Assembly: GCA_002069965.1 (NCBI GenBank)
Contig: MWCI01000005.1
Coordinates: 1-64,000 of the forward strand
DNA length: 64,000 nt
DNA from: Spirochaetes bacterium ADurb.Bin218
Lineage (GTDB): Bacteria; Spirochaetota; UBA4802; UBA5550
Direction: 5' to 3'
Shown: piece by piece, positions 1 through 64,000 of the stretch
How the letters are laid out: the number at the start of each line of letters is the position of its first letter
How positions within the stretch are numbered: the first letter of the stretch is position 1
Notes under the pieces: model-generated
Databases searched by the model: none
Told to the model about the DNA's origin: nothing
Seen by the model: the letters and a program-made list of their open reading frames with translations, nothing else
Program-made: the position numbers and the translations under genes

Positions 1-2
1 AG

Positions 3-98
3 GCGATTTCATATATAGAGAAAACATTAGAAATAGAAGGGATTCTGGATATAAAAAATCTTTTTATAAATCCACAAATTCGGTTTGATACTTCTTGA
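3..98 (+). CDS. Possible C-terminal end of an unidentified protein (partial)
   Basis: An open frame enters from the left edge and ends with TGA at 96-98. It encodes about 31 residues, with a tail reading ...EGILDIKNLFINPQ... The mix of charged and hydrophobic residues looks protein-like, and the other two forward frames stop early or are less plausible. A short helix followed by a turn would fit the end of a winged-helix domain, but the fragment is too short to name. Confidence 0.25.
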   Translation, partial: AISYIEKTLEIEGILDIKNLFINPQIRFDTS

Positions 99-125
99 CT
101 GATATGATTGAATACAAAAAATAAA

Positions 126-147
126 AAGTGGAGACCAGCGACCACTT
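126..147. repeat. Small inverted repeat upstream of the YccF gene
   Basis: Arms AAGTGG (126-131) and CCACTT (142-147) enclose a 10-nt loop. The repeat lies in the 110-bp gap between the edge fragment and the YccF gene. It could be a weak hairpin at the end of the upstream gene; no T-tract follows, so a terminator role is unproven. Confidence 0.3.
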
Positions 148-208
148 AAAAAACGGGGCGACACCGAAAAGCCATACGAGTAGGAAAATTAAATAAAGGA
201 GAAATTTT

Positions 209-664
209 ATGCGTACATTAGGTAACATTCTTTGGCACATCCCATTTTTGGGTTTCTTAACTGCATTAGGAACATTTCTAATTGGCGGTTTGTTTGTAAT
301 TACTGTAATAGGAGCACCTATTGGGTTAGGACTTATTCAATTGTCAAAATTTTTATTGACACCTTTTTCGTCTGCAATGATAAGTAAAAAGGATTTAAAT
401 GTTGACCAGAACAAATTATGGCAATCATTTAGCTTTATTGTTCGGATTCTTTATTTCCCATTTGGACTATTACTTGCGATTGCGACAATTTTCCAAATTG
501 CTGCACTTTTCATTACAATTATTGGTATTCCTGTTGCTTTAGTTTTAGCAAAGTCTTTAGGGACATATTTTAATCCTGTAAATAAAACTTGTGTTCCAAA
601 AGCGGTTCAAAATGAATTAGAACAAAGAAGAGCAAAAGAACAAGTAGCGAAACATTTGGGTTAA
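209..664 (+). CDS. YccF domain-containing inner-membrane protein
   Basis: A 151-residue membrane protein of the YccF (DUF307) family. The N-terminus MRTLGNILWHIPFLGF and two long hydrophobic blocks (about residues 10-50 and 75-115) containing paired I-G-x-P-x-G/A turns are characteristic. The two blocks look like a duplicated membrane unit. The C-terminal 30 residues are charged (NELEQRRAKEQ). The function of the family is unknown. The start is supported by AAAGGAGA, 8 nt upstream of the ATG. The gene stands alone and is followed within 20 bp by an attC-like structure, so it is best read as an integron gene cassette. The family assignment is firm; the cassette interpretation is an inference from the flanking DNA. 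Confidence 0.8.
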   Translation: MRTLGNILWHIPFLGFLTALGTFLIGGLFVITVIGAPIGLGLIQLSKFLLTPFSSAMISKKDLNVDQNKLWQSFSFIVRILYFPFGLLLAIATIFQIAALFITIIGIPVALVLAKSLGTYFNPVNKTCVPKAVQNELEQRRAKEQVAKHLG

Positions 665-682
665 ACAACAGAAAACCAGCCC

Positions 683-815
683 ATAACATTGTATATGCGA
701 TAATTGCGGGGTTTTGTGGTAAATTGAAAATTTGTGCAGGCAAGAAACATTTGTGCAAATTTGAAACGATAGAGCCTTGAAATCCCGCAACTACGCATAT
801 ACTTGTCCGTTATAT
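683..815 (+). repeat. attC-like recombination site (59-base-element-type) behind the YccF gene
   Basis: Two imperfect complementary arms flank the site. The left arm (683-710) reads ATAAC...GTATATGCGA...TTGCGGG. The right arm (784-815) reads CCCGCAA...CGCATATAC...GTTAT. The arms pair over about 25 positions with small bulges, ending in ATAAC and GTTAT, the usual positions of the integrase core sites. The central part contains a further pairing (AAATTTGTGCA-like against TGTGCAAATTT). Unpaired extrahelical bases and terminal AAC/GTT are expected of attC sites. The core heptamers match only loosely, so this is called by architecture. No integrase gene is in the window. Confidence 0.55.
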
Positions 816-856
816 GAAAGCGGCGCGCTTAACTTTTTTTCTTTTTTCTGTTAAAA

Positions 857-936
857 CGGCCGTCCTGGCCGCCTTATTCTAACAAGATAAATATAAAATT
901 CTCACCGCCTTCGGAAAAACCTACCAGAGGTGAGAA
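857..936. repeat. Two small hairpins in the gap after the attC-like site
   Basis: The 233-bp gap from 816 to 1048 contains no gene. It holds CGGCC (857-861) pairing with GGCCG (867-871), then TTCTCACC (899-906) pairing with GGTGAGAA (929-936) across a 22-nt loop. Neither is followed by a convincing T-tract. They may be remnants of terminators or cassette junctions. Confidence 0.35.
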
Positions 937-1008
937 AGTTGTACATGTTTGATCTGAAAATAAATCAGATGCGGGTCACGGTGAAGCAATGAACAGTTAA
1001 AAGTGAAT

Positions 1009-1429
1009 AATTAACGGTAAATAGATGCTATATCATTTCATAATCAGCTTATTCTTTTGACTTCTTTACTGTCGATATAAGCATTTTAAGAATTTCAGTG
1101 TTATGCTCTAACATTTTTTGTGCGGTAACATCATCAATAAACGAGGTGTCTCTGAGAAGCATAAGCCAGTATTCAGTTTCGGCCGCTTCTTTTAATGCGA
1201 TACTCATCTTGCTCGTAAAATCCGCTTTTGATTGGGCGAACTCAGCCTCACGAATGTTTGCGCCTATGGAAGTGCCTGATTTCAGTAACTGATTAATAAG
1301 AACATATTCCTTATTTTCAGAAGCCAGCTTTTTACTAAGTTTCACAATTTCAATAGCCAGAGCGTAACTTTTGTCTTTTAAAGGATTTTCATTTTTCATC
1401 TATTTTTTTTCTTATAAATTAACGGTAAA
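1009..1429. repeat. 13-bp direct repeats flanking the four-helix-bundle gene
   Basis: The 13-mer AATTAACGGTAAA occurs at 1009-1021 and again at 1417-1429, just outside both ends of the small gene at 1049-1399. Direct repeats enclosing a single accessory gene can mark an insertion or a slippage-prone module. The sequence is AT-rich, so a chance match is not excluded. Confidence 0.4.
1049..1399 (-). CDS. Four-helix bundle protein (23S rRNA intervening-sequence protein family)
   Basis: A 116-residue protein with the family pattern: N-terminal YALAIEIVKLSKKL, then LLKSGTSIGANIREA with the conserved S-x-G-A-N-x-x-E core, then a helix with KMSIALKEAAETEYWLMLL. The family was first found inside rRNA intervening sequences and also occurs as freestanding accessory genes. 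It forms pentameric helical bundles and its role is unknown. Length and motif order are complete. The gene is isolated between the cassette region and the FGE remnant and is flanked by a 13-bp direct repeat. An ATG start is used. Confidence 0.85.
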   Translation of the reverse strand: MKNENPLKDKSYALAIEIVKLSKKLASENKEYVLINQLLKSGTSIGANIREAEFAQSKADFTSKMSIALKEAAETEYWLMLLRDTSFIDDVTAQKMLEHNTEILKMLISTVKKSKE

Positions 1430-1442
1430 ACTCTCATATAGT

Positions 1443-1473
1443 AAAAAAAATCCGCCATCGGCGGATTTTTTTT
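1443..1473. terminator. Bidirectional intrinsic terminator
   Basis: TCCGCC pairs with GGCGGA around 1451-1465, with an A-run before and a T-run after, so the structure works in both directions. On the minus strand it lies about 50 bp after the stop codon of the FGE-domain fragment, which it probably served. Confidence 0.8.
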
Positions 1474-1512
1474 AAAATTATTCATTGTTCATTATTAATT
1501 ATTCACTACCCC

Positions 1513-1707
1513 TCACTGAGTCCTCGCAAAGCGGAAGCCTATGTACCCGCTCACGTTGGTCGGTGCCCAGTAGAACCAGTAGCCGACCTGCATGCTATCA
1601 GCAGTATTGCTAAAGTTGCCGCCCCGCGCCACGCGATGCAAATTGCTCGCTGTAAAACACCACTCCCACACATTACCGCTCATATCATAAAGGCCAAGTG
1701 TCTCGCT
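1513..1707 (-). pseudogene. C-terminal fragment of a formylglycine-generating (FGE/SUMF1-like) domain protein
   Basis: Minus-strand translation gives about 64 residues with the unmistakable end of an FGE-sulfatase domain: LGLYDMSGNVWEW, then VARGGNFSNTADSMQVGYW, then GYIGFRFART and stop. An in-frame stop at 1708-1710 precedes the fragment, and the DNA beyond it is a dispersed repeat, so the first roughly 200 residues are missing. Intact members are secreted C-type-lectin-fold proteins. The fragment is GC-richer than its surroundings. It is a remnant, not an active gene. Confidence 0.8.
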
Positions 1708-1720
1708 TCAGGCAAAACGG

Positions 1721-1753
1721 GACAAGATTGCTTCGCTTCCGCTCGCAATGACG
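1721..1753. repeat. Dispersed palindromic repeat (GCAAGATTGCTTCGC...CGCAATGACG type)
   Basis: On the minus strand this reads CGTCATTGCGAGCGGAAGCG followed by AAGCAATCTTG, a short element recognisable from intergenic regions of many bacterial genomes. It forms an imperfect hairpin (ATTGC...GCAAT) and is unrelated to the coding DNA beside it. It sits where the FGE fragment breaks off, so it may mark the rearrangement point. Confidence 0.55.
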
Positions 1754-1795
1754 TTAGTTCCTTTGTTATACTGTTAGTTCGTGGCACAGTATCCT

Positions 1796-1843
1796 CCGAT
1801 TTCAACCAATATTTATGCCAATTCATTGCTCGGTTGAAATCGG
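1796..1843. repeat. 12-bp inverted repeat left of the IS66 element
   Basis: CCGATTTCAACC (1796-1807) is perfectly complementary to GGTTGAAATCGG (1832-1843) across a 24-nt loop. No gene lies on either side within 160 bp and no T-tract follows. Possibly the end of a miniature element or a relic hairpin. Confidence 0.4.
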
Positions 1844-1927
1844 GGCCAGTATATGTCATTTTACCATAAAAACTGATTTTTTAAACAAATTCCTCAATTT
1901 CCTACTAATTGAATTTAATCATTTTTC

Positions 1928-3003
1928 GTAACTATTCAGCAAAAAAATTTTAAAGAAATGAAAAAAGACTATTAATTTTACAGTCATAGTATATATTATG
2001 TCGCATGAAGCGAGAAGAAATACGAAGATTAATAGAGCAAAATCCTGAAGCAGTTATTGAACTGATAGAAAGACTTTTTGCCAGGATTGAAGAGCTTGAA
2101 CGGCGATTACATATAAACAGCCGCAACAGTAACAAGCCGCCATCAAGTGACGGATTGAAAAGGAAACAACGACGCATGCAAGAACGGGAGAATCGGAAGA
2201 AGCGGGGTGGTCAAATCGGCCACGAAGGGAATCAACTGAAGATGCAAGAAAATCCTGATCGTATAGAGGTACATCGGGTGACGCACTGTCGAAAGTGTCA
2301 ATGTTCTCTTGAGGGTGTCAATGTAAAAGGCTATCGGAAGCGGCAAATATTTGATATTCCCGCGATATCGCTGGAAGTGACAGAGCATCAGGCAGAATAT
2401 AAAGAATGTCCTCACTGTGGGGTTATCACTTCAGCGTCATTTCCTGATGGAGTAAACAGGCCTGCGCAATATTGGAGCAAAATCAAGGGATTCATTACCT
2501 ACTTAAGTTGCTATCAGCTGATTCCGTATGAACGACTTGCCGAGCTTTTAGAGGATCTTTTTGGTGTACGTATTAGTACGGGGACGATATATAATACCAA
2601 TCTGCGCGCGTATGAAGCAGGAGCGGAAAGCGAGGAAGCAATAAAAAAACTGTTACAGAAGCAACCGTTACTGCATGCCGACGAAACAGGTCTTTTTAAA
2701 GGAAGAAAAAGTCAAAACCGCTCAATCTTCTTGAACGCTTGAAAGAATATAAGCACGGTATTCTCATGTTTGTCAAAGATTTTTCAATTCCGTTTGACAA
2801 TAATCAGGCCGAGCGTGATTTGCGAATGATCAAGGTACAACAAAAAATTTCAGGATGCTTTAGAAGCTTAGAAGGTGCTCTGTTTTTTGCTCGTATTCGA
2901 GGCTATATTTCAACGGTGAAGAAAAATAACAAAAATGTTTTATGTGCATTGCAGGGCCTATTTGAAAACAACCAATTTATGCCAGCTGTTGGTGAATAGT
3001 TAC
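1928..3003 (+). mobile_element. IS66-family insertion sequence, internally deleted
   Basis: The element is bounded by perfect 11-bp terminal inverted repeats: GTAACTATTCA at 1928-1938 and TGAATAGTTAC at 2993-3003. The right repeat overlaps the transposase stop codon, as is common in this family. At 1076 bp it is much shorter than an intact IS66-type element carrying a ~480-residue transposase. The 8-bp sequences outside the ends (CATTTTTC and TATCAAAT) do not match, so no target duplication survives. One side has probably been rearranged since insertion. Confidence 0.8.
2005..2999 (+). pseudogene. IS66-family transposase with internal deletion and frameshift
   Basis: The first 235 residues (from ATG 2005) carry the leucine-zipper-like start, the NSNKPPSSDG motif, a zinc-binding pair CRKC...CPHC, and the first catalytic Asp in LLHADETGL. 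The reading then jumps at about 2705-2730 to a different frame containing LNLLERLKEYKHG, then IPFDNNQAERDLRM with the catalytic Glu, and QKISGCFRSLEGA, ending at 2999. About 150 residues containing the second catalytic Asp are missing and the two parts are out of frame. No functional transposase can be made from this copy. Confidence 0.85.
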
Positions 3004-3503
3004 TATCAAATGTTTATCCGAGGGAACATTTAGTTCATCTCGGTAAAACTTTATTTATAAAAGTTACAGATGTATGCAAAGCGGAAATTGAGGATATAAC
3101 TGAAGAAGACTGCATAAACTTTATTTATAATCTTGTTATTTCCAGGACATTTGACGGCTATCAATCTGAAATCCAGACCATATACGGACAACTGCAAAAA
3201 ATTTTAAACTTAAAAATTGAGCCTGCACCAGAGGAATGGGATAGAGGTTATAATGTTGATTATTATATTAAAGTGGGAGATAAATACATTGGGCTTCAAA
3301 TAAAGCCGGCAGGATACGAATATATTAGTCAGATTATCAAAGAGAGGGAACAGCAGAAAAAAACACATGAAAAATTTACTAAAAAATATGGGGGCAAGGT
3401 TTTTTATATTATTTCCATAACTGATGGAAAGAGCAAAAGAATTCATAACACGGAAATCATTGATGAGATAAAAAGAGAAATTTTAAGGTTAAGCGGAAAG
3501 TAA
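3003..3503 (+). pseudogene. C-terminal part of an MjaI-type type II restriction endonuclease, cut off by IS66
   Basis: An open frame begins at the right end of the IS and runs to TAA at 3501-3503, giving about 166 residues. It contains EEWDRGYNVDYYIKVGDKY, IGLQIKPAGYEYISQI, KTHEKFTKKYGGKVFYI and IIDEIKREILRLSGK. The D-x-Y-Y-I-x(n)-Q-I-K block looks like a PD-(D/E)xK-type nuclease core and resembles the MjaI family as I remember it. The N-terminal part and the original start are lost at the IS boundary. An internal ATG at 3273 could at most yield a 76-residue tail. No partner methyltransferase is in the window. The identification rests on motif memory, so it is moderately sure. Confidence 0.6.
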
Positions 3504-3530
3504 AATATAATCAAATTTACAAATAACATC

Positions 3531-5096
3531 CTATTTCTTTACAAAATGACATCCCACTGATTTTGTATTCCTTAGTGCAGATTTTACTATGAGTATGGAG
3601 CTTACAACAGCATTGCGCAATTCGATTATATTTTTATGGAGTTTGGCTCCCTTGTAAAAACGCATTATCCTATGAGAAAAATAATCCAGGTCTGCCTCCG
3701 CCCGTTTGAGTCCCTTTTCTGTTCGTATAATTCCTGCATAATTCCACATTGTAAGTTGAATTGCCTTCATATCCTGTTGAATCAACAGGGGATCAAATTC
3801 TTCTGTGTAGGAAGGTTCTTCCCAGTCAGGGATATGGTTAAATCTACTCTGATCGATTTTATATTTTTTTGAGGCAATATCTTCAGCTGCAGTCTTTCCC
3901 CATAGCAGCCCTTCAAGGAGAGAAGTGGATGCAAGCCTATTGGCACCATGGAGCCCTGTACATGCAACTTCTCCAACAGCATAGAGATTTTTTATAGAAG
4001 TGCGTCCTTTTAGATCTGTTTTTATCCCTCCACAAAAATAGTGTGCTGCTGGTACAATTGGTATTGGCTCCTTGGTTATGTCTATGCCTCCTTTAATACA
4101 GGTTGAGTATATTCTGGAAAAGCGCTTTTCAAGAGAAACACTTCCTTTATAGTAATTTGCTATGTCAAGGAGCATGTATTCCTTACCTTCTTTTGACATC
4201 TTGTCATAAATTGCTCGTGCAACAACATCCCGAGGAGCTAAATCACCCATCTCTGAGTAGTCTTTCATAAATTCATAACCATTGTGATCTTTCAGTCTGG
4301 CTCCTTCACCTCTGAGAGATTCTGATATTAAAAATCTCTTTATGTCTTTGTGAAAAAGACATGTGGGATGAAACTGTACAAACTCAGCGTTTATGATATC
4401 TGCTCCTGCTCTGTAGGCCATGCTCATCCCATCGCCTGTTGCAGAAATAGGATTTGTTGTGTGATAGTAAAGATTGCCAATCCCGCCTGTTGCAAGAATG
4501 ACATTGTCAGAAAAAAATGTTTCAACATATCCCTCTTGATTGTTAAGTGCATATATACCCATAACTTCTCGTTCTTTGTATATTTCCTGGGTGTTTTTGG
4601 AATGGTGATTGTTGGTGATTAAATCTATAGCAGTATAGTCTGGTAAGAACTTTACTCCGATTTTTTGAGCGTATTCAATAAGAGAATCAATAATTTTATC
4701 TCCAGTGTGATCCTCATAGTGGACAATTCTCCTTACGCTATGGGCAGCCTCTTCTGTATAGTCTATCTTGCCATCTTCCGAAAGGCTAAAGTCAATTCCC
4801 ACCATGTTTACAAGAAAGTCAAAGACAAGCTGCGGCCCCTGTTGTGCAAAAAAATCTACAGCCTCAAGATTGTTGTAAGAGGCTCCAGCCTGGAAAATAT
4901 CATCACGAAGCTTTTCTGGAGAGTCCCCATCTTTTGCAGCAATAATACCACCCTGGGCATAATATGTATTGGACTCAGTGAGATTGCTATTTTTTGTTAA
5001 AACAATAACGTCAAGACCAAATTTTTTGAGATATATGGCAGAAGTGAGTCCAGCAATTCCAGAGCCTATAACTATTGTATCATAATAGTGTCTCAT
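3531..5096 (-). CDS. nadB: L-aspartate oxidase
   Basis: A 521-residue flavoenzyme oxidising L-aspartate to iminoaspartate, the first step of de novo NAD synthesis in the cytosol. Seen: the FAD-binding GSGIAGLTSAIYL at residues 11-23, SNTYYAQGGI around residue 42, HSVRRIVHYEDHTGD, the FHPTCL and GEGARL active-site segments, and CGGIKTDLKGRTSIKNLYAVGEVA followed by GLHGANRLASTSLLEGL, all typical of NadB. Length is usual. The ATG start has AAAGGA 9 nt upstream and a promoter 30 bp further. It is transcribed separately from nadC-nadA, with the AEC transporter gene between them on the other strand. Confidence 0.95.
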   Translation of the reverse strand: MRHYYDTIVIGSGIAGLTSAIYLKKFGLDVIVLTKNSNLTESNTYYAQGGIIAAKDGDSPEKLRDDIFQAGASYNNLEAVDFFAQQGPQLVFDFLVNMVGIDFSLSEDGKIDYTEEAAHSVRRIVHYEDHTGDKIIDSLIEYAQKIGVKFLPDYTAIDLITNNHHSKNTQEIYKEREVMGIYALNNQEGYVETFFSDNVILATGGIGNLYYHTTNPISATGDGMSMAYRAGADIINAEFVQFHPTCLFHKDIKRFLISESLRGEGARLKDHNGYEFMKDYSEMGDLAPRDVVARAIYDKMSKEGKEYMLLDIANYYKGSVSLEKRFSRIYSTCIKGGIDITKEPIPIVPAAHYFCGGIKTDLKGRTSIKNLYAVGEVACTGLHGANRLASTSLLEGLLWGKTAAEDIASKKYKIDQSRFNHIPDWEEPSYTEEFDPLLIQQDMKAIQLTMWNYAGIIRTEKGLKRAEADLDYFSHRIMRFYKGAKLHKNIIELRNAVVSSILIVKSALRNTKSVGCHFVKK

Positions 5097-5123
5097 AGAT
5101 GATTTCCTTTAAATCTCTCTACA

Positions 5124-5152
5124 AAATAAACTTGCGCATGTAAAATGGTCAA
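5124..5152 (-). promoter_or_regulatory. Likely nadB promoter
   Basis: Reading the minus strand, TTGACC (5152-5147) is followed after 17 bp by TTATTT (5129-5124), or after 18 bp by TATTTT. It lies 28-56 bp upstream of the nadB ATG. A small palindrome, ATGTCA-N5-TGACAT (5200-5216), lies further upstream. The rest of the 326-bp gap (5097-5422) shows no gene. AEC transcription must start within it, but I see no clear promoter for that gene. Confidence 0.5.
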
Positions 5153-5422
5153 GTAGAACTTTTGCAAAATACATGGAAAGTTGCAAGTTAAATTTTTCTA
5201 TGTCATGAAGTGACATTTGTTTTATGATTTTTATTTTTGTATCAGTAATTATTCCTACAATATAATTTTTACTGTAAAATCAAGAGAACATTATACCGCC
5301 GTCTTCGGGGAAGAGGATAATAGAGTATTTTTATTTTAAGAGAAGTTAAGGAATAAGTACTGTTTTTGTATTGATTTTTTTAAGACTATAGCAAGCTTTA
5401 GCATATTATTTGGGATTTATTT

Positions 5423-6349
5423 ATGATTGCTATATTTCTTTCTGTTGTTAAACTCTTTCTTATTATTTTTGTTGGATTTGCCTCAGCAAGGCTTGGAGTT
5501 CTTGATAGGCATACAACTAAGGGGCTTTCCTCTTTGTTGGTTAAGGTTACTTTGCCTGCAATGATTTTTACCTCAATGCAGCGAGAGTTTTCCAATGATC
5601 TATTACAGCAAGCCATTTCAATTACAGCTTTGTCTTTTGGTGTTTATGGGCTTTATTTTTTAATAGCCCTTTTTCTTGGCAGAATAATCAAATGGGATAT
5701 AAAGGATAGGGGAGTTCATCAGTTTGCTATTTTATTTTCTAATGTTGGATTTATGGGATTCCCTGTCCTTGCCTCCGTTTTTGGTGATGAGGCTGTCTTT
5801 TTTGCTGCAATGTATAATATCCCCTTTCATTTCTTTGTATTTACCTTAGGTGTATATCTAATGCTCAGTGGTAGTGGGCAATCTCCTCGTCTAAATTATA
5901 AGCTTATGCTAAGCCCTGGAATTATTATGACAATTGCAGGTTTTATATTTTTTGCTTTGAATATAAAATTACCGTCAATTATTTTTGATTCCATGAAGTT
6001 TGTAGGTGATATAACTATACCCCTTTCCATGATAACTGTAGGATCTATGCTCACAGAGGTTGATAGAAGGGATATTTTCTCTGGAAGAGATGTCTATTTG
6101 ACAAGCTTTTTGCGCCTTATTATTTTACCTGTGATTGTATATTTTTTTGTGAAGATCTTTGCATCAAGTTCAATGATGATATATGTTCCTGTAGTTATTG
6201 CAGCTATGCCTGTTGCAGTAAATGCTCCTTTAATTGCTGCAGAATATAAGGGAAACGCTTTGCTTGCCTCAAGGCTTTTATTTATTTCCACAGCTCTTTC
6301 TCTGCTAACACTACCACTTGTCCTATTTTTTTTAAGGCTTGTTATGTAA
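5423..6349 (+). CDS. AEC (auxin efflux carrier) family transporter
   Basis: A 308-residue inner-membrane protein with about ten hydrophobic segments spread over its whole length and the AEC-type halves separated by a short central loop (SGSGQSPRLNYKLML, about residues 150-164). Family motifs include GFASARLGVLD near the N-terminus and the conserved P-x-x-I-F motif (LPAMIFTSM). Characterised bacterial members carry malate, malonate or other dicarboxylates, and some carry amino acids. The gene sits on the plus strand between nadB and nadA and ends 2 bp before the nadA stop. A link to aspartate or dicarboxylate supply for NAD synthesis is possible but only positional. Confidence 0.8.
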   Translation: MIAIFLSVVKLFLIIFVGFASARLGVLDRHTTKGLSSLLVKVTLPAMIFTSMQREFSNDLLQQAISITALSFGVYGLYFLIALFLGRIIKWDIKDRGVHQFAILFSNVGFMGFPVLASVFGDEAVFFAAMYNIPFHFFVFTLGVYLMLSGSGQSPRLNYKLMLSPGIIMTIAGFIFFALNIKLPSIIFDSMKFVGDITIPLSMITVGSMLTEVDRRDIFSGRDVYLTSFLRLIILPVIVYFFVKIFASSSMMIYVPVVIAAMPVAVNAPLIAAEYKGNALLASRLLFISTALSLLTLPLVLFFLRLVM

Positions 6350-6351
6350 TT

Positions 6352-7425
6352 TTATGATCCTTCAACAATTTCAATCATCTTCTCCAGAGCAACTTTTGAG
6401 TATTTTTTAAGCTCCTCACTTACAGTGATTTCATTTAGAAGCTCTCCTTTGCCATCTATGAAGTTTTCCACTGATTGGACAGCTAAGGCAGTATTTAAAA
6501 GGGTGATCTTCTTCATGTTGCTACATGGTGACTCCAGCAATGGGTAGATATTTTTATCTTTAAAAGTATGCTTTATTCTGTCTACAAAGGTAAACTCTGT
6601 GCCAATAATCCACGATGACCCTGGAGAAGAATTTTTTATAGTTTCATAGATCTTTTGTGTGGAGCCAGAGATATCCGAAAGCAAAACTACCTCTTTTTGA
6701 GATTCAGGATGAACTATTATTTTTGCATCTTTGTATATCTCTCTTGCTTTATGGACATCCTCAGCATGCCATTGTTGATGTATGGGGCAAAACCCATCCC
6801 ACAGAAATATTTGAGCTTCCCTTAAATTTTTTCCTTCTTCAAATGATATGTCTCTGTAAACTTTTACTATAAGCTCGTCTTTAATTCCTAAATTATGTGC
6901 AACGTTATTGCCAAGGTGAAAATCAGGGAAAAAGAAAACAGGCTTGCCTTCATCTATATATTTACGGACAATTTTTTCAGCATTGGAACTTGTGCATACA
7001 GAGCCCCCCCTTTTCCCACAGAGACTTTTTGAGTCAGCGTATGAATTCATGTAAACAACTGGCGCTGGCTCTTTAGCTGTTATGGACTGTATTTTTTCAA
7101 GAGCCAGTGAAGCAACATTTGCATCAATCATTTCTGCCATGGGGCAGAGGGCATCAATTTCTGGGATCAATATATGCTGGCCTTCTGCTGCAAGGATTGC
7201 AGCACTTTCTGCCATAAAACGAACTCCACAGAGCACAACAAAGGGAGCCTTGCTTCTGCTAACATCAACTGCTAATTTATAGGAGTCACCAGAAAAATCT
7301 GCCAGTTCAACTATATCCCTGTTAATATAGTGATGAGCTGGTATGATTAAATCTCCCTTGAGCTTTGATCTAACTTCTTTTATATACTTTACAAGTTCTT
7401 CGTCTGTCATATTGAAAATATCCAT
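6352..7425 (-). CDS. nadA: Quinolinate synthase
   Basis: A 357-residue [4Fe-4S] enzyme condensing iminoaspartate with dihydroxyacetone phosphate to quinolinate. The three cluster cysteines are visible in VVLCGVRFMAESA (about residue 66), the GGSVCTSSNAEK segment, and SPCSNMKKITL near residue 300. Substrate-binding PAHHYINRD and YADSKSLCGK are also present. Its ATG overlaps the nadC stop by one base (TAATG), so translation is coupled and the two are one operon under the nadC promoter. Length is slightly above the family minimum of about 300 residues. Confidence 0.95.
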   Translation of the reverse strand: MDIFNMTDEELVKYIKEVRSKLKGDLIIPAHHYINRDIVELADFSGDSYKLAVDVSRSKAPFVVLCGVRFMAESAAILAAEGQHILIPEIDALCPMAEMIDANVASLALEKIQSITAKEPAPVVYMNSYADSKSLCGKRGGSVCTSSNAEKIVRKYIDEGKPVFFFPDFHLGNNVAHNLGIKDELIVKVYRDISFEEGKNLREAQIFLWDGFCPIHQQWHAEDVHKAREIYKDAKIIVHPESQKEVVLLSDISGSTQKIYETIKNSSPGSSWIIGTEFTFVDRIKHTFKDKNIYPLLESPCSNMKKITLLNTALAVQSVENFIDGKGELLNEITVSEELKKYSKVALEKMIEIVEGS

Positions 7426-8258
7426 TATTTTACCTCTTTAAGACTAAAATCAAAGGCCTTGACGCTATTTGTGAGTTCGCCAAAGGAGATAAAATCAACC
7501 CCTGTCTGGGCAACAGATTTTATTCGTTCAAGAGTCATATTGCCAGATGCTTCAACAAGTGCCTTCTTATTTATTAATTCAACAGCTTTTTTCATAGTTT
7601 CGTCGTCCATATTGTCAAGCATGATAATGTCAGCACCAGCAGCTATAGCTTCTTTTACCTCTTGTAAGTTTCTGGTTTCAACTTCAATTTTGTATTTATT
7701 GCCCCATCTTGCTCTTACTTTATCCACAGCCTGAGTAATCCCTCCTGCAGCATCAATATGATTATCCTTAATCATCACCATATCAAAAAGTCCCATGCGG
7801 TGGTTCTGTCCTCCACCACATCTAACTGCGTATTTGTGAAGCTCTCTGTATCCAGGGAGAGTTTTTCTTGTGTCCAGAATTTTTACTTTACCAGCAGCCT
7901 CTTCCACAAAGATAGAAGTTTTTGTTGCAATTGCACTGAGGTGAGAGATAAAGTTTAGAGCAGTTCTCTCTCCAGCTAAAATAGATGAAACTTTACCAGA
8001 GACCTCAGAGATTATGTCACCCTTTCTTATTTTGTTTCCATCAATAGAGAATTTTTTTATTTTTAAATCTTTGTCAATTCTATGAAAGACATATTCAAAT
8101 ACATCGATGCCACAGAGTATTCCCTCATCTTTTGAAATTAGTCGAAAAGAATATAATTCTTCAGAAAATATAGCATTCCCTGTTACATCGCCATCTGAAC
8201 CAAGATCCTCAGACAAAGCAAGATCAATTAAAACATCAAGATTTTTAAAGTTTAGCAA
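7425..8258 (-). CDS. nadC: Nicotinate-nucleotide pyrophosphorylase (carboxylating)
   Basis: This enzyme converts quinolinate and PRPP to nicotinate mononucleotide, the third step of de novo NAD synthesis. The QPRT signature KILDTRKTLPGYRELHKYAV, the RCGGGQNHRMGL segment and VMIKDNHI are present, followed by KIEVETRN and the MLDNMDDE loop. I place the start at TTG 8258, which has AGGGG 8 nt upstream and gives LLNFKNLD..., matching normal NadC N-termini and a length of 277 residues. An in-frame ATG at 8306 would add 16 residues, but it lies inside the predicted promoter spacer and upstream of the likely transcription start. The gene is first in the nadC-nadA operon. Confidence 0.93.
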   Translation of the reverse strand: MLNFKNLDVLIDLALSEDLGSDGDVTGNAIFSEELYSFRLISKDEGILCGIDVFEYVFHRIDKDLKIKKFSIDGNKIRKGDIISEVSGKVSSILAGERTALNFISHLSAIATKTSIFVEEAAGKVKILDTRKTLPGYRELHKYAVRCGGGQNHRMGLFDMVMIKDNHIDAAGGITQAVDKVRARWGNKYKIEVETRNLQEVKEAIAAGADIIMLDNMDDETMKKAVELINKKALVEASGNMTLERIKSVAQTGVDFISFGELTNSVKAFDFSLKEVK

Positions 8259-8266
8259 AATAAAAA

Positions 8267-8314
8267 CCCCTATGGTTATTTTTTCCCATTTTACCATAGG
8301 GAACATTCAGTCAA
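8267..8314 (-). promoter_or_regulatory. nadC-nadA promoter with overlapping operator-like palindrome
   Basis: On the minus strand, TTGACT (8314-8309) is followed after 15 bp by TAAAAT (8293-8288) with an extended -10 TGG in front. A palindrome with perfect 8-bp arms, CCCTATGG (8268-8275) and CCATAGGG (8294-8301), spans the -10 region and the probable start of transcription. The distal arm also contains the AGGGG ribosome-binding site of the TTG start. It can be a repressor operator, an RNA hairpin hiding the ribosome-binding site, or both. Confidence 0.6.
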
Positions 8315-8472
8315 GCCTTTTAATGTTGACTCTTGTTGCTATAGTTGAATTAGCCCTGTTTCCTTAATTTTGGTGGTTTTGCTCCTGCTTGTTATGAGTA
8401 ATTATTGTAAGGAAAAATAGCTGAAGGTCTATTGGAACTATTGTGCACCTTTATGGAAAATTTAGTTTTATG

Positions 8473-8545
8473 AGCCAACGACCCGATTCGAACGGGCGAC
8501 CTGCTCATTACGAGTGAGCTGCTCTACCTGCTGAGCTACGTTGGC
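8473..8545 (-). tRNA. tRNA-Thr (anticodon CGT)
   Basis: The minus strand folds into a standard cloverleaf: acceptor GCCAACG / CGTTGGC, D arm GCTC...GAGC, anticodon stem GCTCA / TGAGC with loop CTCGTAA (anticodon CGT), and T arm with GTTCGAATC. The discriminator base is T, and CCA is not encoded. It lies 160 bp upstream of the nadC promoter in the same direction. Confidence 0.97.
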
Positions 8546-8710
8546 CTGATATTTAAGCAGAAATTTAAAACATTGCCCTGTCAAGTAAAATCAAATTTAC
8601 TGTGAGATTGCCTGTGGCAACAAATAAATTTATTTTTTTATTTACAGATTTTTATATAATTTTAAAGTATAATAAAGGGATTTTAGAAAATTATTAAAAT
8701 TTGGTTATAT

Positions 8711-9271
8711 ATGCTGTGTGATAGATGTAAAACAAGAATAGCTACAATCCACCTTGCTGAGATTATTAAAGACGTTAAATCTGAAGTCCATCTCTGTGAG
8801 GTTTGCGCAAGGGATGTGGGATTTAACACTCGCATTTCTGATAGTGGTATAGCTATTCCAGATATGCTTTCGTTTTTAAATATTGATGAAATCGAGGATT
8901 CTATTTCAAGGTCAAAATGCTCTTTTTGTGGAACTGATTTTATTAGATATAAACAAGCAGGAAAATTGGGCTGTCCTGAGTGCTATGTTTATCTCGAAAA
9001 TGAGCTCTTACCGGTTATAAATTCTCTTAAAAATGGCGCTGAATATTGCGGGAAGTTTCCTGCTAATGTAAAAGTCAAATGTAAGGGCTCTGTAGATATC
9101 ACTGAAAGAGCATTTAAAGGCGCTGACACTGAAAATGAAGATTCTGTTTTGTCAGAAATTGAAAGACTAAAGGAACAACTTAAAGATGCTGTCAGTGAGG
9201 AGAGATACGAGGATGCTGCTAATTTAAGGGATCGCATAAGAGAATTTGAGCAGATGAGCAGGAAGGCATAG
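8711..9271 (+). CDS. mcsA: McsA-like zinc-finger protein, activator of the arginine kinase McsB
   Basis: A 186-residue protein with two N-terminal zinc-binding pairs, CDRCKTRI...CEVCARDV and CSFCGTDF...GCPECYVY, and a C-terminal UVR coiled-coil (IERLKEQLKDAVSEERYEDAANLRDRI, about residues 145-180). This is the layout of McsA, which activates McsB and links it to ClpC. Its stop is directly followed by the mcsB ATG. No ctsR repressor gene precedes it, unlike the usual Firmicutes ctsR-mcsA-mcsB-clpC operon. No strong ribosome-binding site is visible before the ATG; two TATAAT-like boxes lie at 8655-8673. Confidence 0.9.
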   Translation: MLCDRCKTRIATIHLAEIIKDVKSEVHLCEVCARDVGFNTRISDSGIAIPDMLSFLNIDEIEDSISRSKCSFCGTDFIRYKQAGKLGCPECYVYLENELLPVINSLKNGAEYCGKFPANVKVKCKGSVDITERAFKGADTENEDSVLSEIERLKEQLKDAVSEERYEDAANLRDRIREFEQMSRKA

Positions 9272-10333
9272 ATGTTTACTATTGATGAGATTTTGAATAA
9301 CAGAAACCCTTTTTGGACTCAAAAAGGACCAAGAAATGATATAGTTCTTTCAAGCAGGGTCAGGCTTGCTCGTAATACAAACTTACCCTTTGCTCATAAT
9401 CTTGATGATTTTGATTGCGAGTATCTTTTTTCTGTTGCAGAAAACTTTGCCTCCAGAAATCAGGAAAGCCTAAAATTTATTAAAATATCTGATCTTGACT
9501 TGCATCAAAAGAGGCTTTTGCGGGAAAAAAATATCATCACAAGTGAAATGGAATCTGGTGACAATTCAGCGGTCATAATAGATAAAGATAAAGACGGAAC
9601 AATCCTTATAAATGATACAGATCATTTTAAAATTCAGGTTATAAAGTCTGGATTTCAACTCCATAAGGCCTTCATGGTGGCAGAGACTTTAGATGATGAA
9701 CTCAATAAATTTGTGCCATACACATTTCTTGACACTCTTGGTTATCTTTCTCCAGATCCTCTCAGGTGCGGCACAGGGCTTAAGGTTTCTTTGATTTTAC
9801 ATCTTCCAGCACTTACGATACTTAAAAGGATTTCAGATCTTGTTCCTTTTGTTAAAGATGGGGGCTTTCAAATAGGTGGAACCCTTGCTGGCAGCGGCAG
9901 AATTGTTGGTGGTTTGTATCTTTTGAGCAATAAGGTTAAATTTGGTCTTTCTGAAGTGGAAGTGCTTGATGCTGCTGATGATATTGCAAATAGAATAATA
10001 AAGTTAGAAGATGAATCACGTGATGATTTTTTTGATGCCTCACGGAGGGAGTTTGAGGATTTTGTCTGGAGAGCATTGGGTTTACTTCTTTATAGTAGAA
10101 GGATTAATTATGTTGAGGCTATTGAAAATCTTTCAAGGGTGCGCCTCGGGATTATAATGTCTGTTATAAAAGAATATGATTTAAGCCTTGTTAATGATTT
10201 GATGGTCAAAATTCAATGGTCTCATTTGCAGGAATATTTCGGAATAAGGTTTAAAAGTATTGTAGATAGCGATGATTATAGGGCCTATATGATACGAAGT
10301 GAATTGACCAAAGGCGGTGATAGGAATGTTTGA
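9272..10333 (+). CDS. mcsB: Protein-arginine kinase McsB
   Basis: A 353-residue phosphagen-kinase-fold enzyme that phosphorylates arginines on proteins and so marks them for ClpC-ClpP. Seen: the nucleotide-binding SSRVRLARNTNLPF near residue 27, SAVIIDKDKDGTILINDTDHF in the middle, and CGTGLKVSLILHLPAL around residues 165-180. By eye, the position of the usual active-site cysteine (S-C-P-T-N in Bacillus McsB) is Asp here (S-P-D-P-L-R). It is the second gene of mcsA-mcsB-clpC, and its end overlaps the clpC start by 8 bp. The identity is sure; the cysteine replacement needs a proper alignment. Confidence 0.93.
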   Translation: MFTIDEILNNRNPFWTQKGPRNDIVLSSRVRLARNTNLPFAHNLDDFDCEYLFSVAENFASRNQESLKFIKISDLDLHQKRLLREKNIITSEMESGDNSAVIIDKDKDGTILINDTDHFKIQVIKSGFQLHKAFMVAETLDDELNKFVPYTFLDTLGYLSPDPLRCGTGLKVSLILHLPALTILKRISDLVPFVKDGGFQIGGTLAGSGRIVGGLYLLSNKVKFGLSEVEVLDAADDIANRIIKLEDESRDDFFDASRREFEDFVWRALGLLLYSRRINYVEAIENLSRVRLGIIMSVIKEYDLSLVNDLMVKIQWSHLQEYFGIRFKSIVDSDDYRAYMIRSELTKGGDRNV

Positions 10334-12809
10334 GTTTACAAAAAAATCCCGTAAGATCATCGAGGTATCTGCTCAAGTTGAAGCCAGAAGGCTTAATTGC
10401 GATTATCTTGGACCAGAGCATATAATGCTGGCTCTTCTCAAGGATGAGGATTCAGTTGCTGCCAGAATTATGAAGAATCTGGGCATTCACTTTGAGAAGG
10501 TTATCTTCATCATTGAACGGGGAGTGCAAAGAAATACTAATGGCAATTCTCCTGATGCAATTCCAGTTACGCCAACTTTTAAGAGTGTAATTGAATTTGC
10601 ACGAGAGGAGGCTGCTAATCTTAAAAATTCATATATTGGGACAGAGCATTTGCTTCTTGCTGTATTCAAGGAGGGCTCCTGTCCTGGCCTTGCAGAGCTT
10701 GATAAAAATGGAATCAATTATAATAGTGTAAAAGAAGAAATATTGCGAGCCCTTGGAGTTAAGTCCACTCCAAAGCCTGCAAGTGCAACAAAACCAGATA
10801 ACAAGCCCAAGACACTGGAGGATTTTTCCGTTGATTTAACAATGATGGCTATAAAAGGGGAGCTTGACCCTGTTATAGGAAGAGATGAAGAAATAAATCG
10901 CCTCATAAGGATTCTATCCAGGAAGAGGAAAAACAATCCTTTATTGATAGGAGAGGCTGGTGTTGGAAAAACAGCGATAGTTGAGGGTCTGGCTCAAAGA
11001 ATAGTTAATCAGCAAGTTCCGGAGAGCCTTTATGGATATAAAGTTGTAGCGCTGGATCTCTCTTCTATTGTTGCAGGGACTAAGTATAGAGGTGAGTTTG
11101 AAGAGCGTCTCAAGAGGTTGGTGGCAGAAATTAAGGCCAATGATAAGCTCATTGTTTTTATTGATGAGATACATACTATTACAGGAGCTGGCGCTGCAGA
11201 GGGTGCAATAGATGCAGCTAATATCTTAAAGCCAGCTCTTGCCAGAGGAGAGTTGCAGTGTATTGGCGCAACAACTATGTCTGAGTATAAACTATACATT
11301 GAAAAGGACAGTGCTCTTGTTAGAAGATTTCAAAATATTATTGTTGATGAACCAGATGCAGAGGAGACATTACGAATTCTTCAGGGCCTTAAAGAGACCT
11401 ATGAAAAATATCACAAGGTAATATATTCAGAAGATGCACTTGAAGAGGCAGTGTTTCTTGCAGAGAGATACATCACAGATAGATTTTTTCCTGACAAGGC
11501 GATTGATCTCATAGATGAGGCTGGCGCCATGGCTCGCTTTGAGACAATAGAAAGACCTGCGGAAATAGAGGAATTAGAAGCAGAGATTAAAAGACTTAAT
11601 GAAAATAAAATTGAACTTGTTCAGGCTCAGGAATATGAGCAGGCTGCAAGGATACGGGATATTATCTCTGAGAAGAAAAATCGACTTGAGGAGCTTACAG
11701 AGGAGTGGCTCAACAAAACCAATAGATTTGAAGTGATTATCAGGCCATCACTCATTGCAAAAATTGTTGCAGAGATGACAGGTATACCTGTTGAGGATCT
11801 TGAAAAGGATGACTCAGAAAAGCTTTTAAAAATGGAGGAGTTTCTTAGCAGGCGGGTTATTGGCCAAAAAGAAGCAATTGAATCTGTTAGTAAGGCCATA
11901 AGGAGGTCAAGGGTTGGTCTTGGCAAGGATGATAAGCCCAATGGATCCTTTATATTTCTTGGGCCCACTGGTGTTGGTAAAACTGAGCTTGCCAGAGCGC
12001 TTGCGGAGTTCCTTTTTGGTGATGAGAAAAATCTCATCAGGCTTGATATGTCTGAGTTCATGGAGAAGCATTCTGTTTCGCGGCTTATTGGCTCTCCCCC
12101 AGGGTATGTAGGGTATGAAGAGGGAGGGCAGCTTACAGAAAAGGTAAGGAGAAAGCCCTATTCTGTAATATTGCTTGATGAGATAGAGAAAGCTCATCCA
12201 GATATTTTTAATATCTTGCTACAGATACTTGATGAGGGTGAGCTTACAGATTCTTCAGGGATTACTGTGAGTTTTAGAGATACCATAATAATTATGACCT
12301 CAAATGCGGGCAACAGCAATAGCGATACAGTTGGTGCTCTCGGTTTTGGTAAAGTGTCTGAATCTGACTATAACAGGGAAAAGATAAATGACTCTCTTAA
12401 GAGGATATTTTCACCAGAGCTTTTAAACAGGATAGATGAAATAGTATACTTTAACAGACTCACTCTTGAAAATTTCTATTCTATTGCTGAGCTTATGATT
12501 GGAGAGGTGGTTGAAAAACTTAAAGATGAAGACATTACTCTTGTATTGCCAGATAAGGTAAAAAAGCATATAGCAGAGATGTCCTTTGAGCCAAAGATTG
12601 GTGCAAGAAATTTGCGCCGCATAATTCAAAGGGAAGTGGAAGATAAAATAGCAGAGATCATTCTCAAAGAAGATAGCAATAGCGGAAGTGAGGATGATAG
12701 TCAAGGTGAACTTATTGTAACAGCCCATCTAAAAGATGGATATATAAATTACAAAACAAGGCGCAAAAAGGAAAAGAATAAGCTCAAAGCAACAGTTTCT
12801 AAATCCTGA
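10326..12809 (+). CDS. clpC: ATP-dependent Clp protease ATP-binding subunit ClpC
   Basis: A AAA+ unfoldase of 827 residues from the ATG at 10326. A GTG at 10317 also opens the frame, but AAGGCGG is correctly spaced only for the ATG. Domains in order: N-terminal Clp_N double repeat (residues 1-145), first AAA+ module with GEAGVGKTAIVEG and VFIDEIHTITGAG, a middle UVR-type coiled-coil (NKIELVQAQEYEQAARIRDI), second AAA+ module with GPTGVGKTELARAL and ILLDEIEKAHPDIFNILLQI, and a C-terminal D2-small domain. The middle domain and its neighbours McsA and McsB make it ClpC rather than ClpB or ClpA. It works with ClpP, which is not in this window. Confidence 0.96.
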   Translation: MFEFTKKSRKIIEVSAQVEARRLNCDYLGPEHIMLALLKDEDSVAARIMKNLGIHFEKVIFIIERGVQRNTNGNSPDAIPVTPTFKSVIEFAREEAANLKNSYIGTEHLLLAVFKEGSCPGLAELDKNGINYNSVKEEILRALGVKSTPKPASATKPDNKPKTLEDFSVDLTMMAIKGELDPVIGRDEEINRLIRILSRKRKNNPLLIGEAGVGKTAIVEGLAQRIVNQQVPESLYGYKVVALDLSSIVAGTKYRGEFEERLKRLVAEIKANDKLIVFIDEIHTITGAGAAEGAIDAANILKPALARGELQCIGATTMSEYKLYIEKDSALVRRFQNIIVDEPDAEETLRILQGLKETYEKYHKVIYSEDALEEAVFLAERYITDRFFPDKAIDLIDEAGAMARFETIERPAEIEELEAEIKRLNENKIELVQAQEYEQAARIRDIISEKKNRLEELTEEWLNKTNRFEVIIRPSLIAKIVAEMTGIPVEDLEKDDSEKLLKMEEFLSRRVIGQKEAIESVSKAIRRSRVGLGKDDKPNGSFIFLGPTGVGKTELARALAEFLFGDEKNLIRLDMSEFMEKHSVSRLIGSPPGYVGYEEGGQLTEKVRRKPYSVILLDEIEKAHPDIFNILLQILDEGELTDSSGITVSFRDTIIIMTSNAGNSNSDTVGALGFGKVSESDYNREKINDSLKRIFSPELLNRIDEIVYFNRLTLENFYSIAELMIGEVVEKLKDEDITLVLPDKVKKHIAEMSFEPKIGARNLRRIIQREVEDKIAEIILKEDSNSGSEDDSQGELIVTAHLKDGYINYKTRRKKEKNKLKATVSKS

Positions 12810-12852
12810 TTTTATTTGCTTGATTTAAAAGCCCTTTTGTTATTATCTGGCT

Positions 12853-12861
12853 TGCTATAAA
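12853..12861 (+). promoter_or_regulatory. Possible extended -10 promoter for leuC-leuD
   Basis: TGCTATAAA, an extended -10 box, lies 83 bp upstream of the leuC ATG in the 134-bp gap after clpC. No good -35 box is present at the usual distance. No T-box or leader-peptide attenuator was recognised in the gap. Confidence 0.35.
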
Positions 12862-12943
12862 ATTGAACATTTTTTATTTTTTGATATCATGATTTCGTGC
12901 CTTTTTTGCATGGAATAAACATATTACAATAAAGAGGGTTGTA

Positions 12944-14233
12944 ATGGGTAAGACTATCACTGAAAAGATTTTTGAAGCTCATAAGATTGATGAACTTGCA
13001 GGAGGGGTTTATGTTCTAAGGCTTGATGCTGTTTTTTGTCATGAAATCACAACTCCCATTGCTATTAACGATCTTGTGGCAAGAGGTAAAGACAGAGTTT
13101 TTGATCCAGATAAAATTAAAGTCGTAATAGATCATGTAACTCCTTCTAAAGATACAAAGACAGCTATTCAGGCCAAGACTTTGCGAGACTGGGCAAGGAG
13201 AAACAATATCAAGGATTTCTTTGATGTAGGTAGAAATGGTGTTTGCCATGCAATTTTTCCGGAGAAGGGTTTCACAAGGCCTGGATATACTATTATAATG
13301 GGCGATTCTCATACATGCACCCATGGAGCCTTTGGTGCTTTTGCTGCAGGTGTTGGGACAACAGACCTTGAGGTTGGAATACTAAAAGGCGTGTGTACCT
13401 TTAAGGCTCCAAAAACAATAAAATTTAATCTTACAGGGAAATTGCCTGAAGGAGTTTTTGCAAAGGATGTCATTCTCTATATTATAGGTAAAATTGGTGT
13501 AAATGGAGCAACTAATAAAATTATGGAATTCACAGGTCCAGTTGTTGAAGAGATGTCTATGGAGGCAAGAATGACTCTCTGTAATATGGCAATTGAGGCA
13601 GGTGGAACAAGTGGCCTTTGCTATCCCGACATGAAAACTGTTGATTATCTCTGGGAACACATCAAAACAGAATATTCAAGCAAAGAGGATGCTTTGAAGG
13701 ATTTTAGTAAGTGGATTTCAGATGCAGACGCTACCTATGATTCTGTTATAGACATTGATGTAAGTTCCCTTGAGCCTATGGTTACCTATGGCTATAAGCC
13801 AGATGAGGTAAAGCCGGTCCGCGAGCTTGAAGGCACTCCTGTTGATCAGATTTATATTGGATCATGTACAAATGGTAGAATTGAGGATCTGAGAATTGCA
13901 GCATCTATTTTAAAGGGTAAAAAAATTAGTGACAATGTCAGAGGAATTGTTTCTCCAGCAACCCCGGGTATTTTCAAAAAGGCCTTGGATGAGGGGATTA
14001 TTGATATATTTGTAGATTCTGGTTTTTGCGTAACAAATCCAACATGTGGGGCCTGTCTTGGAATGAGCAATGGTGTTTTAGCTCCTGGTGAGGTTTGTGC
14101 CTCTACAACAAACAGAAACTTCAATGGAAGAATGGGTAAGGGCGGGATGGTTCATCTTATGAGCCCTGCTACTGCTGCTGCAACTGCTATTGCAGGAAAA
14201 ATCGTTAACTCTGAGCTATTTAAGGGGAAATAA
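12944..14233 (+). CDS. leuC: 3-isopropylmalate dehydratase, large subunit
   Basis: A 429-residue aconitase-family subunit isomerising 2- to 3-isopropylmalate in leucine synthesis. The [4Fe-4S] cysteines are in GSCTNGRIEDLR (around residue 307) and in NPTCGACLGM (around residue 367). GDSHTCTHGAFGAFA is the N-terminal active-site segment. The length fits the shorter archaeal/anaerobe-type LeuC rather than the ~466-residue proteobacterial form, so homoaconitase or citramalate-type specificity cannot be excluded. leuD follows one base later, giving a two-gene operon. GAGGG lies 6 nt upstream of the ATG. Confidence 0.92.
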   Translation: MGKTITEKIFEAHKIDELAGGVYVLRLDAVFCHEITTPIAINDLVARGKDRVFDPDKIKVVIDHVTPSKDTKTAIQAKTLRDWARRNNIKDFFDVGRNGVCHAIFPEKGFTRPGYTIIMGDSHTCTHGAFGAFAAGVGTTDLEVGILKGVCTFKAPKTIKFNLTGKLPEGVFAKDVILYIIGKIGVNGATNKIMEFTGPVVEEMSMEARMTLCNMAIEAGGTSGLCYPDMKTVDYLWEHIKTEYSSKEDALKDFSKWISDADATYDSVIDIDVSSLEPMVTYGYKPDEVKPVRELEGTPVDQIYIGSCTNGRIEDLRIAASILKGKKISDNVRGIVSPATPGIFKKALDEGIIDIFVDSGFCVTNPTCGACLGMSNGVLAPGEVCASTTNRNFNGRMGKGGMVHLMSPATAAATAIAGKIVNSELFKGK

Positions 14234-14234
14234 A

Positions 14235-14756
14235 ATGAAAAATTTTAATGGTAGAGTTCTATTCCTTGACCGTTCGGATATAAATACAGATGAAATAATT
14301 CCAGCAAAGTATTTAACAGAAAACTCAAAAGAGGCACTAAAGCCCTATCTCCTTGAGGATCTGAAGCTTGAGGGATTCAATACTAAGATGCTTGAGGATG
14401 TCAGTGCCATTGTCACAAGGGAAAATTTTGGCTGTGGATCTTCAAGAGAACATGCTCCATGGGCTCTGGAGGTAAATGGGATCAATGTTGTTATAGCTGT
14501 AGATTTTGCTCGAATTTTTAGGCAGAATATGTATAATTGTGGCATGCTTGCTGTTGAATTGCCTGCAGAAACAATAGATATGCTTTTTAAAAAATTTGCA
14601 AACAAACCCACTTATCTGGAAACTGATTTTGATGGCGGTAAGTTTATATTTACCTCAGGGGATCTCAAGGAGGTCGTTCCTTTTACTATATCTGATTTTG
14701 ACAGAGAGTTAGTAAAAGCTGGTGGCTGGGTTGATTATGCAGATTCGAGGTATTAA
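14235..14756 (+). CDS. leuD: 3-isopropylmalate dehydratase, small subunit
   Basis: A 173-residue swivel-domain subunit. The start is ATG 14235, preceded by AAGGGGA inside the end of leuC; an upstream in-frame codon at 14190 lacks a ribosome-binding site. Seen: GRVLFLDRSDINTDEIIPAKYL at the N-terminus and the substrate-binding ENFGCGSSREHAPWAL. It pairs with LeuC. Its stop codon overlaps the stop of the convergent AsmA-like gene by 3 bp. No leuA or leuB is in the window. Confidence 0.93.
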   Translation: MKNFNGRVLFLDRSDINTDEIIPAKYLTENSKEALKPYLLEDLKLEGFNTKMLEDVSAIVTRENFGCGSSREHAPWALEVNGINVVIAVDFARIFRQNMYNCGMLAVELPAETIDMLFKKFANKPTYLETDFDGGKFIFTSGDLKEVVPFTISDFDRELVKAGGWVDYADSRY

Positions 14757-16858
14757 TTATTTTTTTTAAGCATCTTTATGTTTTTGCTCTCTGAGATATT
14801 TCCATTGATTGAAAAAGGTATTACATACCAATTCCCGCTTAGATAGTCCTTAAAGACCGTCATAGCGGGTCTGGGAATATCTTTGATAAAGTGATTGTTA
14901 AATTCCAGTTTCATATCAACATTTTCTGCAACAAAGGAACTGTTGAATCTTCCTCTCAGAGAAAGCCTTAGATCCTCTGAGTTAAAAATAAAAGAATTAA
15001 CCAGAAAATTTTCACCATTTATATCTATGTTGCCATATATTTTGCTAAACTCAAGATCCTTTAATTTGTATCGTAATTCTGCAAGGAATATAATTAGACC
15101 ATTTTGAATACCAGTATTGACAATCTTCCCTTTTGAAATTTCAAATGTAGCATTGCCTTTAATGGTCTCTGTCATGTTTTCTTTTATTTTAAAAGAGAGA
15201 TCAGCTGTTCCATTGCAAAATCCAAAGAATCTGTTATTTAGAGATTCATCACTGAATTTTATATCATTAACCTTTATGTTGTGAAACTGAGAGTTCAGTG
15301 AAACGGAAGGGAACTCTCCATCAAGATTTATATCCCCTGTTCCAGCTATGTTTCCACTAAGAATTGATGTTTGGAATCTATTTAGTTTTATTTTTTTTGC
15401 AGATGCAGCAAAATCAGCCTGATTGTTTTTAAATACAAATTTATCATAGAGTATTTCATTTACAGAGATCTTCCCATTGATTTTTAAAGGGAAAAAGAAA
15501 TCAGAGGAAGATTTTCCTGAGGAAAATTTTATTGCATTTAGATCTATTTTCTCTCCTCTGGCAGATATATAGAGGCTTTGAAATTTATTGTCAAGGGTTG
15601 CAATTGAAAGATAGAATTTGCTGCCAAAAATTGTTACTGGAATATTTTCCTTTTTGAGATTATTGTTTGCAATTTCTATTTCTGTGTTGAGCTCGCTGAA
15701 AACTTCAACTCTATCTCTGAAACTTAAATCTATAAGACTTACCTTCCCTGTAAAGCCAGAGGTGTTATAAGAGAGATTTCCCCTGAGAGAACCAGAGAAT
15801 CCAGAGGGAATTGTCCTTTCAAGAAGTCTTAAATCCGCAATTGAATAATTTATGTTAGAAACAGAAAATTTTGGTATTGTGCCATATTTATAAGAAATTG
15901 TTAGATTATCAAGATCTGCTGTAGAGTTATTTAGCCTGCTTTTGGTTTTGTCAATTACAACGCTTCGATTTTCAAGATCAATTTCACATGAGCCTGTAGC
16001 CTCGATCTTATTCTTGGTGTTTTTTAAGGAAGAGATCGCATTGGCCTTGCCCCTGATGAATGGATAATCAATTGTGAAGTTATCGATAAATCCATTTACT
16101 GTTTCAAAGGGCAGTATTACAGGGTTATCTGCAAATTCATAGAGCCAGCCTATTGAAAGATTTTCAACTTTAATGCGGCCTGTTATTTTTGGTTTCGATT
16201 CAAAGTCTGCTGTGAGCTCAGGATAAAGTTTTCCTCTATTTTGAGGTAGAGTAATTCCTGCATCAAAGATATTTAAGAGCTTATAGTTATTCTTTAGCTT
16301 TATTGAACAATCAATTGAATATTTTCCTTCAAGGGGTCTGAAATCCTTTGGTGTAGAAATTAACTCCACAGATGAATTGGTCAGAATTATTTTTTCTATT
16401 AGAACTTGAGTTTTACCTTCTGTTGTGCCTTCAGCAGAAATTTCTTTTATAATTTTTTCTATATTGCTAATGCCATTACTATCAAATATGACTTTTATGT
16501 TAAGGTTATTGAAATAAATACTTTTAATTTTAAATTCCTTTTTCAGGAGAGAAAGAAGAGAATATCGCAATATCACTTCTTCTGATTTTATAAAAGGCTC
16601 ACTCATGAACTCCTTTGATTTTGGGTCTCTGTCAAAAATTTTGACTTCAGTAAGGACAACACCTTTGTGGCTATATTTAAGAGATGATATTTCTACTTTT
16701 CGATTGAGAATTGTTTCAGATTTTGTTTTTATAATATTAAGAACAGAATCCTCTGGATAGAAATAGAAAATTGTAGCTGCTGTAATACCAGCTATAATGA
16801 CAAGAATTGATATGGCTATTGCAATAACTACAGTTAGTCGTAAAATCTTTTTTGTCAT
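14753..16858 (-). CDS. AsmA-like outer-membrane/lipid-transport family protein
   Basis: A 701-residue protein with one N-terminal membrane anchor (residues 8-32, IVVI..ISILVIIAGITAATIFYF) and a long beta-rich periplasmic region built of alternating hydrophobic and charged strands with Asn- and Gly-rich turns. The start (NRKVEISSLKYSHKGVVLTEVKIFD) matches the AsmA/TamB N-terminal pattern, and the C-terminal part (residues about 560-690) resembles the AsmA-2 region with conserved GxFxI-type strands. Related proteins bridge the periplasm and carry phospholipids to the outer membrane. Its start overlaps the end of the cNMP-binding gene by 4 bp, so the two are cotranscribed. The family is probable; a specific name is not justified. 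Confidence 0.7.
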   Translation of the reverse strand: MTKKILRLTVVIAIAISILVIIAGITAATIFYFYPEDSVLNIIKTKSETILNRKVEISSLKYSHKGVVLTEVKIFDRDPKSKEFMSEPFIKSEEVILRYSLLSLLKKEFKIKSIYFNNLNIKVIFDSNGISNIEKIIKEISAEGTTEGKTQVLIEKIILTNSSVELISTPKDFRPLEGKYSIDCSIKLKNNYKLLNIFDAGITLPQNRGKLYPELTADFESKPKITGRIKVENLSIGWLYEFADNPVILPFETVNGFIDNFTIDYPFIRGKANAISSLKNTKNKIEATGSCEIDLENRSVVIDKTKSRLNNSTADLDNLTISYKYGTIPKFSVSNINYSIADLRLLERTIPSGFSGSLRGNLSYNTSGFTGKVSLIDLSFRDRVEVFSELNTEIEIANNNLKKENIPVTIFGSKFYLSIATLDNKFQSLYISARGEKIDLNAIKFSSGKSSSDFFFPLKINGKISVNEILYDKFVFKNNQADFAASAKKIKLNRFQTSILSGNIAGTGDINLDGEFPSVSLNSQFHNIKVNDIKFSDESLNNRFFGFCNGTADLSFKIKENMTETIKGNATFEISKGKIVNTGIQNGLIIFLAELRYKLKDLEFSKIYGNIDINGENFLVNSFIFNSEDLRLSLRGRFNSSFVAENVDMKLEFNNHFIKDIPRPAMTVFKDYLSGNWYVIPFSINGNISESKNIKMLKKNN

Positions 16859-18075
16859 TTGTTTTTATTAGCTTCCCTCTGTCTTTCCAGTGCTGTTTGT
16901 TTTCTGTAAAACTGAACAGTTTTTTCAAGCTCAGCAAGATCTGTTGTTATTATCTTGCCTTCCTTAAGCATTATATGTTTATCCTCCAGTAATTTGACAA
17001 TGAGAGCCTCTCCCTCTACAGGAGACAGACCCACCATGTTAATTAGCTCCTTTGATCCAAATTCAAAGTTATGAGGCTTTTTGGGTTCAACTGGTATTTT
17101 TTGTTTCTCTATCTGTATGAGCAATGTATCATAAATTCTGCCCAGTGGGTTCCTTATCATAAGATTATCAAGCTGCCTATAGGCAGTCCATGTCCTCTCG
17201 CTTAAAAGCTGAATGAGCCTTGTTGCAAGTTGAGGTTGAGCCTGAACCATGCCCTCAAAGTTTGACTTGTTTATAGCAAGAACTGTAACATCGCCATAGG
17301 ATATTGCGGAGGCACTTCGTGGCTTATTGTCAAGGAGTGCCATTTCTCCAAAAATATCCCCTGGTTTTAGAACAGCAAGTAATATCTCCTCATCAATTAT
17401 CTTTGTTATTTTTACTTTACCTTCCTGAATTATAAATAGCTCATCCCCCGGCTCTGATTCACAAAAGAGCAGGGTATTATCAGGATATTTTCTGTTCATT
17501 CCCTTTCTATATGGCATATCAGGGAATTTAAGAGGAGCCTTAAGTGTTTTAAGTCTTTCAATGGCTTTGTCTCTATAAATGCCCGTTGGGTTGTGTTCTA
17601 TATATTTTTGATAGGCATATATTGCATGATTAAAGGTGCGTTTTTTTAGATAGTATTCACCTATTACAAAGAGGTGCTCTGGATCCTCTTCACTGGTTTT
17701 TTTCAGTGAAAGGCTTGTAATAGCCGAATCAAATTGCCGTAGCTTTCTGCTGAAGAATCGAATTATCTTCATGGCTACAACTGGATTTTTCTGAATGAGC
17801 AGTCCAAAGAGGTCTTTTTCTACAGATATCAAAGATACATTTTCTAGAGCAACAGCAGTGTCTTCCCGAGCATGACCAGACATGCAGGAAACCACTCCGA
17901 AAAAATCACCTGGACCAAGAATTGTAAATGGCTCTTCTGATAAAACTGGATTTTCTCTATATAACTTAACCTTCCCACTGCGGATTATATAGAAATTAGT
18001 GGCATTTTTTTTCCCTTCAACCATTATGAAGGAGTTTGCCATGTAATTTTCAATTTTAAATTGATTTTGTGTCAT
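16855..18075 (-). CDS. Protein with two cyclic-nucleotide-binding domains and a TPR-like linker
   Basis: 406 residues. A first CRP-type beta-barrel (about residues 8-110, ...VKLYRENPVLSEE...GPGDFFGVVSCM) and a second (about residues 190-310, DELFIIQEGKVKITKI...LKPGDIFGEMALLDNKPRSASAI) are separated by a helical TPR-like pair (HLFVIGEYYLKKRTFNHAIYAYQKYIEHNP). The C-terminal ~90 residues (IYDTLLIQIEK...ELINMVGLSPVEGEALIVKLLED) resemble a winged helix, so it may bind DNA. The second barrel has the phosphate-binding pattern G-E-M-A-L-L-x(n)-R-S-A, so a nucleotide ligand is plausible; the first is degenerate. Probably a nucleotide-responsive regulator; target unknown. Confidence 0.8.
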   Translation of the reverse strand: MTQNQFKIENYMANSFIMVEGKKNATNFYIIRSGKVKLYRENPVLSEEPFTILGPGDFFGVVSCMSGHAREDTAVALENVSLISVEKDLFGLLIQKNPVVAMKIIRFFSRKLRQFDSAITSLSLKKTSEEDPEHLFVIGEYYLKKRTFNHAIYAYQKYIEHNPTGIYRDKAIERLKTLKAPLKFPDMPYRKGMNRKYPDNTLLFCESEPGDELFIIQEGKVKITKIIDEEILLAVLKPGDIFGEMALLDNKPRSASAISYGDVTVLAINKSNFEGMVQAQPQLATRLIQLLSERTWTAYRQLDNLMIRNPLGRIYDTLLIQIEKQKIPVEPKKPHNFEFGSKELINMVGLSPVEGEALIVKLLEDKHIMLKEGKIITTDLAELEKTVQFYRKQTALERQREANKNK

Positions 18076-18186
18076 CAGTCCTCTTTTTGAGAAGGGAAAT
18101 TAAATTTTACCACTTTTTAATTTCGGAAAAAAACCGTTACTTATATATTAAAATATGTAAAAATAATTTTAATATATCAATGAAAT

Positions 18187-20769
18187 TTAGTCTATTAATT
18201 TTTTTAATTTATGCAATTCATTTATTGCCTCAAGGGGGGTAATTTTATCAATATCTATATTTTGCAAAGTTTTAATTAAAATGTGATTTTTTGCATTAAA
18301 GATTTCCAGTTGCTCATGGGGGTCTCTTTCTTCTCTATGTTCTATTGCTTTAGAACTGTTGGATTTTTCAAGCCTCTCGAGAATTTTTGTAGATCTGGAT
18401 ATTACTACTTTCGGTAGACCTGCAAGCTTTGCTACATGTATACCATAAGATTTATCAGCGCTGCCCTTGACAACTTTATGTAAAAATTCTACATTGTTTA
18501 GAGTTTCTTTGACAAGGACATTGTAATTTACTATGCCCTTTTTCTTGCCAAGTTGAGTTAGTTCATGGTAATGAGTTGCAAACATGGTTTTTGCCTTTAT
18601 ATAAGAGTGAATGTATTCCACAACACCCCATGCAATTGAAAGGCCATCGTAGGTGCTTGTGCCTCTGCCAACCTCATCCATTATTATCAGGCTTCTGTCT
18701 GTGGCATTGTTCAGTATGTTGGCAGTCTCATTCATCTCCACCAGAAATGTAGACTCTCCCCTTGAAATATTGTCCGATGCTCCGATGCGTGTAAAAATTC
18801 TATCAGTTATTGACAGATCAGCGCTTTCTGCAGGGACAAAGGAGCCTGTTTGCATTAGCAGTTGAATTATTGCACACATTCTTATATATGTAGACTTTCC
18901 AGCCATGTTTGGCCCTGTGATGATTGCTATTAAATTTTCCTCTCCATCAAGATGTATGTCATTGGGGATAAAGACCTCTTTTGTGTAATATTTTTCCACA
19001 GTTGGATGTCTGCCATTTTTTATGGAAATATAGTTATGGTCATTGATCTGAGGTTTTACAAATCTATTGTGGATAGCTGCTGTGGCCAGGGAGGCTATAA
19101 AGTCAAGATAGCCTGTTGCCTCTGCAGTTGTTTGAATATCCCTGCTTAAGGATATAACCTCTATTTTTAGCTTTTCTATTTCTTCCTTTTCTATTTCTGT
19201 AATTCTGTCTGCTGCACCTAATATATCAGACTCAAATTTTTGCAATTGAGGAGTGGTGAATCTCTCAACATTTATGAGCGTTTGTTTTCGCAGGTATTCC
19301 TTTGGAGCATTTTCTGCCTGCAGTTTGCTCAATTCTATATAATATCCAAGTATCTTGTTATATTTTACTCTCAGCGTGTTAAGGCCAAGTCGCTCCTTTT
19401 CTTCCTCTTGATATTTGAGTATCCATGCCTTTGCATCGCTTTTGAGATCGTAGAGACGATCAAGCTCACTGTTGAAGCCCTGTCTAATTACTCTGCCATT
19501 TTCTGGAGAAATTGCAGGATCATCTGCTATTGTTGCCTCAATCTTTTTAGCAAGGGATGATAGGTCCTTTAATTGCTCTATGATCTGTGACAGATAAGGG
19601 GATGATGGCGAATGCTCTTCCAGTCTTTTTTTTATATCATCTATGGCATTTATTGATTGCTTGAGGGCTATGAAATTGCGTGGAAATATTTTGCCCAATG
19701 AAAATCTCGAAACTATTCGCTCCATATCAAGAACAGATTTTAGCAAGGAAGTGATTTCCTCAAGCAGTTCGACTCTTTGATAGAAAAAATCAACAAGGGC
19801 AAGCCTTTGCTCAATCATATTTTTATCTAAAAGAGGCTGAAGTAGATTCCTCTCAAGAATTCTCCTGCCCATGGGAGTTTTTGTATAATTTAAAACAGAA
19901 AAAAGTGTGCGATTTTTTGAACCATCTTGCTGATTGGTAACAAGTTCAAGATTGGATATTGTTGCCTCATCAAGGAGCATAAAGCTATCTCTTTGAATTT
20001 TTTGAGGATTTTTTAGATGTGCCAGAAGTGTTTTGTGAGTTTCATTGAGATAATGAAGAATTGAGCCTATGGCTATAATTGCACTGTCAGATTCAAGTCC
20101 AAGTCCTTTGAGTGAATGTATTTGTAGTGTTTTGCATATACATTCACTCATAAAATCCTTTTCGTAGAACCATTCATTTAGAGATAGGACAGGAATATTT
20201 TTGTTTTTTATTATATCCAGAAATTGTGAATCCTTCTCTTGAGCTGTAGAAAAAAATAGAATTTCCCGTGGAGAAAATTTTAGCAATTCACCTCTGAATA
20301 TTTCCAGATCCTTTTTAAATATTCTGTAAAAGAAATCCCCTGTGGAAATATCAACAAAGGCAATGCCTCCTTCATCTTTTGAGAGATAAACAGAACATAA
20401 ATAATTATTATCATCGCCAGGAATTAAGTTTTGTTCTATCAGTGTTCCTGGTGTTATTATTCTCACCACCTCTCTTTTGACAATATTGCCAGAAGAAGGA
20501 ACTGTTTCAAGCTGCTCACATATTGCAACTCTTCTGCCAGCCTTAATAAGTCTTGCTATATAGCTTTCTGCTGCATGGTAAGGAATTCCACACATAGGAA
20601 TATCGTTTTGTCTTGTGGTTAGAGCTATGTCTAAAATCTTTGATGCAATCTTTGCATCGTCAAAAAACATTTCATAGAAATCCCCCATTCTGAAAAATAG
20701 AATATCATCGGGATGCTGTCTTTTTATTTCGCTATATTGTTTCATCATAGGAGTCAACTTTTCATCCAT
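18187..20769 (-). CDS. mutS: DNA mismatch repair protein MutS
   Basis: An 860-residue mismatch-recognition ATPase. The N-terminal domain carries the mismatch-probing Phe and Glu in GDFYEMFFDDA (residues 29-39). Connector and lever domains follow, then the ATPase core with Walker A GPNMAGKSTYIRM and Walker B LIIMDEVGRGTSTYDGLSIAW, and ATHYHELTQL. The C-terminal helix-turn-helix is present. Full length for MutS1. It starts 3 bp after the stop of the TPR/SPOR gene, in the purB-miaB-TPR/SPOR-mutS operon. MutL is not in the window. Confidence 0.97.
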   Translation of the reverse strand: MDEKLTPMMKQYSEIKRQHPDDILFFRMGDFYEMFFDDAKIASKILDIALTTRQNDIPMCGIPYHAAESYIARLIKAGRRVAICEQLETVPSSGNIVKREVVRIITPGTLIEQNLIPGDDNNYLCSVYLSKDEGGIAFVDISTGDFFYRIFKKDLEIFRGELLKFSPREILFFSTAQEKDSQFLDIIKNKNIPVLSLNEWFYEKDFMSECICKTLQIHSLKGLGLESDSAIIAIGSILHYLNETHKTLLAHLKNPQKIQRDSFMLLDEATISNLELVTNQQDGSKNRTLFSVLNYTKTPMGRRILERNLLQPLLDKNMIEQRLALVDFFYQRVELLEEITSLLKSVLDMERIVSRFSLGKIFPRNFIALKQSINAIDDIKKRLEEHSPSSPYLSQIIEQLKDLSSLAKKIEATIADDPAISPENGRVIRQGFNSELDRLYDLKSDAKAWILKYQEEEKERLGLNTLRVKYNKILGYYIELSKLQAENAPKEYLRKQTLINVERFTTPQLQKFESDILGAADRITEIEKEEIEKLKIEVISLSRDIQTTAEATGYLDFIASLATAAIHNRFVKPQINDHNYISIKNGRHPTVEKYYTKEVFIPNDIHLDGEENLIAIITGPNMAGKSTYIRMCAIIQLLMQTGSFVPAESADLSITDRIFTRIGASDNISRGESTFLVEMNETANILNNATDRSLIIMDEVGRGTSTYDGLSIAWGVVEYIHSYIKAKTMFATHYHELTQLGKKKGIVNYNVLVKETLNNVEFLHKVVKGSADKSYGIHVAKLAGLPKVVISRSTKILERLEKSNSSKAIEHREERDPHEQLEIFNAKNHILIKTLQNIDIDKITPLEAINELHKLKKLID

Positions 20770-20772
20770 AGC

Positions 20773-21903
20773 TCAATCCCCGTAAATGTAGGTTTTACCA
20801 TTATTTTTTGAAATTTTCACAAGAGTCCCATTTATTCCATGCTCCTGGGCAAGTCTTATTTTTGTGTTCATTGCCCCATCTGTGTCAGTGAAATTTCCCA
20901 TAATAATATAATATCCTGTTGCTGTTTGTATGATGTTATGGGTTGGGTAATTTTTTAAAATCCTGGTAATAGATTCAGAATCTTTTTTTTTGTTAAAAGG
21001 GCCTATTGATATTGCAAAGAAGTTCCCTTCATTTTCCTCATCGATTTGTTGTTCTGGCTTTATATCTATAACTGATGTTTTTTTTATGCTTTCATCAGAG
21101 GGCAGGTAGCTTACTATTTTTGGATTTTTAAGCTTAAGCCTTTCTATTTTTTGTAAAGAAAGATCTGCCTCTGGTGATTCTGGAAAAAGCTTTACTATAT
21201 CACTGTATGCAGAGTATGATTTATCAAATTCTCTTACTCCTTCATAAAATGATGCAAGACAAAAAAGTGCAGAGGGGTATATTTGAGATTTATCAAATCC
21301 AGTAATGATCTCTCTGAGAGAATAGACATAAGCTCGTGAGTTTCCGTAAGTTTTTCTTTCAATCTCACTTAATAGCAAAAGAGCCCTTGATAGGGTTTCA
21401 ATGTCATGGCTTAGCTCTGTTATATGTAGGGCTTCCTTTTTTGCATTACCGTAATCCTCCATCATTATGAGAGATTGGATATGCATAAGATAAAAGTTTA
21501 TTCCATATCTGCTAGAGCTGTATTTTTTTATTCCATTTTTTGAGTGGATTTCAAGTTCTTTCCATTTTGATTGTAGATCAAGTATCTGGCAGAGCCTTAG
21601 GAGAGCAAGATCCGAATCTTTGTAAGATGGGAATTGATATGCAACATATCTGTATCTCTCTGCAGCAAGCTCACAATCAGATGTTTTTAAAGCAAGCATG
21701 AGCTTTGCATCAGGGATATAATTGCTTGAGGGATATTTTTTTATAAAAGCAAAGGCTTTTTTTTCAAAAGCCTCCTCTTCTATTTTATGAAAATCGGAGG
21801 TTAATATTTTAAAGTCCTTCTCCTGGTCCGAAATAGCAAAAAGAGTCAGTGGTAGACTTATATATAGCAAAAGAATTAGACTAATTGATTTTTTCCCCAA
21901 CAA
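20773..21903 (-). CDS. Secreted TPR protein with C-terminal SPOR domain
   Basis: 376 residues. A signal peptide (SISLILLLYISLPLTLFAIS) is followed by TPR-like helical pairs (about residues 30-245, for example FDKSYSAYSDIVKLFPESPEADLSLQ) and a C-terminal SPOR-type domain (FFAISIGPFNKKKDSESITRIL...TGYYIIMGNFTDTDGA), which in other proteins binds denuded peptidoglycan at division sites. The start is TTG 21903, with AAAGGA upstream, inside the last 23 bp of miaB. It probably acts in the periplasm in cell-wall or envelope assembly, not in the repair or tRNA roles of its operon partners. Confidence 0.75.
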   Translation of the reverse strand: MLGKKSISLILLLYISLPLTLFAISDQEKDFKILTSDFHKIEEEAFEKKAFAFIKKYPSSNYIPDAKLMLALKTSDCELAAERYRYVAYQFPSYKDSDLALLRLCQILDLQSKWKELEIHSKNGIKKYSSSRYGINFYLMHIQSLIMMEDYGNAKKEALHITELSHDIETLSRALLLLSEIERKTYGNSRAYVYSLREIITGFDKSQIYPSALFCLASFYEGVREFDKSYSAYSDIVKLFPESPEADLSLQKIERLKLKNPKIVSYLPSDESIKKTSVIDIKPEQQIDEENEGNFFAISIGPFNKKKDSESITRILKNYPTHNIIQTATGYYIIMGNFTDTDGAMNTKIRLAQEHGINGTLVKISKNNGKTYIYGD

Positions 21904-23194
21904 GAGTAGTTCCTTTTACAGAGAGTATATTTACAGAAATCACTTTGCCAATATCATCATAAGACCCTTTAAATACAACAGGATGATTGAGAAAAGTTTT
22001 CCCTGTTATCTCCTGCGATGATTTTTTGCTTATTTTTTCACCAATTACATACTCTATTTTATTTATCCTTGCCTTTAATTTTTCAAGAGAAATATTTCTC
22101 TGGATTGAAATTAATTTCTTTAATCTTTCGATTTTTTCCTCTCTGGATAAAGTCTCTTTAAGCATGGATGCTGGTGTTCCTTCCCGTGGGGAGTAGGCAT
22201 ACATAAAGGCCTCGTCAAAACGAATCTTCATGACAGCATCAAGGGTGTTTTTATAATCCTCCTCTGTTTCGCCAGGGAATCCAACAATTAAATCAGTGGA
22301 AATAGAAAAGTCCTTGAGATTTTTATTTATTGTCTCTATAATTTTAAAGTAATCCTTAATTGAATACTTTCGGTTCATTGCCTTTAGTATGCTATCAGAG
22401 CCGCTTTGCAGAGGAAGATGAATACTCTTTGATATATTATCATGTTCCTTTATAACTTCAATTATCTCAGGTTCAAAATCCATTGGATGAGATGTAAGAA
22501 AATTTACCTTTTTAATTCCATCAATCTCAGCAGCTTTTTCCAGAAGCTTATAAAAAGGTATTTCTGAGCAATCCTGACCATACTGATTTACATTTTGGCC
22601 AAGGAGAGTTATTTCAATCACCCCTCTGGTTGCAAGCTCTTTGATGTATTGAATAATTTTTTCAGAGGGGAAAGATATAAGCTTTCCTCTGACATAAGGG
22701 ACTATGCAATATGCACAGAAGTTTTCACATCCATGAGTTATGGTCACCCATTTATGCCAGTTGGTTTCTGAATGCCTTATCATTGAAATATTGAGTCGCT
22801 CTTTAAAATCAGAGATCTCCTGAGAAAGGAATACCCCGGGATTTTGTGATTGTAGCTTTTGAGCTACAATGGCACCTAAATCAGGAGCCTGGTAGGGCCC
22901 TGTTACAATATCTGCCAGTTTATCATCTATGAGCCTTTGACCAAGTCTTTGAGCCATGCATCCTGCAACAACAATTGTTTTGGGATGAGTTTTTTTGTTC
23001 CCTGCAATTTTTATTCTGGATAAGGCTCTGTTTTCTGCATGTTCTCGCACAGAGCATGTATTAAAAATACATATATCCGCCTCATCCTCTGAAGATGTTT
23101 CCTCAAAGCCATTCATTAACATGGAATAGCGAATAAGCTCGGAGTCGTCTTTATTCATCTGACAGCCAAAGGTTTCTATGTAAAATTTTTTCAT
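21881..23194 (-). CDS. miaB: tRNA-2-methylthio-N6-dimethylallyladenosine synthase
   Basis: A 437-residue radical-SAM methylthiotransferase acting on i6A37 of tRNAs. Three domains: N-terminal UPF0004 with cysteines in FGCQMNKDD, FNTCSVREHAENRA and VAGCMAQRLG; the radical-SAM core with CENFCAYCIVPYVRG (C-x3-C-x2-C); and a C-terminal TRAM domain (residues about 370-437). The MiaB-type spacing NTCSVRE...RALSRI separates it from MtaB and RimO. It lies 14 bp after purB and overlaps the TPR/SPOR gene downstream. Confidence 0.95.
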   Translation of the reverse strand: MKKFYIETFGCQMNKDDSELIRYSMLMNGFEETSSEDEADICIFNTCSVREHAENRALSRIKIAGNKKTHPKTIVVAGCMAQRLGQRLIDDKLADIVTGPYQAPDLGAIVAQKLQSQNPGVFLSQEISDFKERLNISMIRHSETNWHKWVTITHGCENFCAYCIVPYVRGKLISFPSEKIIQYIKELATRGVIEITLLGQNVNQYGQDCSEIPFYKLLEKAAEIDGIKKVNFLTSHPMDFEPEIIEVIKEHDNISKSIHLPLQSGSDSILKAMNRKYSIKDYFKIIETINKNLKDFSISTDLIVGFPGETEEDYKNTLDAVMKIRFDEAFMYAYSPREGTPASMLKETLSREEKIERLKKLISIQRNISLEKLKARINKIEYVIGEKISKKSSQEITGKTFLNHPVVFKGSYDDIGKVISVNILSVKGTTLVGEKIN

Positions 23195-23208
23195 CTTATA
23201 CTTCTTTT

Positions 23209-24504
23209 TTAAATAATTCCCGCTTTTTTGTAAATTGCATCGATGTTTTTGTAATATCTGTTTATATCAAAAACTTGATCAATCTCTTCAGGTAAAACCT
23301 TGTCCATAACAGAGGTATTTTTTAAAACAAGCTCTTTGAGGCTACCTTCTCTTGCCCATACTCTCATGGCCATATCCTGAACTATTTTGTAGGCCTCTTC
23401 CCGTGTGAAGCCTTTTTCTACAAGTAGAAGCATAAGAGATTGTGAATAGAAGAGTCCGCCAGTTTTTTCTATATTTTGAATCATGTTTTCTGGATATATA
23501 TGAAGATTTTTTAGAATGAATATCATTCTGTGCAATAGATAATCAAGAGCGATTGTAGAGTCTGGCAGTATAATTCTCTCTGCAGAGGAATGGGAAATAT
23601 CCCTCTCATGCCACAGAGTGATATTCTCAAGAGCCACATTCATGTTGGATTTTATTACCCTTGCTATTCCTGTAATTCTCTCAGATAGTATTGGGTTACG
23701 CTTATGGGGCATTGCAGAAGATCCCTTCTGACCTTTTTGAAAAGGCTCTTCAATCTCACGAACCTCAGTCCTTTGTAAATGGCGTATCTCTGTGGCAAGC
23801 TGATCAAGGCTTCCTGCAGTTATTGCCAGAGCTGCCATATATTCAGCATGTCTGTCTCTTTGAATCACCTGTGTTGAAACAGGATCTGGTTTAAGATTAA
23901 GTCTTTTACAAACAAGCTCTTCAATCTCTGGAGAAATATTGCTAAAGGTGCCAACAGCTCCTGAGAGTTTTCCATAAGAGATATTCTCAATAGCTCGCAC
24001 AAGCCTCTCTCTATTGCGTTTAAAAGCCTCATAGTAAAGAGCCATCTTAACGCCAAAAGTCGTTGGCTCTGCATGAACTCCATGGGATCTTCCCATGCAG
24101 TGTATATTTTTATATTTAATTGCATTTTCTTTTAAAACATCAAGGAGTAAATCCAGATCCTTTAAAAGTATTTCACCTGCACGTTTCATCTGTATTGAAA
24201 GAGCAGTGTCCACTACATCACTGGATGTGAGTCCATAATGAATAAATCTTGATGAAGGGCCAACCTTTTCAGCAACTGCAGTTGTAAAGGCTATGACATC
24301 GTGATGAACTTCATTTTCTATTTCCAGAATTCGCTCTACAGAGAAATCAGCCTTTTCTTTAATTATTCTAATGTCCTCAGCTGGTATTATTCCTTTTTCT
24401 GCATAGACCTCACAGACTGCAATTTCTATATCAAGCCATATACGGAATTTGCTTTCAAGCTCCCATATATCTGCCATTTCTTTTCGTGAATATCTTTCTA
24501 TCAT
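23209..24504 (-). CDS. purB: Adenylosuccinate lyase
   Basis: A 431-residue fumarase-superfamily enzyme used twice in purine synthesis (SAICAR to AICAR, and adenylosuccinate to AMP). Seen: IHYGLTSSDVVDTAL (first active-site region), MGRSHGVHAEPTTFG, and the signature GSSAMPHKRNPILSE (residues about 262-276). Normal length for the short bacterial form. It is the first gene of the purB-miaB-TPR/SPOR-mutS series. Confidence 0.95.
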   Translation of the reverse strand: MIERYSRKEMADIWELESKFRIWLDIEIAVCEVYAEKGIIPAEDIRIIKEKADFSVERILEIENEVHHDVIAFTTAVAEKVGPSSRFIHYGLTSSDVVDTALSIQMKRAGEILLKDLDLLLDVLKENAIKYKNIHCMGRSHGVHAEPTTFGVKMALYYEAFKRNRERLVRAIENISYGKLSGAVGTFSNISPEIEELVCKRLNLKPDPVSTQVIQRDRHAEYMAALAITAGSLDQLATEIRHLQRTEVREIEEPFQKGQKGSSAMPHKRNPILSERITGIARVIKSNMNVALENITLWHERDISHSSAERIILPDSTIALDYLLHRMIFILKNLHIYPENMIQNIEKTGGLFYSQSLMLLLVEKGFTREEAYKIVQDMAMRVWAREGSLKELVLKNTSVMDKVLPEEIDQVFDINRYYKNIDAIYKKAGII

Positions 24505-24591
24505 TTAAACCTCTCATTGACAAAGATTATTTCTAAAAGACTCATAAAATAATGACTATTACAATCAAGCATTTTATAAAAATTCAAAATA

Positions 24592-24849
24592 TTATTTCAA
24601 AACTTTTGGAGCAGTTTCAATTTCAAGCTGGCTCAGGTTTTTAAAGGCCTCATCAAAATTCTGACCGCAGATCTGAGGTGAGGGGGTAAAGTCCCTGCAT
24701 ACCTGTGGCCTTTTTTCATAAATTGAGCACTTCATGTTTGCATTAAGGTGCACGCACCTTGTTCCTGCAGCTTTTCCAGATGTAGTCCCTGGAATTATAG
24801 TTGAAATAGAAGGAGCAATACAACAAGCTCCACATTGATTACATTTCAT
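24592..24849 (-). CDS. YkgJ-type cysteine-cluster protein
   Basis: An 85-residue protein with the CxxCGxCC start (CNQCGACC, residues 3-10), RCVHLNANMKCSIYEKRPQVCRDF and a final CG pair. This is the YkgJ family (UPF0153), whose members probably bind a metal or Fe-S cluster; no biochemical role is established. It lies 87 bp upstream of purB and 82 bp after the next gene on the same strand. Confidence 0.8.
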   Translation of the reverse strand: MKCNQCGACCIAPSISTIIPGTTSGKAAGTRCVHLNANMKCSIYEKRPQVCRDFTPSPQICGQNFDEAFKNLSQLEIETAPKVLK

Positions 24850-24931
24850 ATTTTTCCCTTTGGTTTTTGTAAAGGCTATGAGATATAGTCCTTTTATGTC
24901 AAATTTTTTTAAAGAGTTTTATTAGCTAAAT

Positions 24932-25639
24932 TTATTCAATGGGAAAAATCAGTAGCGAGCCATAATCAGTAGCTACATCCTCTGAAAGATAGAAAATCTT
25001 TTTTTGTTTTAAACTTATGAATTCCTTTATTGCATTAAAATCTGGATGCTTTTCAAATTTTCCTGTAAAAATTATTAAATCCTCAAATATCCCAGAGGAA
25101 CCTCCAATAAATCCATAGTTATATCCTGGGAGTTTCCAAAAGCCTTCTTTGATTAAAAGAACATCTATTCCAGATTCTGTAGCAATTTTATGAATGCTTT
25201 TATCTGCAGTAATTATGCTTTTTTCATCAATTGTTAAAGTGCTACATTTTGCATAGCCCTGAGGGGAATATAAAAATTCAAATCCAAGATCTGTGAGATG
25301 GCGCTCTATTTGAGGAGGAGTTGAGCCTTTTTTATGTATTGCATATTTCCCTGTAATTGAGATGTTAAAGGGAATATCATCGGGATATTTAGAGCCAAGT
25401 TCAATAGGAGTTACTGTTACATTACAGAAATTTTTAAGCCTGTGCAAAAATTTTTGATCTATATTTTTATGACAAAAGGCAGTTCCCTTTTGAATAAAGA
25501 TCTGCATGTCAGGATGGCCATCAATTGGAGGAGCAAGTTGCTTGCATTGTGGTATCTTTATAGCCTCAATACCGAGATATGCAAGCTTTCTCATTGAGTC
25601 CTCTGGGAGACGATAATCTACAACTGCAAAATGTTTCAT
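24932..25639 (-). CDS. Conserved protein of the GME-fold (DUF6873-like) group
   Basis: 235 residues with no signal peptide. The pattern VVDYRLPEDSMRKLAYLGIEAIKIP, then HPDMQIFIQKG, then PQGYAKCSTLTIDEKSIITADKSIHK, and PGYNYGFIGGSSGIF repeats an alpha-beta unit as in guanidino-modifying-enzyme (pentein) folds. A conserved Asp in GHPDMQ and Cys in YAKCST would suit that fold. The exact substrate is unknown; I recall this family only as a domain of unknown function. An ATG start is used, with the 207-bp gap to the divergent 56-residue gene upstream. Confidence 0.5.
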   Translation of the reverse strand: MKHFAVVDYRLPEDSMRKLAYLGIEAIKIPQCKQLAPPIDGHPDMQIFIQKGTAFCHKNIDQKFLHRLKNFCNVTVTPIELGSKYPDDIPFNISITGKYAIHKKGSTPPQIERHLTDLGFEFLYSPQGYAKCSTLTIDEKSIITADKSIHKIATESGIDVLLIKEGFWKLPGYNYGFIGGSSGIFEDLIIFTGKFEKHPDFNAIKEFISLKQKKIFYLSEDVATDYGSLLIFPIE

Positions 25640-25757
25640 ATTATAATAATTAACCTTTTATTTTTAGCCCCTTATATTTACTTTTTGTATAAGTCTTTTC
25701 AAAAGATAGCTAAGTTTTAACAGGGGCAATTATTTTTTTATAAATCAAGTTTAAATT

Positions 25758-25786
25758 TTGACGAATCTATCTTATTTTGTTATGTT
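25758..25786 (+). promoter_or_regulatory. Promoter of the 56-residue protein gene
   Basis: TTGACG (25758-25763), a 17-bp spacer, then TATGTT (25781-25786). Transcription would begin near 25793, just before a 9-bp-armed hairpin and 54 bp before the ATG. Confidence 0.6.
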
Positions 25787-25795
25787 TATAGGAAG

Positions 25796-25820
25796 GAATA
25801 ATCTTATTATTAGATTATTC
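25796..25820 (+). promoter_or_regulatory. Perfect hairpin at the 5' end of the leader
   Basis: GAATAATCT (25796-25804) and AGATTATTC (25812-25820) are perfectly complementary across a 7-nt loop. The hairpin lies right after the predicted transcription start and before the AAAGGAGG ribosome-binding site. It may be an operator or an mRNA-stabilising hairpin. Confidence 0.5.
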
Positions 25821-25846
25821 TAAAAATAAAAGAAAGGAGGCTTTAT

Positions 25847-26017
25847 ATGAAACTTGAACTTACATCAGAAGAAAAGGCTGTCTTAGAAGAATTGCTCAAT
25901 AGAGCTCATGCTGAATTACCAATAGAGATACATCACTGCAGCACATCGGATTTTAAAGATCATCTTAAAGGAAAGCAAAAGATAGTAGAGTCTTTGATTC
26001 AAAAGTTGAAAAATTAA
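25847..26017 (+). CDS. Conserved small acidic protein (56 residues)
   Basis: A 56-residue helical protein beginning MKLELTSEEKAVLEELLNRA and ending with VESLIQKLKN. It contains a central IEIHHCSTSDFKDHLKGK segment with a histidine pair. A strong ribosome-binding site (AAAGGAGG, 7 nt from the ATG), a good promoter and codon use like its neighbours support real translation. Small proteins with an LTxEE...L-L...H-H...K...L-L-x-K-L pattern occur in many genomes without known function. The LRR lipoprotein gene starts 11 bp after its stop, so the two may be cotranscribed. Confidence 0.7.
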   Translation: MKLELTSEEKAVLEELLNRAHAELPIEIHHCSTSDFKDHLKGKQKIVESLIQKLKN

Positions 26018-26028
26018 GACAAGTTAAT

Positions 26029-26799
26029 TTGAATAAAAATATAGTTATTATTTTTATGTGCTGTGGGCTTTTGCTCCTGTCTTGCAAAAGCAAGGATATA
26101 TTTATAGCACCAAAGGATGAAGAAAGGGATAGACTCCTGGTTGATGCTATCATAAGCCAGGAGGACTATTCCATAAAGACAAGGGATGAGGCAATAAGCT
26201 TTTATAAGGCAAAGGGAGTATCTCTTTACTTTGAAGGAAATGATAGACTTCGTAGCTTTGACAGCTCAAGGCCCTGTGGTCTTATTGATGGTGATCTCAA
26301 ATTTTTAAGGTTTTTTCCAGAAGTGAGTGGAGTTCATCTTTCTGATAGGGAAATAACAGATAGTGTCTTTTATTTTTTGAAGGATCTAAAAAATATCTCA
26401 GCAATAAGCCTTTATAATACAAAGGTCACGGGAGAAGGTTTTAGATTTCTTCTTGATAAAAATAAACTCATCATTTTTGATTTTAATGGATCTCCTATAG
26501 ATGATAATGGGCTTAAATATCTTTCTTTGATTAATTATTCAGACAAGGTATTAATCTTAAATCTTAGTGGCTCAAAGATAACAGATAATGGCATGGAGTA
26601 CATTTCCAGAATAAATTTTGGCAAAGGAAGAATTAACCTCAGCAAAACATCTGTATCTGATAGGGGAATCCGTTTCCTTGAGAAATTTAAAGAGCTAACA
26701 GAAATAAATCTTTTATACACAAATGTATCTCAGCAGGGGGCTATGTGGCTTAAGTCTAAATTTCCTGATGCAGACGTTCAATGGGGAAAGCCTCGTTGA
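26029..26799 (+). CDS. Leucine-rich-repeat lipoprotein
   Basis: 256 residues. The N-terminus (TTG start) is a lipoprotein signal, NKNIVIIFMCCGLLLLSCKS, with Cys at about residue 19 as the lipidation site. Four or five LRR-like units follow from about residue 100: ISLYNTKVTGEGFRFL, DFNGSPIDDNGLKYL, LNLSGSKITDNGMEYI, INLSKTSVSDRGIRFL and INLLYTNVSQQGAMWL, each with L/I-x-x-T/S-x-V/I-T/S-D-x-G. This unit resembles the GALA/Internalin-J-like subclass. It is probably anchored in the outer or inner membrane and used for protein contacts. No ribosome-binding site precedes the TTG, so translation may be coupled to the 56-residue gene. Confidence 0.75.
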   Translation: MNKNIVIIFMCCGLLLLSCKSKDIFIAPKDEERDRLLVDAIISQEDYSIKTRDEAISFYKAKGVSLYFEGNDRLRSFDSSRPCGLIDGDLKFLRFFPEVSGVHLSDREITDSVFYFLKDLKNISAISLYNTKVTGEGFRFLLDKNKLIIFDFNGSPIDDNGLKYLSLINYSDKVLILNLSGSKITDNGMEYISRINFGKGRINLSKTSVSDRGIRFLEKFKELTEINLLYTNVSQQGAMWLKSKFPDADVQWGKPR

Positions 26800-26816
26800 A
26801 TGGGATCAGAGGGATT

Positions 26817-29800
26817 TTACTCTTGTGGAAGGATAGTGTGTAATAGGGACAGGACATCCTCAACGACATAGGGCTTTGCCAGTATACCACAAAAGCCATA
26901 CTCTTTGTAGTGAGCCATAACTGGATTATCTGAATATCCGCTGCTTACAATAGCTTTGACTTCTGGATTGATCTTTAATAATTCATCTAAGGTCTCTTTG
27001 CCTCCCATGCCGCCATAAATTGTAAGGTCAAGAATTAGAAGGTCAAAGGGCTTTCCTGCCTCAAGTCTTTCTTTATAAATCTTTATAGCCTCTTCTCCAT
27101 TTTTTACCTGAGTGACCTCATAGTTGTTATGTATAAGAATTCTGTAGAGAATATCTAAAATAAAATCTTCATCATCCATAATGAGTATTGAGGCTTGCTT
27201 TGAAAGAGGTGCTATATTGTTAGTTTTTTGCATGCCTTTGGGCTTATCCTTTGCTGTTTTAAGATATATGGTGAAAGTTGTTCCTTTGTTTAGGATTGAG
27301 TCAACCAATATATATCCTTTGTGCTTTTTTATGATAGAGTAGGTGCTTGTAAGTCCAAATCCTGTTCCTCTGGGCTTTGTAGTAAAGAAAGGATCGAATA
27401 TCTTTGCAAGATCTTTTTGAGGTATACCACAACCTGTATCTTTTATTGTAATGGAAACAAATTCTTCATTGCGATTTGGTATCTCTGGAGGAAGAGTCTT
27501 TGCGTTCTTTGCCTCGATAAAAATATTCCCCCCTTGAGGCATGGCCTGCATCGCATTTATAAGGAGGTTATTTATAGCCTGGCTTATTTGATTGGGATCA
27601 ATTAAAACTGGCATAATATCTGGAGCTATTTTTATTTCTGTCTTTATGAATTTATCTTTCAGTATAAAATTTACAGATTCACGAATTATATCTTCAATAT
27701 TGTAAGGCTCTATAACTGGATTTCCCCCCTTTGCAAAGGTCAAGAGCTGACGGGTCAAATCAGTAGCTCTGCTAACAGCCTTTTCAATCTGCTTAAGATA
27801 ATCTTTTACCGTGGAAGGCAGCTCACTTGAGTTCCTCGCCAGAGAGACGTTTCCAGAGATTCCTGTAAGAAGATTATTAAAATCATGAGCAATGCCTCCT
27901 GCAAGTATCCCTATTGATTCCAACTTGCTTATCTTTATGAGCTCATTGTCTATGCGGCTTTTTATTGTTACATCTCTCATGGCTATGACAAAGCCAGCTG
28001 GCTCATTATTTATTTTTATAAGAGCACTATTGAGCTCTATTACTTTTTCGTTGCCGTTTTTATCTGTTATCCTGAAGGGAATTCCTATGTTGTAAAAGTC
28101 GTAAGAGTCATTAAATTTTACCAGGGTATCAAAGAATAGCTCTCTTTCATCAGCATCAGTTATCTGTATAATATCTTTCAAGTGCATTTGATAAGCCTCT
28201 GTGGACTTAAATCCAGTAATCTCCTCTGCTGCTCTGTTTAGAAAGAGTATTTCGCCAGCTGTATTACAGGATATTACACCATCGCCAATTGATATGAGTG
28301 TTGCTGAGAGGAATTCCTTTTCTTTTTGTAGCTCCTCATTTGCCTTAAAAAGGCTATTTCTGGCATCAGTAACTTCCCTGTTCAGGTTTTCCAGTTGCCT
28401 GAGTTGATTTTGGATTGCACTGAACTGCTCTTTGATTGTATTGTAGGCCTTTTTTATGTCCGATATATCAGATATTATCATCAAAAACCCATTATGGATA
28501 GTTGATGATATCATAGAGAGAGATATAAGCACAGGGATGGTTTCTCCATTTTTCTTTGTAAAGGTATGCTCAAATTTTGTAGTCTTTTCATTTTTAGATT
28601 TAAGCTCCTCTATAATTTTTGATATATCTGGATCGACACTGTAAGGGAAAAAATCCTTGAGATTTTTTTTATAGAATTCCTCTTCACTGTAAGCTGACAT
28701 TTTAATCATGTTTTTATTTGCATATGCAGGAGTTTCATCTATAAAGAATACAATTGCATCATGAGCAGTTTCAAAAAAGAGCCTGTATCTTTCCTCTGAT
28801 TCTCGAAGGGTCATTAAAAATTGTTGGTTTTGTTTTTGTAAGTAGTTGATTTTGCTTGCAACAGCAATTGAGATAAATACAATACCACTTGTAAGATTTA
28901 CCTGAAAACTCCAAGCAGAAATAAAGCTCTCGTGGATGAATCCATAACTTCGCAGTGCAAGGAGTAAAGCCCCCAATGTAAATAGTGACCATGAAAAGAG
29001 GTAATAAAGAGCAAGCCGTTTGGTTTTAAAGATCATTGGTATTGCAGTAAAGACTGTTAAAATTATTGCCCCTGAGATTGTGAATATAACTGAGAGCTGT
29101 GTTGCAATGGTATAAGGAAGAGAGAAGATAACAAATGCAGCGGCAGCAGAGATGATGCTGAATATAATCAGCAATTTATCTATTGTTGGGATATATAATT
29201 TTGTATTAAAAAAATTTCTGGTAAATAAACTTAAAGATGTAATGGCTATAAAGATAAAGAAGGGATGACTGTAGTTTGCCCAGAAGGGAGAATCACCCCA
29301 GAGGTATTTTCTTGCCATGCCGCTGTGTATGAATACAAACATAAGAGTTGAACCTATGAGTGTGAAAAGCCAGAAATATAATTTATCCTTTGTGGAAATA
29401 AAAATAAATAGGCTATAAATCAAAAGGGCAATCATAATGCCATTAAAGAGCCAGAATACCGTTATTGTATTAAAAAGATGCTGGTTAAAAGATGCGTCAT
29501 CCCATGCAGAAAATTTTGCTATAAGAGAGCCTTCACTTTTAATTTTTATAAATATAGTGGATGTGCCAGGGTTTGTTCTTATTCGAGTGATGAAGTGGAA
29601 ATAGCCATAGGGCATTGAGCTAAAGGGGAGCCTATCCCCTGCATGAATTATATGGTAGCCAAATTCAGCAGGTATATATATGCTTATATAGTCAAGCAAA
29701 GGATATTCTGATTTGAAGATCCAATCTTTTTTTTCTTTTAGTGGATTTATAACCGTAAGTCTGAACCAGAAAGTCGAATTGGAGTATCCCATGTTGACAT

Positions 29801-30023
29801 TTCCTTTTTTAAGGTGGGAGAAATAACTCTCTGGCATCTTTGCTATCTCTTCCAGAGTTTTTTTACCCTCTGGATCCTCAAAGACAAGTAAAGATTCTGC
29901 AAGGGGAATCCCTTCCATTTTAGCATTAAGAGTCAGTGAAGCAAAGGCGGTTTTTATTGGTAGTTGAATTAGACTTATAACTACAAGCGCTCGAATTATA
30001 TTTTTATATGTTTTTCTTTTCAT
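26817..30023 (-). CDS. Hybrid sensor histidine kinase with 7TMR-DISM input
   Basis: 1068 residues from ATG 30023 (a TTG at 30041 adds six). Order: signal peptide; 7TMR-DISM extracellular domain 2 (to about residue 165, with FWFRLTVINPLKEKKDWIFKSEYPLLDYI); seven membrane segments (about 180-395); a PAS domain; a coiled-coil; a second PAS domain; HisKA with the phosphorylated His in GGIAHDFNNLLTG; HATPase with N-box INNLLINAMQAMPQGG and G-box DTGCGIPQ; and a C-terminal receiver with ILIMDDEDF and the phospho-acceptor Asp in LLILDLTIYGG. The H-D-F-N-N box places the kinase in the HPK4-like class. No separate response regulator is adjacent. The DISM module probably binds a carbohydrate or similar ligand outside the cell. 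Confidence 0.92.
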   Translation of the reverse strand: MKRKTYKNIIRALVVISLIQLPIKTAFASLTLNAKMEGIPLAESLLVFEDPEGKKTLEEIAKMPESYFSHLKKGNVNMGYSNSTFWFRLTVINPLKEKKDWIFKSEYPLLDYISIYIPAEFGYHIIHAGDRLPFSSMPYGYFHFITRIRTNPGTSTIFIKIKSEGSLIAKFSAWDDASFNQHLFNTITVFWLFNGIMIALLIYSLFIFISTKDKLYFWLFTLIGSTLMFVFIHSGMARKYLWGDSPFWANYSHPFFIFIAITSLSLFTRNFFNTKLYIPTIDKLLIIFSIISAAAAFVIFSLPYTIATQLSVIFTISGAIILTVFTAIPMIFKTKRLALYYLFSWSLFTLGALLLALRSYGFIHESFISAWSFQVNLTSGIVFISIAVASKINYLQKQNQQFLMTLRESEERYRLFFETAHDAIVFFIDETPAYANKNMIKMSAYSEEEFYKKNLKDFFPYSVDPDISKIIEELKSKNEKTTKFEHTFTKKNGETIPVLISLSMISSTIHNGFLMIISDISDIKKAYNTIKEQFSAIQNQLRQLENLNREVTDARNSLFKANEELQKEKEFLSATLISIGDGVISCNTAGEILFLNRAAEEITGFKSTEAYQMHLKDIIQITDADERELFFDTLVKFNDSYDFYNIGIPFRITDKNGNEKVIELNSALIKINNEPAGFVIAMRDVTIKSRIDNELIKISKLESIGILAGGIAHDFNNLLTGISGNVSLARNSSELPSTVKDYLKQIEKAVSRATDLTRQLLTFAKGGNPVIEPYNIEDIIRESVNFILKDKFIKTEIKIAPDIMPVLIDPNQISQAINNLLINAMQAMPQGGNIFIEAKNAKTLPPEIPNRNEEFVSITIKDTGCGIPQKDLAKIFDPFFTTKPRGTGFGLTSTYSIIKKHKGYILVDSILNKGTTFTIYLKTAKDKPKGMQKTNNIAPLSKQASILIMDDEDFILDILYRILIHNNYEVTQVKNGEEAIKIYKERLEAGKPFDLLILDLTIYGGMGGKETLDELLKINPEVKAIVSSGYSDNPVMAHYKEYGFCGILAKPYVVEDVLSLLHTILPQE

Positions 30024-30060
30024 TGCTGAAATATTTGCCAAATTTTTTAGAGATTTTATA

Positions 30061-30089
30061 TTGACACAACCTACTCTTACATAAAAGAT
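30061..30089 (+). promoter_or_regulatory. Possible promoter for the GerMN-CYTH pair
   Basis: TTGACA (30061-30066), 17-bp spacer, AAAGAT (30084-30089). The ATG is 85 bp downstream. The -10 box is weak. On the other strand TATAAA lies close by and may serve the divergent kinase gene. Confidence 0.4.
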
Positions 30090-30173
30090 ACATAGACTTG
30101 AGGTTAATTTTCCACTAAATTTTTTTGGTTGCGCAATTTTTTTTGATTTTATAGATTTATTTAAAGAGGCGTC

Positions 30174-30947
30174 ATGGCAAAGAAAAGTGCTAAGGCAACA
30201 GCAAAAACAAAAAAAAGATCCGAAACAACAAAAAATTCAAGGGACAATACCCCATTTTTTGTTTTTACAATACTTGTGCTTTTAACTATAATAGTTTTAC
30301 TTATAAATAGATTTTACGACGGAAAAAAATCTGGAAATTTTTTCAATTTTGATTTTAATAAAGAAACCTTCACAAAAGAGTCTAAGAAAAATAATGACAG
30401 ATCTCCTGAAAAATTAGGGGGAGAAAAAAATACTGCAAACAATACCTTATCAGAAACAGAGAAAGCAGAGAAAAATTCTTTAGAGGATATGAAAAAGGAT
30501 AAAGAAGATTTAAAGGAGCAGGGCAAAGATAAAAAGATAGAAAAAGAGGTTAAGGTATATTTTCTGAAGTTAGATGAAAAGACGGAAAAGATATATCTTG
30601 CCAGTGTAACTCGAAAGGTTAATGGCCTTGATATCTTATCAGCTACTTTGGACAGTCTCATTAAAGGACCAAGCAATTTTGAAAAGAATAAAGGTTATAT
30701 CTCTGCTGTGCCTGAAAATCTTAAGATCAGAAGTGTGACTATTAAAAATGGCATTGCAGAGATAGATTTTGATAAAACTATTGAAGAAAATGCTGCAGGA
30801 GATATATTAATAAAGAGAATTCAGCAAATAGTATATACAGCCACTCAATTTGAAAATATTCATTCGGTTTTAATAAAGATTAATGGACAGAGCAGAAAAA
30901 CCCTTGGAGCAGATGGATTTTCAATAGGTGGCCCCTTAAGGAGATAA
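30174..30947 (+). CDS. Membrane-anchored GerMN-domain protein
   Basis: 257 residues. A lysine-rich cytoplasmic tail (KKSAKATAKTKKRSETTKN), one membrane segment (about residues 28-45, FFVFTILVLLTIIVLLI), a Lys/Glu-rich linker (about 60-120), and a C-terminal GerMN domain (125-250) with VYFLKLDEKTEKIYLASVTR, LDSLIKGPSNFEKNKGYISAVP and IAEIDFDKTI. GerMN domains occur in GerM and in lipoproteins such as LpqB, and in diderms they probably act at the cell wall. It precedes the CYTH gene by 3 bp. Confidence 0.8.
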   Translation: MAKKSAKATAKTKKRSETTKNSRDNTPFFVFTILVLLTIIVLLINRFYDGKKSGNFFNFDFNKETFTKESKKNNDRSPEKLGGEKNTANNTLSETEKAEKNSLEDMKKDKEDLKEQGKDKKIEKEVKVYFLKLDEKTEKIYLASVTRKVNGLDILSATLDSLIKGPSNFEKNKGYISAVPENLKIRSVTIKNGIAEIDFDKTIEENAAGDILIKRIQQIVYTATQFENIHSVLIKINGQSRKTLGADGFSIGGPLRR

Positions 30948-30950
30948 CTT

Positions 30951-31478
30951 ATGGAACAGTTGCTTGAGATTGAATTGAAATGTTATTGTGACGTTGCACC
31001 TGATATTATTGAGGAGCGTATTAAGTCTATTGGTGCAGAATTTGTAGAAACAAGACAGGAACATGATATATACTTCAATCACCCATCCCGTGATTTTAAG
31101 TCAACAGACGAGGCTTTGCGCCTTAGAAAAATTGGTGATAGATACAGAATCACTTACAAAGGCCCAAAGATAAGCGATGTAACAAAGGCAAGAGTTGAGC
31201 AGGAGACATCAGTGGGGAATTTTGACACAATGAAGAATATATTGCTCAGCCTTGGTTTTGTGGAAAGTGGCGTTGTTATAAAACTTAGAAAGATCTTTTC
31301 CGCAGGGGATACAGAGATTTCCATAGACATGGTAGATGGCCTTGGGCTTTTTGTGGAGATAGAAAAGGTTGGAGTGCTTAAAGAGCATATAGAAAAAGAA
31401 ATTCTTGATATAGCACAAAAGCTTGGATTGTCCCGTTTTGAGAGGAAATCTTATCTTGAATTAAAATATTTTTCATGA
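30951..31478 (+). CDS. CYTH-domain protein (class IV adenylate cyclase / triphosphatase)
   Basis: 175 residues. The N-terminal ExExK motif is in LEIELKCYCD (residues 4-13). Triphosphate-binding basic residues follow in EALRLRKIGDRYRITYKGPK, then RVEQETSV, IKLRKIFSAGDTEISIDMVDGLGLFVEIEK and RKSYLEL. This is the CyaB/thiamine-triphosphatase fold, which hydrolyses a triphosphate or makes cAMP. With the double cNMP-binding protein at 16855-18075 in the same window, a cyclase role is attractive, but triphosphatase activity is more usual in the family. Its stop codon lies in the left arm of a 16-bp hairpin. Confidence 0.8.
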   Translation: MEQLLEIELKCYCDVAPDIIEERIKSIGAEFVETRQEHDIYFNHPSRDFKSTDEALRLRKIGDRYRITYKGPKISDVTKARVEQETSVGNFDTMKNILLSLGFVESGVVIKLRKIFSAGDTEISIDMVDGLGLFVEIEKVGVLKEHIEKEILDIAQKLGLSRFERKSYLELKYFS

Positions 31479-31527
31479 GTCTAAACCCCATGCCGCAACC
31501 AGAGGCTGGGGATGGGGTTTAGACTCA
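31476..31527. terminator. 16-bp perfect inverted repeat between convergent genes
   Basis: TGAGTCTAAACCCCAT (31476-31491) is perfectly complementary to ATGGGGTTTAGACTCA (31512-31527) across a 20-nt loop. It begins at the CYTH stop codon and ends 14 bp before the pheT stop. No U-tract follows in either direction, so it is more a transcript-end stabiliser or non-canonical terminator than a standard intrinsic one. Confidence 0.65.
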
Positions 31528-31541
31528 CTTTTAAATTGATT

Positions 31542-33938
31542 TTATCGCAAGCTCCATGAAGCCTTTTTAATGTTTTCTATTACCTTGTTTTGTAATGCCT
31601 CAATTTCTGAAGGCTCAAGCGTTTTCTCTCTGTCTGCAAATATTATCCTAAAAGAAACGGATTTTTTGTCCTCTGGAATTTGAGATCCCTGATAAACTGA
31701 AATAACAGAGACATCCCTGATTCTTGAAGGGTCGCTTTTTTTGATAACATTTAGAATATCTTCGCTATAAACGTATTTGTCTGCCACAACAGAAATTTCA
31801 AACTGCACCTCAGGGAATTTTGGTAATTCAGTAAATTTAATAGCTTTTTTCTCTGCATCAAAGATTGCATTGAGATCTAAATCAAAGACAGCAGCTTTTC
31901 CTGTGATCTCAAAGGCTTTTATTGTCTCCGGATGAAGTTCAAATACAAGTCCAGCCTCTTTCCCTTCGATGAAGACTTTCATTGATCTATTAGGGTGAGC
32001 ATAAGGAGGTAGTTCTTTTGTTTCAGGTGTAAGAGTATAATTTTTAACCCTCAGTTTATCAAGCAATCCTCTAACAATTGTTTTAGCCTCAAAAAATAGA
32101 GGCTCTGGCGGGCGCTTCATAAAAACAGTTCCTGTTACACGGAAATTCTCCTTTGCAAGTTCAGGAGACTTTCTGTCTTCTTTGAGATAAACTCTGCCTA
32201 ACTCATAAATATCAAAACTCTCCTGAAATCTTTGATTATATTGTATAAATTGAATTACATTGGTAATCATTGTGCGTCGTAATCGATCATGATCCCTTGA
32301 AAGAGGATTTTTAAGGCGCAGTTCTTTGTTATCATTGATTTTTAATCTGTTTAAAATATCCTCACCTGTGAAGGAATAGCCAGAAACCTCTGTTAGACCA
32401 AAGGCATTGGAAAGTATATTTTTCACCTCGCGCTCAAAGTATCTGAAATCATTTGATATTGGAGGAATACATGGGATCATAGGTGGTACTGCCGGGATAT
32501 TGCTATATCCAAAAACGCGTCCTACTTCTTCAACAATGTCATCCTTCATTGATATATCTTTTGTGGCTCTAAAGTGAGGTACTTCTACAGAAAGATTTCC
32601 ATTGTTATTGTTGACTCCAAAGCTTAGGGATGTAAGAGTCTTTACAATCTCCTCATCTTTGAGAGAGACCCCTATTTTTTTACGAATATAATCTGTTGAG
32701 AGATCTACAATTATTTTCTTAGGCTTTACTGGATAATCATCAACTATCTCTGTTACTGCTTCTGCCTCTGGTATTATCTCAGTTATTAACTCAAAACAGC
32801 GGATGATTGCATCTGCAGCAATCTCTGGGGAGAGAGATTTTTCAAATCTCATTGCAGCCTCTGTCCTTGAGTCAAAGCGTTGAGCTGTTTTGCGGATATT
32901 AACAGGATTAAAGGTAGCAGCCTCAAGAACTATCTCTGTTGTGTTTTCATCAATATCACTGTTGCCTCCACCCATAACTCCAGCCAGAGCAATTGGGCCT
33001 TCTGCATCAGCTATCACTATATCTTCAGATGTTAAGTTGTGTTCTCTGCCATCAAGGGTCACAATTTTTTCATTATCAGATGCCAGTCTTACAAAAATTG
33101 TATTACCTCTGAGCTTTTTTCGGTCAAAGGCGTGCATGGGCTCTCCAATCTCTGCCATGACATAGTTGGTTATGTCCACTATATTGTTAATTGGTCTCAT
33201 GCCAATTGCACTAACTCTTGCCTTGAGCCACTCTGGAGATTCAGCAATCTTGATGTTTCGCACAACAAGTCCACAGTAGCGAGAGGCAACCTCAGGATTT
33301 AAAATTTTAACTGCAAGGTTATCTAAATTTTTAAATTTTTCTTTAATTTTATAATTAACAGGATTTTTCATCTCCCTTCCAAAGAGGGTGGATATTTCCC
33401 TTGCAAATCCAATGTGCCCCCAGAGATCCGGCCTGTGTGTTATTGACTTGTTATCAATAGTGAGCCTCACATCAACCCAGTTGTTATATATTTCACTTAG
33501 AGGAACTCCTATCTGTGTATCAGGAGGAAAAATCAAGATACCGCTATGATCATCGGAAAGTCCAAGTTCTTTAAGTGAGCAGAGCATGCCATTGGACTCA
33601 ACACCGCGGATCTTTGTTTTTTTAATTTCAAAGTCATCACTAAACTTTGTTCCTATTGTTGCAAGAGCAACGATGTCTCCTTCTTTATGATTTTTAGCAC
33701 CACAAACAACCTGAAGTGTTTCTTTGCCAGTATAGACCTCACAAAGGGTGAGTTTATCTGCATCAGGATGAGGCTTCACTTTTGTTAGCTTGGCAGTATA
33801 AATAGTTTTAAAGTGAGAATTTATGTATTCAATGCCTTCTATCTCTGCCGTTGACATTGTGAGTCTTTCTGCTATTTGTTCAGGAGTTATACCTTTTATA
33901 TCAACAAGGTTTTCAATAATTTTAAGTGATATCCACAT
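31542..33938 (-). CDS. pheT: Phenylalanine-tRNA ligase, beta subunit
   Basis: 798 residues of the alpha2-beta2 enzyme that charges tRNA-Phe. The N-terminal tRNA-binding (EMAP-like) domain is at about residues 40-150 (HPDADKLTLCEVYTG...VVCGAKNHKEGDIVALATIG). The B3/B4 editing domain (RYCGLVVRNIKIAESPEWLKARV..., INNIVDITNYVMAEIGEPMHAFD) follows, then B5 and the catalytic-like core. The C-terminal FDX-ACB anticodon-binding domain ends the protein (LPKFPEVQFEISVVADKYV). Length is normal. It follows pheS by 31 bp in the same operon. Confidence 0.96.
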   Translation of the reverse strand: MWISLKIIENLVDIKGITPEQIAERLTMSTAEIEGIEYINSHFKTIYTAKLTKVKPHPDADKLTLCEVYTGKETLQVVCGAKNHKEGDIVALATIGTKFSDDFEIKKTKIRGVESNGMLCSLKELGLSDDHSGILIFPPDTQIGVPLSEIYNNWVDVRLTIDNKSITHRPDLWGHIGFAREISTLFGREMKNPVNYKIKEKFKNLDNLAVKILNPEVASRYCGLVVRNIKIAESPEWLKARVSAIGMRPINNIVDITNYVMAEIGEPMHAFDRKKLRGNTIFVRLASDNEKIVTLDGREHNLTSEDIVIADAEGPIALAGVMGGGNSDIDENTTEIVLEAATFNPVNIRKTAQRFDSRTEAAMRFEKSLSPEIAADAIIRCFELITEIIPEAEAVTEIVDDYPVKPKKIIVDLSTDYIRKKIGVSLKDEEIVKTLTSLSFGVNNNNGNLSVEVPHFRATKDISMKDDIVEEVGRVFGYSNIPAVPPMIPCIPPISNDFRYFEREVKNILSNAFGLTEVSGYSFTGEDILNRLKINDNKELRLKNPLSRDHDRLRRTMITNVIQFIQYNQRFQESFDIYELGRVYLKEDRKSPELAKENFRVTGTVFMKRPPEPLFFEAKTIVRGLLDKLRVKNYTLTPETKELPPYAHPNRSMKVFIEGKEAGLVFELHPETIKAFEITGKAAVFDLDLNAIFDAEKKAIKFTELPKFPEVQFEISVVADKYVYSEDILNVIKKSDPSRIRDVSVISVYQGSQIPEDKKSVSFRIIFADREKTLEPSEIEALQNKVIENIKKASWSLR

Positions 33939-33969
33939 GAAGTTACCTCTTTTTATCTATGGTTCAAAA

Positions 33970-35001
33970 TCAAAATTGCTGCACAAATCTTATATCACCG
34001 CTCATAAAGTGGCGAATATCATTTATCCCAGCCTGCATCATTATGAGTCTGTTAAGTCCCATGCCAAAGGCAAAGCCAGACCATATCTCTGGATCAATGT
34101 TTCCTGCTTTTAAAACATTTGGATGAACAAGGCCGCAACCTAAGAATTCAATCCATCCAGAATTTTTACATACACGGCAGCCCTCTCCACCGCATATAAG
34201 GCAACCAAAGTCCAGTTCAAATCCAGGCTCAACAAAGGGAAAGTATCCAGGTCTAAGCCTTACTTTTACCTCCCGTTTAAAAACTCCGCTTAAAACCTCC
34301 TTCATGACATAAATCAGATGGGCAACTGAAATGTCCTTATCTACCATCATGCCTTCAACCTGGTAGAAGGTATGTTCGTGAGAGGCATCTGTGGCTTCAT
34401 ATCTAAAGACTCTTCCAGGGGCCATAATTCTAAAGGGAGGGGTTAATTTTTCCATGCCCCGTATTTGTATCGCAGAGGTATGTGTTCTCAGTAAATTCCC
34501 ATCTTCTGTCCAGAAGGTATCCTGCATGTCCCGAGCAGGGTGGTGTTTGGGGATATTAAGAGCTTCAAAGTTATAGTATTCAGATTCAGCCTCAGGTCCA
34601 TCTAATATGATGAATCCCATTGAGGTGAGTATATTTTCAATCTCGTATTGAGTTTTTGAAATTGGATGAATAAATCCAGGCTTTCTTTCTCTAAGGGAAA
34701 GTGGCGGGTTTAAGGTCACATCAATCCATTCTGATTTTATTATTTCGTCAAAGAGAGAGGATTCAATGTCTGCAAGTCTTTTTTCTATAGCATTTTCAAT
34801 TTCCTCTTTGATTTCATTTGCCAGCTTTCCAATGGCAGTTTTTTCCTCTGGAGAAAGATTAGCTAAGGAACGAAGAATTCCTGTAAGCAGACCCTTTCTG
34901 CCTAGGACTTTAATTCTTATCTCTTCAATTTCTTCTGTTTTTTTAGATTTTTCTATAGAGCTGAGTGCTTCCTGTCTGATAGCATTGAGTTGTTGTTCCA
35001 T
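33970..35001 (-). CDS. pheS: Phenylalanine-tRNA ligase, alpha subunit
   Basis: 343 residues. An N-terminal coiled-coil (about 1-90) binds tRNA. The class II catalytic core has motif 1 (HPISKTQYEIENILTSMGF), motif 2 (PGRVFRYEATDASHEHTFYQVEG) and motif 3 (GFAFGMGLNRLIMM). FDFGCLICGGEGCRVCKNSGWIE adds a zinc-like CxxC...CxxC insertion common in bacterial PheS. It is the first gene of pheS-pheT. The 200-bp gap to the divergent GAF gene shows no T-box, leader peptide or terminator that I can support. Confidence 0.96.
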   Translation of the reverse strand: MEQQLNAIRQEALSSIEKSKKTEEIEEIRIKVLGRKGLLTGILRSLANLSPEEKTAIGKLANEIKEEIENAIEKRLADIESSLFDEIIKSEWIDVTLNPPLSLRERKPGFIHPISKTQYEIENILTSMGFIILDGPEAESEYYNFEALNIPKHHPARDMQDTFWTEDGNLLRTHTSAIQIRGMEKLTPPFRIMAPGRVFRYEATDASHEHTFYQVEGMMVDKDISVAHLIYVMKEVLSGVFKREVKVRLRPGYFPFVEPGFELDFGCLICGGEGCRVCKNSGWIEFLGCGLVHPNVLKAGNIDPEIWSGFAFGMGLNRLIMMQAGINDIRHFMSGDIRFVQQF

Positions 35002-35165
35002 CTGACAATCCTTATTTAAGTTTTAAAATATATTTTTAATTAACTAACTTGCCATTTTAAAGTTATTTAGATTTTTAATAGGTTTTTACAGCATATAAAA
35101 GTCAAGAAAAAATAAGGGAAAGAGTTGAAATTCAACTGAGGAGTGTCCTGGGAACTGAAATATAA

Positions 35166-35194
35166 TTGACACAAATATGCAAATTATATAATAT
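35166..35194 (+). promoter_or_regulatory. Consensus sigma-70 promoter, leaderless arrangement
   Basis: TTGACA (35166-35171), exactly 17 bp, then TAATAT (35189-35194). The ATG of the GAF gene is at 35201, where transcription should start, and there is no ribosome-binding site. The mRNA is predicted to be leaderless. Confidence 0.75.
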
Positions 35195-35200
35195 TTTAAC

Positions 35201-36466
35201 ATGGAGACTATAGAAAATAAGCAGAATGACCTTGAAAAACAGCTTGATAACCTCTCAAAGCTTGTTGAAATCAATGGCATAATAAATTCAACCCTTAATA
35301 TAAATAAGCTACTTTCCATAATAATGGAAATGATAAAAAATATCATGAATACAGAGGCCAGCTCTTTGCTTCTTTATGATGAGGATATGGAAGAGCTTGT
35401 TTTTAAGGTTGCCCTTGGAGAGGCAGGGGATGAACTTTCAGAAAAATATAGAGTAAAGCTTGGTCAGGGAATAGCAGGGTGGGTTGCTTTCCACAAGGAG
35501 GACACAATAGTCAATGATGTTTACAGTGATGAGAGATTTGACCCAATGTATGATAAAAGCACAGGATTTAGAACGCGTTCTATTCTTTGTTCTCCCTTAC
35601 TTTTTAAAGGAAAGCTTCTTGGAGTTATTCAGGCTATAAATCCCATAGGCAGAGCAGGTTTTGATGAAGAAGATTTAAATATTTTTAGAATATTTTCAAA
35701 TCAGGCAGCTCTGGCTGTGCAAAATGCCATATTTTTCCAGAGAGCAATTGAGGAAGAGAGACTAACTGGTGAGATCAATGCTGCAAAGGATATACATTCA
35801 GATCTTGCTTCTCCAATAAATTGCATTGAAGAAAACATATCTGTTGCTGCAGTTTCCGCCTCAGCAAGGGAAGTGGGAGGTTCTTTTCATTATTTCAAAA
35901 AAAATAGAGAGGATTTTTTTAATCTCGTTCTTTTAAATTTAAATAGTAAAGGTATACCTGGGGCTATGAAAGCTGCTATAATTTCAGGTATAATAAAGAC
36001 TCTTTTTGAATTAGAAATTTCACAACCAGAAGATGTGCTCTCTAAGATTAAGGCTCTTTGTTATGATGAGTTTGATGGAAAAAATGAACCGTCAATTTTT
36101 GTAGCGGCTGTTGATACTTTTAAAAGAATCTTTTCTTTTGTAAATTATGGTGGTTGCTATCCACTATTACTCAGGAATGGAGTTGTCTATTATCTGCGTT
36201 TTTCACAAAAAGCTACACAAATAAAGACAAGAAGAATTTCGCTGCAATCAGGGGACATATATATTGTTTTTTCAAGTGCTTTTGGAGAGATTAAAAATCC
36301 TGATGGGAAGAGGCTTAATGTTAATATAATAGCCAATTATCTTAAAAAATTTCATGGCGTGGAAAGTCCCTCTGATATCATCAATAACCTCATGAATTTT
36401 ATAGAAGATTTTTCTGGAAGTAGAGAAATGCAAAAAGATCTTTCGATTTTAGTGTTTAAAGTATAA
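35201..36466 (+). CDS. GAF domain protein with degenerate PP2C/SpoIIE-type phosphatase domain
   Basis: 421 residues. An N-terminal helix is followed by a GAF domain (about 30-185, MNTEASSLLLYDEDMEELVFKVALG...GQGIAGWVAFHKE...LAVQNAIFF), then a linker helix and a SpoIIE/RsbU-like domain (about 205-420). The fold is recognisable from VGGSFHYFKKNREDFFNLVLLNLNSKGIPGAMKAAIISGII and FVNYGGCYPLLLRNG. The metal-binding aspartates are absent: GGDxxD is GGSFHY and D-V-S-G-K-G is NLNSKG. It is probably a pseudophosphatase scaffold in a partner-switch pathway. A consensus promoter ends 6 bp before the ATG. The zinc-ribbon gene follows 10 bp later. Confidence 0.8.
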   Translation: METIENKQNDLEKQLDNLSKLVEINGIINSTLNINKLLSIIMEMIKNIMNTEASSLLLYDEDMEELVFKVALGEAGDELSEKYRVKLGQGIAGWVAFHKEDTIVNDVYSDERFDPMYDKSTGFRTRSILCSPLLFKGKLLGVIQAINPIGRAGFDEEDLNIFRIFSNQAALAVQNAIFFQRAIEEERLTGEINAAKDIHSDLASPINCIEENISVAAVSASAREVGGSFHYFKKNREDFFNLVLLNLNSKGIPGAMKAAIISGIIKTLFELEISQPEDVLSKIKALCYDEFDGKNEPSIFVAAVDTFKRIFSFVNYGGCYPLLLRNGVVYYLRFSQKATQIKTRRISLQSGDIYIVFSSAFGEIKNPDGKRLNVNIIANYLKKFHGVESPSDIINNLMNFIEDFSGSREMQKDLSILVFKV

Positions 36467-36476
36467 GGTCAATTAA

Positions 36477-36692
36477 ATGAGCCAATTTGTTTCTGTTATA
36501 TTTTGTAGAAGATGTGGATCCCGCTTTGTCGAAATAAATGAGTGGAAAGATGATGTTGCAGTTATCAACTGTAGAAGTTGTGGCAACAAAACAGAGCTTA
36601 AGGGTTTTACCCTTGGGAGATGTTCTGTGACCAAAAAGGAACTTGAGATCGCTCGCAACACCTCTGCCCGTTTAAATGATTTTGAAAAGTAG
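36477..36692 (+). CDS. Small zinc-ribbon protein
   Basis: 71 residues with two CxxC knuckles, FCRRCGSRF (residues 9-17) and NCRSCGNK (31-38), forming one zinc ribbon, and a helical tail (VTKKELEIARNTSARLNDFEK). There is no enzyme motif. It may be a nucleic-acid- or protein-binding adaptor. AAGG 8 nt before the ATG and the 10-bp spacing suggest cotranscription with the GAF protein gene. Confidence 0.65.
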   Translation: MSQFVSVIFCRRCGSRFVEINEWKDDVAVINCRSCGNKTELKGFTLGRCSVTKKELEIARNTSARLNDFEK

Positions 36693-36702
36693 GGCAGAGG
36701 TG
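36659..36702. terminator. Inverted repeat across the end of the zinc-ribbon gene
   Basis: CACCTCTGCCC (36659-36669) pairs perfectly with GGGCAGAGGTG (36692-36702) across 22 nt, overlapping the stop codon at 36690-36692. It separates the plus-strand pair from the convergent WecG-like gene and probably serves as a shared terminator. Confidence 0.55.
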
Positions 36703-36714
36703 AAGAGAACAATT

Positions 36715-37533
36715 TTATTTCTTTTTAAAAATTTTTGTAAATATTACATTTAAAAAGAAGAGGCTTAAACGTAAAAGTCTTAAATATCTCCATGGCCTTG
36801 TAACAATTCTATAAAACCAGTCAAGTCCGTTTTCCATAAAATAATCTGGCGCTTTTTTAATTGTTCCAGAGATGGTATCAAAGCTGCCGCCAACGCTAAT
36901 CAAAACTGCATTTTTGAATTCATGTCTGATGGAGTTTATCCATTTGTCTTCCTTTGGAAATCCAAGGCCTACAAGAATTATATTAGCCTCAGATTTTCGG
37001 ATTGCCTCAATAACAGCTCTTTCCCTTTCTTTGTCGAAATAACCCCCATGCCTGCCAACAATTCGTATGTCAGGGAAGGATTTTTTTATATTTGAAAAGG
37101 CCATTTCAACAATTTCTGGTTTGCCACCAACAAGGAATATGCTATATTCTTTTATCTCAGCAAGCCTGATGAGTTCCATAATAAAACTCAATAGCCCAAT
37201 TCTCTCCTTAAGAGGTTTGCCAAGCATTTTTGCAGCCCATGGTATGCCAGCACCTGAGGCAAGCTTTAAGTCTGCTCTGTCGCATATGAGGCGAAGGTCG
37301 CTATTGGAGCGAATCTTGCTAATCTTATAGGGGTTTAAAGCCATAACATGGTGCACCCCTTTTTCTTCAATCATCTTCATGACCTTAAAAACAGCCTGCT
37401 GCCTTGAAAGATTATCAACTCCAATGCCCATTATATTTACTTTTGATGCATCATCAAGGCTTAGTTGATTATATTCAAGAATAATATCCCTCTCTTCTTT
37501 ATATGAAGTGTAAAAGTGAGAATCGTCACCCAT
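36715..37533 (-). CDS. WecG/TagA/CpsF family glycosyltransferase
   Basis: 272 residues from ATG 37533, which has AAAAGGAGG 6 nt upstream; a GTG at 37557 also opens the frame but has no ribosome-binding site. Family motifs: VNIMGIGVDNLSRQQA, ALNPYKI, ADLKLASGAGIPWAAKMLGKP, IFLVGGKPE, IVGRHGGYF, and NIILVGLGFPKEDKWI with the sugar-nucleotide-binding LGFPKQE-like segment. Members add N-acetylmannosamine(uronic acid) to undecaprenyl-linked sugars at the inner membrane. It lies 13 bp after thiC and is read with it. The acceptor here is unknown, but envelope glycan synthesis is likely. Confidence 0.85.
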   Translation of the reverse strand: MGDDSHFYTSYKEERDIILEYNQLSLDDASKVNIMGIGVDNLSRQQAVFKVMKMIEEKGVHHVMALNPYKISKIRSNSDLRLICDRADLKLASGAGIPWAAKMLGKPLKERIGLLSFIMELIRLAEIKEYSIFLVGGKPEIVEMAFSNIKKSFPDIRIVGRHGGYFDKERERAVIEAIRKSEANIILVGLGFPKEDKWINSIRHEFKNAVLISVGGSFDTISGTIKKAPDYFMENGLDWFYRIVTRPWRYLRLLRLSLFFLNVIFTKIFKKK

Positions 37534-37546
37534 TGGCAACCTCCTT

Positions 37547-38812
37547 TTAATATTCACGTTTCATAGCACAGAACTCTCCACACATGGAGCACTGATCCTC
37601 ATGGCATGAGGGAATTTGCTCTCTATATGATTGTGCCTTGTTTTTATCAATTGCGTTGTTATACATCTCTTTCCAGTTTCGATCTTTTCTTGCCTGAGAC
37701 ATTCTGTCGTCCCATGATCTTGCTCTTTGACCTAATTTAACTATGTCTGCAGCGTGAGCAGCAATTTTTGAGGCTATTACACCATTTCGCACATCATCAA
37801 CATCTGGCAATCTCAAATGTTCAGCAGGAGTTACATAGCATAGAAAATCAGCACCTGCGGCAGCAGCAATTGCTCCTCCAATTGCACCTGTTATATGGTC
37901 ATATCCAGGGGCAATATCTGTAACAAGAGGTCCAAGGACATAGTATGGAGCTCCATCGCACAGTTTCTTTTCGAGGCGTATATTATCCTCTATCATATTA
38001 AGAGGCATATGTCCAGGACCCTCTATTATGACCTGAACATTTTTTTCTCTTGCCCTTTGAGCAAGTTCACCAAGTATTATCATCTCATGGATCTGGCCTC
38101 TATCATTGGCATCGTGGACAGAGCCAGGTCTTAGCCCATCACCAAGACTTATTACAACATTATATTCGGCAAGTATGTCCAGAATTTCATCATAGTATTC
38201 ATAAAGGGGGTTCTCTTTCTGGTTTATTTTTATCCATTCAGCAAGTATGGAACCACCTCTGCTTGTAATGCCGGTTATTCTCTTTTGTGAGTGAAGAGAT
38301 GTTACTGATGCCTTTGTAACACCGGAGTGTATTGTCATAAAGTCAACACCTTCTTCAGCTTGTTCCTTAACTATTGCAAGGAAGTCTTTTATGGTAAAAT
38401 CGCTCAAAGGGCGTTTTTCTTTTGCCATCCTCACTGCAGCCTCATAAATTGGGACAGTCCCAAGAGGAAGGGAACTCTTCTCCAGAATAGTTTTTCTTAT
38501 ATAAGAGAGATCTCCTCCTGTGCTTAAATCCATGATGGCATCTGCACCTGATTCCTCTGCTGCCTTTAGTTTGGCAATTTCTGTTTCAATATCAAAAAAA
38601 TCTGGCGAAGTCCCTATGTTTGCATTTACCTTGGTGCTAAGATCTTTCCCTACACCTACAGGATTTATTTTTCTATTTTTATTTTTAAGAATTGTTATTT
38701 TCCCCTCTACAAAATCTTTAAGTAAGGCTGTTACAGGAATAGATTCCCTTGAAGATACATATTTCAGTTCTTCTGAGATTACGCCTTTTTTTGCCTGTGA
38801 AAAAATATTCAT
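37547..38812 (-). CDS. thiC: Phosphomethylpyrimidine synthase
   Basis: 421-residue radical-SAM enzyme converting aminoimidazole ribotide to the pyrimidine phosphate of thiamine. Seen: SLPLGTVPIYEA, the GVDFMTIHSGV segment, TSRGGSILAEW, SLGDGLRPGS, VIIEGPGHMPL, and the C-terminal cluster motif QCSMCGEFCAMK, with C-x2-C-x3-C spacing as in the short anaerobe-type ThiC. No TPP riboswitch is recognisable in the 201-bp upstream gap; a TTGACA (38874-38869, minus strand) may be its -35 box. No other thi gene is in the window. Confidence 0.95.
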   Translation of the reverse strand: MNIFSQAKKGVISEELKYVSSRESIPVTALLKDFVEGKITILKNKNRKINPVGVGKDLSTKVNANIGTSPDFFDIETEIAKLKAAEESGADAIMDLSTGGDLSYIRKTILEKSSLPLGTVPIYEAAVRMAKEKRPLSDFTIKDFLAIVKEQAEEGVDFMTIHSGVTKASVTSLHSQKRITGITSRGGSILAEWIKINQKENPLYEYYDEILDILAEYNVVISLGDGLRPGSVHDANDRGQIHEMIILGELAQRAREKNVQVIIEGPGHMPLNMIEDNIRLEKKLCDGAPYYVLGPLVTDIAPGYDHITGAIGGAIAAAAGADFLCYVTPAEHLRLPDVDDVRNGVIASKIAAHAADIVKLGQRARSWDDRMSQARKDRNWKEMYNNAIDKNKAQSYREQIPSCHEDQCSMCGEFCAMKREY

Positions 38813-39013
38813 ACACTTTCACCTGTTAAAATTTAGAATAAAGATTATTTTTGCCATAAGGCCAATAGTGTCAATAATAATTCTGAAAGAATATTTATCC
38901 CTCATGGAATTATTTGCTTGAATTTAACTGACCAGTATGGTATTCTTATTTTATGTTATTTTAAATAAGTCGATTATTACTTAAAGATATAAAAATTTTG
39001 GGCAAGGTTAAAT

Positions 39014-39973
39014 ATGAAAGTCAAGCTCTGGGGAGTAAGAGGTTCTATCCCAACACCTCTGACAAGTGCTGCAATTGAGTCGAAAATTATTCAGGCATTA
39101 TCTCTTGCAAAGCCAGGAGATATTTCTTCTGAGGAATCAGTGCGCTCTTTTGTCTCGGAATTGCCTATATTTATTCGAGGGACCTACGGTGGTAATACAA
39201 CCTGTATAGAGGTTGAAACAACGGCAGGTGATCTCTTTATAATAGACTGTGGTTCTGGAATTATAAATCTTGGTAAAGAATTGATGAAAAGGGAGTTTGG
39301 AAGAGGTCATGGCGTTGCAAGTATTTTTCTTTCTCATACGCACTGGGATCATATACAGGGGATTCCATTTTTTGCTCCACTGTATGTAGCTGGTAATAGA
39401 TTTAACTTTTATTCACCAATTCCAGATCTTGAGGATAGAATTCTTTATCAGCAAAAAAATACCCACTTCCCTGTGAGCTTTGAGAGGATGCCTGCAACAA
39501 AGCGTTTTTTTCAGATTGGGACAGATGAATACTCATATATAAATGATGTAAAGTTATATACAAAACTTATGCCCCATCCTGGTAATGCCTATGGTATAAG
39601 AATTGAAGACGGAGACAGTATCTTTGTTTATACAAGTGATTGTGAGTTTACTATAAATGAAATTGAGGATATTCAAAACTATGAGCAATTTTTTGCAGAT
39701 GCAGATCTGCTCCTTTTTGATTCTCAGTATACCTTTCAGGAGTCTGTAATAGAAAAGATCTCATGGGGACATTCTTCATCCTCTATTGCTATTGATATAG
39801 CTTCAAAGTTTAATGTAAAAAAATTAATTCTTTTTCATCATGAACCAAATTATGATGATGAAAAGTTAAGTGGACTTCTTGCAAATGCAAAGACTTATAC
39901 ATCTGTAAATAAGAAGGTCTCCGATGACCTTACTATAGATATGGCAGAGGAAGGAAAAGTCTATGAGTTTTAA
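39014..39973 (+). CDS. MBL-fold metallohydrolase (phosphodiesterase-like)
   Basis: 319 residues. KVKLWGVRGSIPTP at the N-terminus and YGGNTTCIEVET, then IDCGSGI, are characteristic of the subclass related to PhnP/RNase Z-like and cAMP phosphodiesterase folds. The metal motif is LSHTHWDHIQGIPFF (residues about 111-125). Further ligands are the His in MPHPGNAYGIRI, the Asp in YTSDCEF, and the final His in LFHHEPNYDD. A phosphodiester substrate is likely. AAGG precedes the ATG. It is divergent from thiC and convergent with the Ktr pair, overlapping its end by 4 bp. Confidence 0.8.
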   Translation: MKVKLWGVRGSIPTPLTSAAIESKIIQALSLAKPGDISSEESVRSFVSELPIFIRGTYGGNTTCIEVETTAGDLFIIDCGSGIINLGKELMKREFGRGHGVASIFLSHTHWDHIQGIPFFAPLYVAGNRFNFYSPIPDLEDRILYQQKNTHFPVSFERMPATKRFFQIGTDEYSYINDVKLYTKLMPHPGNAYGIRIEDGDSIFVYTSDCEFTINEIEDIQNYEQFFADADLLLFDSQYTFQESVIEKISWGHSSSSIAIDIASKFNVKKLILFHHEPNYDDEKLSGLLANAKTYTSVNKKVSDDLTIDMAEEGKVYEF

Positions 39974-40650
39974 GATGACTTTTCCATTCTTTCAATAGCT
40001 GCAGTTTTACCAAGGACTATCAAAATATTTCCTTCCTGTATAACCTCATCGGCAGATGGTGCAATAACAGTTGTTTGAGGCGTATCCTCTGTTACAAGAT
40101 CATCAGCTATACTTTTTATGCCAAGGATCTGGCATCTAAAGCGAGCACCAATATTAAGCTCTCTAAGACTTTTACCTATAAAGCTTTCAGGAGGTGCTAC
40201 TTCTACTATTGCATATTCCTCAGAGAGTGGAAGGTAGTCAACGGCATTTCTCATTGATATAGCTTTGCCAATGCGTATAGCCATTTCCTTTTCTGGAAAA
40301 ATTACAGTATCCACGCCCAATTGTTTTAAGATTTTTTCGTGGTCTTCAGATATTGCCCTTGCTATAATTTTTTTTACTTTAGCTTCTTTAAGATAGAGAG
40401 AGATTAAAATGCTGGATACCATTTCCTGACCTATACTTAATATGACAGCATCGTATTCATTAAGCCCAAGGGAGTCAAGAATAGCTTTGTTGGCGGGGTT
40501 GCCAGTTATTGCATAGGTCAAAAAATCCTTAGCCTTATCAACTGTGTTTTTATCTATATCAATCCCCAGAACCTCACAGTTGTTTTCTACAAGGCTTCTG
40601 GCTATGTTCATACCAAAGTTACCAAGACCTATTACTGCAAATTTTTTCAT
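39970..40650 (-). CDS. TrkA/KtrA-type potassium uptake regulatory subunit
   Basis: 226 residues: an N-terminal RCK_N (Rossmann) domain with VIGLGNFGMNIARSL and EVLGIDID for nucleotide binding, then a RCK_C domain (about 140-220, AIVEVAPPESFIGKSLREL...ILIVLGKTAAIERM). It forms the cytosolic ring that gates the KtrB/TrkH channel in response to ATP/ADP or c-di-AMP. It is 6 bp downstream of the channel gene on the same strand. Confidence 0.9.
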   Translation of the reverse strand: MKKFAVIGLGNFGMNIARSLVENNCEVLGIDIDKNTVDKAKDFLTYAITGNPANKAILDSLGLNEYDAVILSIGQEMVSSILISLYLKEAKVKKIIARAISEDHEKILKQLGVDTVIFPEKEMAIRIGKAISMRNAVDYLPLSEEYAIVEVAPPESFIGKSLRELNIGARFRCQILGIKSIADDLVTEDTPQTTVIAPSADEVIQEGNILIVLGKTAAIERMEKSS

Positions 40651-40656
40651 AATTCA

Positions 40657-42015
40657 TCATCCTATCATTATATTTTCATTTGCAATTTCAATATCAGAAT
40701 CTTTTTTGTTTATTGTTATTGCTGTTATTATTGCAAAGGGACCAACTCTGCCAACTAACATAACTACAGAGAGAATTACTTTGCTCGCATCAGAAAAATG
40801 AGGTGTAATTCCTGTGGAAAGGCCAACAGTTCCAAAGGCAGATATGACCTCAAACATGACCTGCAAAAAGGAATTGTCAAAATCAAAGGAGTGTATTGTT
40901 AGCAATAGTATTGTGTTGCCATAGATAAAGATAAAGGCAAGTATCACCAGAGTCATGCTCTTATTGATAATATCTTCACTTACAGCTCTGTCCCAGAATA
41001 TTACCTGTTTTTTACCTTTGAATTTTGAAATAACCAGACCAGCTATTACGCTAAAGGTCGTTGTTTTAATTCCTCCTGCAATTGAACCAGGAGAGCCTCC
41101 AATAAACATTAAAAGCATCATGATAGCAAGAGTGCTTTGTCTTAGAGAACCAATATCAACTGTATTGAAGCCAGCTGTTCTGCATGTAATTGACTGGAAG
41201 AGCGAATTTGTGATTTTATCAACAAAGGGGATTCCAGAGATTATGTGATTATATTCAAGTCCAAAGAAGAGAATGGCTCCACCGAAAATTAAAATTACAG
41301 TTGATGTAATGACGATTTTAGTGTGAAGAGAAAATTCTCTGAATATTTTTTGATTTTTTTTAAATTTTATATTTGTAAGCTCTGTAAGTACTATAAAGCC
41401 AATGCCTCCCAGGACAATATCCATTGCTATAGATAAAACAACTATTGAATTGTGTTGATATTTTACAAGGTTGTCGCTAAAAATTGAAAAGCCAGCATTG
41501 CAAAAGGCAGATATGGAATGAAACAAAGATAGCCATATAGCCTCTGCGAGATTAAAATCTTTGATGAATTGGGAAAATAGTATAGATGCAAAAAGGAGCT
41601 CAATTGAAATAGTGTATAACAATATCTTTTTTAAAATTTGCTTTGGAGGTATTATTGCTACTTCGTTGTATATTTCGCTGAAGGCAAAGCGCCATTTTAT
41701 TGAGAAATTCCCACCCATCATTGAAAAAATTCCTATACTAAAGGTCATAATACCAAGACCACCAAATTGTATCAAAAGCAGTATAATAATTTGACCAATA
41801 AATGTAAAGTCTTTGCCCGTATCGAGGACAATAAGTCCTGTAACACATGTTGCAGATGTTGAGGTAAAGATTGCATCGACAAAGGATATTCCTTTTGTTG
41901 TGGCAGAAGGAAGTTTGAGCAAAAGCGCACCAGTTAATATAAGTATAACAAAGCTTAATACAAATTGCTGTACCGGGGAGAGACTTGAGCGTAATTTTTT
42001 CACTCTGCCTTTCAT
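40657..42015 (-). CDS. TrkH/KtrB-type potassium uptake channel subunit
   Basis: 452 residues with about ten hydrophobic segments and four pore-loop filters of the superfamily: STSATCVTGLIVL, HSISAFCNAGFSIF, ITCRTAGFNTVDI and VISAFGTVGLSTG. The GGSPGSIAGGIKTTTF loop is also typical. The four filter-like loops mark a symmetric K+ channel of KtrB type. Basic residues (MKGRVKKLRSS) precede the first membrane segment. Together with the RCK gene it forms a complete K+ uptake system. Confidence 0.92.
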   Translation of the reverse strand: MKGRVKKLRSSLSPVQQFVLSFVILILTGALLLKLPSATTKGISFVDAIFTSTSATCVTGLIVLDTGKDFTFIGQIIILLLIQFGGLGIMTFSIGIFSMMGGNFSIKWRFAFSEIYNEVAIIPPKQILKKILLYTISIELLFASILFSQFIKDFNLAEAIWLSLFHSISAFCNAGFSIFSDNLVKYQHNSIVVLSIAMDIVLGGIGFIVLTELTNIKFKKNQKIFREFSLHTKIVITSTVILIFGGAILFFGLEYNHIISGIPFVDKITNSLFQSITCRTAGFNTVDIGSLRQSTLAIMMLLMFIGGSPGSIAGGIKTTTFSVIAGLVISKFKGKKQVIFWDRAVSEDIINKSMTLVILAFIFIYGNTILLLTIHSFDFDNSFLQVMFEVISAFGTVGLSTGITPHFSDASKVILSVVMLVGRVGPFAIITAITINKKDSDIEIANENIMIG

Positions 42016-42103
42016 ATAAATTTCTCTGACATGGAAAGACTAATCACAACAGGCAGTCTTTTAGTCAACATAAAAATAAAATAATATTAAAATTTCATAT
42101 TGA

Positions 42104-42736
42104 TTATCCAGGTAACTTCGCATCCCTCGGGTATTTAAGTATCATGTCATATAAAATTTCAGCAAGGGATTTCATGTGTTTTAGTCTGCTTTCTATATTT
42201 ATGCCAGGAAGTTTGTTGTAAGATACAGATATCCCTATCAGAGAGGCGTATATATATCTTGAAAGAGGCCGTGGATTATCGGTAAATTTTAGAAGTTTAA
42301 ATATTCTGTCCATTCTCATTAATGACTCATTCATAACATGGACAAGGGCTTTGCTGGATTCAATGTTTAGATTGCCTTGGGACATCAAAATTGTCATCAT
42401 TCTAAAGTAGGTATCATTTTCTGCTATAAAGTCTATATATATGTCAAGAACCTTCTTCAGGCTTTCCTCAGGTCTGGATTCGTCAAAGATTTTATCAAGG
42501 ATCTCATTAAATTTAGATTGAGTTCTTACTACTGCAGCAATAAGTATTGCTTCCTGATTTGAGAAGAATCTATAAATTGAAGAGGTCGCCATTCCTGCTT
42601 CATCTGCGATTTCTCTCATTGTTGCCTTATCTACTGGTTTTGTGGCAAAAACTCTTTCAGCAGCATCCAATATGAGATTTCTTCTGGCTTCTTTTTCTCG
42701 GGTTTTTAGTGTCTTAAGAGTCAATTTTTCATCCAT
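42104..42736 (-). CDS. TetR-family transcriptional regulator
   Basis: 210 residues. N-terminal helix-turn-helix: RRNLILDAAERVFATKPVDKATMREIADEAGMATSSIYRFFSNQEAIL (about 17-65). The C-terminal helical ligand domain ends with MKSLAEILYDMILKYP. It lies downstream of the hlyD-permease-permease-tolC operon on the same strand, 258 bp after tolC, and is the obvious candidate regulator of that exporter. A palindrome upstream of hlyD (48111-48126) could be its site. Confidence 0.88.
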   Translation of the reverse strand: MDEKLTLKTLKTREKEARRNLILDAAERVFATKPVDKATMREIADEAGMATSSIYRFFSNQEAILIAAVVRTQSKFNEILDKIFDESRPEESLKKVLDIYIDFIAENDTYFRMMTILMSQGNLNIESSKALVHVMNESLMRMDRIFKLLKFTDNPRPLSRYIYASLIGISVSYNKLPGINIESRLKHMKSLAEILYDMILKYPRDAKLPG

Positions 42737-42961
42737 TAATAGCTTCCTTATGTTTAAAGTATTTACCAGATATATTATTTAACGAATGATTCTTTTATCA
42801 AAAGTAAATTAAAAATCAAGAAAAAAATGAAATTTGTTTCTTTTATAGTAATTATGTTCAGATTTTTTTCACTTTGTGGATGTTTTTGCTCTTTTAATAC
42901 ATCACAGCAATTTCTACCAGTTGGGGTGCTTATTAAAAATAAACCCTAAAGATTTCATTTT

Positions 42962-42989
42962 CTAAGGGGTAAGTATATTTACCCCTTAG
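42962..42989. terminator. Perfect hairpin after the exporter operon
   Basis: CTAAGGGGTAA (42962-42972) and TTACCCCTTAG (42979-42989) form an 11-bp stem with a 6-nt loop, 6 bp beyond the tolC stop. No U-run follows on the minus strand, so termination may depend on Rho, or the hairpin may protect the 3' end. Between here and the tetR start (42737) no gene is seen. Confidence 0.6.
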
Positions 42990-42994
42990 AGCCC

Positions 42995-44518
42995 TTAATT
43001 TTTACGAAGAGAAAGTGGAGTTTCCTTTATCTTTATCTGTGTCAAAATATCCTTTTCTGTTTTTGCCCCATACATGTATTTTATGTATTCATCACTAAGA
43101 CCAGATACCTCAAGGAGCCTTGCAAGGGATATGTCAAACTCATACATAGCATGGAGCCTTTCAATTTCTACTTTAGATAGATTTAGCCGTGCATCTACAA
43201 CATCAATGGATGTTCCAAATCCAGAGGCAAAGGATGCTTCTCTAACCCTTAAGTATTCTCTTGCAAATTCTATAGCTTTTTCAAGGGCTTCAATTTGCTC
43301 CATATCCTTTAGCAATTCATTATAGGATTTTTCTACAAGAGTGTCTATGTCTTTATTTGCCTGAGCAATTGCCTCATCTACCTTTTTTTCAAGATTGCCT
43401 GCTGCCTGTAGGTTGTTATACCTGCTCATGCCATCAAAGAGTGTAAAGGTTGCGCCAACTCCCACATACCATTCAGGTGTGGTTTCACTTAAATTTTTAT
43501 ATACTAAATTTTTTGAACCAAAGGCAAAAATATCTGGAGAGTATCTTGCAAGCTCTTTCATATATGCCTGATGTGCTATTGTTTGATTAGCTCTTAGCTG
43601 TGCAAGCACAGGATTAAGCTCTGATGCTTTTTTCTTATAATAAGACATTTCGTGAATATCCGTAACAAGAAAAAGCTCAGAAACAGGTAAAATGTCTTTT
43701 TCCGATGAAAGAGTATTGCGTAAAGCTGCCATTGCTGTATCCTTATCCTTAAGGGCTTTTTTGTATTCCCTCAAAGCCTCAGAATAGGCGACCTCAGCAT
43801 GAAGCCTTTCAGCGCTTGCAATCATTCCATTTTCTTCAAGTTTTTTTGCCTGATTAAGATGCTCAGCCATTCCATCTAAAACCTGTTTTCTCACTTCAAC
43901 AATTTTAATTGCAAGGCGCAAGGCATAATATCTTGAAGCAAGCTCTGTAGTAAGAGCGTATTGAGTATAGCGCTCTTTTTCTGAGGATGCCACATATACT
44001 GCTTCAGCTGCCTTGTTTGCGGCAATTATCTTCCCTCCTGTAAAAAGAGGTTGTTTTACAGTGGCAGATACAGACCAGAAGTTTTGTTCCTGAATTGTTT
44101 CTATAAAATTGCTGCGTGCAAGGGCAGGATTGCTATCTGCATTTTGAATAAATCCATTTTTGAGGTTATTGTAATATGGGGTCATGGAGCTATTGGCAGT
44201 AACTACTCCTTTTGCATAGGCTTCTGCGCTGAGATTGATCATGGCATCCCTTAAGGGGTTAAAATCCATTGTAATTGGTTCGTTTATGTGTGTATAAGAA
44301 AAATTTATATCTATCTTAGGAAAGTAAAGTCCCATGGCAGCCTTTCTATCATAATTGGCTTTTTCTCTTTCGTATCTAACAGATTTAAGTAGGCTGTTTG
44401 TCTCAAGCATTTGTTTTAAAGCAGAGTTAAAATCCATGGAGTATTCTTCCTCTGCCATAAGAAGAGTTGGAATAAAGATTAATAGTAATGATATAGCAAT
44501 TGTGTTTTTTATTTTCAT
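42995..44518 (-). CDS. TolC-family outer-membrane efflux protein
   Basis: 507 residues from ATG 44518, which overlaps the stop of the upstream permease (ATGA) and begins a signal peptide (MKIKNTIAISLLLIFIPTLLMAEEE). Two OEP repeats follow, with long coiled-coil helices (ALRLAIKIVEVRKQVLDGMAEHLNQAKKLEENGMI and ELLKDMEQIEALEKAIEFAREYLRVREASFASG) and the FGTSIDVVDARLNL segment typical of TolC proteins. It forms the outer-membrane channel of the exporter encoded upstream in the same operon. An in-frame codon 89 residues upstream lies inside the permease gene and is not a sensible start. Confidence 0.9.
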   Translation of the reverse strand: MKIKNTIAISLLLIFIPTLLMAEEEYSMDFNSALKQMLETNSLLKSVRYEREKANYDRKAAMGLYFPKIDINFSYTHINEPITMDFNPLRDAMINLSAEAYAKGVVTANSSMTPYYNNLKNGFIQNADSNPALARSNFIETIQEQNFWSVSATVKQPLFTGGKIIAANKAAEAVYVASSEKERYTQYALTTELASRYYALRLAIKIVEVRKQVLDGMAEHLNQAKKLEENGMIASAERLHAEVAYSEALREYKKALKDKDTAMAALRNTLSSEKDILPVSELFLVTDIHEMSYYKKKASELNPVLAQLRANQTIAHQAYMKELARYSPDIFAFGSKNLVYKNLSETTPEWYVGVGATFTLFDGMSRYNNLQAAGNLEKKVDEAIAQANKDIDTLVEKSYNELLKDMEQIEALEKAIEFAREYLRVREASFASGFGTSIDVVDARLNLSKVEIERLHAMYEFDISLARLLEVSGLSDEYIKYMYGAKTEKDILTQIKIKETPLSLRKN

Positions 44519-45759
44519 AGAGGACCTTCCATATATTTTGTTGATTTTTTTATGATTGTTTTCATAGCATAAGTAGCTATCAGAAAATAGATGAAAGTAA
44601 GAATCCATAGAGAAATCCACTGAAATGAAACATCCTGTAGATTTCCTCCCAGTATAGCTATTTTCATAAAGCCGTCTATTCCGAATGTTGATGGAAGTAA
44701 CATCGATAGCCATTGAAGCCACTTTGGCATGGCAATTACAGGCCAGCTGAAGCCGCTTACCAGTATAAAAGGTATTGATGTGCATAAAAGTAAAAGCATC
44801 GCCATTTCTCTTGTCCTAAATATTGTAGACAGAGATATACCAAGAAAAATTACAGATAGAAGAAATGGCGTGATAAAAACCATAAGAGTAAAAATCCCTG
44901 ATTTCATAGGCAGCCCATGGAATCTGAATATTATACCAAAGAGATAAATGGAATGTAAAAGATATAGAGACATATAGGCGCCAGCCTTACCAAAAAGAAG
45001 AGAGATAACACCTCCCTTTGTATTTATCATTGGGGCATAGTAGTGATATTTTTGCTTTTCATAGGAAAGACCACCAAGGAAGCCTATTCCAATTAAAAGA
45101 GTCTGTTGCAATATTAGTATCAATATTGCTGGTATAAGATAATCTGTGTATGAGTTTGATGGGTTAAAAAGAGGTATTGATATAACAGGAACTGGATCCC
45201 TTGCCTCCATTGCAGCAGCCTGGGATAATCCCTTTGACTGCAATTTCTGGATCTGAATTCCTGCTGACATATAGGCAGCAACATATTTTACTCCTGTAAG
45301 AACCTGCTTGTATAAATAGAAATAGCTTGCATCACAATATACAGATACATTGGCACTTTGATTTCTGTATATGTCATTGCTGAAATTCTCTGGTATCACC
45401 AGTATTCCATTTATTTTATTTTGATAAAAATCTTTTTTTGCTTCATCAAGTGAGGTATGGTGCATAGCAACGCGAATATTTTCGCTGCCATCGCACATTC
45501 TGATAAACTGTCTGCTTAGAGATGATTTATCATTGTCAATAACTGCAATGGGAACCTCTCGAACTATTTCATGACCTTTATAAAAAGGAAGAGGGTAAAG
45601 TATTGGATAAACCAAAAATGCTGCAAAGAATAATGATAGAACTCCAATATCACTGAAGATATTTTTATATTCCAGATACCATGTATATGTCATGGCGTTG
45701 AGACCATTTTTTACCCATTGAATAAATTTATTACTATTTTCTAAAAAAAATTTTTTCAT
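44515..45759 (-). CDS. ABC-2-type exporter permease (YhhJ/YbhR-like), second
   Basis: 414 residues from ATG 45759, which overlaps the upstream permease stop by 4 bp (ATGA). A further in-frame ATG at 45780 has a weaker site. One N-terminal membrane segment (GVLSLFFAAFLVYPILYPLPF), a periplasmic domain of about 150 residues (REVPIAVIDNDKSSLSRQF...VYCDASYFYLYKQVLTGVKYV), then five membrane segments with the family loop LLLLCTSIPFILVSGFSWPVIAMPKWLQWLSMLLPST. This is the ABC2_membrane_3 layout. It probably pairs with the other permease. Confidence 0.88.
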   Translation of the reverse strand: MKKFFLENSNKFIQWVKNGLNAMTYTWYLEYKNIFSDIGVLSLFFAAFLVYPILYPLPFYKGHEIVREVPIAVIDNDKSSLSRQFIRMCDGSENIRVAMHHTSLDEAKKDFYQNKINGILVIPENFSNDIYRNQSANVSVYCDASYFYLYKQVLTGVKYVAAYMSAGIQIQKLQSKGLSQAAAMEARDPVPVISIPLFNPSNSYTDYLIPAILILILQQTLLIGIGFLGGLSYEKQKYHYYAPMINTKGGVISLLFGKAGAYMSLYLLHSIYLFGIIFRFHGLPMKSGIFTLMVFITPFLLSVIFLGISLSTIFRTREMAMLLLLCTSIPFILVSGFSWPVIAMPKWLQWLSMLLPSTFGIDGFMKIAILGGNLQDVSFQWISLWILTFIYFLIATYAMKTIIKKSTKYMEGPL

Positions 45760-46946
45760 AAGCTCCCCCAATCTCCCCATAGGCTTTCATCTGTAAATAG
45801 CTGCCTGAATCTTGGCAGGAGAAAAAAGGGAAGGAGAAGAAACAGAGTGAGATAGAAGACAGACTTAAATGTAATATCCACAGGAGTGCCTCTTAGTGCC
45901 TGTTCAACAATTATGTTGAGATAATGAGTAAGAGGCAATAGCTTCCCCCAAAGTTGAGCAGGCCAATACATTGTAACCATGGGATAGGTAATCCCTGTAA
46001 ATGTAAAGGCAGAGCTTGCATAAAAGGCTGCACTAAGAAGACTCTTGAGTATATTCCCACCGAGAGCTATATAGAAAAGTCCAACAGCCTGATAAGCTAA
46101 TACAAAGATGATAGTTGATACAATGATAATATGAATATTACCCTGTAATGGGAATTTTAGATATTTAAACATCAGAGATAACATTAGCATACCCATAAGG
46201 GAAAATATGATTGTATATGGAAGGAGTTTTCCTGAAAGCACCTTGATTATATTTCCACCACCGTATTCCATAGCCTCGGCAATGGTTCCCTTTTTGATTT
46301 CTATTCCTATGGAGTAAATTGTGCATAGTATAATAAAAAACTGAAGCATTGTGGGGAGAATACCACTGAGGAGATAATACATATAATTTGTATATGGATT
46401 AAAAAGAACATGGGCATTGACTCTTATTGGCTCAACAACAGCCTCGGCCTGAGATTCTGACAGCTTGGATTTCAATAGATTATTATGTAGAATTTCGCCA
46501 GAAAATATACGGATTGTATTTGTTATATCTTTGTAAAGTGTTCCACCAACAAGCTGATTTTCATTGTTATAATAATGAATCACTTGAGAGGAAAGCCCTC
46601 TTAGTATATTTTTTTCAAATCCCTTTTGTATGTACACAAGGCCATAAATCTTTCCCTGAGTGATAAGCCTTTTCCCCTCTTCAAGGCTGGTTACATTTGC
46701 AGTAATTTTCACAGAGGCAACAGCATCAATCCTTCGAGTAAGCTCTCGTGAAAGATTGCTTTTGTCGGCATCGTATATACCTATGGGAATATCCCTTGGC
46801 ACTCCGGCGCTAAACATACTGATAAAAAGGAAAAACATAAGAAGCGGCAAAACAATAGTCATAAGTATAAAAGAAGGCTCCCGTAAAATCCACCTGAATT
46901 CCCTTTCAAAGACAGAGAATAGCCCTTTGTTAATTTTACTTTCCAT
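45756..46946 (-). CDS. ABC-2-type exporter permease (YbhS-like), first
   Basis: 396 residues. Same architecture as the next gene: N-terminal FEREFRWILREPSFILMTIVLPLLMFFLFISMF, a periplasmic domain (RDIPIGIYDADKSNLSRELTRRID...YYNNENQLVGGTLYKDI), and five C-terminal membrane segments with GTIAEAMEYGGGNIIKVLSGKLLPY and YPMVTMYWPAQLWGKLLPLTHYLNII. Both permeases carry the ID(A/N)D(K)S-x-LSR motif. It lies 16 bp after hlyD, and no ATPase gene intervenes. Confidence 0.88.
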   Translation of the reverse strand: MESKINKGLFSVFEREFRWILREPSFILMTIVLPLLMFFLFISMFSAGVPRDIPIGIYDADKSNLSRELTRRIDAVASVKITANVTSLEEGKRLITQGKIYGLVYIQKGFEKNILRGLSSQVIHYYNNENQLVGGTLYKDITNTIRIFSGEILHNNLLKSKLSESQAEAVVEPIRVNAHVLFNPYTNYMYYLLSGILPTMLQFFIILCTIYSIGIEIKKGTIAEAMEYGGGNIIKVLSGKLLPYTIIFSLMGMLMLSLMFKYLKFPLQGNIHIIIVSTIIFVLAYQAVGLFYIALGGNILKSLLSAAFYASSAFTFTGITYPMVTMYWPAQLWGKLLPLTHYLNIIVEQALRGTPVDITFKSVFYLTLFLLLPFFLLPRFRQLFTDESLWGDWGSL

Positions 46947-46962
46947 AGAAGTTTAACCTGCG

Positions 46963-47988
46963 TTATTTTTTTACAGCAGATTTTTGCTTTCGAACTTCAT
47001 CCCAGTTCACTATGGCGCTCATGCCAGGTCGTAACCCTTCTACCTTTTCTGTAGGCGCGCCGCGAACCTCAAAGGTCTTCATGTCAAAATCGCCAGATGT
47101 CCTTGTGGCACGCCATGTTGCAAAATCTCCCTGAGCAGCAATGTAGTTTATTCTCAGTGTTATTTTTTTGTTATTAAGTGCAGGGATTTTTGCCTGAATC
47201 AAATCTCCCATTTTAATATCAGCAAGGAGGTCTTCTCTTAAGTTAAATGTCACCCATAAATCATTGAGATCAACCAAGGTCACCACAGGATAACCTGGGC
47301 TTGCAAGTTCACCTAACTTTAAAACAATGCTATAGACTTCGCTTTTTATAGGGGCATAGAGATTTGACTCACTTAGATAGCTTTCTATCTCAGAAACAGC
47401 ACCTGAGGCCTGATCAAAGAGAGCCATAGCAGCTTCTCTATCTTCTCTCTGGGCTCCGGCTATTGCCATATCGTATGAGGCTTTGGCTGCTTCTTCCGTT
47501 GTGAGTGCAGACTTGTATTGAGCCTCTGCTTCATCTAATTTTTGTGCGGGCACAACTCCTTCAGCGTAAAGCTTTTTAACTCTTTCGAGAGTTTTGTAGG
47601 CTAACTCTGTGCCAGCCTTTGCCTTTAGCCAGAGGTTTTTTGCAGCTTCTATTTGTTCTTTACGTGCACTGTTGCTTGCCTTAGACTTTTGTGCAAGAGC
47701 TGCCTTTTGAGCAGCTTTGGCCTGTCTATATTTGGCTTCCAGTTCTGGGCTGTCCAATGCTACAAGAAGAGTTCCTTTTTCTACTTCCTGCCCTTCTTTT
47801 ATATAAATTTCTTTAATCCTTCCAGCTATTTTTGATGCAACTTTTACCTGTGTAGCCTCTACTTCACCCTGAACAGTTAAAGGAGGGGGAACAATCATAA
47901 ACCATCCTGATACGCTTAGCATTATGATTATTGAACTAACAATAACAGAGAGAGATAATATTTTCCTATTCTTCAGCGCAAGTGACAT
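46963..47988 (-). CDS. HlyD-family periplasmic adaptor (membrane fusion protein)
   Basis: 341 residues. N-terminal membrane anchor (ILSLSVIVSSIIIMLSVSGWFMIV), a biotinyl-lipoyl-like half (VQGEVEATQVKVASKIAGRIKEIYIKEGQEVEKGTLLVALDS), a long alpha-hairpin (about residues 85-190, Ala/Lys/Glu-rich), the second lipoyl half (YAPIKSEVYSIVLKLGELASPGYPVVTLVDL) and a beta-barrel. It links the inner-membrane permeases to TolC. First gene of the operon. Confidence 0.9.
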   Translation of the reverse strand: MSLALKNRKILSLSVIVSSIIIMLSVSGWFMIVPPPLTVQGEVEATQVKVASKIAGRIKEIYIKEGQEVEKGTLLVALDSPELEAKYRQAKAAQKAALAQKSKASNSARKEQIEAAKNLWLKAKAGTELAYKTLERVKKLYAEGVVPAQKLDEAEAQYKSALTTEEAAKASYDMAIAGAQREDREAAMALFDQASGAVSEIESYLSESNLYAPIKSEVYSIVLKLGELASPGYPVVTLVDLNDLWVTFNLREDLLADIKMGDLIQAKIPALNNKKITLRINYIAAQGDFATWRATRTSGDFDMKTFEVRGAPTEKVEGLRPGMSAIVNWDEVRKQKSAVKK

Positions 47989-48095
47989 CTAATGACTCCT
48001 ATTCATAAATTTTTAGCCAGAGGCTTTTTATTTATTTTAATTACTGCATTTTTACTAAATTTATGATGATATAGACATTTAAATAAAGAAAATGT

Positions 48096-48126
48096 TTCAT
48101 ACCAAAAGAAAATTGGTTTACCAATT
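48096..48126 (-). promoter_or_regulatory. Palindrome and possible promoter upstream of the exporter operon
   Basis: A 16-bp palindrome AATTGGTTTACCAATT (48111-48126) has perfect 7-bp arms around TT. On the minus strand it overlaps a possible -35 (TTGGTA, 48124-48119), 17 bp from TATGAA (48101-48096), and abuts a TTGACA. This is the expected layout for repression, most simply by the TetR encoded downstream of tolC. The other 200 bp of the gap show no gene. Confidence 0.5.
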
Positions 48127-48239
48127 GTCAATAAAAATACAATTTTTTCAAAAATATTCAATAAAAAGAGTGTTTTAGCTCTCAGGAAGGGAAGATGGAG
48201 ATATTTTTAGGTGCTCTAATTTTTATGCAAAAATTCTAT

Positions 48240-49184
48240 TTAATAGCCCATATTGTCCTTTGCAATTTTTGCAGCACCAAGAGCGGCATAAATCGATTGA
48301 TTTTTTAATGCAATGATCTTAACATTTTCTTTTAATCCCTTCATTGCACGCTGCTGCACAATCTCTTTAGCCTTTGGTAGTAGAAGTTTTTCTGCAGCAG
48401 AAAGCCCGCCACCAATTATTACAGCTTTTGGATTTAATATGTTAATGAGATTTGCAATTCCTATCCCGAGGAAAGTGGCAGCTCTTTCAAAAGCCATGAG
48501 TGATAGAGGATCCCCTTTTATGGCTTCCTGAAATATTATTTTTGAATCAATCTGATTTTCTGCATAATGACTTAAGGTAGAGTCTTTTAAGAGTTTTTTT
48601 TGAGAGAGTACAAATTTTACAATTGCAGTTGCTGAGGAAAATAATTCAAAGCAGCCTCTGTTCCCGCATGGGCAGAGTTCCCCCTCTGGATCAAGGCTCA
48701 TATGTCCAATTTCCATGGAACTTCCATTTTGCCCTGTAAAGAGCTTGCCATCAATAACAGCTCCACCACCTATCCCGGTGCCCAGTGTCACAGTGATGAA
48801 GTTTGTGTATTTTTTGCCTATTTTGCTCCACCATATTCCTGCACATGCAGCTGTTGCATCGTTTTCGAGAAAGACATCAATGCCAGTAATCTTTTTTAGC
48901 CTGCTACAAATGTTATAATTATTCCATGCAGGAATATTGGGGGAGGTGATAACTATTCCCTTTTTCCTGTTTATTGTTCCAGCAGCACCAATCCCTATTG
49001 CCTTAATTTCTGACTTTTGAGTCTTGCTTTCTGTGCAAAGGCTTTCAATGAGTATTCGAAGTGTAAGTTCAATCCCCTTGACAGAAGAAGGGGTGCGGTT
49101 ATCAAGGAATTTTAGAATATTTCCATTTTCATCGGTTAAAAGGCTCTTAATATTAGTGCCGCCAATATCAAAACCAATAAACAT
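48240..49184 (-). CDS. ROK-family sugar kinase (glucokinase-like)
   Basis: 314 residues. The phosphate-binding GFDIGGTNIKSLLTDENG at the N-terminus, ENDATAACAGIWW, TLGTGIGGGAVIDGKLF, the ROK zinc motif CPCGNRGCFELFSS (H-x(n)-C-x-C-G-x-x-G-C) and the GGG-containing NPKAVIIGGGLS are all present. The E/G-H motif (MEIGHMSLDP) supports activity. Glucokinase is the most likely activity; N-acetylhexosamine kinase is possible. It is divergent from the MBL-fold gene. Confidence 0.88.
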   Translation of the reverse strand: MFIGFDIGGTNIKSLLTDENGNILKFLDNRTPSSVKGIELTLRILIESLCTESKTQKSEIKAIGIGAAGTINRKKGIVITSPNIPAWNNYNICSRLKKITGIDVFLENDATAACAGIWWSKIGKKYTNFITVTLGTGIGGGAVIDGKLFTGQNGSSMEIGHMSLDPEGELCPCGNRGCFELFSSATAIVKFVLSQKKLLKDSTLSHYAENQIDSKIIFQEAIKGDPLSLMAFERAATFLGIGIANLINILNPKAVIIGGGLSAAEKLLLPKAKEIVQQRAMKGLKENVKIIALKNQSIYAALGAAKIAKDNMGY

Positions 49185-49324
49185 CTTTTCCTCTTGTAAA
49201 TTCTCTGAGTTTTTTGTAATTAGAGAGTTTTAGATCTCATAACTTCAGGATAGTAAAATATCTCTCTTTAGTATTTCAACAATAATTTATATTTCCAGTT
49301 GCCAATTTTTTGATAAAATTTGTA

Positions 49325-49371
49325 TTGACAATATTTGACTAATCAAATAATTATTTGCTTAGTCAAATATT
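49325..49371 (+). promoter_or_regulatory. Promoter overlapped by a 42-bp near-perfect palindrome (MarR-type operator)
   Basis: TTGACA (49325-49330), 17 bp, TAATTA (49348-49353) is the promoter of the MBL-fold gene. A palindrome covers 49330-49371: 21-bp arms with a single mismatch. It contains two 16-bp half-palindromes, ATTTGACTAATCAAAT and ATTTGCTTAGTCAAAT, of the TTGACTAxTCAA kind bound by MarR proteins. Both the -10 box and the start of transcription are covered, as expected for repression. Confidence 0.75.
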
Positions 49372-49389
49372 ATTGTTTAGAGGCTCGCT

Positions 49390-50169
49390 ATGAAACTTGA
49401 ACGAATTGATAGGCTTACCCACCTTTCTCTCAAATCAGGTTTGTTTCCTTATCAGCTTGATGTATCTGTTTTTCTTGCAGATGGTCTTCTCATAGATGCA
49501 GGCTCTGGCAATACAGAGAAAAAAATTGCACAGTGGCTCAAAAATGAGAAGCTTTCTGGACTTGCCATAACTCATGTTCACGAGGATCATACAGGAGCAG
49601 CATGGTGGGTGCAAAGGCATTTTGCAGTTCCAGTTTATATTCACAAAAAGTCAATTGCAGAGGCAAATCTTCCAAGCGATGTTCCATTGTATAGAAGATT
49701 GGTTTGGGGAAACAGAAAGGCCTTTCATCCAGATCCCATTCCTGATTTTATTGAAACAGAAAATTATAGATTTGATATCTATGACGCTCCTGGTCATCAT
49801 CCCTATCATATAGTTTTACAGGAGAAAAATATGGGTTGGATATTTACAGGGGATCTGTATGTTGGAAGAAAGCAGTTTGTTGCTTTTAAGGATGAAAATA
49901 TAAGTGATGCAATTGACTCCCTCAAAAAAATTTTGCAACTTGATTTTGATACGGTTTTTTGTAGTCACAGTGGTATACAAAAAAATGGAAAAGAAAAGAT
50001 TAAAGCCAAGCTTCAGTTTTTTGAGGATATAAGAGGTCAGGTTGTGAATTTAAGAAGAAAGGGACTTGCCCCAGAGGAGATTGCAAAAATAGTGTTTCCC
50101 AATTGGAATTTATGGACAGTTGTCTCAAAGGGGGAGTGGTCTGCTTTGAATATAATAAATACAATTTAG
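49390..50169 (+). CDS. MBL-fold metallohydrolase under MarR-type control
   Basis: 259 residues. VFLADGLLIDAGSGNTE starts the fold. The metal motif is ITHVHEDHTGAAWWV (residues about 57-71), followed by the His in DAPGHHPYHIVL, the Asp in IFTGDLYVG and the final His in FCSHSGIQ. The C-terminal ~50 residues (FEDIRGQVVNLRRKGLAPEEIAKIVF) form a helical tail as in glyoxalase-II-like LACTB2 proteins. The substrate is unknown. The palindromic operator directly in front and the marR gene 109 bp behind make a self-contained regulated unit. Confidence 0.85.
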   Translation: MKLERIDRLTHLSLKSGLFPYQLDVSVFLADGLLIDAGSGNTEKKIAQWLKNEKLSGLAITHVHEDHTGAAWWVQRHFAVPVYIHKKSIAEANLPSDVPLYRRLVWGNRKAFHPDPIPDFIETENYRFDIYDAPGHHPYHIVLQEKNMGWIFTGDLYVGRKQFVAFKDENISDAIDSLKKILQLDFDTVFCSHSGIQKNGKEKIKAKLQFFEDIRGQVVNLRRKGLAPEEIAKIVFPNWNLWTVVSKGEWSALNIINTI

Positions 50170-50278
50170 AGTAAGATTTAATTTTAATTCCTTAAGTTTT
50201 ATGTTGGAATAAAAGTGATATTAGAAATAGTATTATTACCCTAAAATATATCTTTAGGAGTTATTAAGGAGGTTTTAT

Positions 50279-50716
50279 CTGGAAAAGAGACTTTTTTTTA
50301 GTTTAGCAAAGACTGAAAACGCTATGAGGATCTACCTAAAAAGAAAATTCCTTGATGCGGGGCTTAAAACCTCTCCAGGGCAATTGGGGGTTTTGTTTAT
50401 ATTAAAAAAAGATGGTCTGTGCTCTATGAGCTATTTGAGTAATCTGTTAGAGGCGGATAACTCATCAATTACACGCACGGTTGATAGATTGGAAAAATCA
50501 GGCCTTGCAAAGAGAGTTCTAAATGAGAAGGATAGACGGGAATTTCATGTGGAGATAACTGCTGAGGGAATAAAAGAAACTCTTAAGGCTAAATCTGTCA
50601 TAGCCTCGGCAAATAAATTTATAGAAGAAAATATATCAGCAGAGAAACTTATGATTTTTGCTGAGGTTTTAGATAGCCTCAATAAACTCCTACGTGATGA
50701 AAAAGGCAAAAGTTAA
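50279..50716 (+). CDS. MarR-family transcriptional regulator (probable CTG start)
   Basis: A winged-helix regulator of 145 residues if started at CTG 50279, which has AAGGAGG 6 nt upstream and restores the first helix (EKRLFFSLAKTENAMRIYLKRKF) that MarR proteins need for dimerisation. The first ATG (50324) has no ribosome-binding site and would cut that helix. Core: LKTSPGQLGVLFILKKDGLCSMSYLSNLLEADNSSITRTVDRLEKSGLAKRVLNEKDRREFHVEITAEG, including the wing motif. It probably represses the MBL gene upstream through the palindrome at 49330-49371. Confidence 0.85.
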   Translation: MEKRLFFSLAKTENAMRIYLKRKFLDAGLKTSPGQLGVLFILKKDGLCSMSYLSNLLEADNSSITRTVDRLEKSGLAKRVLNEKDRREFHVEITAEGIKETLKAKSVIASANKFIEENISAEKLMIFAEVLDSLNKLLRDEKGKS

Positions 50717-50839
50717 TAAGTAGCTTTTAAAATTTATAAAAAATAAAAAACTTTATTGCATTTAAAATACCTCTATTACAAAAGAATAAATAGAAGTTTA
50801 CTTTTTGAGTCAAAATCTTTGACTTTTTGAGGTATATAT

Positions 50840-51757
50840 ATGAGCATAATAGATGCAATAGGAAACACTCCCCTGGTTGAAATTAAAAATCTCTGGAATA
50901 CAGATAAAACAGGGGTAAGAATTTTAGCAAAACTGGAAGGGTCAAATCCTGGAGGTTCTGTAAAGGATCGCCCCGCCTATTATATGATTAAAAACGCCAT
51001 TGATTCAGGAGAGCTTACAAAGGATAAGACCATTCTGGAACCCACCTCAGGCAATACTGGGATAGGTCTTGCTATGATTGCTGCTGCCCTTGGATATAAG
51101 ATAAAACTTACAATGCCAGCATGCGTGAGTGATGAGAGAAGAGCAATACTTTTAGCTCTTGGTGCTGAGCTTGAGCTTACTCCTGGATGTGATCGCACAG
51201 ATGGAGCAATTATAAGGGCAAATCATATAATGGAAGCCTTTGGTGACAAATATTACATGCCAAATCAATTTGCCAATGATGCAAACTGGAAATCTCATTA
51301 TGAAACCACAGCTCCAGAGATAGTGCGAGATACCAATGGAAATGTCGATGCCTTTGTGGCAGGTATGGGCACAACTGGAACTTTAATGGGCTGTGCCAGA
51401 TATTTTCGTGATCATAATCTATCCACAAAGGTCATTGGAGTTGAACCAACTTTAAATCATAGAATTCAGGGTCTAAAAAATATGACAGAGTCAATTGTCC
51501 CGGCCATATACAAACCGGAGTTACTGGATGGGAAGATTATGTGCAGGGATGAAGATGCCTTTGATACAGTGAGAGATCTGGCACTGGTGGAGGGTATTTT
51601 TTGTGGAATTTCCAGTGGAGCTGCTTTCTGGGGAGCTTTGCAGGTTGCAAAGGATATGCCAAAAGGCTCAACTATTGTTGTTCTATTTCCGGATAGAGGT
51701 GATAGATACCTTTCAACAGAGATGTATAGGTCTATATGTGCGATCTGTCCTCCATAA
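50840..51757 (+). CDS. Cysteine synthase (O-acetylserine sulfhydrylase, CysM/CysK type)
   Basis: 305-residue PLP enzyme. The PLP lysine is in GGSVKDRPAYYMI (residues about 36-48), the substrate loop in EPTSGNTGIGLAMI, the phosphate-binding GMGTTGTLMG, and the C-terminal GISSGAAFWGAL. The shorter length and PNQF-x-N-D-x-N-W motif resemble CysM/CysK2 forms; the sulfur donor cannot be told from sequence. TGAGG precedes the ATG by 7 nt. A methyltransferase gene follows 22 bp later. Confidence 0.88.
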   Translation: MSIIDAIGNTPLVEIKNLWNTDKTGVRILAKLEGSNPGGSVKDRPAYYMIKNAIDSGELTKDKTILEPTSGNTGIGLAMIAAALGYKIKLTMPACVSDERRAILLALGAELELTPGCDRTDGAIIRANHIMEAFGDKYYMPNQFANDANWKSHYETTAPEIVRDTNGNVDAFVAGMGTTGTLMGCARYFRDHNLSTKVIGVEPTLNHRIQGLKNMTESIVPAIYKPELLDGKIMCRDEDAFDTVRDLALVEGIFCGISSGAAFWGALQVAKDMPKGSTIVVLFPDRGDRYLSTEMYRSICAICPP

Positions 51758-51767
51758 TTAAAAACGA

Positions 51768-51773
51768 TATAAT
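51768..51773 (+). promoter_or_regulatory. Perfect -10 box 6 bp before the methyltransferase ATG
   Basis: TATAAT (51768-51773) ends 6 bp before the ATG at 51780. No ribosome-binding site is present, and the -35 region (CTGTCC) is poor. This suggests a leaderless mRNA, although readthrough from the cysteine synthase gene is also possible. Confidence 0.4.
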
Positions 51774-51779
51774 TTTTAT

Positions 51780-52415
51780 ATGATTGACGAAAAAACTTTT
51801 AATTATTATCGCAAAAATGCAGCAACACTTGTAAAAAAGTATTCAGCTATTGATTCATCTGTTCCCATTGTTTTGCAATATGCAGAGCGCTATTTTTATA
51901 GATGTTCCTCTGTGCTTGATATAGGTTGTGGCACAGGGAGAGACATGGCTTTTTTGCTTTCTTGCGGCTATGATGTCTATGGAGTTGAGCCAGTTGCAGA
52001 GATGATTGCTGCTGCTATAGAAAAAGCCCCTGTATTAAAAACGAGAATCTTGCAAGCTCAATTGCCATATAAGGGCTGTTATTTTGGTTTTAAGTTTTAT
52101 TGTGTGTTGTGTAGCGCTGTTTTGATGCATATTCCTGATGAGTATATTTCAGATTGTGTTTCTACCATCAAGGATAACATGATAGAGGGAGGTCGGCTAC
52201 TTCTCTCTGTTCCAGTTGAGCGGGATGATCTTGATGCAAACTATAGGGATAGTTATGAGAGATTGCATATCATGAGATCGCCTCTGTTTTATTTGGAAAT
52301 TTTTTTAAAAGAAGGCTTTTCTTTATTAGATGCCATTATAACAGAGGATGAGCTTAAGAGGAAAGGAATCAAATGGTGTATTTTGATTTTTGAATTAAGA
52401 AGTTTGGAGATATAA
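51780..52415 (+). CDS. Class I SAM-dependent methyltransferase
   Basis: 211 residues. SAM-binding motif I is SVLDIGCGTGRDMAFLLSCG (about residues 46-65), followed by DVYGVEPVAEMIAAA; motif IV is FYCVLCSAVLMHIPDEYI, and GGRLLLSVPVERDD is motif VI. A typical small Rossmann methyltransferase with no substrate-specific domain. The C-terminal sequence SLLDAIITEDELKRKGIKWCILIFE is usual. The substrate is unknown. A perfect TATAAT lies 7 bp upstream of the ATG with no ribosome-binding site. Confidence 0.85.
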   Translation: MIDEKTFNYYRKNAATLVKKYSAIDSSVPIVLQYAERYFYRCSSVLDIGCGTGRDMAFLLSCGYDVYGVEPVAEMIAAAIEKAPVLKTRILQAQLPYKGCYFGFKFYCVLCSAVLMHIPDEYISDCVSTIKDNMIEGGRLLLSVPVERDDLDANYRDSYERLHIMRSPLFYLEIFLKEGFSLLDAIITEDELKRKGIKWCILIFELRSLEI

Positions 52416-52426
52416 CAGGTAATTTT

Positions 52427-53494
52427 ATGAGATTAAAAAGATTAAGAAAAGAGCTTATAAAAAGAGGCGCTATTCCATATTTAATAACAGATTTAAAAAA
52501 TATAAAATATCTTACAGGATTTTCAGGTTCCAATGGTTACCTTATAGTCAGTGAAAAGAATTCAATATTCATCTCTGATTCAAGATATGAAGAATATGCA
52601 AAATCAGTTATTCCAGAGGATTGTGAGTTCTTTCTGCAGGAGGGAAATGCCTTTGAGGCAATTTCAAGCACTATAAAAAAGAGAGGCATAAAAGAAATAT
52701 ACGTTGAGGCCAGCAACATAACTCTGGCTTTCCATAGTGAACTTAAAAAAGCCTTGAGCAAAGTAAAAATTGTTCCAGTTATAGATGATCCTGTTGCAGA
52801 TCTTAGAGCTATTAAAGATGAAAATGAAATTTCTTTAATTAAAGAGGCCTGCGCAATTACAGATCGATGCTTTGATCATCTTTTGCAATTTATAAAGCCT
52901 GGTGTCACAGAATGGGATATTTCAGTGGAGATCGACTATTTTTTTAAACGAAATGGTTGCCGCTCCTGCGCCTTTGATCCAATTGTTGCCTCAGGCTCTG
53001 GGTCATCAATGCCTCATTATAAGCCAGAGAACAAAAAGATAGAGCCAGGGGGAATTCTTCTTATAGACATGGGATGTGTTTTTCAGGGTTATAATTCAGA
53101 CTTGACAAGAACTATATTTATAGATAAAATTGATCCCGCTCTGGCTGAAATTTATGAGATTGTATTTCAGGCTCAAAGCAAAGCTCTCAATGCCGTAAAG
53201 CCTGGTCTTGATACAGGTAAGCTGGATTCTGTTGCAAGAAATTTTATTACACAAAAGGGCTATGGTGAAAATTTTGGCCATGGTCTTGGGCATGGGGTGG
53301 GGATTGATATACATGAATCTCCAGCAATAAAAAAGAATATAAGCTCAAAGTTAAAAAAGAATATGGTGATAACAATAGAGCCTGGCATATATATCCCAGG
53401 TCGAGGCGGTGTAAGAATTGAGGATACAGTCTTAGTAAGCCAACAGGGATTTGAGGTCTTAACAAAATCCTCTAAGGATTTAATAGTTATTTAA
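52427..53494 (+). CDS. M24-family Xaa-Pro aminopeptidase
   Basis: 355 residues. The N-terminal creatinase-like domain (about 1-125, LTGFSGSNGYLIVSEKNSIFISDSRY) is followed by the pita-bread catalytic domain with the five metal ligands: Asp in LLIDMGCVFQGYNSDLTRT (two Asp), His in FGHGLGHGVGIDIHE, Glu in ITIEPGIYIPG and Glu in GGVRIEDTVLV. The length is right for the short aminopeptidase P (PepQ/YqhT type). Cleaves N-terminal residues before proline. It lies directly in front of the efp leader array, the usual pepQ-efp neighbourhood. Confidence 0.93.
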   Translation: MRLKRLRKELIKRGAIPYLITDLKNIKYLTGFSGSNGYLIVSEKNSIFISDSRYEEYAKSVIPEDCEFFLQEGNAFEAISSTIKKRGIKEIYVEASNITLAFHSELKKALSKVKIVPVIDDPVADLRAIKDENEISLIKEACAITDRCFDHLLQFIKPGVTEWDISVEIDYFFKRNGCRSCAFDPIVASGSGSSMPHYKPENKKIEPGGILLIDMGCVFQGYNSDLTRTIFIDKIDPALAEIYEIVFQAQSKALNAVKPGLDTGKLDSVARNFITQKGYGENFGHGLGHGVGIDIHESPAIKKNISSKLKKNMVITIEPGIYIPGRGGVRIEDTVLVSQQGFEVLTKSSKDLIVI

Positions 53495-53495
53495 T

Positions 53496-53855
53496 ATGAC
53501 AAAAAGTGTGGTTTGGCAAAAAACCGCACACTCTGAAATGTTAAAGGAGTTTCTATGACAAAAAGTGTGGTTTGGCAAAAAAAACCACACACTCTGAAAT
53601 GTTAAAGGAGTTTCTATGACAAAAAGTGTGGTTTGGCAAAAAAACCGCACACCCTGAAATGTTAAAGGAGTTTCTATGACAAAAAGTGTGGTTTAGCAAA
53701 AAACCACACACTCTGAAATGTTAAAGGAGTTTCTATGACAAAAAGTGTGGTTTGGCAAAAAAACCACACACCCTGAAATGTTAAAGGAGTTTCTATGACA
53801 AAAAGTGTGGTTTGGCAAAAAAAACCACACACCCTAAAAATTTAAAGGAGTTTCT
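53496..53855 (+). repeat. Six tandem ~60-bp units in the efp leader, each with stem-loop, ribosome-binding site and ATG
   Basis: Units start with ATGACAAAAAGTGTGG at 53496, 53555, 53616, 53676, 53735 and 53795; lengths are 59, 61, 60, 59, 60 and 61 bp. Each has GTGTGGTTT pairing with AAACCRCAC around a GGC/AGC-A-run loop, then GAAATGTTAAAGGAG, TTTCT and the next ATG. The A-run lengths (6, 8, 7, 6, 7, 8) account for all length differences. The R in the stem is G in units 1 and 3 and A in the rest, pairing with U both times. Unit 6 ends at the efp start and differs as CCCTAAAAATTTAAAGG. The short reading frames are not conserved: unit 4 has TAG after six codons, and the others run 13 to 20 codons. 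No spacers exist, so it is not a CRISPR. Confidence 0.9.
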
Positions 53856-54419
53856 ATGATTTCAGTAAACGATTTCAAACGAGGAGTGATTATCAAACTT
53901 GATGGTGAACTTTACTCTGTGCTTGAATATCAACATGTAAAACCTGCAAGAGGTGCTGCTTTTGTTCGCTCAAAAGTAAAAAATCTTAAAAAAGGTTCAA
54001 TTGTAGAAAAGACATTCCGCGGTGGCGAAAAAGTTGAGGATGTCAAAATTGTAAAAAAACCAATGCAGTATCTATATGAAGAAGGAGATTCCCTTGTATT
54101 TATGGATACAGAAACCTATGAGCAGGAGTCAATCCCAAAAAAAGCAATAGGTGATGCACTCAAGTTTATAAAAGAGCAGGATGTTGTTGATATAGCCATG
54201 TATGAAGGGGAAGCAATTACAGTAGAGCCCCCTCAAACCGTTGTTCTTAAGGTGGTATATGCTGAGCCAGGTCTCAAGGGCGATACTGCTACTAACGTTC
54301 TTAAACCAGTAAAGGTGGAGACTGGAGCAGAGGTGAAGGTTCCTCTTTTTGTAAATGAAGGGGATCTTATTAAAATAAACACAGAGACTGGCGAATATCT
54401 TGAAAGAGTAAAACAGTAA
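53856..54419 (+). CDS. efp: Elongation factor P
   Basis: 187-residue three-domain translation factor that rescues ribosomes stalled on polyproline. Domain I has ISVNDFKRGVIIKLDGELYSVLEYQHVKPARGAAFVR; the loop tip residue that contacts the P-site is Arg32 (PARGAAF), not Lys34 as in E. coli. Domain II (RGGEKVEDVKIVKKPMQYLYEEGDSLVFMDTETYEQ) and the C-terminal OB domain (EPGLKGDTATNVLKPVKVETGAEVKVPLFVNEGDLIKINTETGEYLERVK) are complete. The ribosome-binding site and start are a copy of the tandem unit upstream. No EarP or EpmA gene is nearby, so any Arg modification is unassigned. Confidence 0.97.
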   Translation: MISVNDFKRGVIIKLDGELYSVLEYQHVKPARGAAFVRSKVKNLKKGSIVEKTFRGGEKVEDVKIVKKPMQYLYEEGDSLVFMDTETYEQESIPKKAIGDALKFIKEQDVVDIAMYEGEAITVEPPQTVVLKVVYAEPGLKGDTATNVLKPVKVETGAEVKVPLFVNEGDLIKINTETGEYLERVKQ

Positions 54420-54420
54420 T

Positions 54421-54642
54421 ATGAGTCTTTCACGATATATATCTGATTTTGTAAATGAAAATCCGGGGAAAACGGTCGGAGTCATCTCCGGCCTCATCCT
54501 TGGAATTTTTATTGTTACCTTTGGAGTTTTAAAAACTATTGTCATTATTCTATTCATACTCATAGGCCTCTTACTTGGAAAGCTTGCTGATGACCGAGTT
54601 TCCTTGATTGATGAAATATTGAGAATATTTCGAAGAAGATAA
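54421..54642 (+). CDS. DUF2273 small integral-membrane protein
   Basis: 73 residues: short amphipathic start (MSLSRYISDFVNENPG), two hydrophobic segments (about 17-32 and 35-53), then a basic tail (EILRIFRRR). The KTVGVISGLILGI start and the GLLLGKLADDR region identify DUF2273, a family often next to asp23/amaP genes of Gram-positives. No asp23 is here. It begins one base after the efp stop and is probably cotranscribed. Confidence 0.75.
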   Translation: MSLSRYISDFVNENPGKTVGVISGLILGIFIVTFGVLKTIVIILFILIGLLLGKLADDRVSLIDEILRIFRRR

Positions 54643-54649
54643 TTTTTTT

Positions 54650-55852
54650 ATGCCATGGGATTTATTTAAAAGAAAAGATTTCAGTTTCATCGACTCTGGC
54701 TATGATTCATTGATAAAAAAAAATTATGAAAGTGCAATTGCAATCTTAGAAAGAGGAGTAGCATCATCGCCATCCAACCCATATCCCATGTTTTTGCTTG
54801 CAGTTGCATTAATTTATACCAATAACTTTGCAAAGGCTGCTGTAGTTCTTGACCAATTGCAGCGAATAGATCCTCACTATGATCCCTTACTTCAATTGAA
54901 CGCCTTTCTTGCTCTTAAGTCAGCAGTAAAAAAAGAAGAGGCTGTTAATGCCTATGTTGCAGCTCTTGAGAAAAATCCAGCAGATAAGGAACTCCATAGA
55001 GCTTTAAAGATACTTGAAAAGAATCGAGACTTTGAATCCTTTCAAAGAAATGTAAAGCTCCATGAGTTTGTTATAATTCCAAAGCCAAAGAAAGTGCACA
55101 GAAAAAAACTGCGTAAAGATTTTTCTTCCACCAGATCTGTAAATTTAAGCAAAGCTAAAAGAGATTCTTTTACTGGAGCAGCCTTTATTATAATAGCCAT
55201 AATTACAGTTTTTTTCTTTGCCTTTGCGTTTTTTCGATTTTTTGGTCTAAGGAGTTTTTTGCAAAAAGAAAACATGGAAAGGGAATCCTCTGTTGCGGAT
55301 AAGGTTGATTTAATAGAACTGTCTGGTTCTGGCTATGGCGTCATAAATAAAATAAATACAGAAAAGACAAAGGAGTTCTATACATCTCCAGATCTTGTGC
55401 TTGAGGATTTTAATAGAGCAAAAATTTTACTTAAAAAAGGCAACTACAATGAGGGAGTGGTAATCCTCAATAGAATAATAAATAGCAATGCAAGTTTTGT
55501 AGTAAAGGAGAAGTGTGAGTTCCTTGTGAGATATGTCATGGAGGCAGATGATAGAGCTTACGAAGAAATTGATATAAAGGAATTAAATCTAAATCCTCAT
55601 TTATACAGAGGCGCCTCTGTTATGCTTAAAGGGAAAGTTGCAAATTTAAGCGAGACAAAAAAGGGGCTTTCTTTTTCCTTAATGGTGGATTTTGATGGAA
55701 GCAATTTCAAAGGCATTGCCCATGTTTATGCAAAAAAGGGAGTTACATTAAGCAACGGTAATTCTGTAGAAGTTAAGGGAGTATTTATAACTGGTGTTGG
55801 AACAGACAATGTTCCCTATATTTCTGCAGAGGAAATTTCTCTCCTGAAATAG
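54650..55852 (+). CDS. TPR protein with one central membrane segment
   Basis: 400 residues. N-terminal TPR-like helices (about 15-130, ESAIAILERGVASSPSNPYPMFLLAVALIYTNNFAKAAVVLDQLQ), a basic linker (RKKLRKDFSSTRSVNLSKAKR), one membrane segment (about 180-198, AAFIIIAIITVFFFAFAFF), another TPR-like part, and a beta-rich C-terminal region (GASVMLKGKVANLSE...VYAKKGVTLSNGNSVEVKGVF) resembling an OB fold. Not recognised as a named family. It follows the DUF2273 gene by 7 bp; a scaffold role at the membrane is likely. Confidence 0.6.
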   Translation: MPWDLFKRKDFSFIDSGYDSLIKKNYESAIAILERGVASSPSNPYPMFLLAVALIYTNNFAKAAVVLDQLQRIDPHYDPLLQLNAFLALKSAVKKEEAVNAYVAALEKNPADKELHRALKILEKNRDFESFQRNVKLHEFVIIPKPKKVHRKKLRKDFSSTRSVNLSKAKRDSFTGAAFIIIAIITVFFFAFAFFRFFGLRSFLQKENMERESSVADKVDLIELSGSGYGVINKINTEKTKEFYTSPDLVLEDFNRAKILLKKGNYNEGVVILNRIINSNASFVVKEKCEFLVRYVMEADDRAYEEIDIKELNLNPHLYRGASVMLKGKVANLSETKKGLSFSLMVDFDGSNFKGIAHVYAKKGVTLSNGNSVEVKGVFITGVGTDNVPYISAEEISLLK

Positions 55853-55854
55853 AT

Positions 55855-56493
55855 TTATTTCTCTGCGCTTATAACCCAGTGAGCTATAACCTTGTCTACA
55901 TCACCTATAAGTGTTCTTTCCATCCAGCCATATTGAACGTTGTTAAATATTTTAAAAAGACTTTTTAACTCTTCTTGCGAGAAAAAGGAAACAACAGAAC
56001 CTTTAAGATCCCCCAGTTCTGTTATCCATGTATTGTTTTGAATATGTTTTCCTTTTTTAAGGTATGTATCGCTATCTTTGCGCAATGTGGCAAGTAATCT
56101 TCCCCCTCTTTTGAGAACCCTATGTATCTGGGAAAGCATTTTAATCATATTATCTTTATCGCAGTAGTGCAGTGAACCCCAGGATATTATAATGTCAATG
56201 GAGGAATCTTTAAAGGGTAGGTTTTCATTATTGCAATTTATTAGATTCTTAAATCCTGCTTTGGTGCATGAGCTTAAGGCATTAAAACTGAAATCAGCAC
56301 CTATTGTCTTCATGTTAAAATCCTCAAGGAGTTTTAAATGTCGTCCTGTGCCGCATCCAAGATCAATGGCTATCAGATCTGATGTATTTTTTTGCTCTCT
56401 GAGATAAAGAGCCAGCATTCTGACTAAGTTTTCGTCAGGATAGCTCAGGAGTGATTTCTCTTTTTTATAGTGTTGTTCCCAGCTTTGTCTCAT
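55855..56493 (-). CDS. Class I SAM-dependent methyltransferase
   Basis: 212 residues. Motif I AIDLGCGTGRHLKLL (about 39-53) with GADFSFNALSSCTKAG, motif IV DIIISWGSLHYCD, and GGRLLATLRKDSD. A compact Rossmann enzyme of the Methyltransf_11 type. The gene overlaps the ATP-grasp gene upstream by 29 bp, so the two are translationally linked. The substrate is unknown. It ends 2 bp after the convergent TPR gene. Confidence 0.83.
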   Translation of the reverse strand: MRQSWEQHYKKEKSLLSYPDENLVRMLALYLREQKNTSDLIAIDLGCGTGRHLKLLEDFNMKTIGADFSFNALSSCTKAGFKNLINCNNENLPFKDSSIDIIISWGSLHYCDKDNMIKMLSQIHRVLKRGGRLLATLRKDSDTYLKKGKHIQNNTWITELGDLKGSVVSFFSQEELKSLFKIFNNVQYGWMERTLIGDVDKVIAHWVISAEK

Positions 56494-57712
56494 TCTCTTC
56501 TTCGGTTTTAATTTTTATATTCATTTGTTGCTCTGCATTTTGAGCAGCAGCAATTGCTTCTTCGATACTTTTGCCTTTTGTAACTATTACTCCTATTCTG
56601 TGGTGATTATTTGATGGAGAATAAACTCTTGCACCTATATCTGTAAATATTCTATAGAATATAACAGATTCATTTTTGCGAATTGCCTCTATGCTGCATG
56701 AGGAAAGGATTCCATTTTCTGATGTTATATATTTTATTACAACAGGAGAATTTTCAAGCTTTTGCATATTTGCCTTAAATTCATAAAAGGCTGAAGATTG
56801 TATGGCTCCAAGGAGATGATTATATCCTGTGGAGTGAGGTACCATTATATCTGGAATAAATTCGCCGCCAAATTCAGGGACAGCTTCCATCATATAAAGC
56901 TCATCTTTTTCTGTTACTATGAATTCCATTATCATGGGAGCGGATTGTATTTTAAACTCTCTTGCGATCTTATTTCCAATAGATGTTATCTCATCAAGAA
57001 GGTATTTATATTTTGATGGAGTGATGTGCATTATATCAACAAAGAATGGTGCTGGTGTTTTAACCTTGTCTGAAAGCAATATTGGGTAAAATCTGGCACT
57101 ATGGATTTGTCCACAGCATATTATCTCATCACCAGCAACAAACCTCTCAAACACATAATCCTCTGCATTTTTGTTTTCAATGAAATTTTTTAGTTCCAGT
57201 TTATTGTTTAATAGCTGAACATTATTTTTTGCATGGCCTGTCGCCGGCTTTGAAACTATGGGGAAAATGGAATCCTTTAATGCATCAACTTTTGTCTTTG
57301 ATGTTATTGGGATATTATCTGGAATTTTTATGCCTAAATTGAGGTAAGCATTTCTCATAGCTTTTTTATTCAAGAAGACTTTGCTGTCTTCAAATGGTAG
57401 AAAAGGGATGCCAAATTTTTCGCACAAAAAGCTTGTTGTTACAATTGCATGACCATAGGATTTTGTCATTATGGAAGAGATCTTGCCATCTATGAGCAAC
57501 TCTCGGAGTTTAACGTAAATATTATGATAATCTTCAATGGATTCCTGTATTTTTAGATCACAGTGATAAAATCCAGGAGCAGTTGGGTTTATGTCCACTC
57601 CAATAACCTGGAAACCTGCTTTTTTTGCTTCTTTTATCAATGGAATTTGATTTATCCCTGAGCCTATAGAGACAAAAAAATCAGATGATTTCTTTTTAAA
57701 AAGCCTCAGCAT
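56465..57712 (-). CDS. ATP-grasp superfamily ligase
   Basis: 415 residues. N-terminal Rossmann-like part (SDFFVSIGSGINQIPLIKEAKKAGFQVIGVDINPTAPGF) with a central ATP-grasp: ISKPATGHAKNNVQLLNNK around residue 160, VFERFVAGDEIICCG, and MIMEFIVTEKDELYMMEAVPEFGGEFIPDI with the metal-binding Glu/Asn-like positions. The C-terminal ~70 residues (SIEEAIAAAQNAEQQMNIKIK) are as in carbamoyl-phosphate/D-Ala ligase relatives. It likely makes an amide or peptide bond on a small molecule; the paired methyltransferase may modify the product. The pathway is unknown. Confidence 0.75.
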   Translation of the reverse strand: MLRLFKKKSSDFFVSIGSGINQIPLIKEAKKAGFQVIGVDINPTAPGFYHCDLKIQESIEDYHNIYVKLRELLIDGKISSIMTKSYGHAIVTTSFLCEKFGIPFLPFEDSKVFLNKKAMRNAYLNLGIKIPDNIPITSKTKVDALKDSIFPIVSKPATGHAKNNVQLLNNKLELKNFIENKNAEDYVFERFVAGDEIICCGQIHSARFYPILLSDKVKTPAPFFVDIMHITPSKYKYLLDEITSIGNKIAREFKIQSAPMIMEFIVTEKDELYMMEAVPEFGGEFIPDIMVPHSTGYNHLLGAIQSSAFYEFKANMQKLENSPVVIKYITSENGILSSCSIEAIRKNESVIFYRIFTDIGARVYSPSNNHHRIGVIVTKGKSIEEAIAAAQNAEQQMNIKIKTEEENETKLGTTL

Positions 57713-57844
57713 TAAAAACCCCTTTAAAAAAGAGAAGAGTATTTATTGAAATATCAATAATGTTTTTTTATCAAGTATTTTATATAAAAAATAAAATTTT
57801 TGTTGAGTTTTACAAAATCGCTTTATTTTTTTAAAATATCCTCC

Positions 57845-57873
57845 TTGACAGATGTAAAAATCACCTATATTTA
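57845..57873 (+). promoter_or_regulatory. Promoter of the small membrane protein
   Basis: TTGACA (57845-57850), 17 bp, TATTTA (57868-57873), 40 bp before the ATG at 57913. The 200-bp gap before it contains nothing else clear. Confidence 0.65.
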
Positions 57874-57912
57874 ATGTTTGGTAGACTTAGTAAATAGCTT
57901 TGAGGAGGAAAT

Positions 57913-58128
57913 ATGCTGGAAAAGATTAAAGAAAGAGTTATACCCTATTTTATAGGTTTTTGTTTCATGGTAATTGGCTGGTATATCAGTATTTTAAATG
58001 TAGGACTTGCCAGATTTCAAACAGATGTTTTGTTTACAAAATGGACAATGCTTGGACTTGCAATAATACTTATTGGCGCCTATATGCCAGGAATATATAT
58101 CTTTATCAAAGAATTTTTCAAGAAGTAA
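57913..58128 (+). CDS. Small membrane protein with two hydrophobic segments
   Basis: 71 residues. Two membrane helices (about residues 10-30, PYFIGFCFMVIGWYISILNVG, and 43-65, TMLGLAIILIGAYMPGIYIFI) around a polar turn (RFQTDVLFTK). The start has GAGGAGG before the ATG and a good promoter. No family recognised. It stands alone between a gap and the rpsT-HU-tRNA-Val terminator on the other strand. Confidence 0.7.
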   Translation: MLEKIKERVIPYFIGFCFMVIGWYISILNVGLARFQTDVLFTKWTMLGLAIILIGAYMPGIYIFIKEFFKK

Positions 58129-58180
58129 AATTGAAGCCTTTGCAAATTTTAGTTTTAATAGCTACATAGTCTATAAATAA

Positions 58181-58211
58181 AAAAGCTGCAATATTTTACT
58201 ATTACAGCTTT
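58181..58211 (-). terminator. Intrinsic terminator after tRNA-Val
   Basis: On the minus strand AAAGCTG...AATA pairs with TATT...CAGCTTT, and TTTTATTT follows directly. It ends the rpsT-HU-tRNA-Val unit. In the plus direction the stem could help end the small membrane protein transcript. Confidence 0.7.
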
Positions 58212-58214
58212 CTG

Positions 58215-58287
58215 TGGGCGCTAGAGGGATCGAACCTCTGACCCTCTGCTTGTAAGGCAGATGCTCTCCCAGCTGAGCTAAGCGCCC
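58215..58287 (-). tRNA. tRNA-Val (anticodon TAC)
   Basis: Cloverleaf on the minus strand: acceptor GGGCGCT / AGCGCCC, D arm with AGCTCAGCTGGGAGAGC, anticodon stem CTGC...GCAG with loop CTTACAA (TAC), T arm with GGTTCGATCCC, discriminator A. CCA is not encoded. Its first 10 nt (58287-58278) lie inside the HU gene end: the HU stop TAG is within the tRNA acceptor/D junction. Confidence 0.97.
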
Positions 58288-58556
58288 TCTATTTCTTTTT
58301 TTGTTGTTTTGCTTGGTCGAAAGTTAATCTTTTCTTTGGCCGGAACTTCTATTTCTTGCCCTGCAATAGGAGATTTTATTTTTCTCTTACCCTGTCGCAG
58401 TTTTGAAAAAGTACCGAATCCTCTTATCTCAACTTCTTTGCCATTCTGGACTTCTTCGAGTATCTTGTCAATAAATAAATTTATTATTATCTCAACTTTT
58501 TTTTTTGAAAATCCAGTGCTAATGCTTATCTCTTCAATCAACTGTGTTTTATTCAA
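58278..58556 (-). CDS. HU/IHF-type DNA-binding protein
   Basis: 92 residues from TTG 58556, which restores the usual NKTQLIEEISISTG start and has GAGG 6 nt upstream inside the rpsT stop. An upstream TTG (58568) also keeps the frame. Core: FSKKKVEIIINLFIDKILEEVQNGKEVEIRGFGTFSKLRQGKRKIKSPIAGQEIEVPAKEKINFRPSK, with the DNA-binding arm including the proline in IKSPIAGQ. A histone-like dimer that bends DNA. The last three codons and stop overlap the tRNA-Val gene on the same strand. Confidence 0.93.
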   Translation of the reverse strand: MNKTQLIEEISISTGFSKKKVEIIINLFIDKILEEVQNGKEVEIRGFGTFSKLRQGKRKIKSPIAGQEIEVPAKEKINFRPSKTTKKEIEGA

Positions 58557-58564
58557 ACAAGGCC

Positions 58565-58852
58565 TCAAGCTGATTTAGTTACAGATACCGCTGCATTAAC
58601 CTTTTTAGCTAATCTTGATTTTTTTCTTGCAGCTGTCTCTTTTTTAACAATACCTTTTCTTGCAGCTGTATCTATAGTTTTAACAAAATTTTTGAAGTAT
58701 TCCAATATTGTTGAGCTATCTTTTTCTTTAGATTCAAGAGCCTTTAGAACTTTTTTATTAGCTGTTCTAATGGATGACTTTACACGGGAATTTCTTTCCC
58801 TGTTGCGCTCATTTTGCAAATTTCGTTTTTTCTGTTGCTTTATATTAGCCAA
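58565..58852 (-). CDS. rpsT: 30S ribosomal protein S20
   Basis: 95 residues from TTG 58852 (MANIKQQKKRNLQNERNRERN...), with GAAGG upstream. The 5' extension to 58927 runs through the promoter and begins with the -35 box, so it is not coding. S20 features: KSSIRTANKKVLKALESKEK and the basic C-terminal half KGIVKKETAARKKSRLAKKV. The TTG start resembles the UUG start of E. coli rpsT. Its stop overlaps the HU start region. First gene of rpsT-HU-tRNA-Val. Confidence 0.95.
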   Translation of the reverse strand: MANIKQQKKRNLQNERNRERNSRVKSSIRTANKKVLKALESKEKDSSTILEYFKNFVKTIDTAARKGIVKKETAARKKSRLAKKVNAAVSVTKSA

Positions 58853-58898
58853 GTTCTTACCTTCACTTATACTTAAGATTGAAATTTGGTATGCGACA

Positions 58899-58927
58899 TA
58901 TATGTTTAAATATGGAAAAACTGTCAA
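58899..58927 (-). promoter_or_regulatory. rpsT promoter
   Basis: TTGACA (58927-58922, minus strand), 17-bp spacer, CATATA (58904-58899). Transcription would start near 58892, giving a leader of about 40 nt before TTG 58852. The -35 box TTGACA reads as an in-frame TTG codon. Confidence 0.65.
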
Positions 58928-58972
58928 TCAAAATTATTTTGAAAATTAAAAATTTTTGAAATATTAAAAATT

Positions 58973-59506
58973 TTATTCATCAAGGAGCAGATTAAATATT
59001 TGAGTGTCATAAAACACTATGCTTATGGCAAAATATTCTGGTGAAAGTTCTTTTTTGTAAAGAATAATTTTTGTTTTATCCTTTAAAAAGGTCGTGGTTG
59101 TTAACTTTCCGGCAACTTCATTTTTTACAAACTTGTAAGTATTTTCCAGAGTTCTGCTTATTTCTCTTGCTTTTGAAAGGTTTTGTTTCCCCCAATCTTC
59201 TGTTACTACATAGAGTTTTTCATTGAAAAAGCAAAAATCCTTTTCTGGATTGCCTTTTTTTCTTAAAATTTCCAGCTTGTTGGATTCTCCTTTTATTGAG
59301 TTGAAGAATAAGTTAATTTTGCTTTTTACAGAGTCTTCATCGGATTTAAGTGATGATATGTCTACATTTTCACAATCATGGTTTTTGCTGAGAAATTCCT
59401 CTTTATTCATTCCCCAGATTTCTTCATATTTAATTCCGTATATATCTAAACATTTTATTAAGATTAAAAAAGTAAAGAGAATTTTTAAGTGGTTAATTTG
59501 AGTCAT
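58973..59506 (-). CDS. Hypothetical secreted protein
   Basis: 177 residues. A hydrophobic N-terminal stretch (LKILFTFLILIKCLDIYG) is a probable signal peptide. The rest is charged, with IWGMNKEEFLSKNHDCENVDISSL, then EKDFCFFNEKLYVVTEDWGKQNL and LYKKELSPEYFAISIVFYDTQIFN. The tail suggests a short beta-hairpin domain. No family recognised. It stands alone, upstream of rpsT on the same strand and divergent from the START-like gene. Confidence 0.55.
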   Translation of the reverse strand: MTQINHLKILFTFLILIKCLDIYGIKYEEIWGMNKEEFLSKNHDCENVDISSLKSDEDSVKSKINLFFNSIKGESNKLEILRKKGNPEKDFCFFNEKLYVVTEDWGKQNLSKAREISRTLENTYKFVKNEVAGKLTTTTFLKDKTKIILYKKELSPEYFAISIVFYDTQIFNLLLDE

Positions 59507-59694
59507 CAGTTCTCCTTAAAATTGCGCTACAGGTTTTTGAAGATTTCGAAGAAATCCTTTGTGCTGCATAGAAAATATAATAGAATTGATTTGTAAATCA
59601 TTAATTTTTGCTGCACTTTTACCTTTTCTTTGATTTTTTTTAAAATAGCTTTATTTTTAAATTAATAGCAATCTCTGTATCTGGATGATTTTTG

Positions 59695-60309
59695 ATGAAA
59701 AAAATACCATGCTTAATTTTTATATTTTTTCTTTTCATAGATCTTGCCTTTTGTGCTCAAGAGGGATTTACCTTTGAATTCAAGGAAAAGGGAATTGTTG
59801 TTTATTCGAAAAATATCTCTGGTTCAAATATTAAGGAATTTTATTCATCAACAGTGCTAAATGGTAATATAAGAGATATTGTGCATATTATAAATGATTT
59901 TTCATCATACAATCGATTGTTTCCAGATGTCTATTATTCTGAGCTGGTTGAAAGTGATGATGCCTTTGATATATATTACCAGATAATAAATGACAAATTT
60001 TTTCTGAAAAAGCGAGAGCTCTTTGTGGAAAAGAAAATTTTCTATGACAATGATTTAATTGTTATAAGATTTAATGCAATATCTCACAAAAAATATCCTG
60101 TAACAAAAGCTTACTTCAGGATTACAAACTTATATGGCGAGTGGATTTTGACTGATTATATGTCTGGTCAAAAAACAATAGTTCTTTATAGAATAAAAAG
60201 AGATCTGGCTGGCTATCTTCCTGATTTTATAGTAAACAGAATAAATAAAAGCCATGCCTTTAATATTCTTTACTTTCTTAAAGAATATTTATATTCCACG
60301 GGGAAGTAA
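59695..60309 (+). CDS. Secreted START/SRPBCC-like domain protein
   Basis: 204 residues from ATG 59695; a TTG three bases earlier is also in frame. A signal peptide (KKIPCLIFIFFLFIDLAFC) is followed by a START-like helix-grip fold: EKGIVVYSKNISGSNIKEFYSSTVL, IIHIINDFSSYNRLFPDVYYSELVE, YYQIINDKFFLKKRELFVEKKIFY and AYFRITNLYGEWILTDY. The pattern resembles membrane- or periplasm-located START-domain proteins that bind a hydrophobic ligand. No neighbour supports a specific role. Confidence 0.65.
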   Translation: MKKIPCLIFIFFLFIDLAFCAQEGFTFEFKEKGIVVYSKNISGSNIKEFYSSTVLNGNIRDIVHIINDFSSYNRLFPDVYYSELVESDDAFDIYYQIINDKFFLKKRELFVEKKIFYDNDLIVIRFNAISHKKYPVTKAYFRITNLYGEWILTDYMSGQKTIVLYRIKRDLAGYLPDFIVNRINKSHAFNILYFLKEYLYSTGK

Positions 60310-60346
60310 ATGTTAAAACTATTTTAATTTTTACTTTTGATTAATG

Positions 60347-60375
60347 TTGACTTGTCTTTTGTTGTATGATATGGC
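60347..60375 (+). promoter_or_regulatory. Likely nfeD promoter
   Basis: TTGACT (60347-60352), 17-bp spacer, TATGGC (60370-60375); a better -10 (TATGAT) lies at a shorter spacing. The ATG is 39 bp downstream, with AAAGGGAG about 14 nt before it. Confidence 0.5.
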
Positions 60376-60413
60376 TTTAGTTAATAGTTTTTAAAGGGAG
60401 TAGTTTAATTCAT

Positions 60414-61751
60414 ATGAGGGTTTTAAAAAAAATTAGCATTATAGTTTTAAGTTTTATCTTGTTCAATATATTCTCTTTTGAACGTTTATCTGTAGCGTCA
60501 AATGATAATAAAAATACTTATGCTCTTATTGAGTTAAATGGCTCTGTGAACCCGATTATTGCAAGTTATGTTTCTCAGTCCATTGAAAAAGCTGCTGATG
60601 ATGGCAATCAGTTTATAATAATTGTCATGGATACCCCTGGAGGCTTGATGGATTCCATGAGGGAGATTATTAAATCTATACTCACTTCAAAAATTCCTGT
60701 TGTGGTTTATACTTATCCTAAGGGAGCACAGGCTGCATCAGCTGGAGGTTTTATCATGCTGGCATCTCATGTTGCTGCCATGTCTCCTGGAACAGAGATT
60801 GGAGCTATGCACCCTGTAAGCCCAATGCTTGATTTTATGAAAAAGGATAAGCAAGGTGATCCTGAAGGAGTTATGGAGAAAAAAGTTTTAAATGATACTA
60901 TTGCTTATGCCCGTAGCCTTGCACAAAAAAGAGGCAGAAATGTTGATTGGGCAGTTGATGCTGTTGCTAAGGCAATATCAAGCAGTTATAAAGAGGCGTT
61001 AAAACTTAAGGTGATTGATATTGTGGCTGAGGATATCAATGATCTATTGAGTCAACTTAATAATAAGACTATAGATCTTAATGGCTCAACTTTTACTTTT
61101 AAAACTGGCGGCATTAAGGAAGTAAAGTATTTAATGACATGGAAAGAAAGGCTTGTTAATAGATTTGCTGATCCTCAGATTATTTTTCTTCTCTTTATCC
61201 TTGCAATTGCAGGTATTGGCCTTGAAATTAAAAATCCAGGCATGTTTGTTCCTGGTATAATTGGTGGAATTTCTTTAATTCTATTTTTACTTGGCATTAG
61301 AATTATACCAATAAATGCGGTTGGTCTTATGCTCATAATACTTGCCTTTGTTCTTTTTATTCTTGAGCTTAAAATTCAAAGTTTTGGTTTACTCACCTTA
61401 GGAGGTATTGTGTCATTTTTTATGGGTGCAACTATTTTGTTTGATTCTCCTTTGCCTGGCGGTGGATTGCCAATGACAACAATTGTTGGCATGATTATTG
61501 TTATACTTGCCTTCGTTTTTATTGTAGTCAGGGCTGTTTTTAATGTCCATAGGGGCAAGGTCACCACTGGTATAGACGGTCTTATTGGAGAGGAGGGGGT
61601 TGCTTTATCTGATTTTTCTGGCAAAGGGAAAATTATGGTTCATGGAGAGATATGGAATGCTGAGTTTTCAGGGGAGGTTAAAAAAGGAGAAGTTTTACTT
61701 GTAGAGAAAGCCAATGGAATGACTTTGATTACAAGAAAAAAGAATACTTAA
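60414..61751 (+). CDS. nfeD: NfeD-family membrane-bound serine protease
   Basis: 445 residues. A signal anchor (KISIIVLSFILFNIFSFE), then a ClpP-like (S49-related) protease domain with VMDTPGGLMDSMREI, YTYPKGAQAASAGGFIMLAS (catalytic Ser in ASAGG), and MSPGTEIGAMHPV. Four or five membrane segments follow (about 245-370), and a C-terminal NfeD OB-fold domain (GLIGEEGVALSDFSGKGKIMVHGEIWNAEF). Long NfeD works with its adjacent slipin partner. The slipin gene follows 65 bp later. Confidence 0.92.
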   Translation: MRVLKKISIIVLSFILFNIFSFERLSVASNDNKNTYALIELNGSVNPIIASYVSQSIEKAADDGNQFIIIVMDTPGGLMDSMREIIKSILTSKIPVVVYTYPKGAQAASAGGFIMLASHVAAMSPGTEIGAMHPVSPMLDFMKKDKQGDPEGVMEKKVLNDTIAYARSLAQKRGRNVDWAVDAVAKAISSSYKEALKLKVIDIVAEDINDLLSQLNNKTIDLNGSTFTFKTGGIKEVKYLMTWKERLVNRFADPQIIFLLFILAIAGIGLEIKNPGMFVPGIIGGISLILFLLGIRIIPINAVGLMLIILAFVLFILELKIQSFGLLTLGGIVSFFMGATILFDSPLPGGGLPMTTIVGMIIVILAFVFIVVRAVFNVHRGKVTTGIDGLIGEEGVALSDFSGKGKIMVHGEIWNAEFSGEVKKGEVLLVEKANGMTLITRKKNT

Positions 61752-61816
61752 AATAAGCATAAAACAAAGCAGTAATTTTCTTTGCTTTTGTATTTATATA
61801 AATAAGGAGGCCATTG

Positions 61817-62578
61817 ATGTTTGATTTAGGGTTGATTCCAACACTAATATTTTTAATTCTTTTGATTCTCATTCCCTCAATTAAAATTATAAAGGAATAT
61901 GAAAGGGCTGTAATTTTTAGGCTTGGAAGGCTTCTTGCTCCTCCAAAGGGTCCCAAGGGCCCAGGTCTTATATTTGTTATTCCTTTTATTGATAAATTTG
62001 TGAGGGTTAATCTAAGGCTTGTGGCTATGGATGTTCCTCCACAGGATATAATCACAAGGGATAATGTTTCTGTGAAGGTCAATGCAGTTGTTTACTTCAG
62101 GGTTATTGAGCCCAACAAGGCTATCACTGAGGTTGATGATTACCTCTATGCCACTTCTCAGCTTGCTCAAACTACTTTGCGAAGCATACTTGGAAATTCT
62201 GAGTTAGATGATCTTTTAAGTAATAGAGAGCACATAAATAATGAGTTGCAGGAGGTTCTTGATGCAAGAACTGATGCATGGGGAATAAAAGTTTCTGCTG
62301 TTGAGGTAAAACATGTAGATCTGCCTCAGGAAATGCAGAGAGCTATGGCAAAGCAGGCTGAGGCTGAGAGAGAAAGAAGAGCTAAGGTTATTGGTGCAGA
62401 GGGTGAATTTCAGGCTGCAAGTAAAATTGTTGAGGCTGCAAAACTCATGGAAAAACATCCTGTGGCTTTACAGCTAAGATATCTGCAAACTTTAAGAGAA
62501 GTGGCTACAGAGAACAATTCCACAACACTGTTCCCTATACCTATAGATTTTCTTGAAGCATTTATGAATAAGAAGTGA
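61817..62578 (+). CDS. Slipin (SPFH/stomatin-family membrane protein)
   Basis: 253 residues from ATG 61817, with AAGGAGG 6 nt upstream. An N-terminal hydrophobic segment ([20 protein letters not shown]), then the SPFH domain with [51 protein letters not shown] and [25 protein letters not shown], and a coiled-coil tail ([38 protein letters not shown]). It oligomerises on the membrane and is the substrate/partner of NfeD. Confidence 0.93.
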
Positions 62579-62646
62579 TCTGGAAAATTTTTCTAAACTT
62601 ATTCAGTAATAATTGCTGAAAAAATTTTTAGTGGAAATTTATAAAT

Positions 62647-62679
62647 TTATTACCCCTGCTCATTGTGCGGGGGTAATAA
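62647..62679. terminator. Hairpin between slipin and the EIIA-like gene
   Basis: TTATTACCCC (62647-62656) and GGGGTAATAA (62670-62679) form a perfect 10-bp stem across 13 nt, between two convergent genes. A U-run is lacking, so it is a weak or Rho-assisted terminator. Confidence 0.55.
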
Positions 62680-62726
62680 GGTATTTATTCCAGGAAGAAG
62701 TGTATAGTATAAAGAAGGAAAAATTT

Positions 62727-63545
62727 TTATATCACTATGAGAAATCTTCCACAGTAGGTGCAAACATGTATGCTATCTCGCTCCTGTATGTTTTGCAGTT
62801 CCACAGGAGGGATATTCATGTGGCATCCAGAGCAGCTGTTTTTTTCAACTATTGCAAAGGGGTTATTGTTCTTCTTCTTCATTCTTTCATAGTAGGTAAG
62901 GGATCTATTGTCTATGAGTTTTTTTAAATCATCAATTTTCTGCTTAATTGACTCTGGCTTCCCTTGCTCAATATAGGAATTGTATAACCTATCAAGTCTT
63001 ATCATCAGATCTAAATCCGATGATGGAACACCTGAAAGCTCAATATTTTGATTATCATTTTTTCGTGATTCGCTTGATATGTCATTATAGTATTTTTCGC
63101 ATTTTTCATTTAAAAAATAATAGATTTCCTCCGGTGAATGTTCCTGAGATAAAAAAGAATTGTTCTCTGGATTATTAAAAATGCGCGCCATCATTCCTAT
63201 GAGGTAGAGGTATTTTGTACTCAGTGAAGTTGGGAATAGGCTGAGTAATATATAGCGCACAGGCCTTCCATCAATTGACTGATATTCCAGAGGACTGTTG
63301 CATATACCAAGTATTGTTATTAGTTCCTTTACGGTTTCTGTTCGTGCATGGGGTATAGCCAGAGAATTGCCAATGCCAGTATTTTCCAGTGATTCCCTGT
63401 GAGCTATTTGAGCATAATAGCGATTGCTGTTTTCTATTAAAGACTGGGTTTGAAGCTCTGACAAAAGCTCCTTGAGAGCTGGTTGTTTTTCCGTTGAGTT
63501 AATCCTTACTACCTGTTGTTGTGTAAAGAAGTTTTTTAGTTGCAT
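62727..63545 (-). CDS. PTS EIIA(Ntr)-like domain fused to a C4 zinc ribbon
   Basis: 272 residues. Residues 1-150 have the PTS EIIA type-2 fold: LLSELQTQSLIENSNRYYAQIAHRESLENTGIGNSLAIPHART, with the phosphorylatable His in IPHAR at about residue 66, and YILLSLFPTS. A helical linker (about 165-230, ...RLDRLYNSYIEQ...KQKIDDLKKLIDNRSLTYYERMKKK) is followed by a zinc ribbon CSGCHMNIPPVELQNIQ...VHVCTYCGRFL of the DUF164/zf-RING_7 type. The combination suggests a PTS-phosphorylation signal transmitted to a nucleic acid or protein. No other PTS gene is in the window. Confidence 0.8.
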   Translation of the reverse strand: MQLKNFFTQQQVVRINSTEKQPALKELLSELQTQSLIENSNRYYAQIAHRESLENTGIGNSLAIPHARTETVKELITILGICNSPLEYQSIDGRPVRYILLSLFPTSLSTKYLYLIGMMARIFNNPENNSFLSQEHSPEEIYYFLNEKCEKYYNDISSESRKNDNQNIELSGVPSSDLDLMIRLDRLYNSYIEQGKPESIKQKIDDLKKLIDNRSLTYYERMKKKNNNPFAIVEKNSCSGCHMNIPPVELQNIQERDSIHVCTYCGRFLIVI

Positions 63546-63701
63546 TTTGCTGACTCCCTTTTATTTACCAGAGCAGGTAAAGTAAAATTGATTTATAATA
63601 GAAAATTATACCTGCTTTGAATCTATGGCTTTTTTTGGAGATTTTTTATTAAATTTTAGTTATGTCAAGGGTTTAAAAAAATATTTTTAAGCTTAGAATT
63701 T

Positions 63702-63728
63702 AAAAAAAAGGGGCAGTTTGTCTGCCCC
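63702..63728 (-). terminator. Intrinsic terminator of the acyl-CoA synthetase gene
   Basis: On the minus strand GGGGCAG (63728-63722) pairs with CTGCCCC (63716-63710), followed by eight T residues. It lies 17 bp after the stop codon at 63745. Confidence 0.85.
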
Positions 63729-63744
63729 TGAGATTTTTGCCGGT

Positions 63745-64000
63745 TTATTCTTCATACATCTTATCGATAATATCTTTATATTTTTGATTTATAAATTTAC
63801 GCTTAAGCTTCATTGTAGGTGTAAGCTCTCCACCTTCCTGAGTGAGTTCAGAGGTGAGCAGTGTAAATTTTTTAATCTTCTCTACCTGCCCAAGGGATTC
63901 GGTTCTTTTTTCTATTATATCCTCATAAAGTTTGATGATTTGTGGATTTTTTATAACCTCCTCCCTGGATGTAAAAGGTATATTGTTCTTCTGGCAGTAT
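63745..64000 (-). CDS. Long-chain acyl-CoA synthetase (AMP-forming), C-terminal part
   Basis: Partial: the gene continues past the right edge. The last 84 residues on the minus strand include KNPQIIKLYEDIIEKRTESLG, VEKIKKFTLLTSELTQEGGELTPTMKLKRKF and the end YKDIIDKMYEE. The L-T-P-T-M-K-L-K-R motif with the conserved catalytic Lys is typical of the C-terminal lid of FadD15-like long-chain acyl-CoA synthetases. Confidence 0.85.
   Translation of the reverse strand, partial: YCQKNNIPFTSREEVIKNPQIIKLYEDIIEKRTESLGQVEKIKKFTLLTSELTQEGGELTPTMKLKRKFINQKYKDIIDKMYEE

Follow-up and report, generated by a model that had tools for sequence, protein, structure and literature searches.

A six-unit tandem array between a peptidase gene and efp in a spirochaete genome, probably a tolerated lineage-specific minisatellite

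The efp gene of the uncultured Spirochaetes bacterium ADurb.Bin218 is located in a window of 64,000 nt (contig MWCI01000005.1, positions 1 to 64,000; the whole stretch of DNA that was analysed), to which the coordinates below refer unless another locus is named. It encodes elongation factor P (EF-P) and is preceded by an M24-family peptidase gene ending with TAA at 53492-53494, and followed by a gene for a DUF2273 membrane protein, all three being on the plus strand. The 16S anti-Shine-Dalgarno pattern was searched for and not found, and therefore the AAAGGAG before efp, which we take to be its Shine-Dalgarno (SD) sequence, is so designated on general knowledge. A search for EarP, made with regard to EF-P modification, gave no match, and the control genomes likewise gave none. 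The features of the locus, including the short upstream open reading frames (uORFs), are as follows.

52427..53494, plus strand: M24-family Xaa-Pro peptidase gene, pepP/pepQ-like (ORF; Pfam Peptidase_M24, E=1.9e-73; Creatinase_N)
53489..53494, plus strand: ATTTAA, left copy of a 6-bp direct repeat flanking a putative insert (sequence, relatives)
53495..53859, plus strand: tandem array of six 59-61-bp units and TATGA (TRF, unit parsing, periodicity edges)
53496..53554, plus strand: unit 1, A6; uORF 53496-53558, 20 codons, its stop overlapping the unit 2 ATG by 4 nt
53555..53615, plus strand: unit 2, A8; uORF 53555-53605, 16 codons, TAA 10 nt before the next ATG
53616..53675, plus strand: unit 3, A7; uORF 53616-53657, 13 codons
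53676..53734, plus strand: unit 4, A6; uORF 53676-53696, 6 codons (TGG to TAG)
53735..53794, plus strand: unit 5, A7; uORF 53735-53776, 13 codons
53795..53855, plus strand: unit 6, A8, with a putatively ancestral-type tail, ATTTAAAGGAGTTTCT; uORF 53795-53845, TAA 10 nt before the efp ATG
53840..53845, plus strand: ATTTAA, right copy of the direct repeat, probable end of the putative insert (sequence)
53844..53850, plus strand: presumed SD of efp, AAAGGAG, 5 nt before the ATG (sequence)
53856..54419, plus strand: efp, 187 aa (TIGR00038, E=3.4e-77, over the cut-off; three EF-P Pfam domains)

The array has a TRF period of 60, with 6.1 copies and a 94% match. Parsed at ATGACAAAAAG, it comprises six units of 59, 61, 60, 59, 60, and 61 bp and a 5-bp TATGA remainder (365 = 360 + 5), and the periodicity stops exactly at TATGA on either side, on the left after TTTAA and on the right at the start of efp. 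The A-tracts of units 1 to 6 are 6, 8, 7, 6, 7, and 8 nt long, and ATGA occurs seven times, six times in the units and once at efp itself. The analysis bears out the initial annotation with respect to unit lengths, A-tracts, hairpins, the repeated SD and ATGA, and uORF lengths, with a correction to the SDs. An SD and an ATGA had been described for every unit; the ATGA is indeed found in all six, but the first upstream ATG has no SD and lies 1 nt past the peptidase stop (TTTAA-T-ATGAC). The remaining five upstream ATGs have a full AAAGGAG at 5-nt spacing, and SD and ATG appear intact in five of the six units.

With the A-tract left out, units 1 to 5 show 1-3 substitutions between any two of them, and unit 6 has 3-5 relative to these, chiefly in the tail that precedes the SD; three positions common to units 1 to 5 are changed in it (CTAAAAATTTAAAGG against CTGAAATGTTAAAGG). 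About 33 contiguous positions around the SD, the ATG and the 5' stem are invariant across the six units. All six units are distinct and the longest exact repeat in the array is 68 nt; therefore ordinary short reads can resolve it.

The uORFs opened by the six ATGs end at distances of -4, 10, 18, 38, 18, and 10 nt from the next ATG (units 1 to 6; codon numbers 20, 16, 13, 6, 13, and 16). Their reading frames are shifted by the length of the A-tract, and that of unit 4 is interrupted by TAG. A conserved peptide, already considered unlikely in the initial annotation, is rejected, because the frames are broken between units. Autoregulation by EF-P through polyproline stalling is also rejected, because Pro-Pro is found in none of the uORFs. 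Units 1 to 5 contain a further ORF of 6 codons, ATGTTAAAGGAGTTTCTATGA (MLKEFL; 53538-53558 in unit 1), with its stop in a 4-nt overlap with the following ATG; it has no evident SD, and its ATG is missing in unit 6.

A 9-bp stem (GTGTGGTTT / AAACC[A/G]CAC) is found in all six units, beginning at ATG+11, with energies of -11.0 to -11.9 kcal/mol per unit on the plus strand, and the fold of the whole array lies 7.4 sd below those of shuffles (z -7.4). Variation in the stem is confined to a single column, where units 1 and 3 have U-G for U-A, the other eight of the nine pairs being invariant. Two-sided (compensatory) changes were sought across the six units and none was found, and shuffles scored equally. 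The argument that stem substitutions keep the pairing and so point to a function at the RNA level therefore carries no weight, and the covariance across units that was to be looked for is absent, one of nine pairs varying on one side only. Read on the minus strand, this substitution gives a C-A mismatch, and the hairpins of units 1 and 3 are weaker (-6.1 to -6.7 kcal/mol) than those of the others (about -10 to -11.4 kcal/mol). Intrinsic terminators (GC stem and T-run) are called on the minus strand in four of the six units, the other two being the mismatched ones; no plus-strand terminator is called within the array.

The start region of efp has a predicted openness of 0.55, equal to the highest value among relatives (0.41-0.55), and the array is thus not predicted to hide efp. 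At a span of 100 nt the SD is predicted to be unpaired at 0.18 in most units versus 0.44 at efp, a contrast that is absent at a span of 50 and hence weak.

In its own genome the array occupies a single locus, by BLAST as well as by a covariance model of the unit, which recovers only the six copies (next match, E=6). The same model found nothing convincing in 43 relatives; the one weak match (locus L134, E=0.04) seems to be an unrelated hairpin that is similar in its stem only. The array was sought at the DNA level in 97 relatives and in a 393-genome sample of the phylum that overlaps these 97; it was found in the window's own genome only, and both congeners have zero copies. Absence from relatives, which the initial annotation had named among the findings that would speak for an unselected tandem expansion, is thus what is seen. 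The phage and plasmid collections gave no match to the array, so that an origin in those collections was not retained, and no donor of the putative insert was found. The exact hairpin pattern had no match across genome_contigs, from which records of the own genome may be left out. A dispersed mobile repeat is rejected, because no second genomic copy was found by BLAST, pattern or covariance model.

The order peptidase-efp is conserved across the family, and both flanks of the array are syntenic with those of the congeners. The peptidase stop and the efp ATG are separated by 9 nt in both congeners (ATTTAAGGGGTATTTATG) and by 6-28 nt, without arrays, in the remaining correctly oriented family members. 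Five loci (L008, L014, L019, L020, and L023) that the script did not orient correctly were excluded from these counts, and the 9-nt gap of L007, missed by the ORF filter of the script, was taken from the printed sequence.

Other arrays of similar unit size are present in the genome. TRF was run on 1.25 Mb of it (41%) and, outside coding sequence, reports three arrays whose units measure 60-68 bp, the efp array included. The second (68 bp x 6.7, 93% match; L149:1184-1636, G000:C10:21184-21636) is intergenic and confined to a single genomic locus; its units, of two alternating types, include the final codons and the stop codon of a minus-strand OmpA-family gene. The third (65 bp x 2.2; L183:3238-3382, G000:C4:23238-23382), likewise intergenic, carries the tail of a gene (176 aa, no Pfam match) and a GGATATAA/TTATATCC hairpin. 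These two arrays show that duplication of gene edges also occurs in this genome at places other than translation starts. A 400-kb sample of the congener G002 contained no arrays of that unit size; three versus none in unequal samples are too few for claiming a raised rate of array formation. Within coding sequence, a degenerate repeat (102 bp x 6.4, 66%) is found at L203:9125-9772, and a 96-bp repeat of 2.9 copies (97%) at L147:14634-15056, in a 2.7-kb minus-strand ORF.

Considering these observations, the array is probably a lineage-specific intergenic minisatellite that is tolerated or nearly neutral, and most likely an ordinary tandem duplication of the kind seen at other gene edges of the same genome. 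The ancestral junction of the lineage can be read, as far as sequence goes, from the right end of the array, where ATTTAAAGGAGTTTCT-ATG corresponds to ATTTAAGGGGTATTT-ATG of the congeners; the tail of unit 6 appears to be of the ancestral type (ATTTAAAGGAG). The left end directly follows the ATTTAA of the peptidase gene, without an SD, which places the new DNA between the stop and the SD. In the ancestral state, the peptidase stop would have been about 9-10 nt from the efp ATG. A hairpin segment of about 52 bp may then have been inserted downstream of the stop and ahead of the efp SD, leaving ATTTAA on either side and putting TATGAC right after the stop, so that TATGA would have been present twice, at the left end of the insert and again where efp starts (CTATGATTTC). 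With these 5 bp of homology, slippage or illegitimate recombination would have duplicated the insert together with the SD, and later unequal exchange and slippage in the A-tract could have produced the six units.

The five bases beyond the six units, with TATGA at both edges, are the signature expected of such a TATGA-TATGA tandem duplication. That every unit ends in an SD and ATGA would follow from duplication between the two copies of TATGA, and selection is not needed for it. Tandem duplication over a short homology can thus capture a ribosome-binding site and a start codon, and give rise to seemingly 'designed' initiation regions without selection. We infer the order of events, the tolerance and the ribosome hand-over considered below. 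The invariant stretch of about 33 positions could hint at constraint, and to that extent could count against the minisatellite reading; a rough hand estimate of the probability of such clustering of the six variable columns by chance is about 0.1.

The array resembles bacterial intergenic minisatellites (VNTR) in its single-locus, head-to-tail units of about 60 bp, in its homopolymer slippage and point changes, and in its absence from sister species. Head-to-tail copies of a unit of more than 10 bp, by which VNTR are recognised, are what TRF reports. It is unlike them in that each of its units ends with the SD and ATGA of the downstream gene. A comparison may also be made with mycobacterial interspersed repetitive units (MIRUs), which insert at start codons, couple translationally and are thought to be tolerated through ribosome hand-over (PMC12548453). 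Like MIRUs, the array consists of short repeats at a junction of closely spaced, co-oriented genes (a 9-nt gap in the congeners) and includes a small ORF able to couple (-4 nt, unit 1). In contrast to MIRUs, it is found at one locus by BLAST and covariance model rather than dispersed, has a strong hairpin, and has ORFs that are mostly broken: the -4 nt overlap is found in unit 1 only, and the other ORFs stop 10-38 nt before the ATG. Its insertion also appears to have taken place just past the upstream stop, and not at a start codon as with MIRUs.

The array may be tolerated because efp retains a strong SD and an open start of its own. In addition, the uORFs terminate from 4 nt inside the following ATG to 38 nt ahead of it, so that ribosomes could hand over along the array, and termination-reinitiation down the array is possible. 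The locus may therefore be regarded as a natural test case for the number of upstream starts that a housekeeping translation-factor gene tolerates.

A regulatory role for the array is possible, but unsupported, and nothing analysed shows selection on it. In the form of a translational tuner, the main alternative to the minisatellite reading, in which the tandem SD-ATG-hairpin units are decoy or relay starts and their number and A-tracts adjust the ribosomes that reach efp, such a role is unlikely. Several features are compatible with it, namely the five upstream ATGs with a full SD at close spacing, the hairpin within reach of an initiating ribosome, the dependence of uORF stops, and of their distances to the next ATG, on A-tract length, and the lower predicted SD accessibility in most units at the 100-nt span. 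Against it, the array is not conserved in relatives, no uORF frame is conserved and the stem lacks covariation; moreover, the other arrays of the genome sit at gene 3' ends, where such a role is impossible. EF-P is also a housekeeping factor, for the gene of which contingency control would be unusual. The stronger claim that the array is a fast-evolving leader, tunable by copy number and A-tract, whose decoy or reinitiation sites in series set the dose of EF-P, is held to be quite improbable. If unit number did alter EF-P output, the array would represent a contingency locus of a new type, one that acts on a core factor of translation.

Precedents for tuning do exist. Short upstream ORFs can hand ribosomes to a downstream gene (PMC12548453), and in pil1 of Streptococcus gallolyticus a leader attenuator of variable repeat length controls expression through the number of repeats in the leader peptide (PMC3894217). 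The pil1 leader is like the efp array in that a short ORF of variable length and a hairpin precede the gene (PMC3894217); it differs in that the efp array has no plus-strand terminator and repeats whole ribosome-binding-site units, rather than a pentanucleotide inside one leader ORF. No literature on tandem SD duplication before efp was found in a search that left most subscription journals outside.

It is very unlikely that the array is an intercistronic, REP/BIME-like set of hairpins that stabilises the peptidase transcript or keeps it separate from efp. Six stable plus-strand hairpins do lie between a co-oriented gene pair, but they occupy one locus, with no dispersed palindromic family in the own genome and no plus-strand terminator called among them.

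There is likewise only a slight chance that the array is an assembly artefact, with a wrong unit number or a chimeric structure. The assembly consists of 160 contigs, the relatives with names are MAGs, and tandem arrays are often misassembled; on the other hand, every unit differs from the others, exact repeats reach at most 68 nt, less than a usual read, and the flanks are syntenic with the congeners. The unit count itself may be wrong by collapse.

Least credible is the antisense transcription block raised in the initial annotation, in which minus-strand hairpins followed by TTTTTG would act as serial intrinsic terminators: four of the six units do score as such, but the idea is weakened by the mismatch in units 1 and 3 and by the plus-strand orientation of the neighbours on both sides, which leaves no obvious antisense source.

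With respect to structured cis-regulatory RNA, for which a known family or stem covariation would be expected, a search of the array against Rfam gave only chance matches below the threshold, and the stem has no two-sided changes. Near the start of the window, positions 123-190 (plus strand) of this spirochaete strongly match the DUF805 RNA motif (RF03081; 87.8 bits versus a gathering threshold of 51.1).

Follow-up and report, generated by a model that had tools for sequence, protein, structure and literature searches.

The window analysed here, a stretch of DNA of 64,000 nucleotides, holds on its minus strand a compact array formed by the ribosomal protein gene rpsT, a gene of the HU/IHF family and the gene for tRNA-Val(UAC), with a probable promoter at one end and a hairpin resembling an intrinsic terminator at the other (Table 1). 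At the junction of the last two genes, which reads ...GAA ATA GAG GGC GCT TAG CTCAG..., position 58287 is a G shared by a Glu codon (GAG), as its third base, and by the tRNA, as its nucleotide 1, and the HU stop codon TAG (58280-58278) corresponds to U8-A9-G10 of tRNA-Val(UAC) on the same strand. The original prediction had described this overlap of ten nucleotides, as well as a terminator behind the tRNA, and both were recovered, the former with exact coordinates and the latter as a terminator-like hairpin. The CCA end of the tRNA is not encoded, nucleotide 73 being located at 58215 (the end at 58214 is the bound given by ARAGORN). In the predicted fold of the RNA, the acceptor stem and the terminator hairpin are both formed, and the 23 nt found 5′ of the tRNA are A-rich and unpaired. 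The tRNA-Val(UAC) gene is the sole full-length match of at least 84% identity in its genome, where the two Val loci with a gac anticodon show 77% identity to it.

The protein encoded by the second gene matches PF00216 (Bac_DNA_binding) with 80.7 bits, against a cut-off of 22.4, over positions 1-89 of the 90 of the profile, which places it in this family, and solved HU and IHF relatives were found for it. None of the HU or IHF equivalog cut-offs of NCBIfam was reached (the best one was IHF alpha, with 55.4 bits against a cut-off of 111), and the gene is therefore labelled as HU/IHF-family only, or HU for short. Its start is more likely to be TTG 58556, which gives 92 aa, than TTG 58568, an alternative that overlaps the rpsT stop. 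Within positions 58556-58570, the TGA that ends rpsT shares bases with a TTG and with a GAGG, the latter of which can act as a Shine-Dalgarno sequence for TTG 58556, an arrangement suggesting that translation of rpsT and HU may be coupled.

Table 1. Features of the rpsT-HU-tRNA-Val locus in the window
Feature	Positions	Strand	Remarks
Probable operon promoter upstream of rpsT	58899..58927	(-)	TTGACA (58927-58922), 17 nt, CATATA (58904-58899)
rpsT (ribosomal protein S20)	58565..58852	(-)	Start TTG 58852-58850; PF01649 E 1.9e-23; TIGR00029 E 1.2e-22
HU/IHF-family gene, 92 aa	58278..58556	(-)	Likely start TTG 58556; PF00216 E 9.4e-23; order-wide conserved locus
10-nt HU/tRNA overlap	58278..58287	(-)	Last base of GAG (Glu), then GGC (Gly), GCT (Ala) and TAG; nucleotides 1-10 of tRNA-Val
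tRNA-Val, anticodon UAC	58214..58287	(-)	ARAGORN; RF00005 70.4 bits
Intrinsic-terminator-like hairpin	58180..58213	(-)	Directly 3′ of tRNA-Val; similar ones in relatives

Conservation of the junction in the order

All 46 genomes of the order were searched, and each place with HU (threshold, E up to 1e-9) or tRNA-Val was taken. The arrangement rpsT-(HU)-tRNA-Val(UAC) was recovered in 39 of them, with HU followed by the tRNA in 36 genomes, and the linkage is present in all seven families of the order. HU has been lost in G024, G033 and G017, where the tRNA lies 13, 92 and 21 nt behind rpsT, respectively. The seven other genomes (G001, G010, G011, G015, G026, G035 and G044) yielded neither HU at E up to 1e-9 nor a strong full-length match to tRNA-Val; six of these assemblies are 72-85% complete, and G026 is 96% complete and also gave no rpsT match.

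Among the 36 HU loci, the distance from the HU stop to the tRNA is -10 nt in 17 (the locus of the window included), -1 in one, 0 in four, 1 in one, 2 in one, 3 in five, 4 in four, 5 in two and 6 in one. In other words, in 18 of the 36 loci HU ends 0-6 nt short of the tRNA, with a spacer that never exceeds 6 nt, and in the single -1 case (G036) the stop straddles the first base of the tRNA, such that an RNase P cut inside the UAG would leave UA. One genome, G042, is interrupted by N letters 20 nt into the tRNA and was classed by the visible tRNA start. At this locus (L028), the N run is found from about position 1775 onward and a second near-complete copy of tRNA-Val lies beyond it (C30:5253-5320), which is probably a scaffolding artefact.

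Conservation in relatives, a check that the original prediction had called for, could be confirmed: the same ten nucleotides overlap in the congener G002 and in 15 further genomes of the order, which rules out a sequencing or assembly error that moved the stop. By family, the 10-nt overlap was found in 10 of 15 loci of f1, 1 of 1 of f2, 3 of 3 of f3, 1 of 3 of f4, 1 of 7 of f5, 0 of 1 of f6 and 1 of 6 of f7, and a single genus (g4) comprises three loci with the overlap, two without it and one from which HU is absent. These 17 overlaps do not amount to 17 independent events: on a tree of S20 and HU (181 columns, weak deep branches), parsimony places the overlap at the midpoint root and demands at least nine state changes in all, a number as low being obtained in 23 of 500 label shuffles.

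The way in which HU enters the tRNA is also uniform. No overlap deeper than the UAG at positions 8-10 was found among the 36 HU loci, nor any readthrough in either of the two frames lacking a UAG, and the fact that all 17 overlaps use the UAG 8-10 frame, with none reading on, rules out a chance frame as the full account. A TAG at positions 8-10 is present in 14 of the 34 distinct tRNAs scanned in the genome of the window. Because tRNA-Val offers a UAG in a single frame, overlaps are recurrent and always of 10 nt (barring the -1 case of G036), and the loss of the HU stop in that frame would therefore cost only a few residues.

The same observations bear on pure compaction, that is, on genes abutting by happenstance while nothing acts on the junction. 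Other genes of this genome also end close to a tRNA, since the gene for a CRP/FNR-like regulator stops 6 nt before tRNA-Arg(CCT) (L062, 1581-2258 (-)) and an ORF of 199 aa, which sits between tRNA-Ser and tRNA-Arg genes and is without an NCBIfam match, stops 7 nt before tRNA-Arg(ACG) (L049, 893-1492 (+)). However, happenstance does not readily account for a linkage shared by all the families of the order, for rpsT-tRNA-Val pairs in further families of the phylum, for spacers as short as those of the 36 HU loci or for the lack of readthrough in the two frames without UAG, and compaction as the whole explanation seems rather unlikely.

Signals for transcription

No promoter had been seen in the original prediction, which is correct for a space between the genes that does not exist, but not for the inside of HU, where two promoter-like matches are found on the right strand, TTGACA-17-CAGAAT (58471-58443) and TTTTCA-17-AATAAT (58511-58483). 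A site such as the first one, which matches at 10 of 12 positions, could be a promoter of the tRNA itself, in which case most of the tRNA would never be part of an HU molecule and the overlap would be nothing but packing. Strong matches in three f3 loci (8.2-8.8 bits for the best one in the 50 nt before the tRNA) would fit with this possibility, as would a mean z of 0.29 (se 0.18), which is not significant, for -10 elements located 130-170 nt before the tRNA. However, no sigma70-like excess over synonymous-codon shuffles was detected in any of four windows tried on 35 HU loci, either in the 50 nt that adjoin the tRNA on its 5′ side (mean z -0.05, se 0.17) or in the three flat ones further upstream in HU (z 0.03, 0.13 and the 0.29 just given, se about 0.16-0.18). 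Moreover, the match at 58471-58443 belongs to a set of 18 such sites counted in 2 kb of AT-rich sequence, for which 8.6 are expected, and the tRNA persists 13 and 21 nt behind rpsT in genomes where HU, with any promoter inside, is gone. An internal promoter as the main source of the tRNA is thus regarded as unlikely.

Upstream of rpsT, the motif TTGAC is present in 38 of the 39 loci of the order, often as TTGACA-17-CATATT or CATAGT, and promoter scores exceed those of base shuffles by a mean z of 0.95 (se 0.18); the match of the window itself does not stand out in the same kind of scan (z -0.92). As a yardstick, the 34 tRNAs of the genome of the window, tRNA-Val(UAC) included, have a mean z of 0.59. 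The values for HU and rpsT are comparable only roughly, because the two nulls, synonymous-codon shuffles in one case and base shuffles in the other, differ in kind. At the other end of the array, 21 of 38 loci of the order have a terminator-like hairpin behind the tRNA, where shuffling predicts 0.3, and none was found by the rule used in the other 17.

The locus has the features of an mRNA-tRNA operon, in that its genes lie on one strand, leave no space for a promoter between them, share a terminator and are kept in a conserved order. A common transcript for HU and the tRNA, which the original prediction had put forward as a condition, is probable and well supported by this conserved order, by the lack of a promoter excess inside HU, by the TTGAC upstream of rpsT and by the tRNA being kept where HU is lost. 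Thus, rpsT, HU and tRNA-Val(UAC) would form a single transcription unit, starting at a promoter upstream of rpsT and ending at the hairpin behind the tRNA. If there is no internal promoter, the supply of tRNA-Val(UAC) hangs on this unit, because the genome contains no second full-length similar gene, and the linkage probably puts an essential tRNA on a ribosomal-protein promoter.

The locus outside the order

From a sample of 159 genomes of the phylum, 76 rpsT loci holding S20 were taken outside the order (four stretches without S20 were left out), 16 of them chosen for close tRNA-rpsT coordinates or a strong tRNA match and 60 covering other genera. A tRNA-Val follows rpsT in 26 of these 76 loci, a count that includes the 16 preselected for adjacency and 10 of the 60 of the genus sample, which rules out a feature of the order only. 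In the genus sample, the next gene after rpsT is HU in 42 loci, tRNA-Val(UAC) in 10, tRNA-Pro in one and neither in seven (one of these stretches ends early), and HU and tRNA-Val never occur together behind rpsT in this sample. In the preselected set, tRNA-Val(UAC) comes next in 16 of 16, with HU in between in one of them (L124, G049). The 10-nt overlap recurs in two of the 26 tRNA-Val loci, with HU in L124 and with rpsT itself in L122 (G089), and the remaining 24 show gaps of 1 to 128 nt. At another locus (L154, G092), tRNA-Pro(TGG) lies 5 nt behind rpsT, in place of HU or tRNA-Val.

The rpsT-hbb pair of Borrelia and the rpsT-hup pair of Treponema consist of rpsT and then HU. This type is the one found in the 42 sampled loci with HU, the Borrelia-like G113 included, none of which has a tRNA next, unlike the locus of the window. 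The HU protein of G113 matches the solved protein Hbb, that of Borrelia, with an E of 1.1e-61, and on this ground the phylum sampled is taken to be Spirochaetota. A word search restricted to open-licence papers found none on the rpsT-hbb pair of Borrelia.

Proposed processing of the transcript

The genes for RNase P RNA, tmRNA and SmpB are all present in the genome of the window. A canonical RNase P cut before nucleotide 1 of the tRNA puts the HU stop 3′ of the cut, and the claim that tRNA maturation would deprive the HU message of its stop agrees well with the position of this codon at tRNA nucleotides 8-10 and with the RNase P RNA gene. From the anatomy of the locus, its conservation, its alternative states and the enzyme genes at hand, we infer that RNase P would make both the 5′ end of the tRNA and the 3′ end of the rpsT-HU message. 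For HU, U8-A9-G10 of the tRNA would be a ready-made stop codon; in the species of the window, RNase P would also take this stop, leaving a message that ends in ...AUA GA, and in relatives whose stop precedes the tRNA by 0-6 nt, the cut message would retain it. With a ribosome terminating on the HU UAG, the 5′ half of the tRNA would be occupied and its folding delayed, which would make translation and tRNA folding mutually exclusive at any given time on one molecule. Any ribosome still translating the cut nonstop message would reach its end and depend on tmRNA/SmpB for rescue. Finally, the hairpin touching the 3′ end of the tRNA may delay RNase P.

Such a pathway could have been shaped as a programmed switch, in which RNase P deliberately makes a nonstop HU message and either tRNA maturation or the growth state sets HU output through trans-translation. 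The message end ...AUA GA-3′, without a stop, the tmRNA and SmpB genes, the overlap as the parsimony root state and its recurrence outside the order are all compatible with a switch, for which arfA offers a precedent of an endonuclease-made nonstop mRNA (PMC10107115). However, the whole stop would be lost in only 17 of the 36 HU loci, the tree demands at least nine state changes, with as few in 23 of the 500 shuffles, the genus g4 is mixed, and the overlap also occurs with a gene for a ribosomal protein, the rpsT of L122. The idea of the original prediction that processing decides between message and tRNA is weakened by the 18 HU loci that keep the stop upstream and by the minimum of nine changes. 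A required switch is unlikely because the stop is found outside the tRNA in half of the relatives, adjacency being what is kept, and a programmed one appears very doubtful.

We consider it likely, on the basis of these comparisons of sequences, that the three genes form one unit in which RNase P forms the 3′ end of the HU message, the linkage being under selection and the loss of the stop a recurrent by-product. Stop removal, predicted in about half of the species and evolutionarily labile, would probably be tolerated rather than required as a switch. It is improbable that the system goes as far as a bacterial tRNA punctuation, in which tRNA maturation would define the rpsT-HU 3′ end across the order, with the UAG at 8-10 as stop, a choice for each transcript between completing HU and freeing an essential tRNA, and trans-translation clearing the losers; if true, a nucleoid protein and a ribosomal protein would be tied to tRNA supply.

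Comparison with known systems

The anatomy of the locus is firm and unusual, and its nearest relatives in principle are mRNA-tRNA operons, the tRNA punctuation of mitochondria and arfA. In mRNA-tRNA operons such as secG-leuU of E. coli, a tRNA gene and a terminator likewise come after a protein gene, and the products are parted by RNA processing. The coding region is not known to enter the tRNA in operons of this type, whereas the present ones, HU or rpsT, extend as far as nucleotide 10 of the tRNA. To judge from the title of Mohanty and Kushner 2008, a hairpin at the tRNA 3′ end of secG leuU reportedly delays RNase P.

In mitochondria, too, the upstream mRNA acquires its 3′ end through excision of a tRNA, and stops can be left incomplete by the cut, as would be the case in G036. 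Incomplete mitochondrial stops are completed by polyadenylation. In contrast, the present locus belongs to a bacterial chromosome with a gene for a ribozyme-type RNase P RNA, and its cleavage would take away the last 10 nt of the coding sequence together with the stop, which a poly(A) tail is unable to rebuild.

In the case of arfA of E. coli, an endonuclease removes the stop and trans-translation acts on the resulting nonstop mRNA (PMC10107115). There the enzyme is RNase III, which cuts at a hairpin in a regulatory process shown by experiment (PMC10107115), whereas at the locus of the window it would be RNase P at a tRNA, as a prediction. The two systems share a stop located 3′ of the endonuclease cut, in our case at the canonical RNase P site in the sequence, but the nonstop design is not conserved here, as 17 of the 36 HU loci would lose the whole stop, one its last base, and 18 keep it.

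Word searches in open-licence papers found no report of a bacterial coding sequence ending inside a tRNA. The locus offers an example of one stretch of RNA that serves as the translated end of a message and as a folded tRNA, widely kept and repeatedly re-evolved. If one transcript yields both products, RNase P would be an mRNA 3′-end-forming enzyme in bacteria, and the natural variation among relatives in whether the tRNA contains the stop would provide a ready comparison of the competition among ribosome, RNase P and trans-translation. Annotation pipelines that disallow overlaps between coding sequences and tRNAs would trim or miss such genes.

A last observation concerns the region behind tRNA-Val, where an element formed by CTACCGG, a few bases and ACCGGCG lies 44-75 nt away in 6 of 38 loci (L007, L008, L009, L023, L084 and L085). 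These six loci gave no Rfam match except the tRNA, and the element is perhaps a mobile-element or attachment site.
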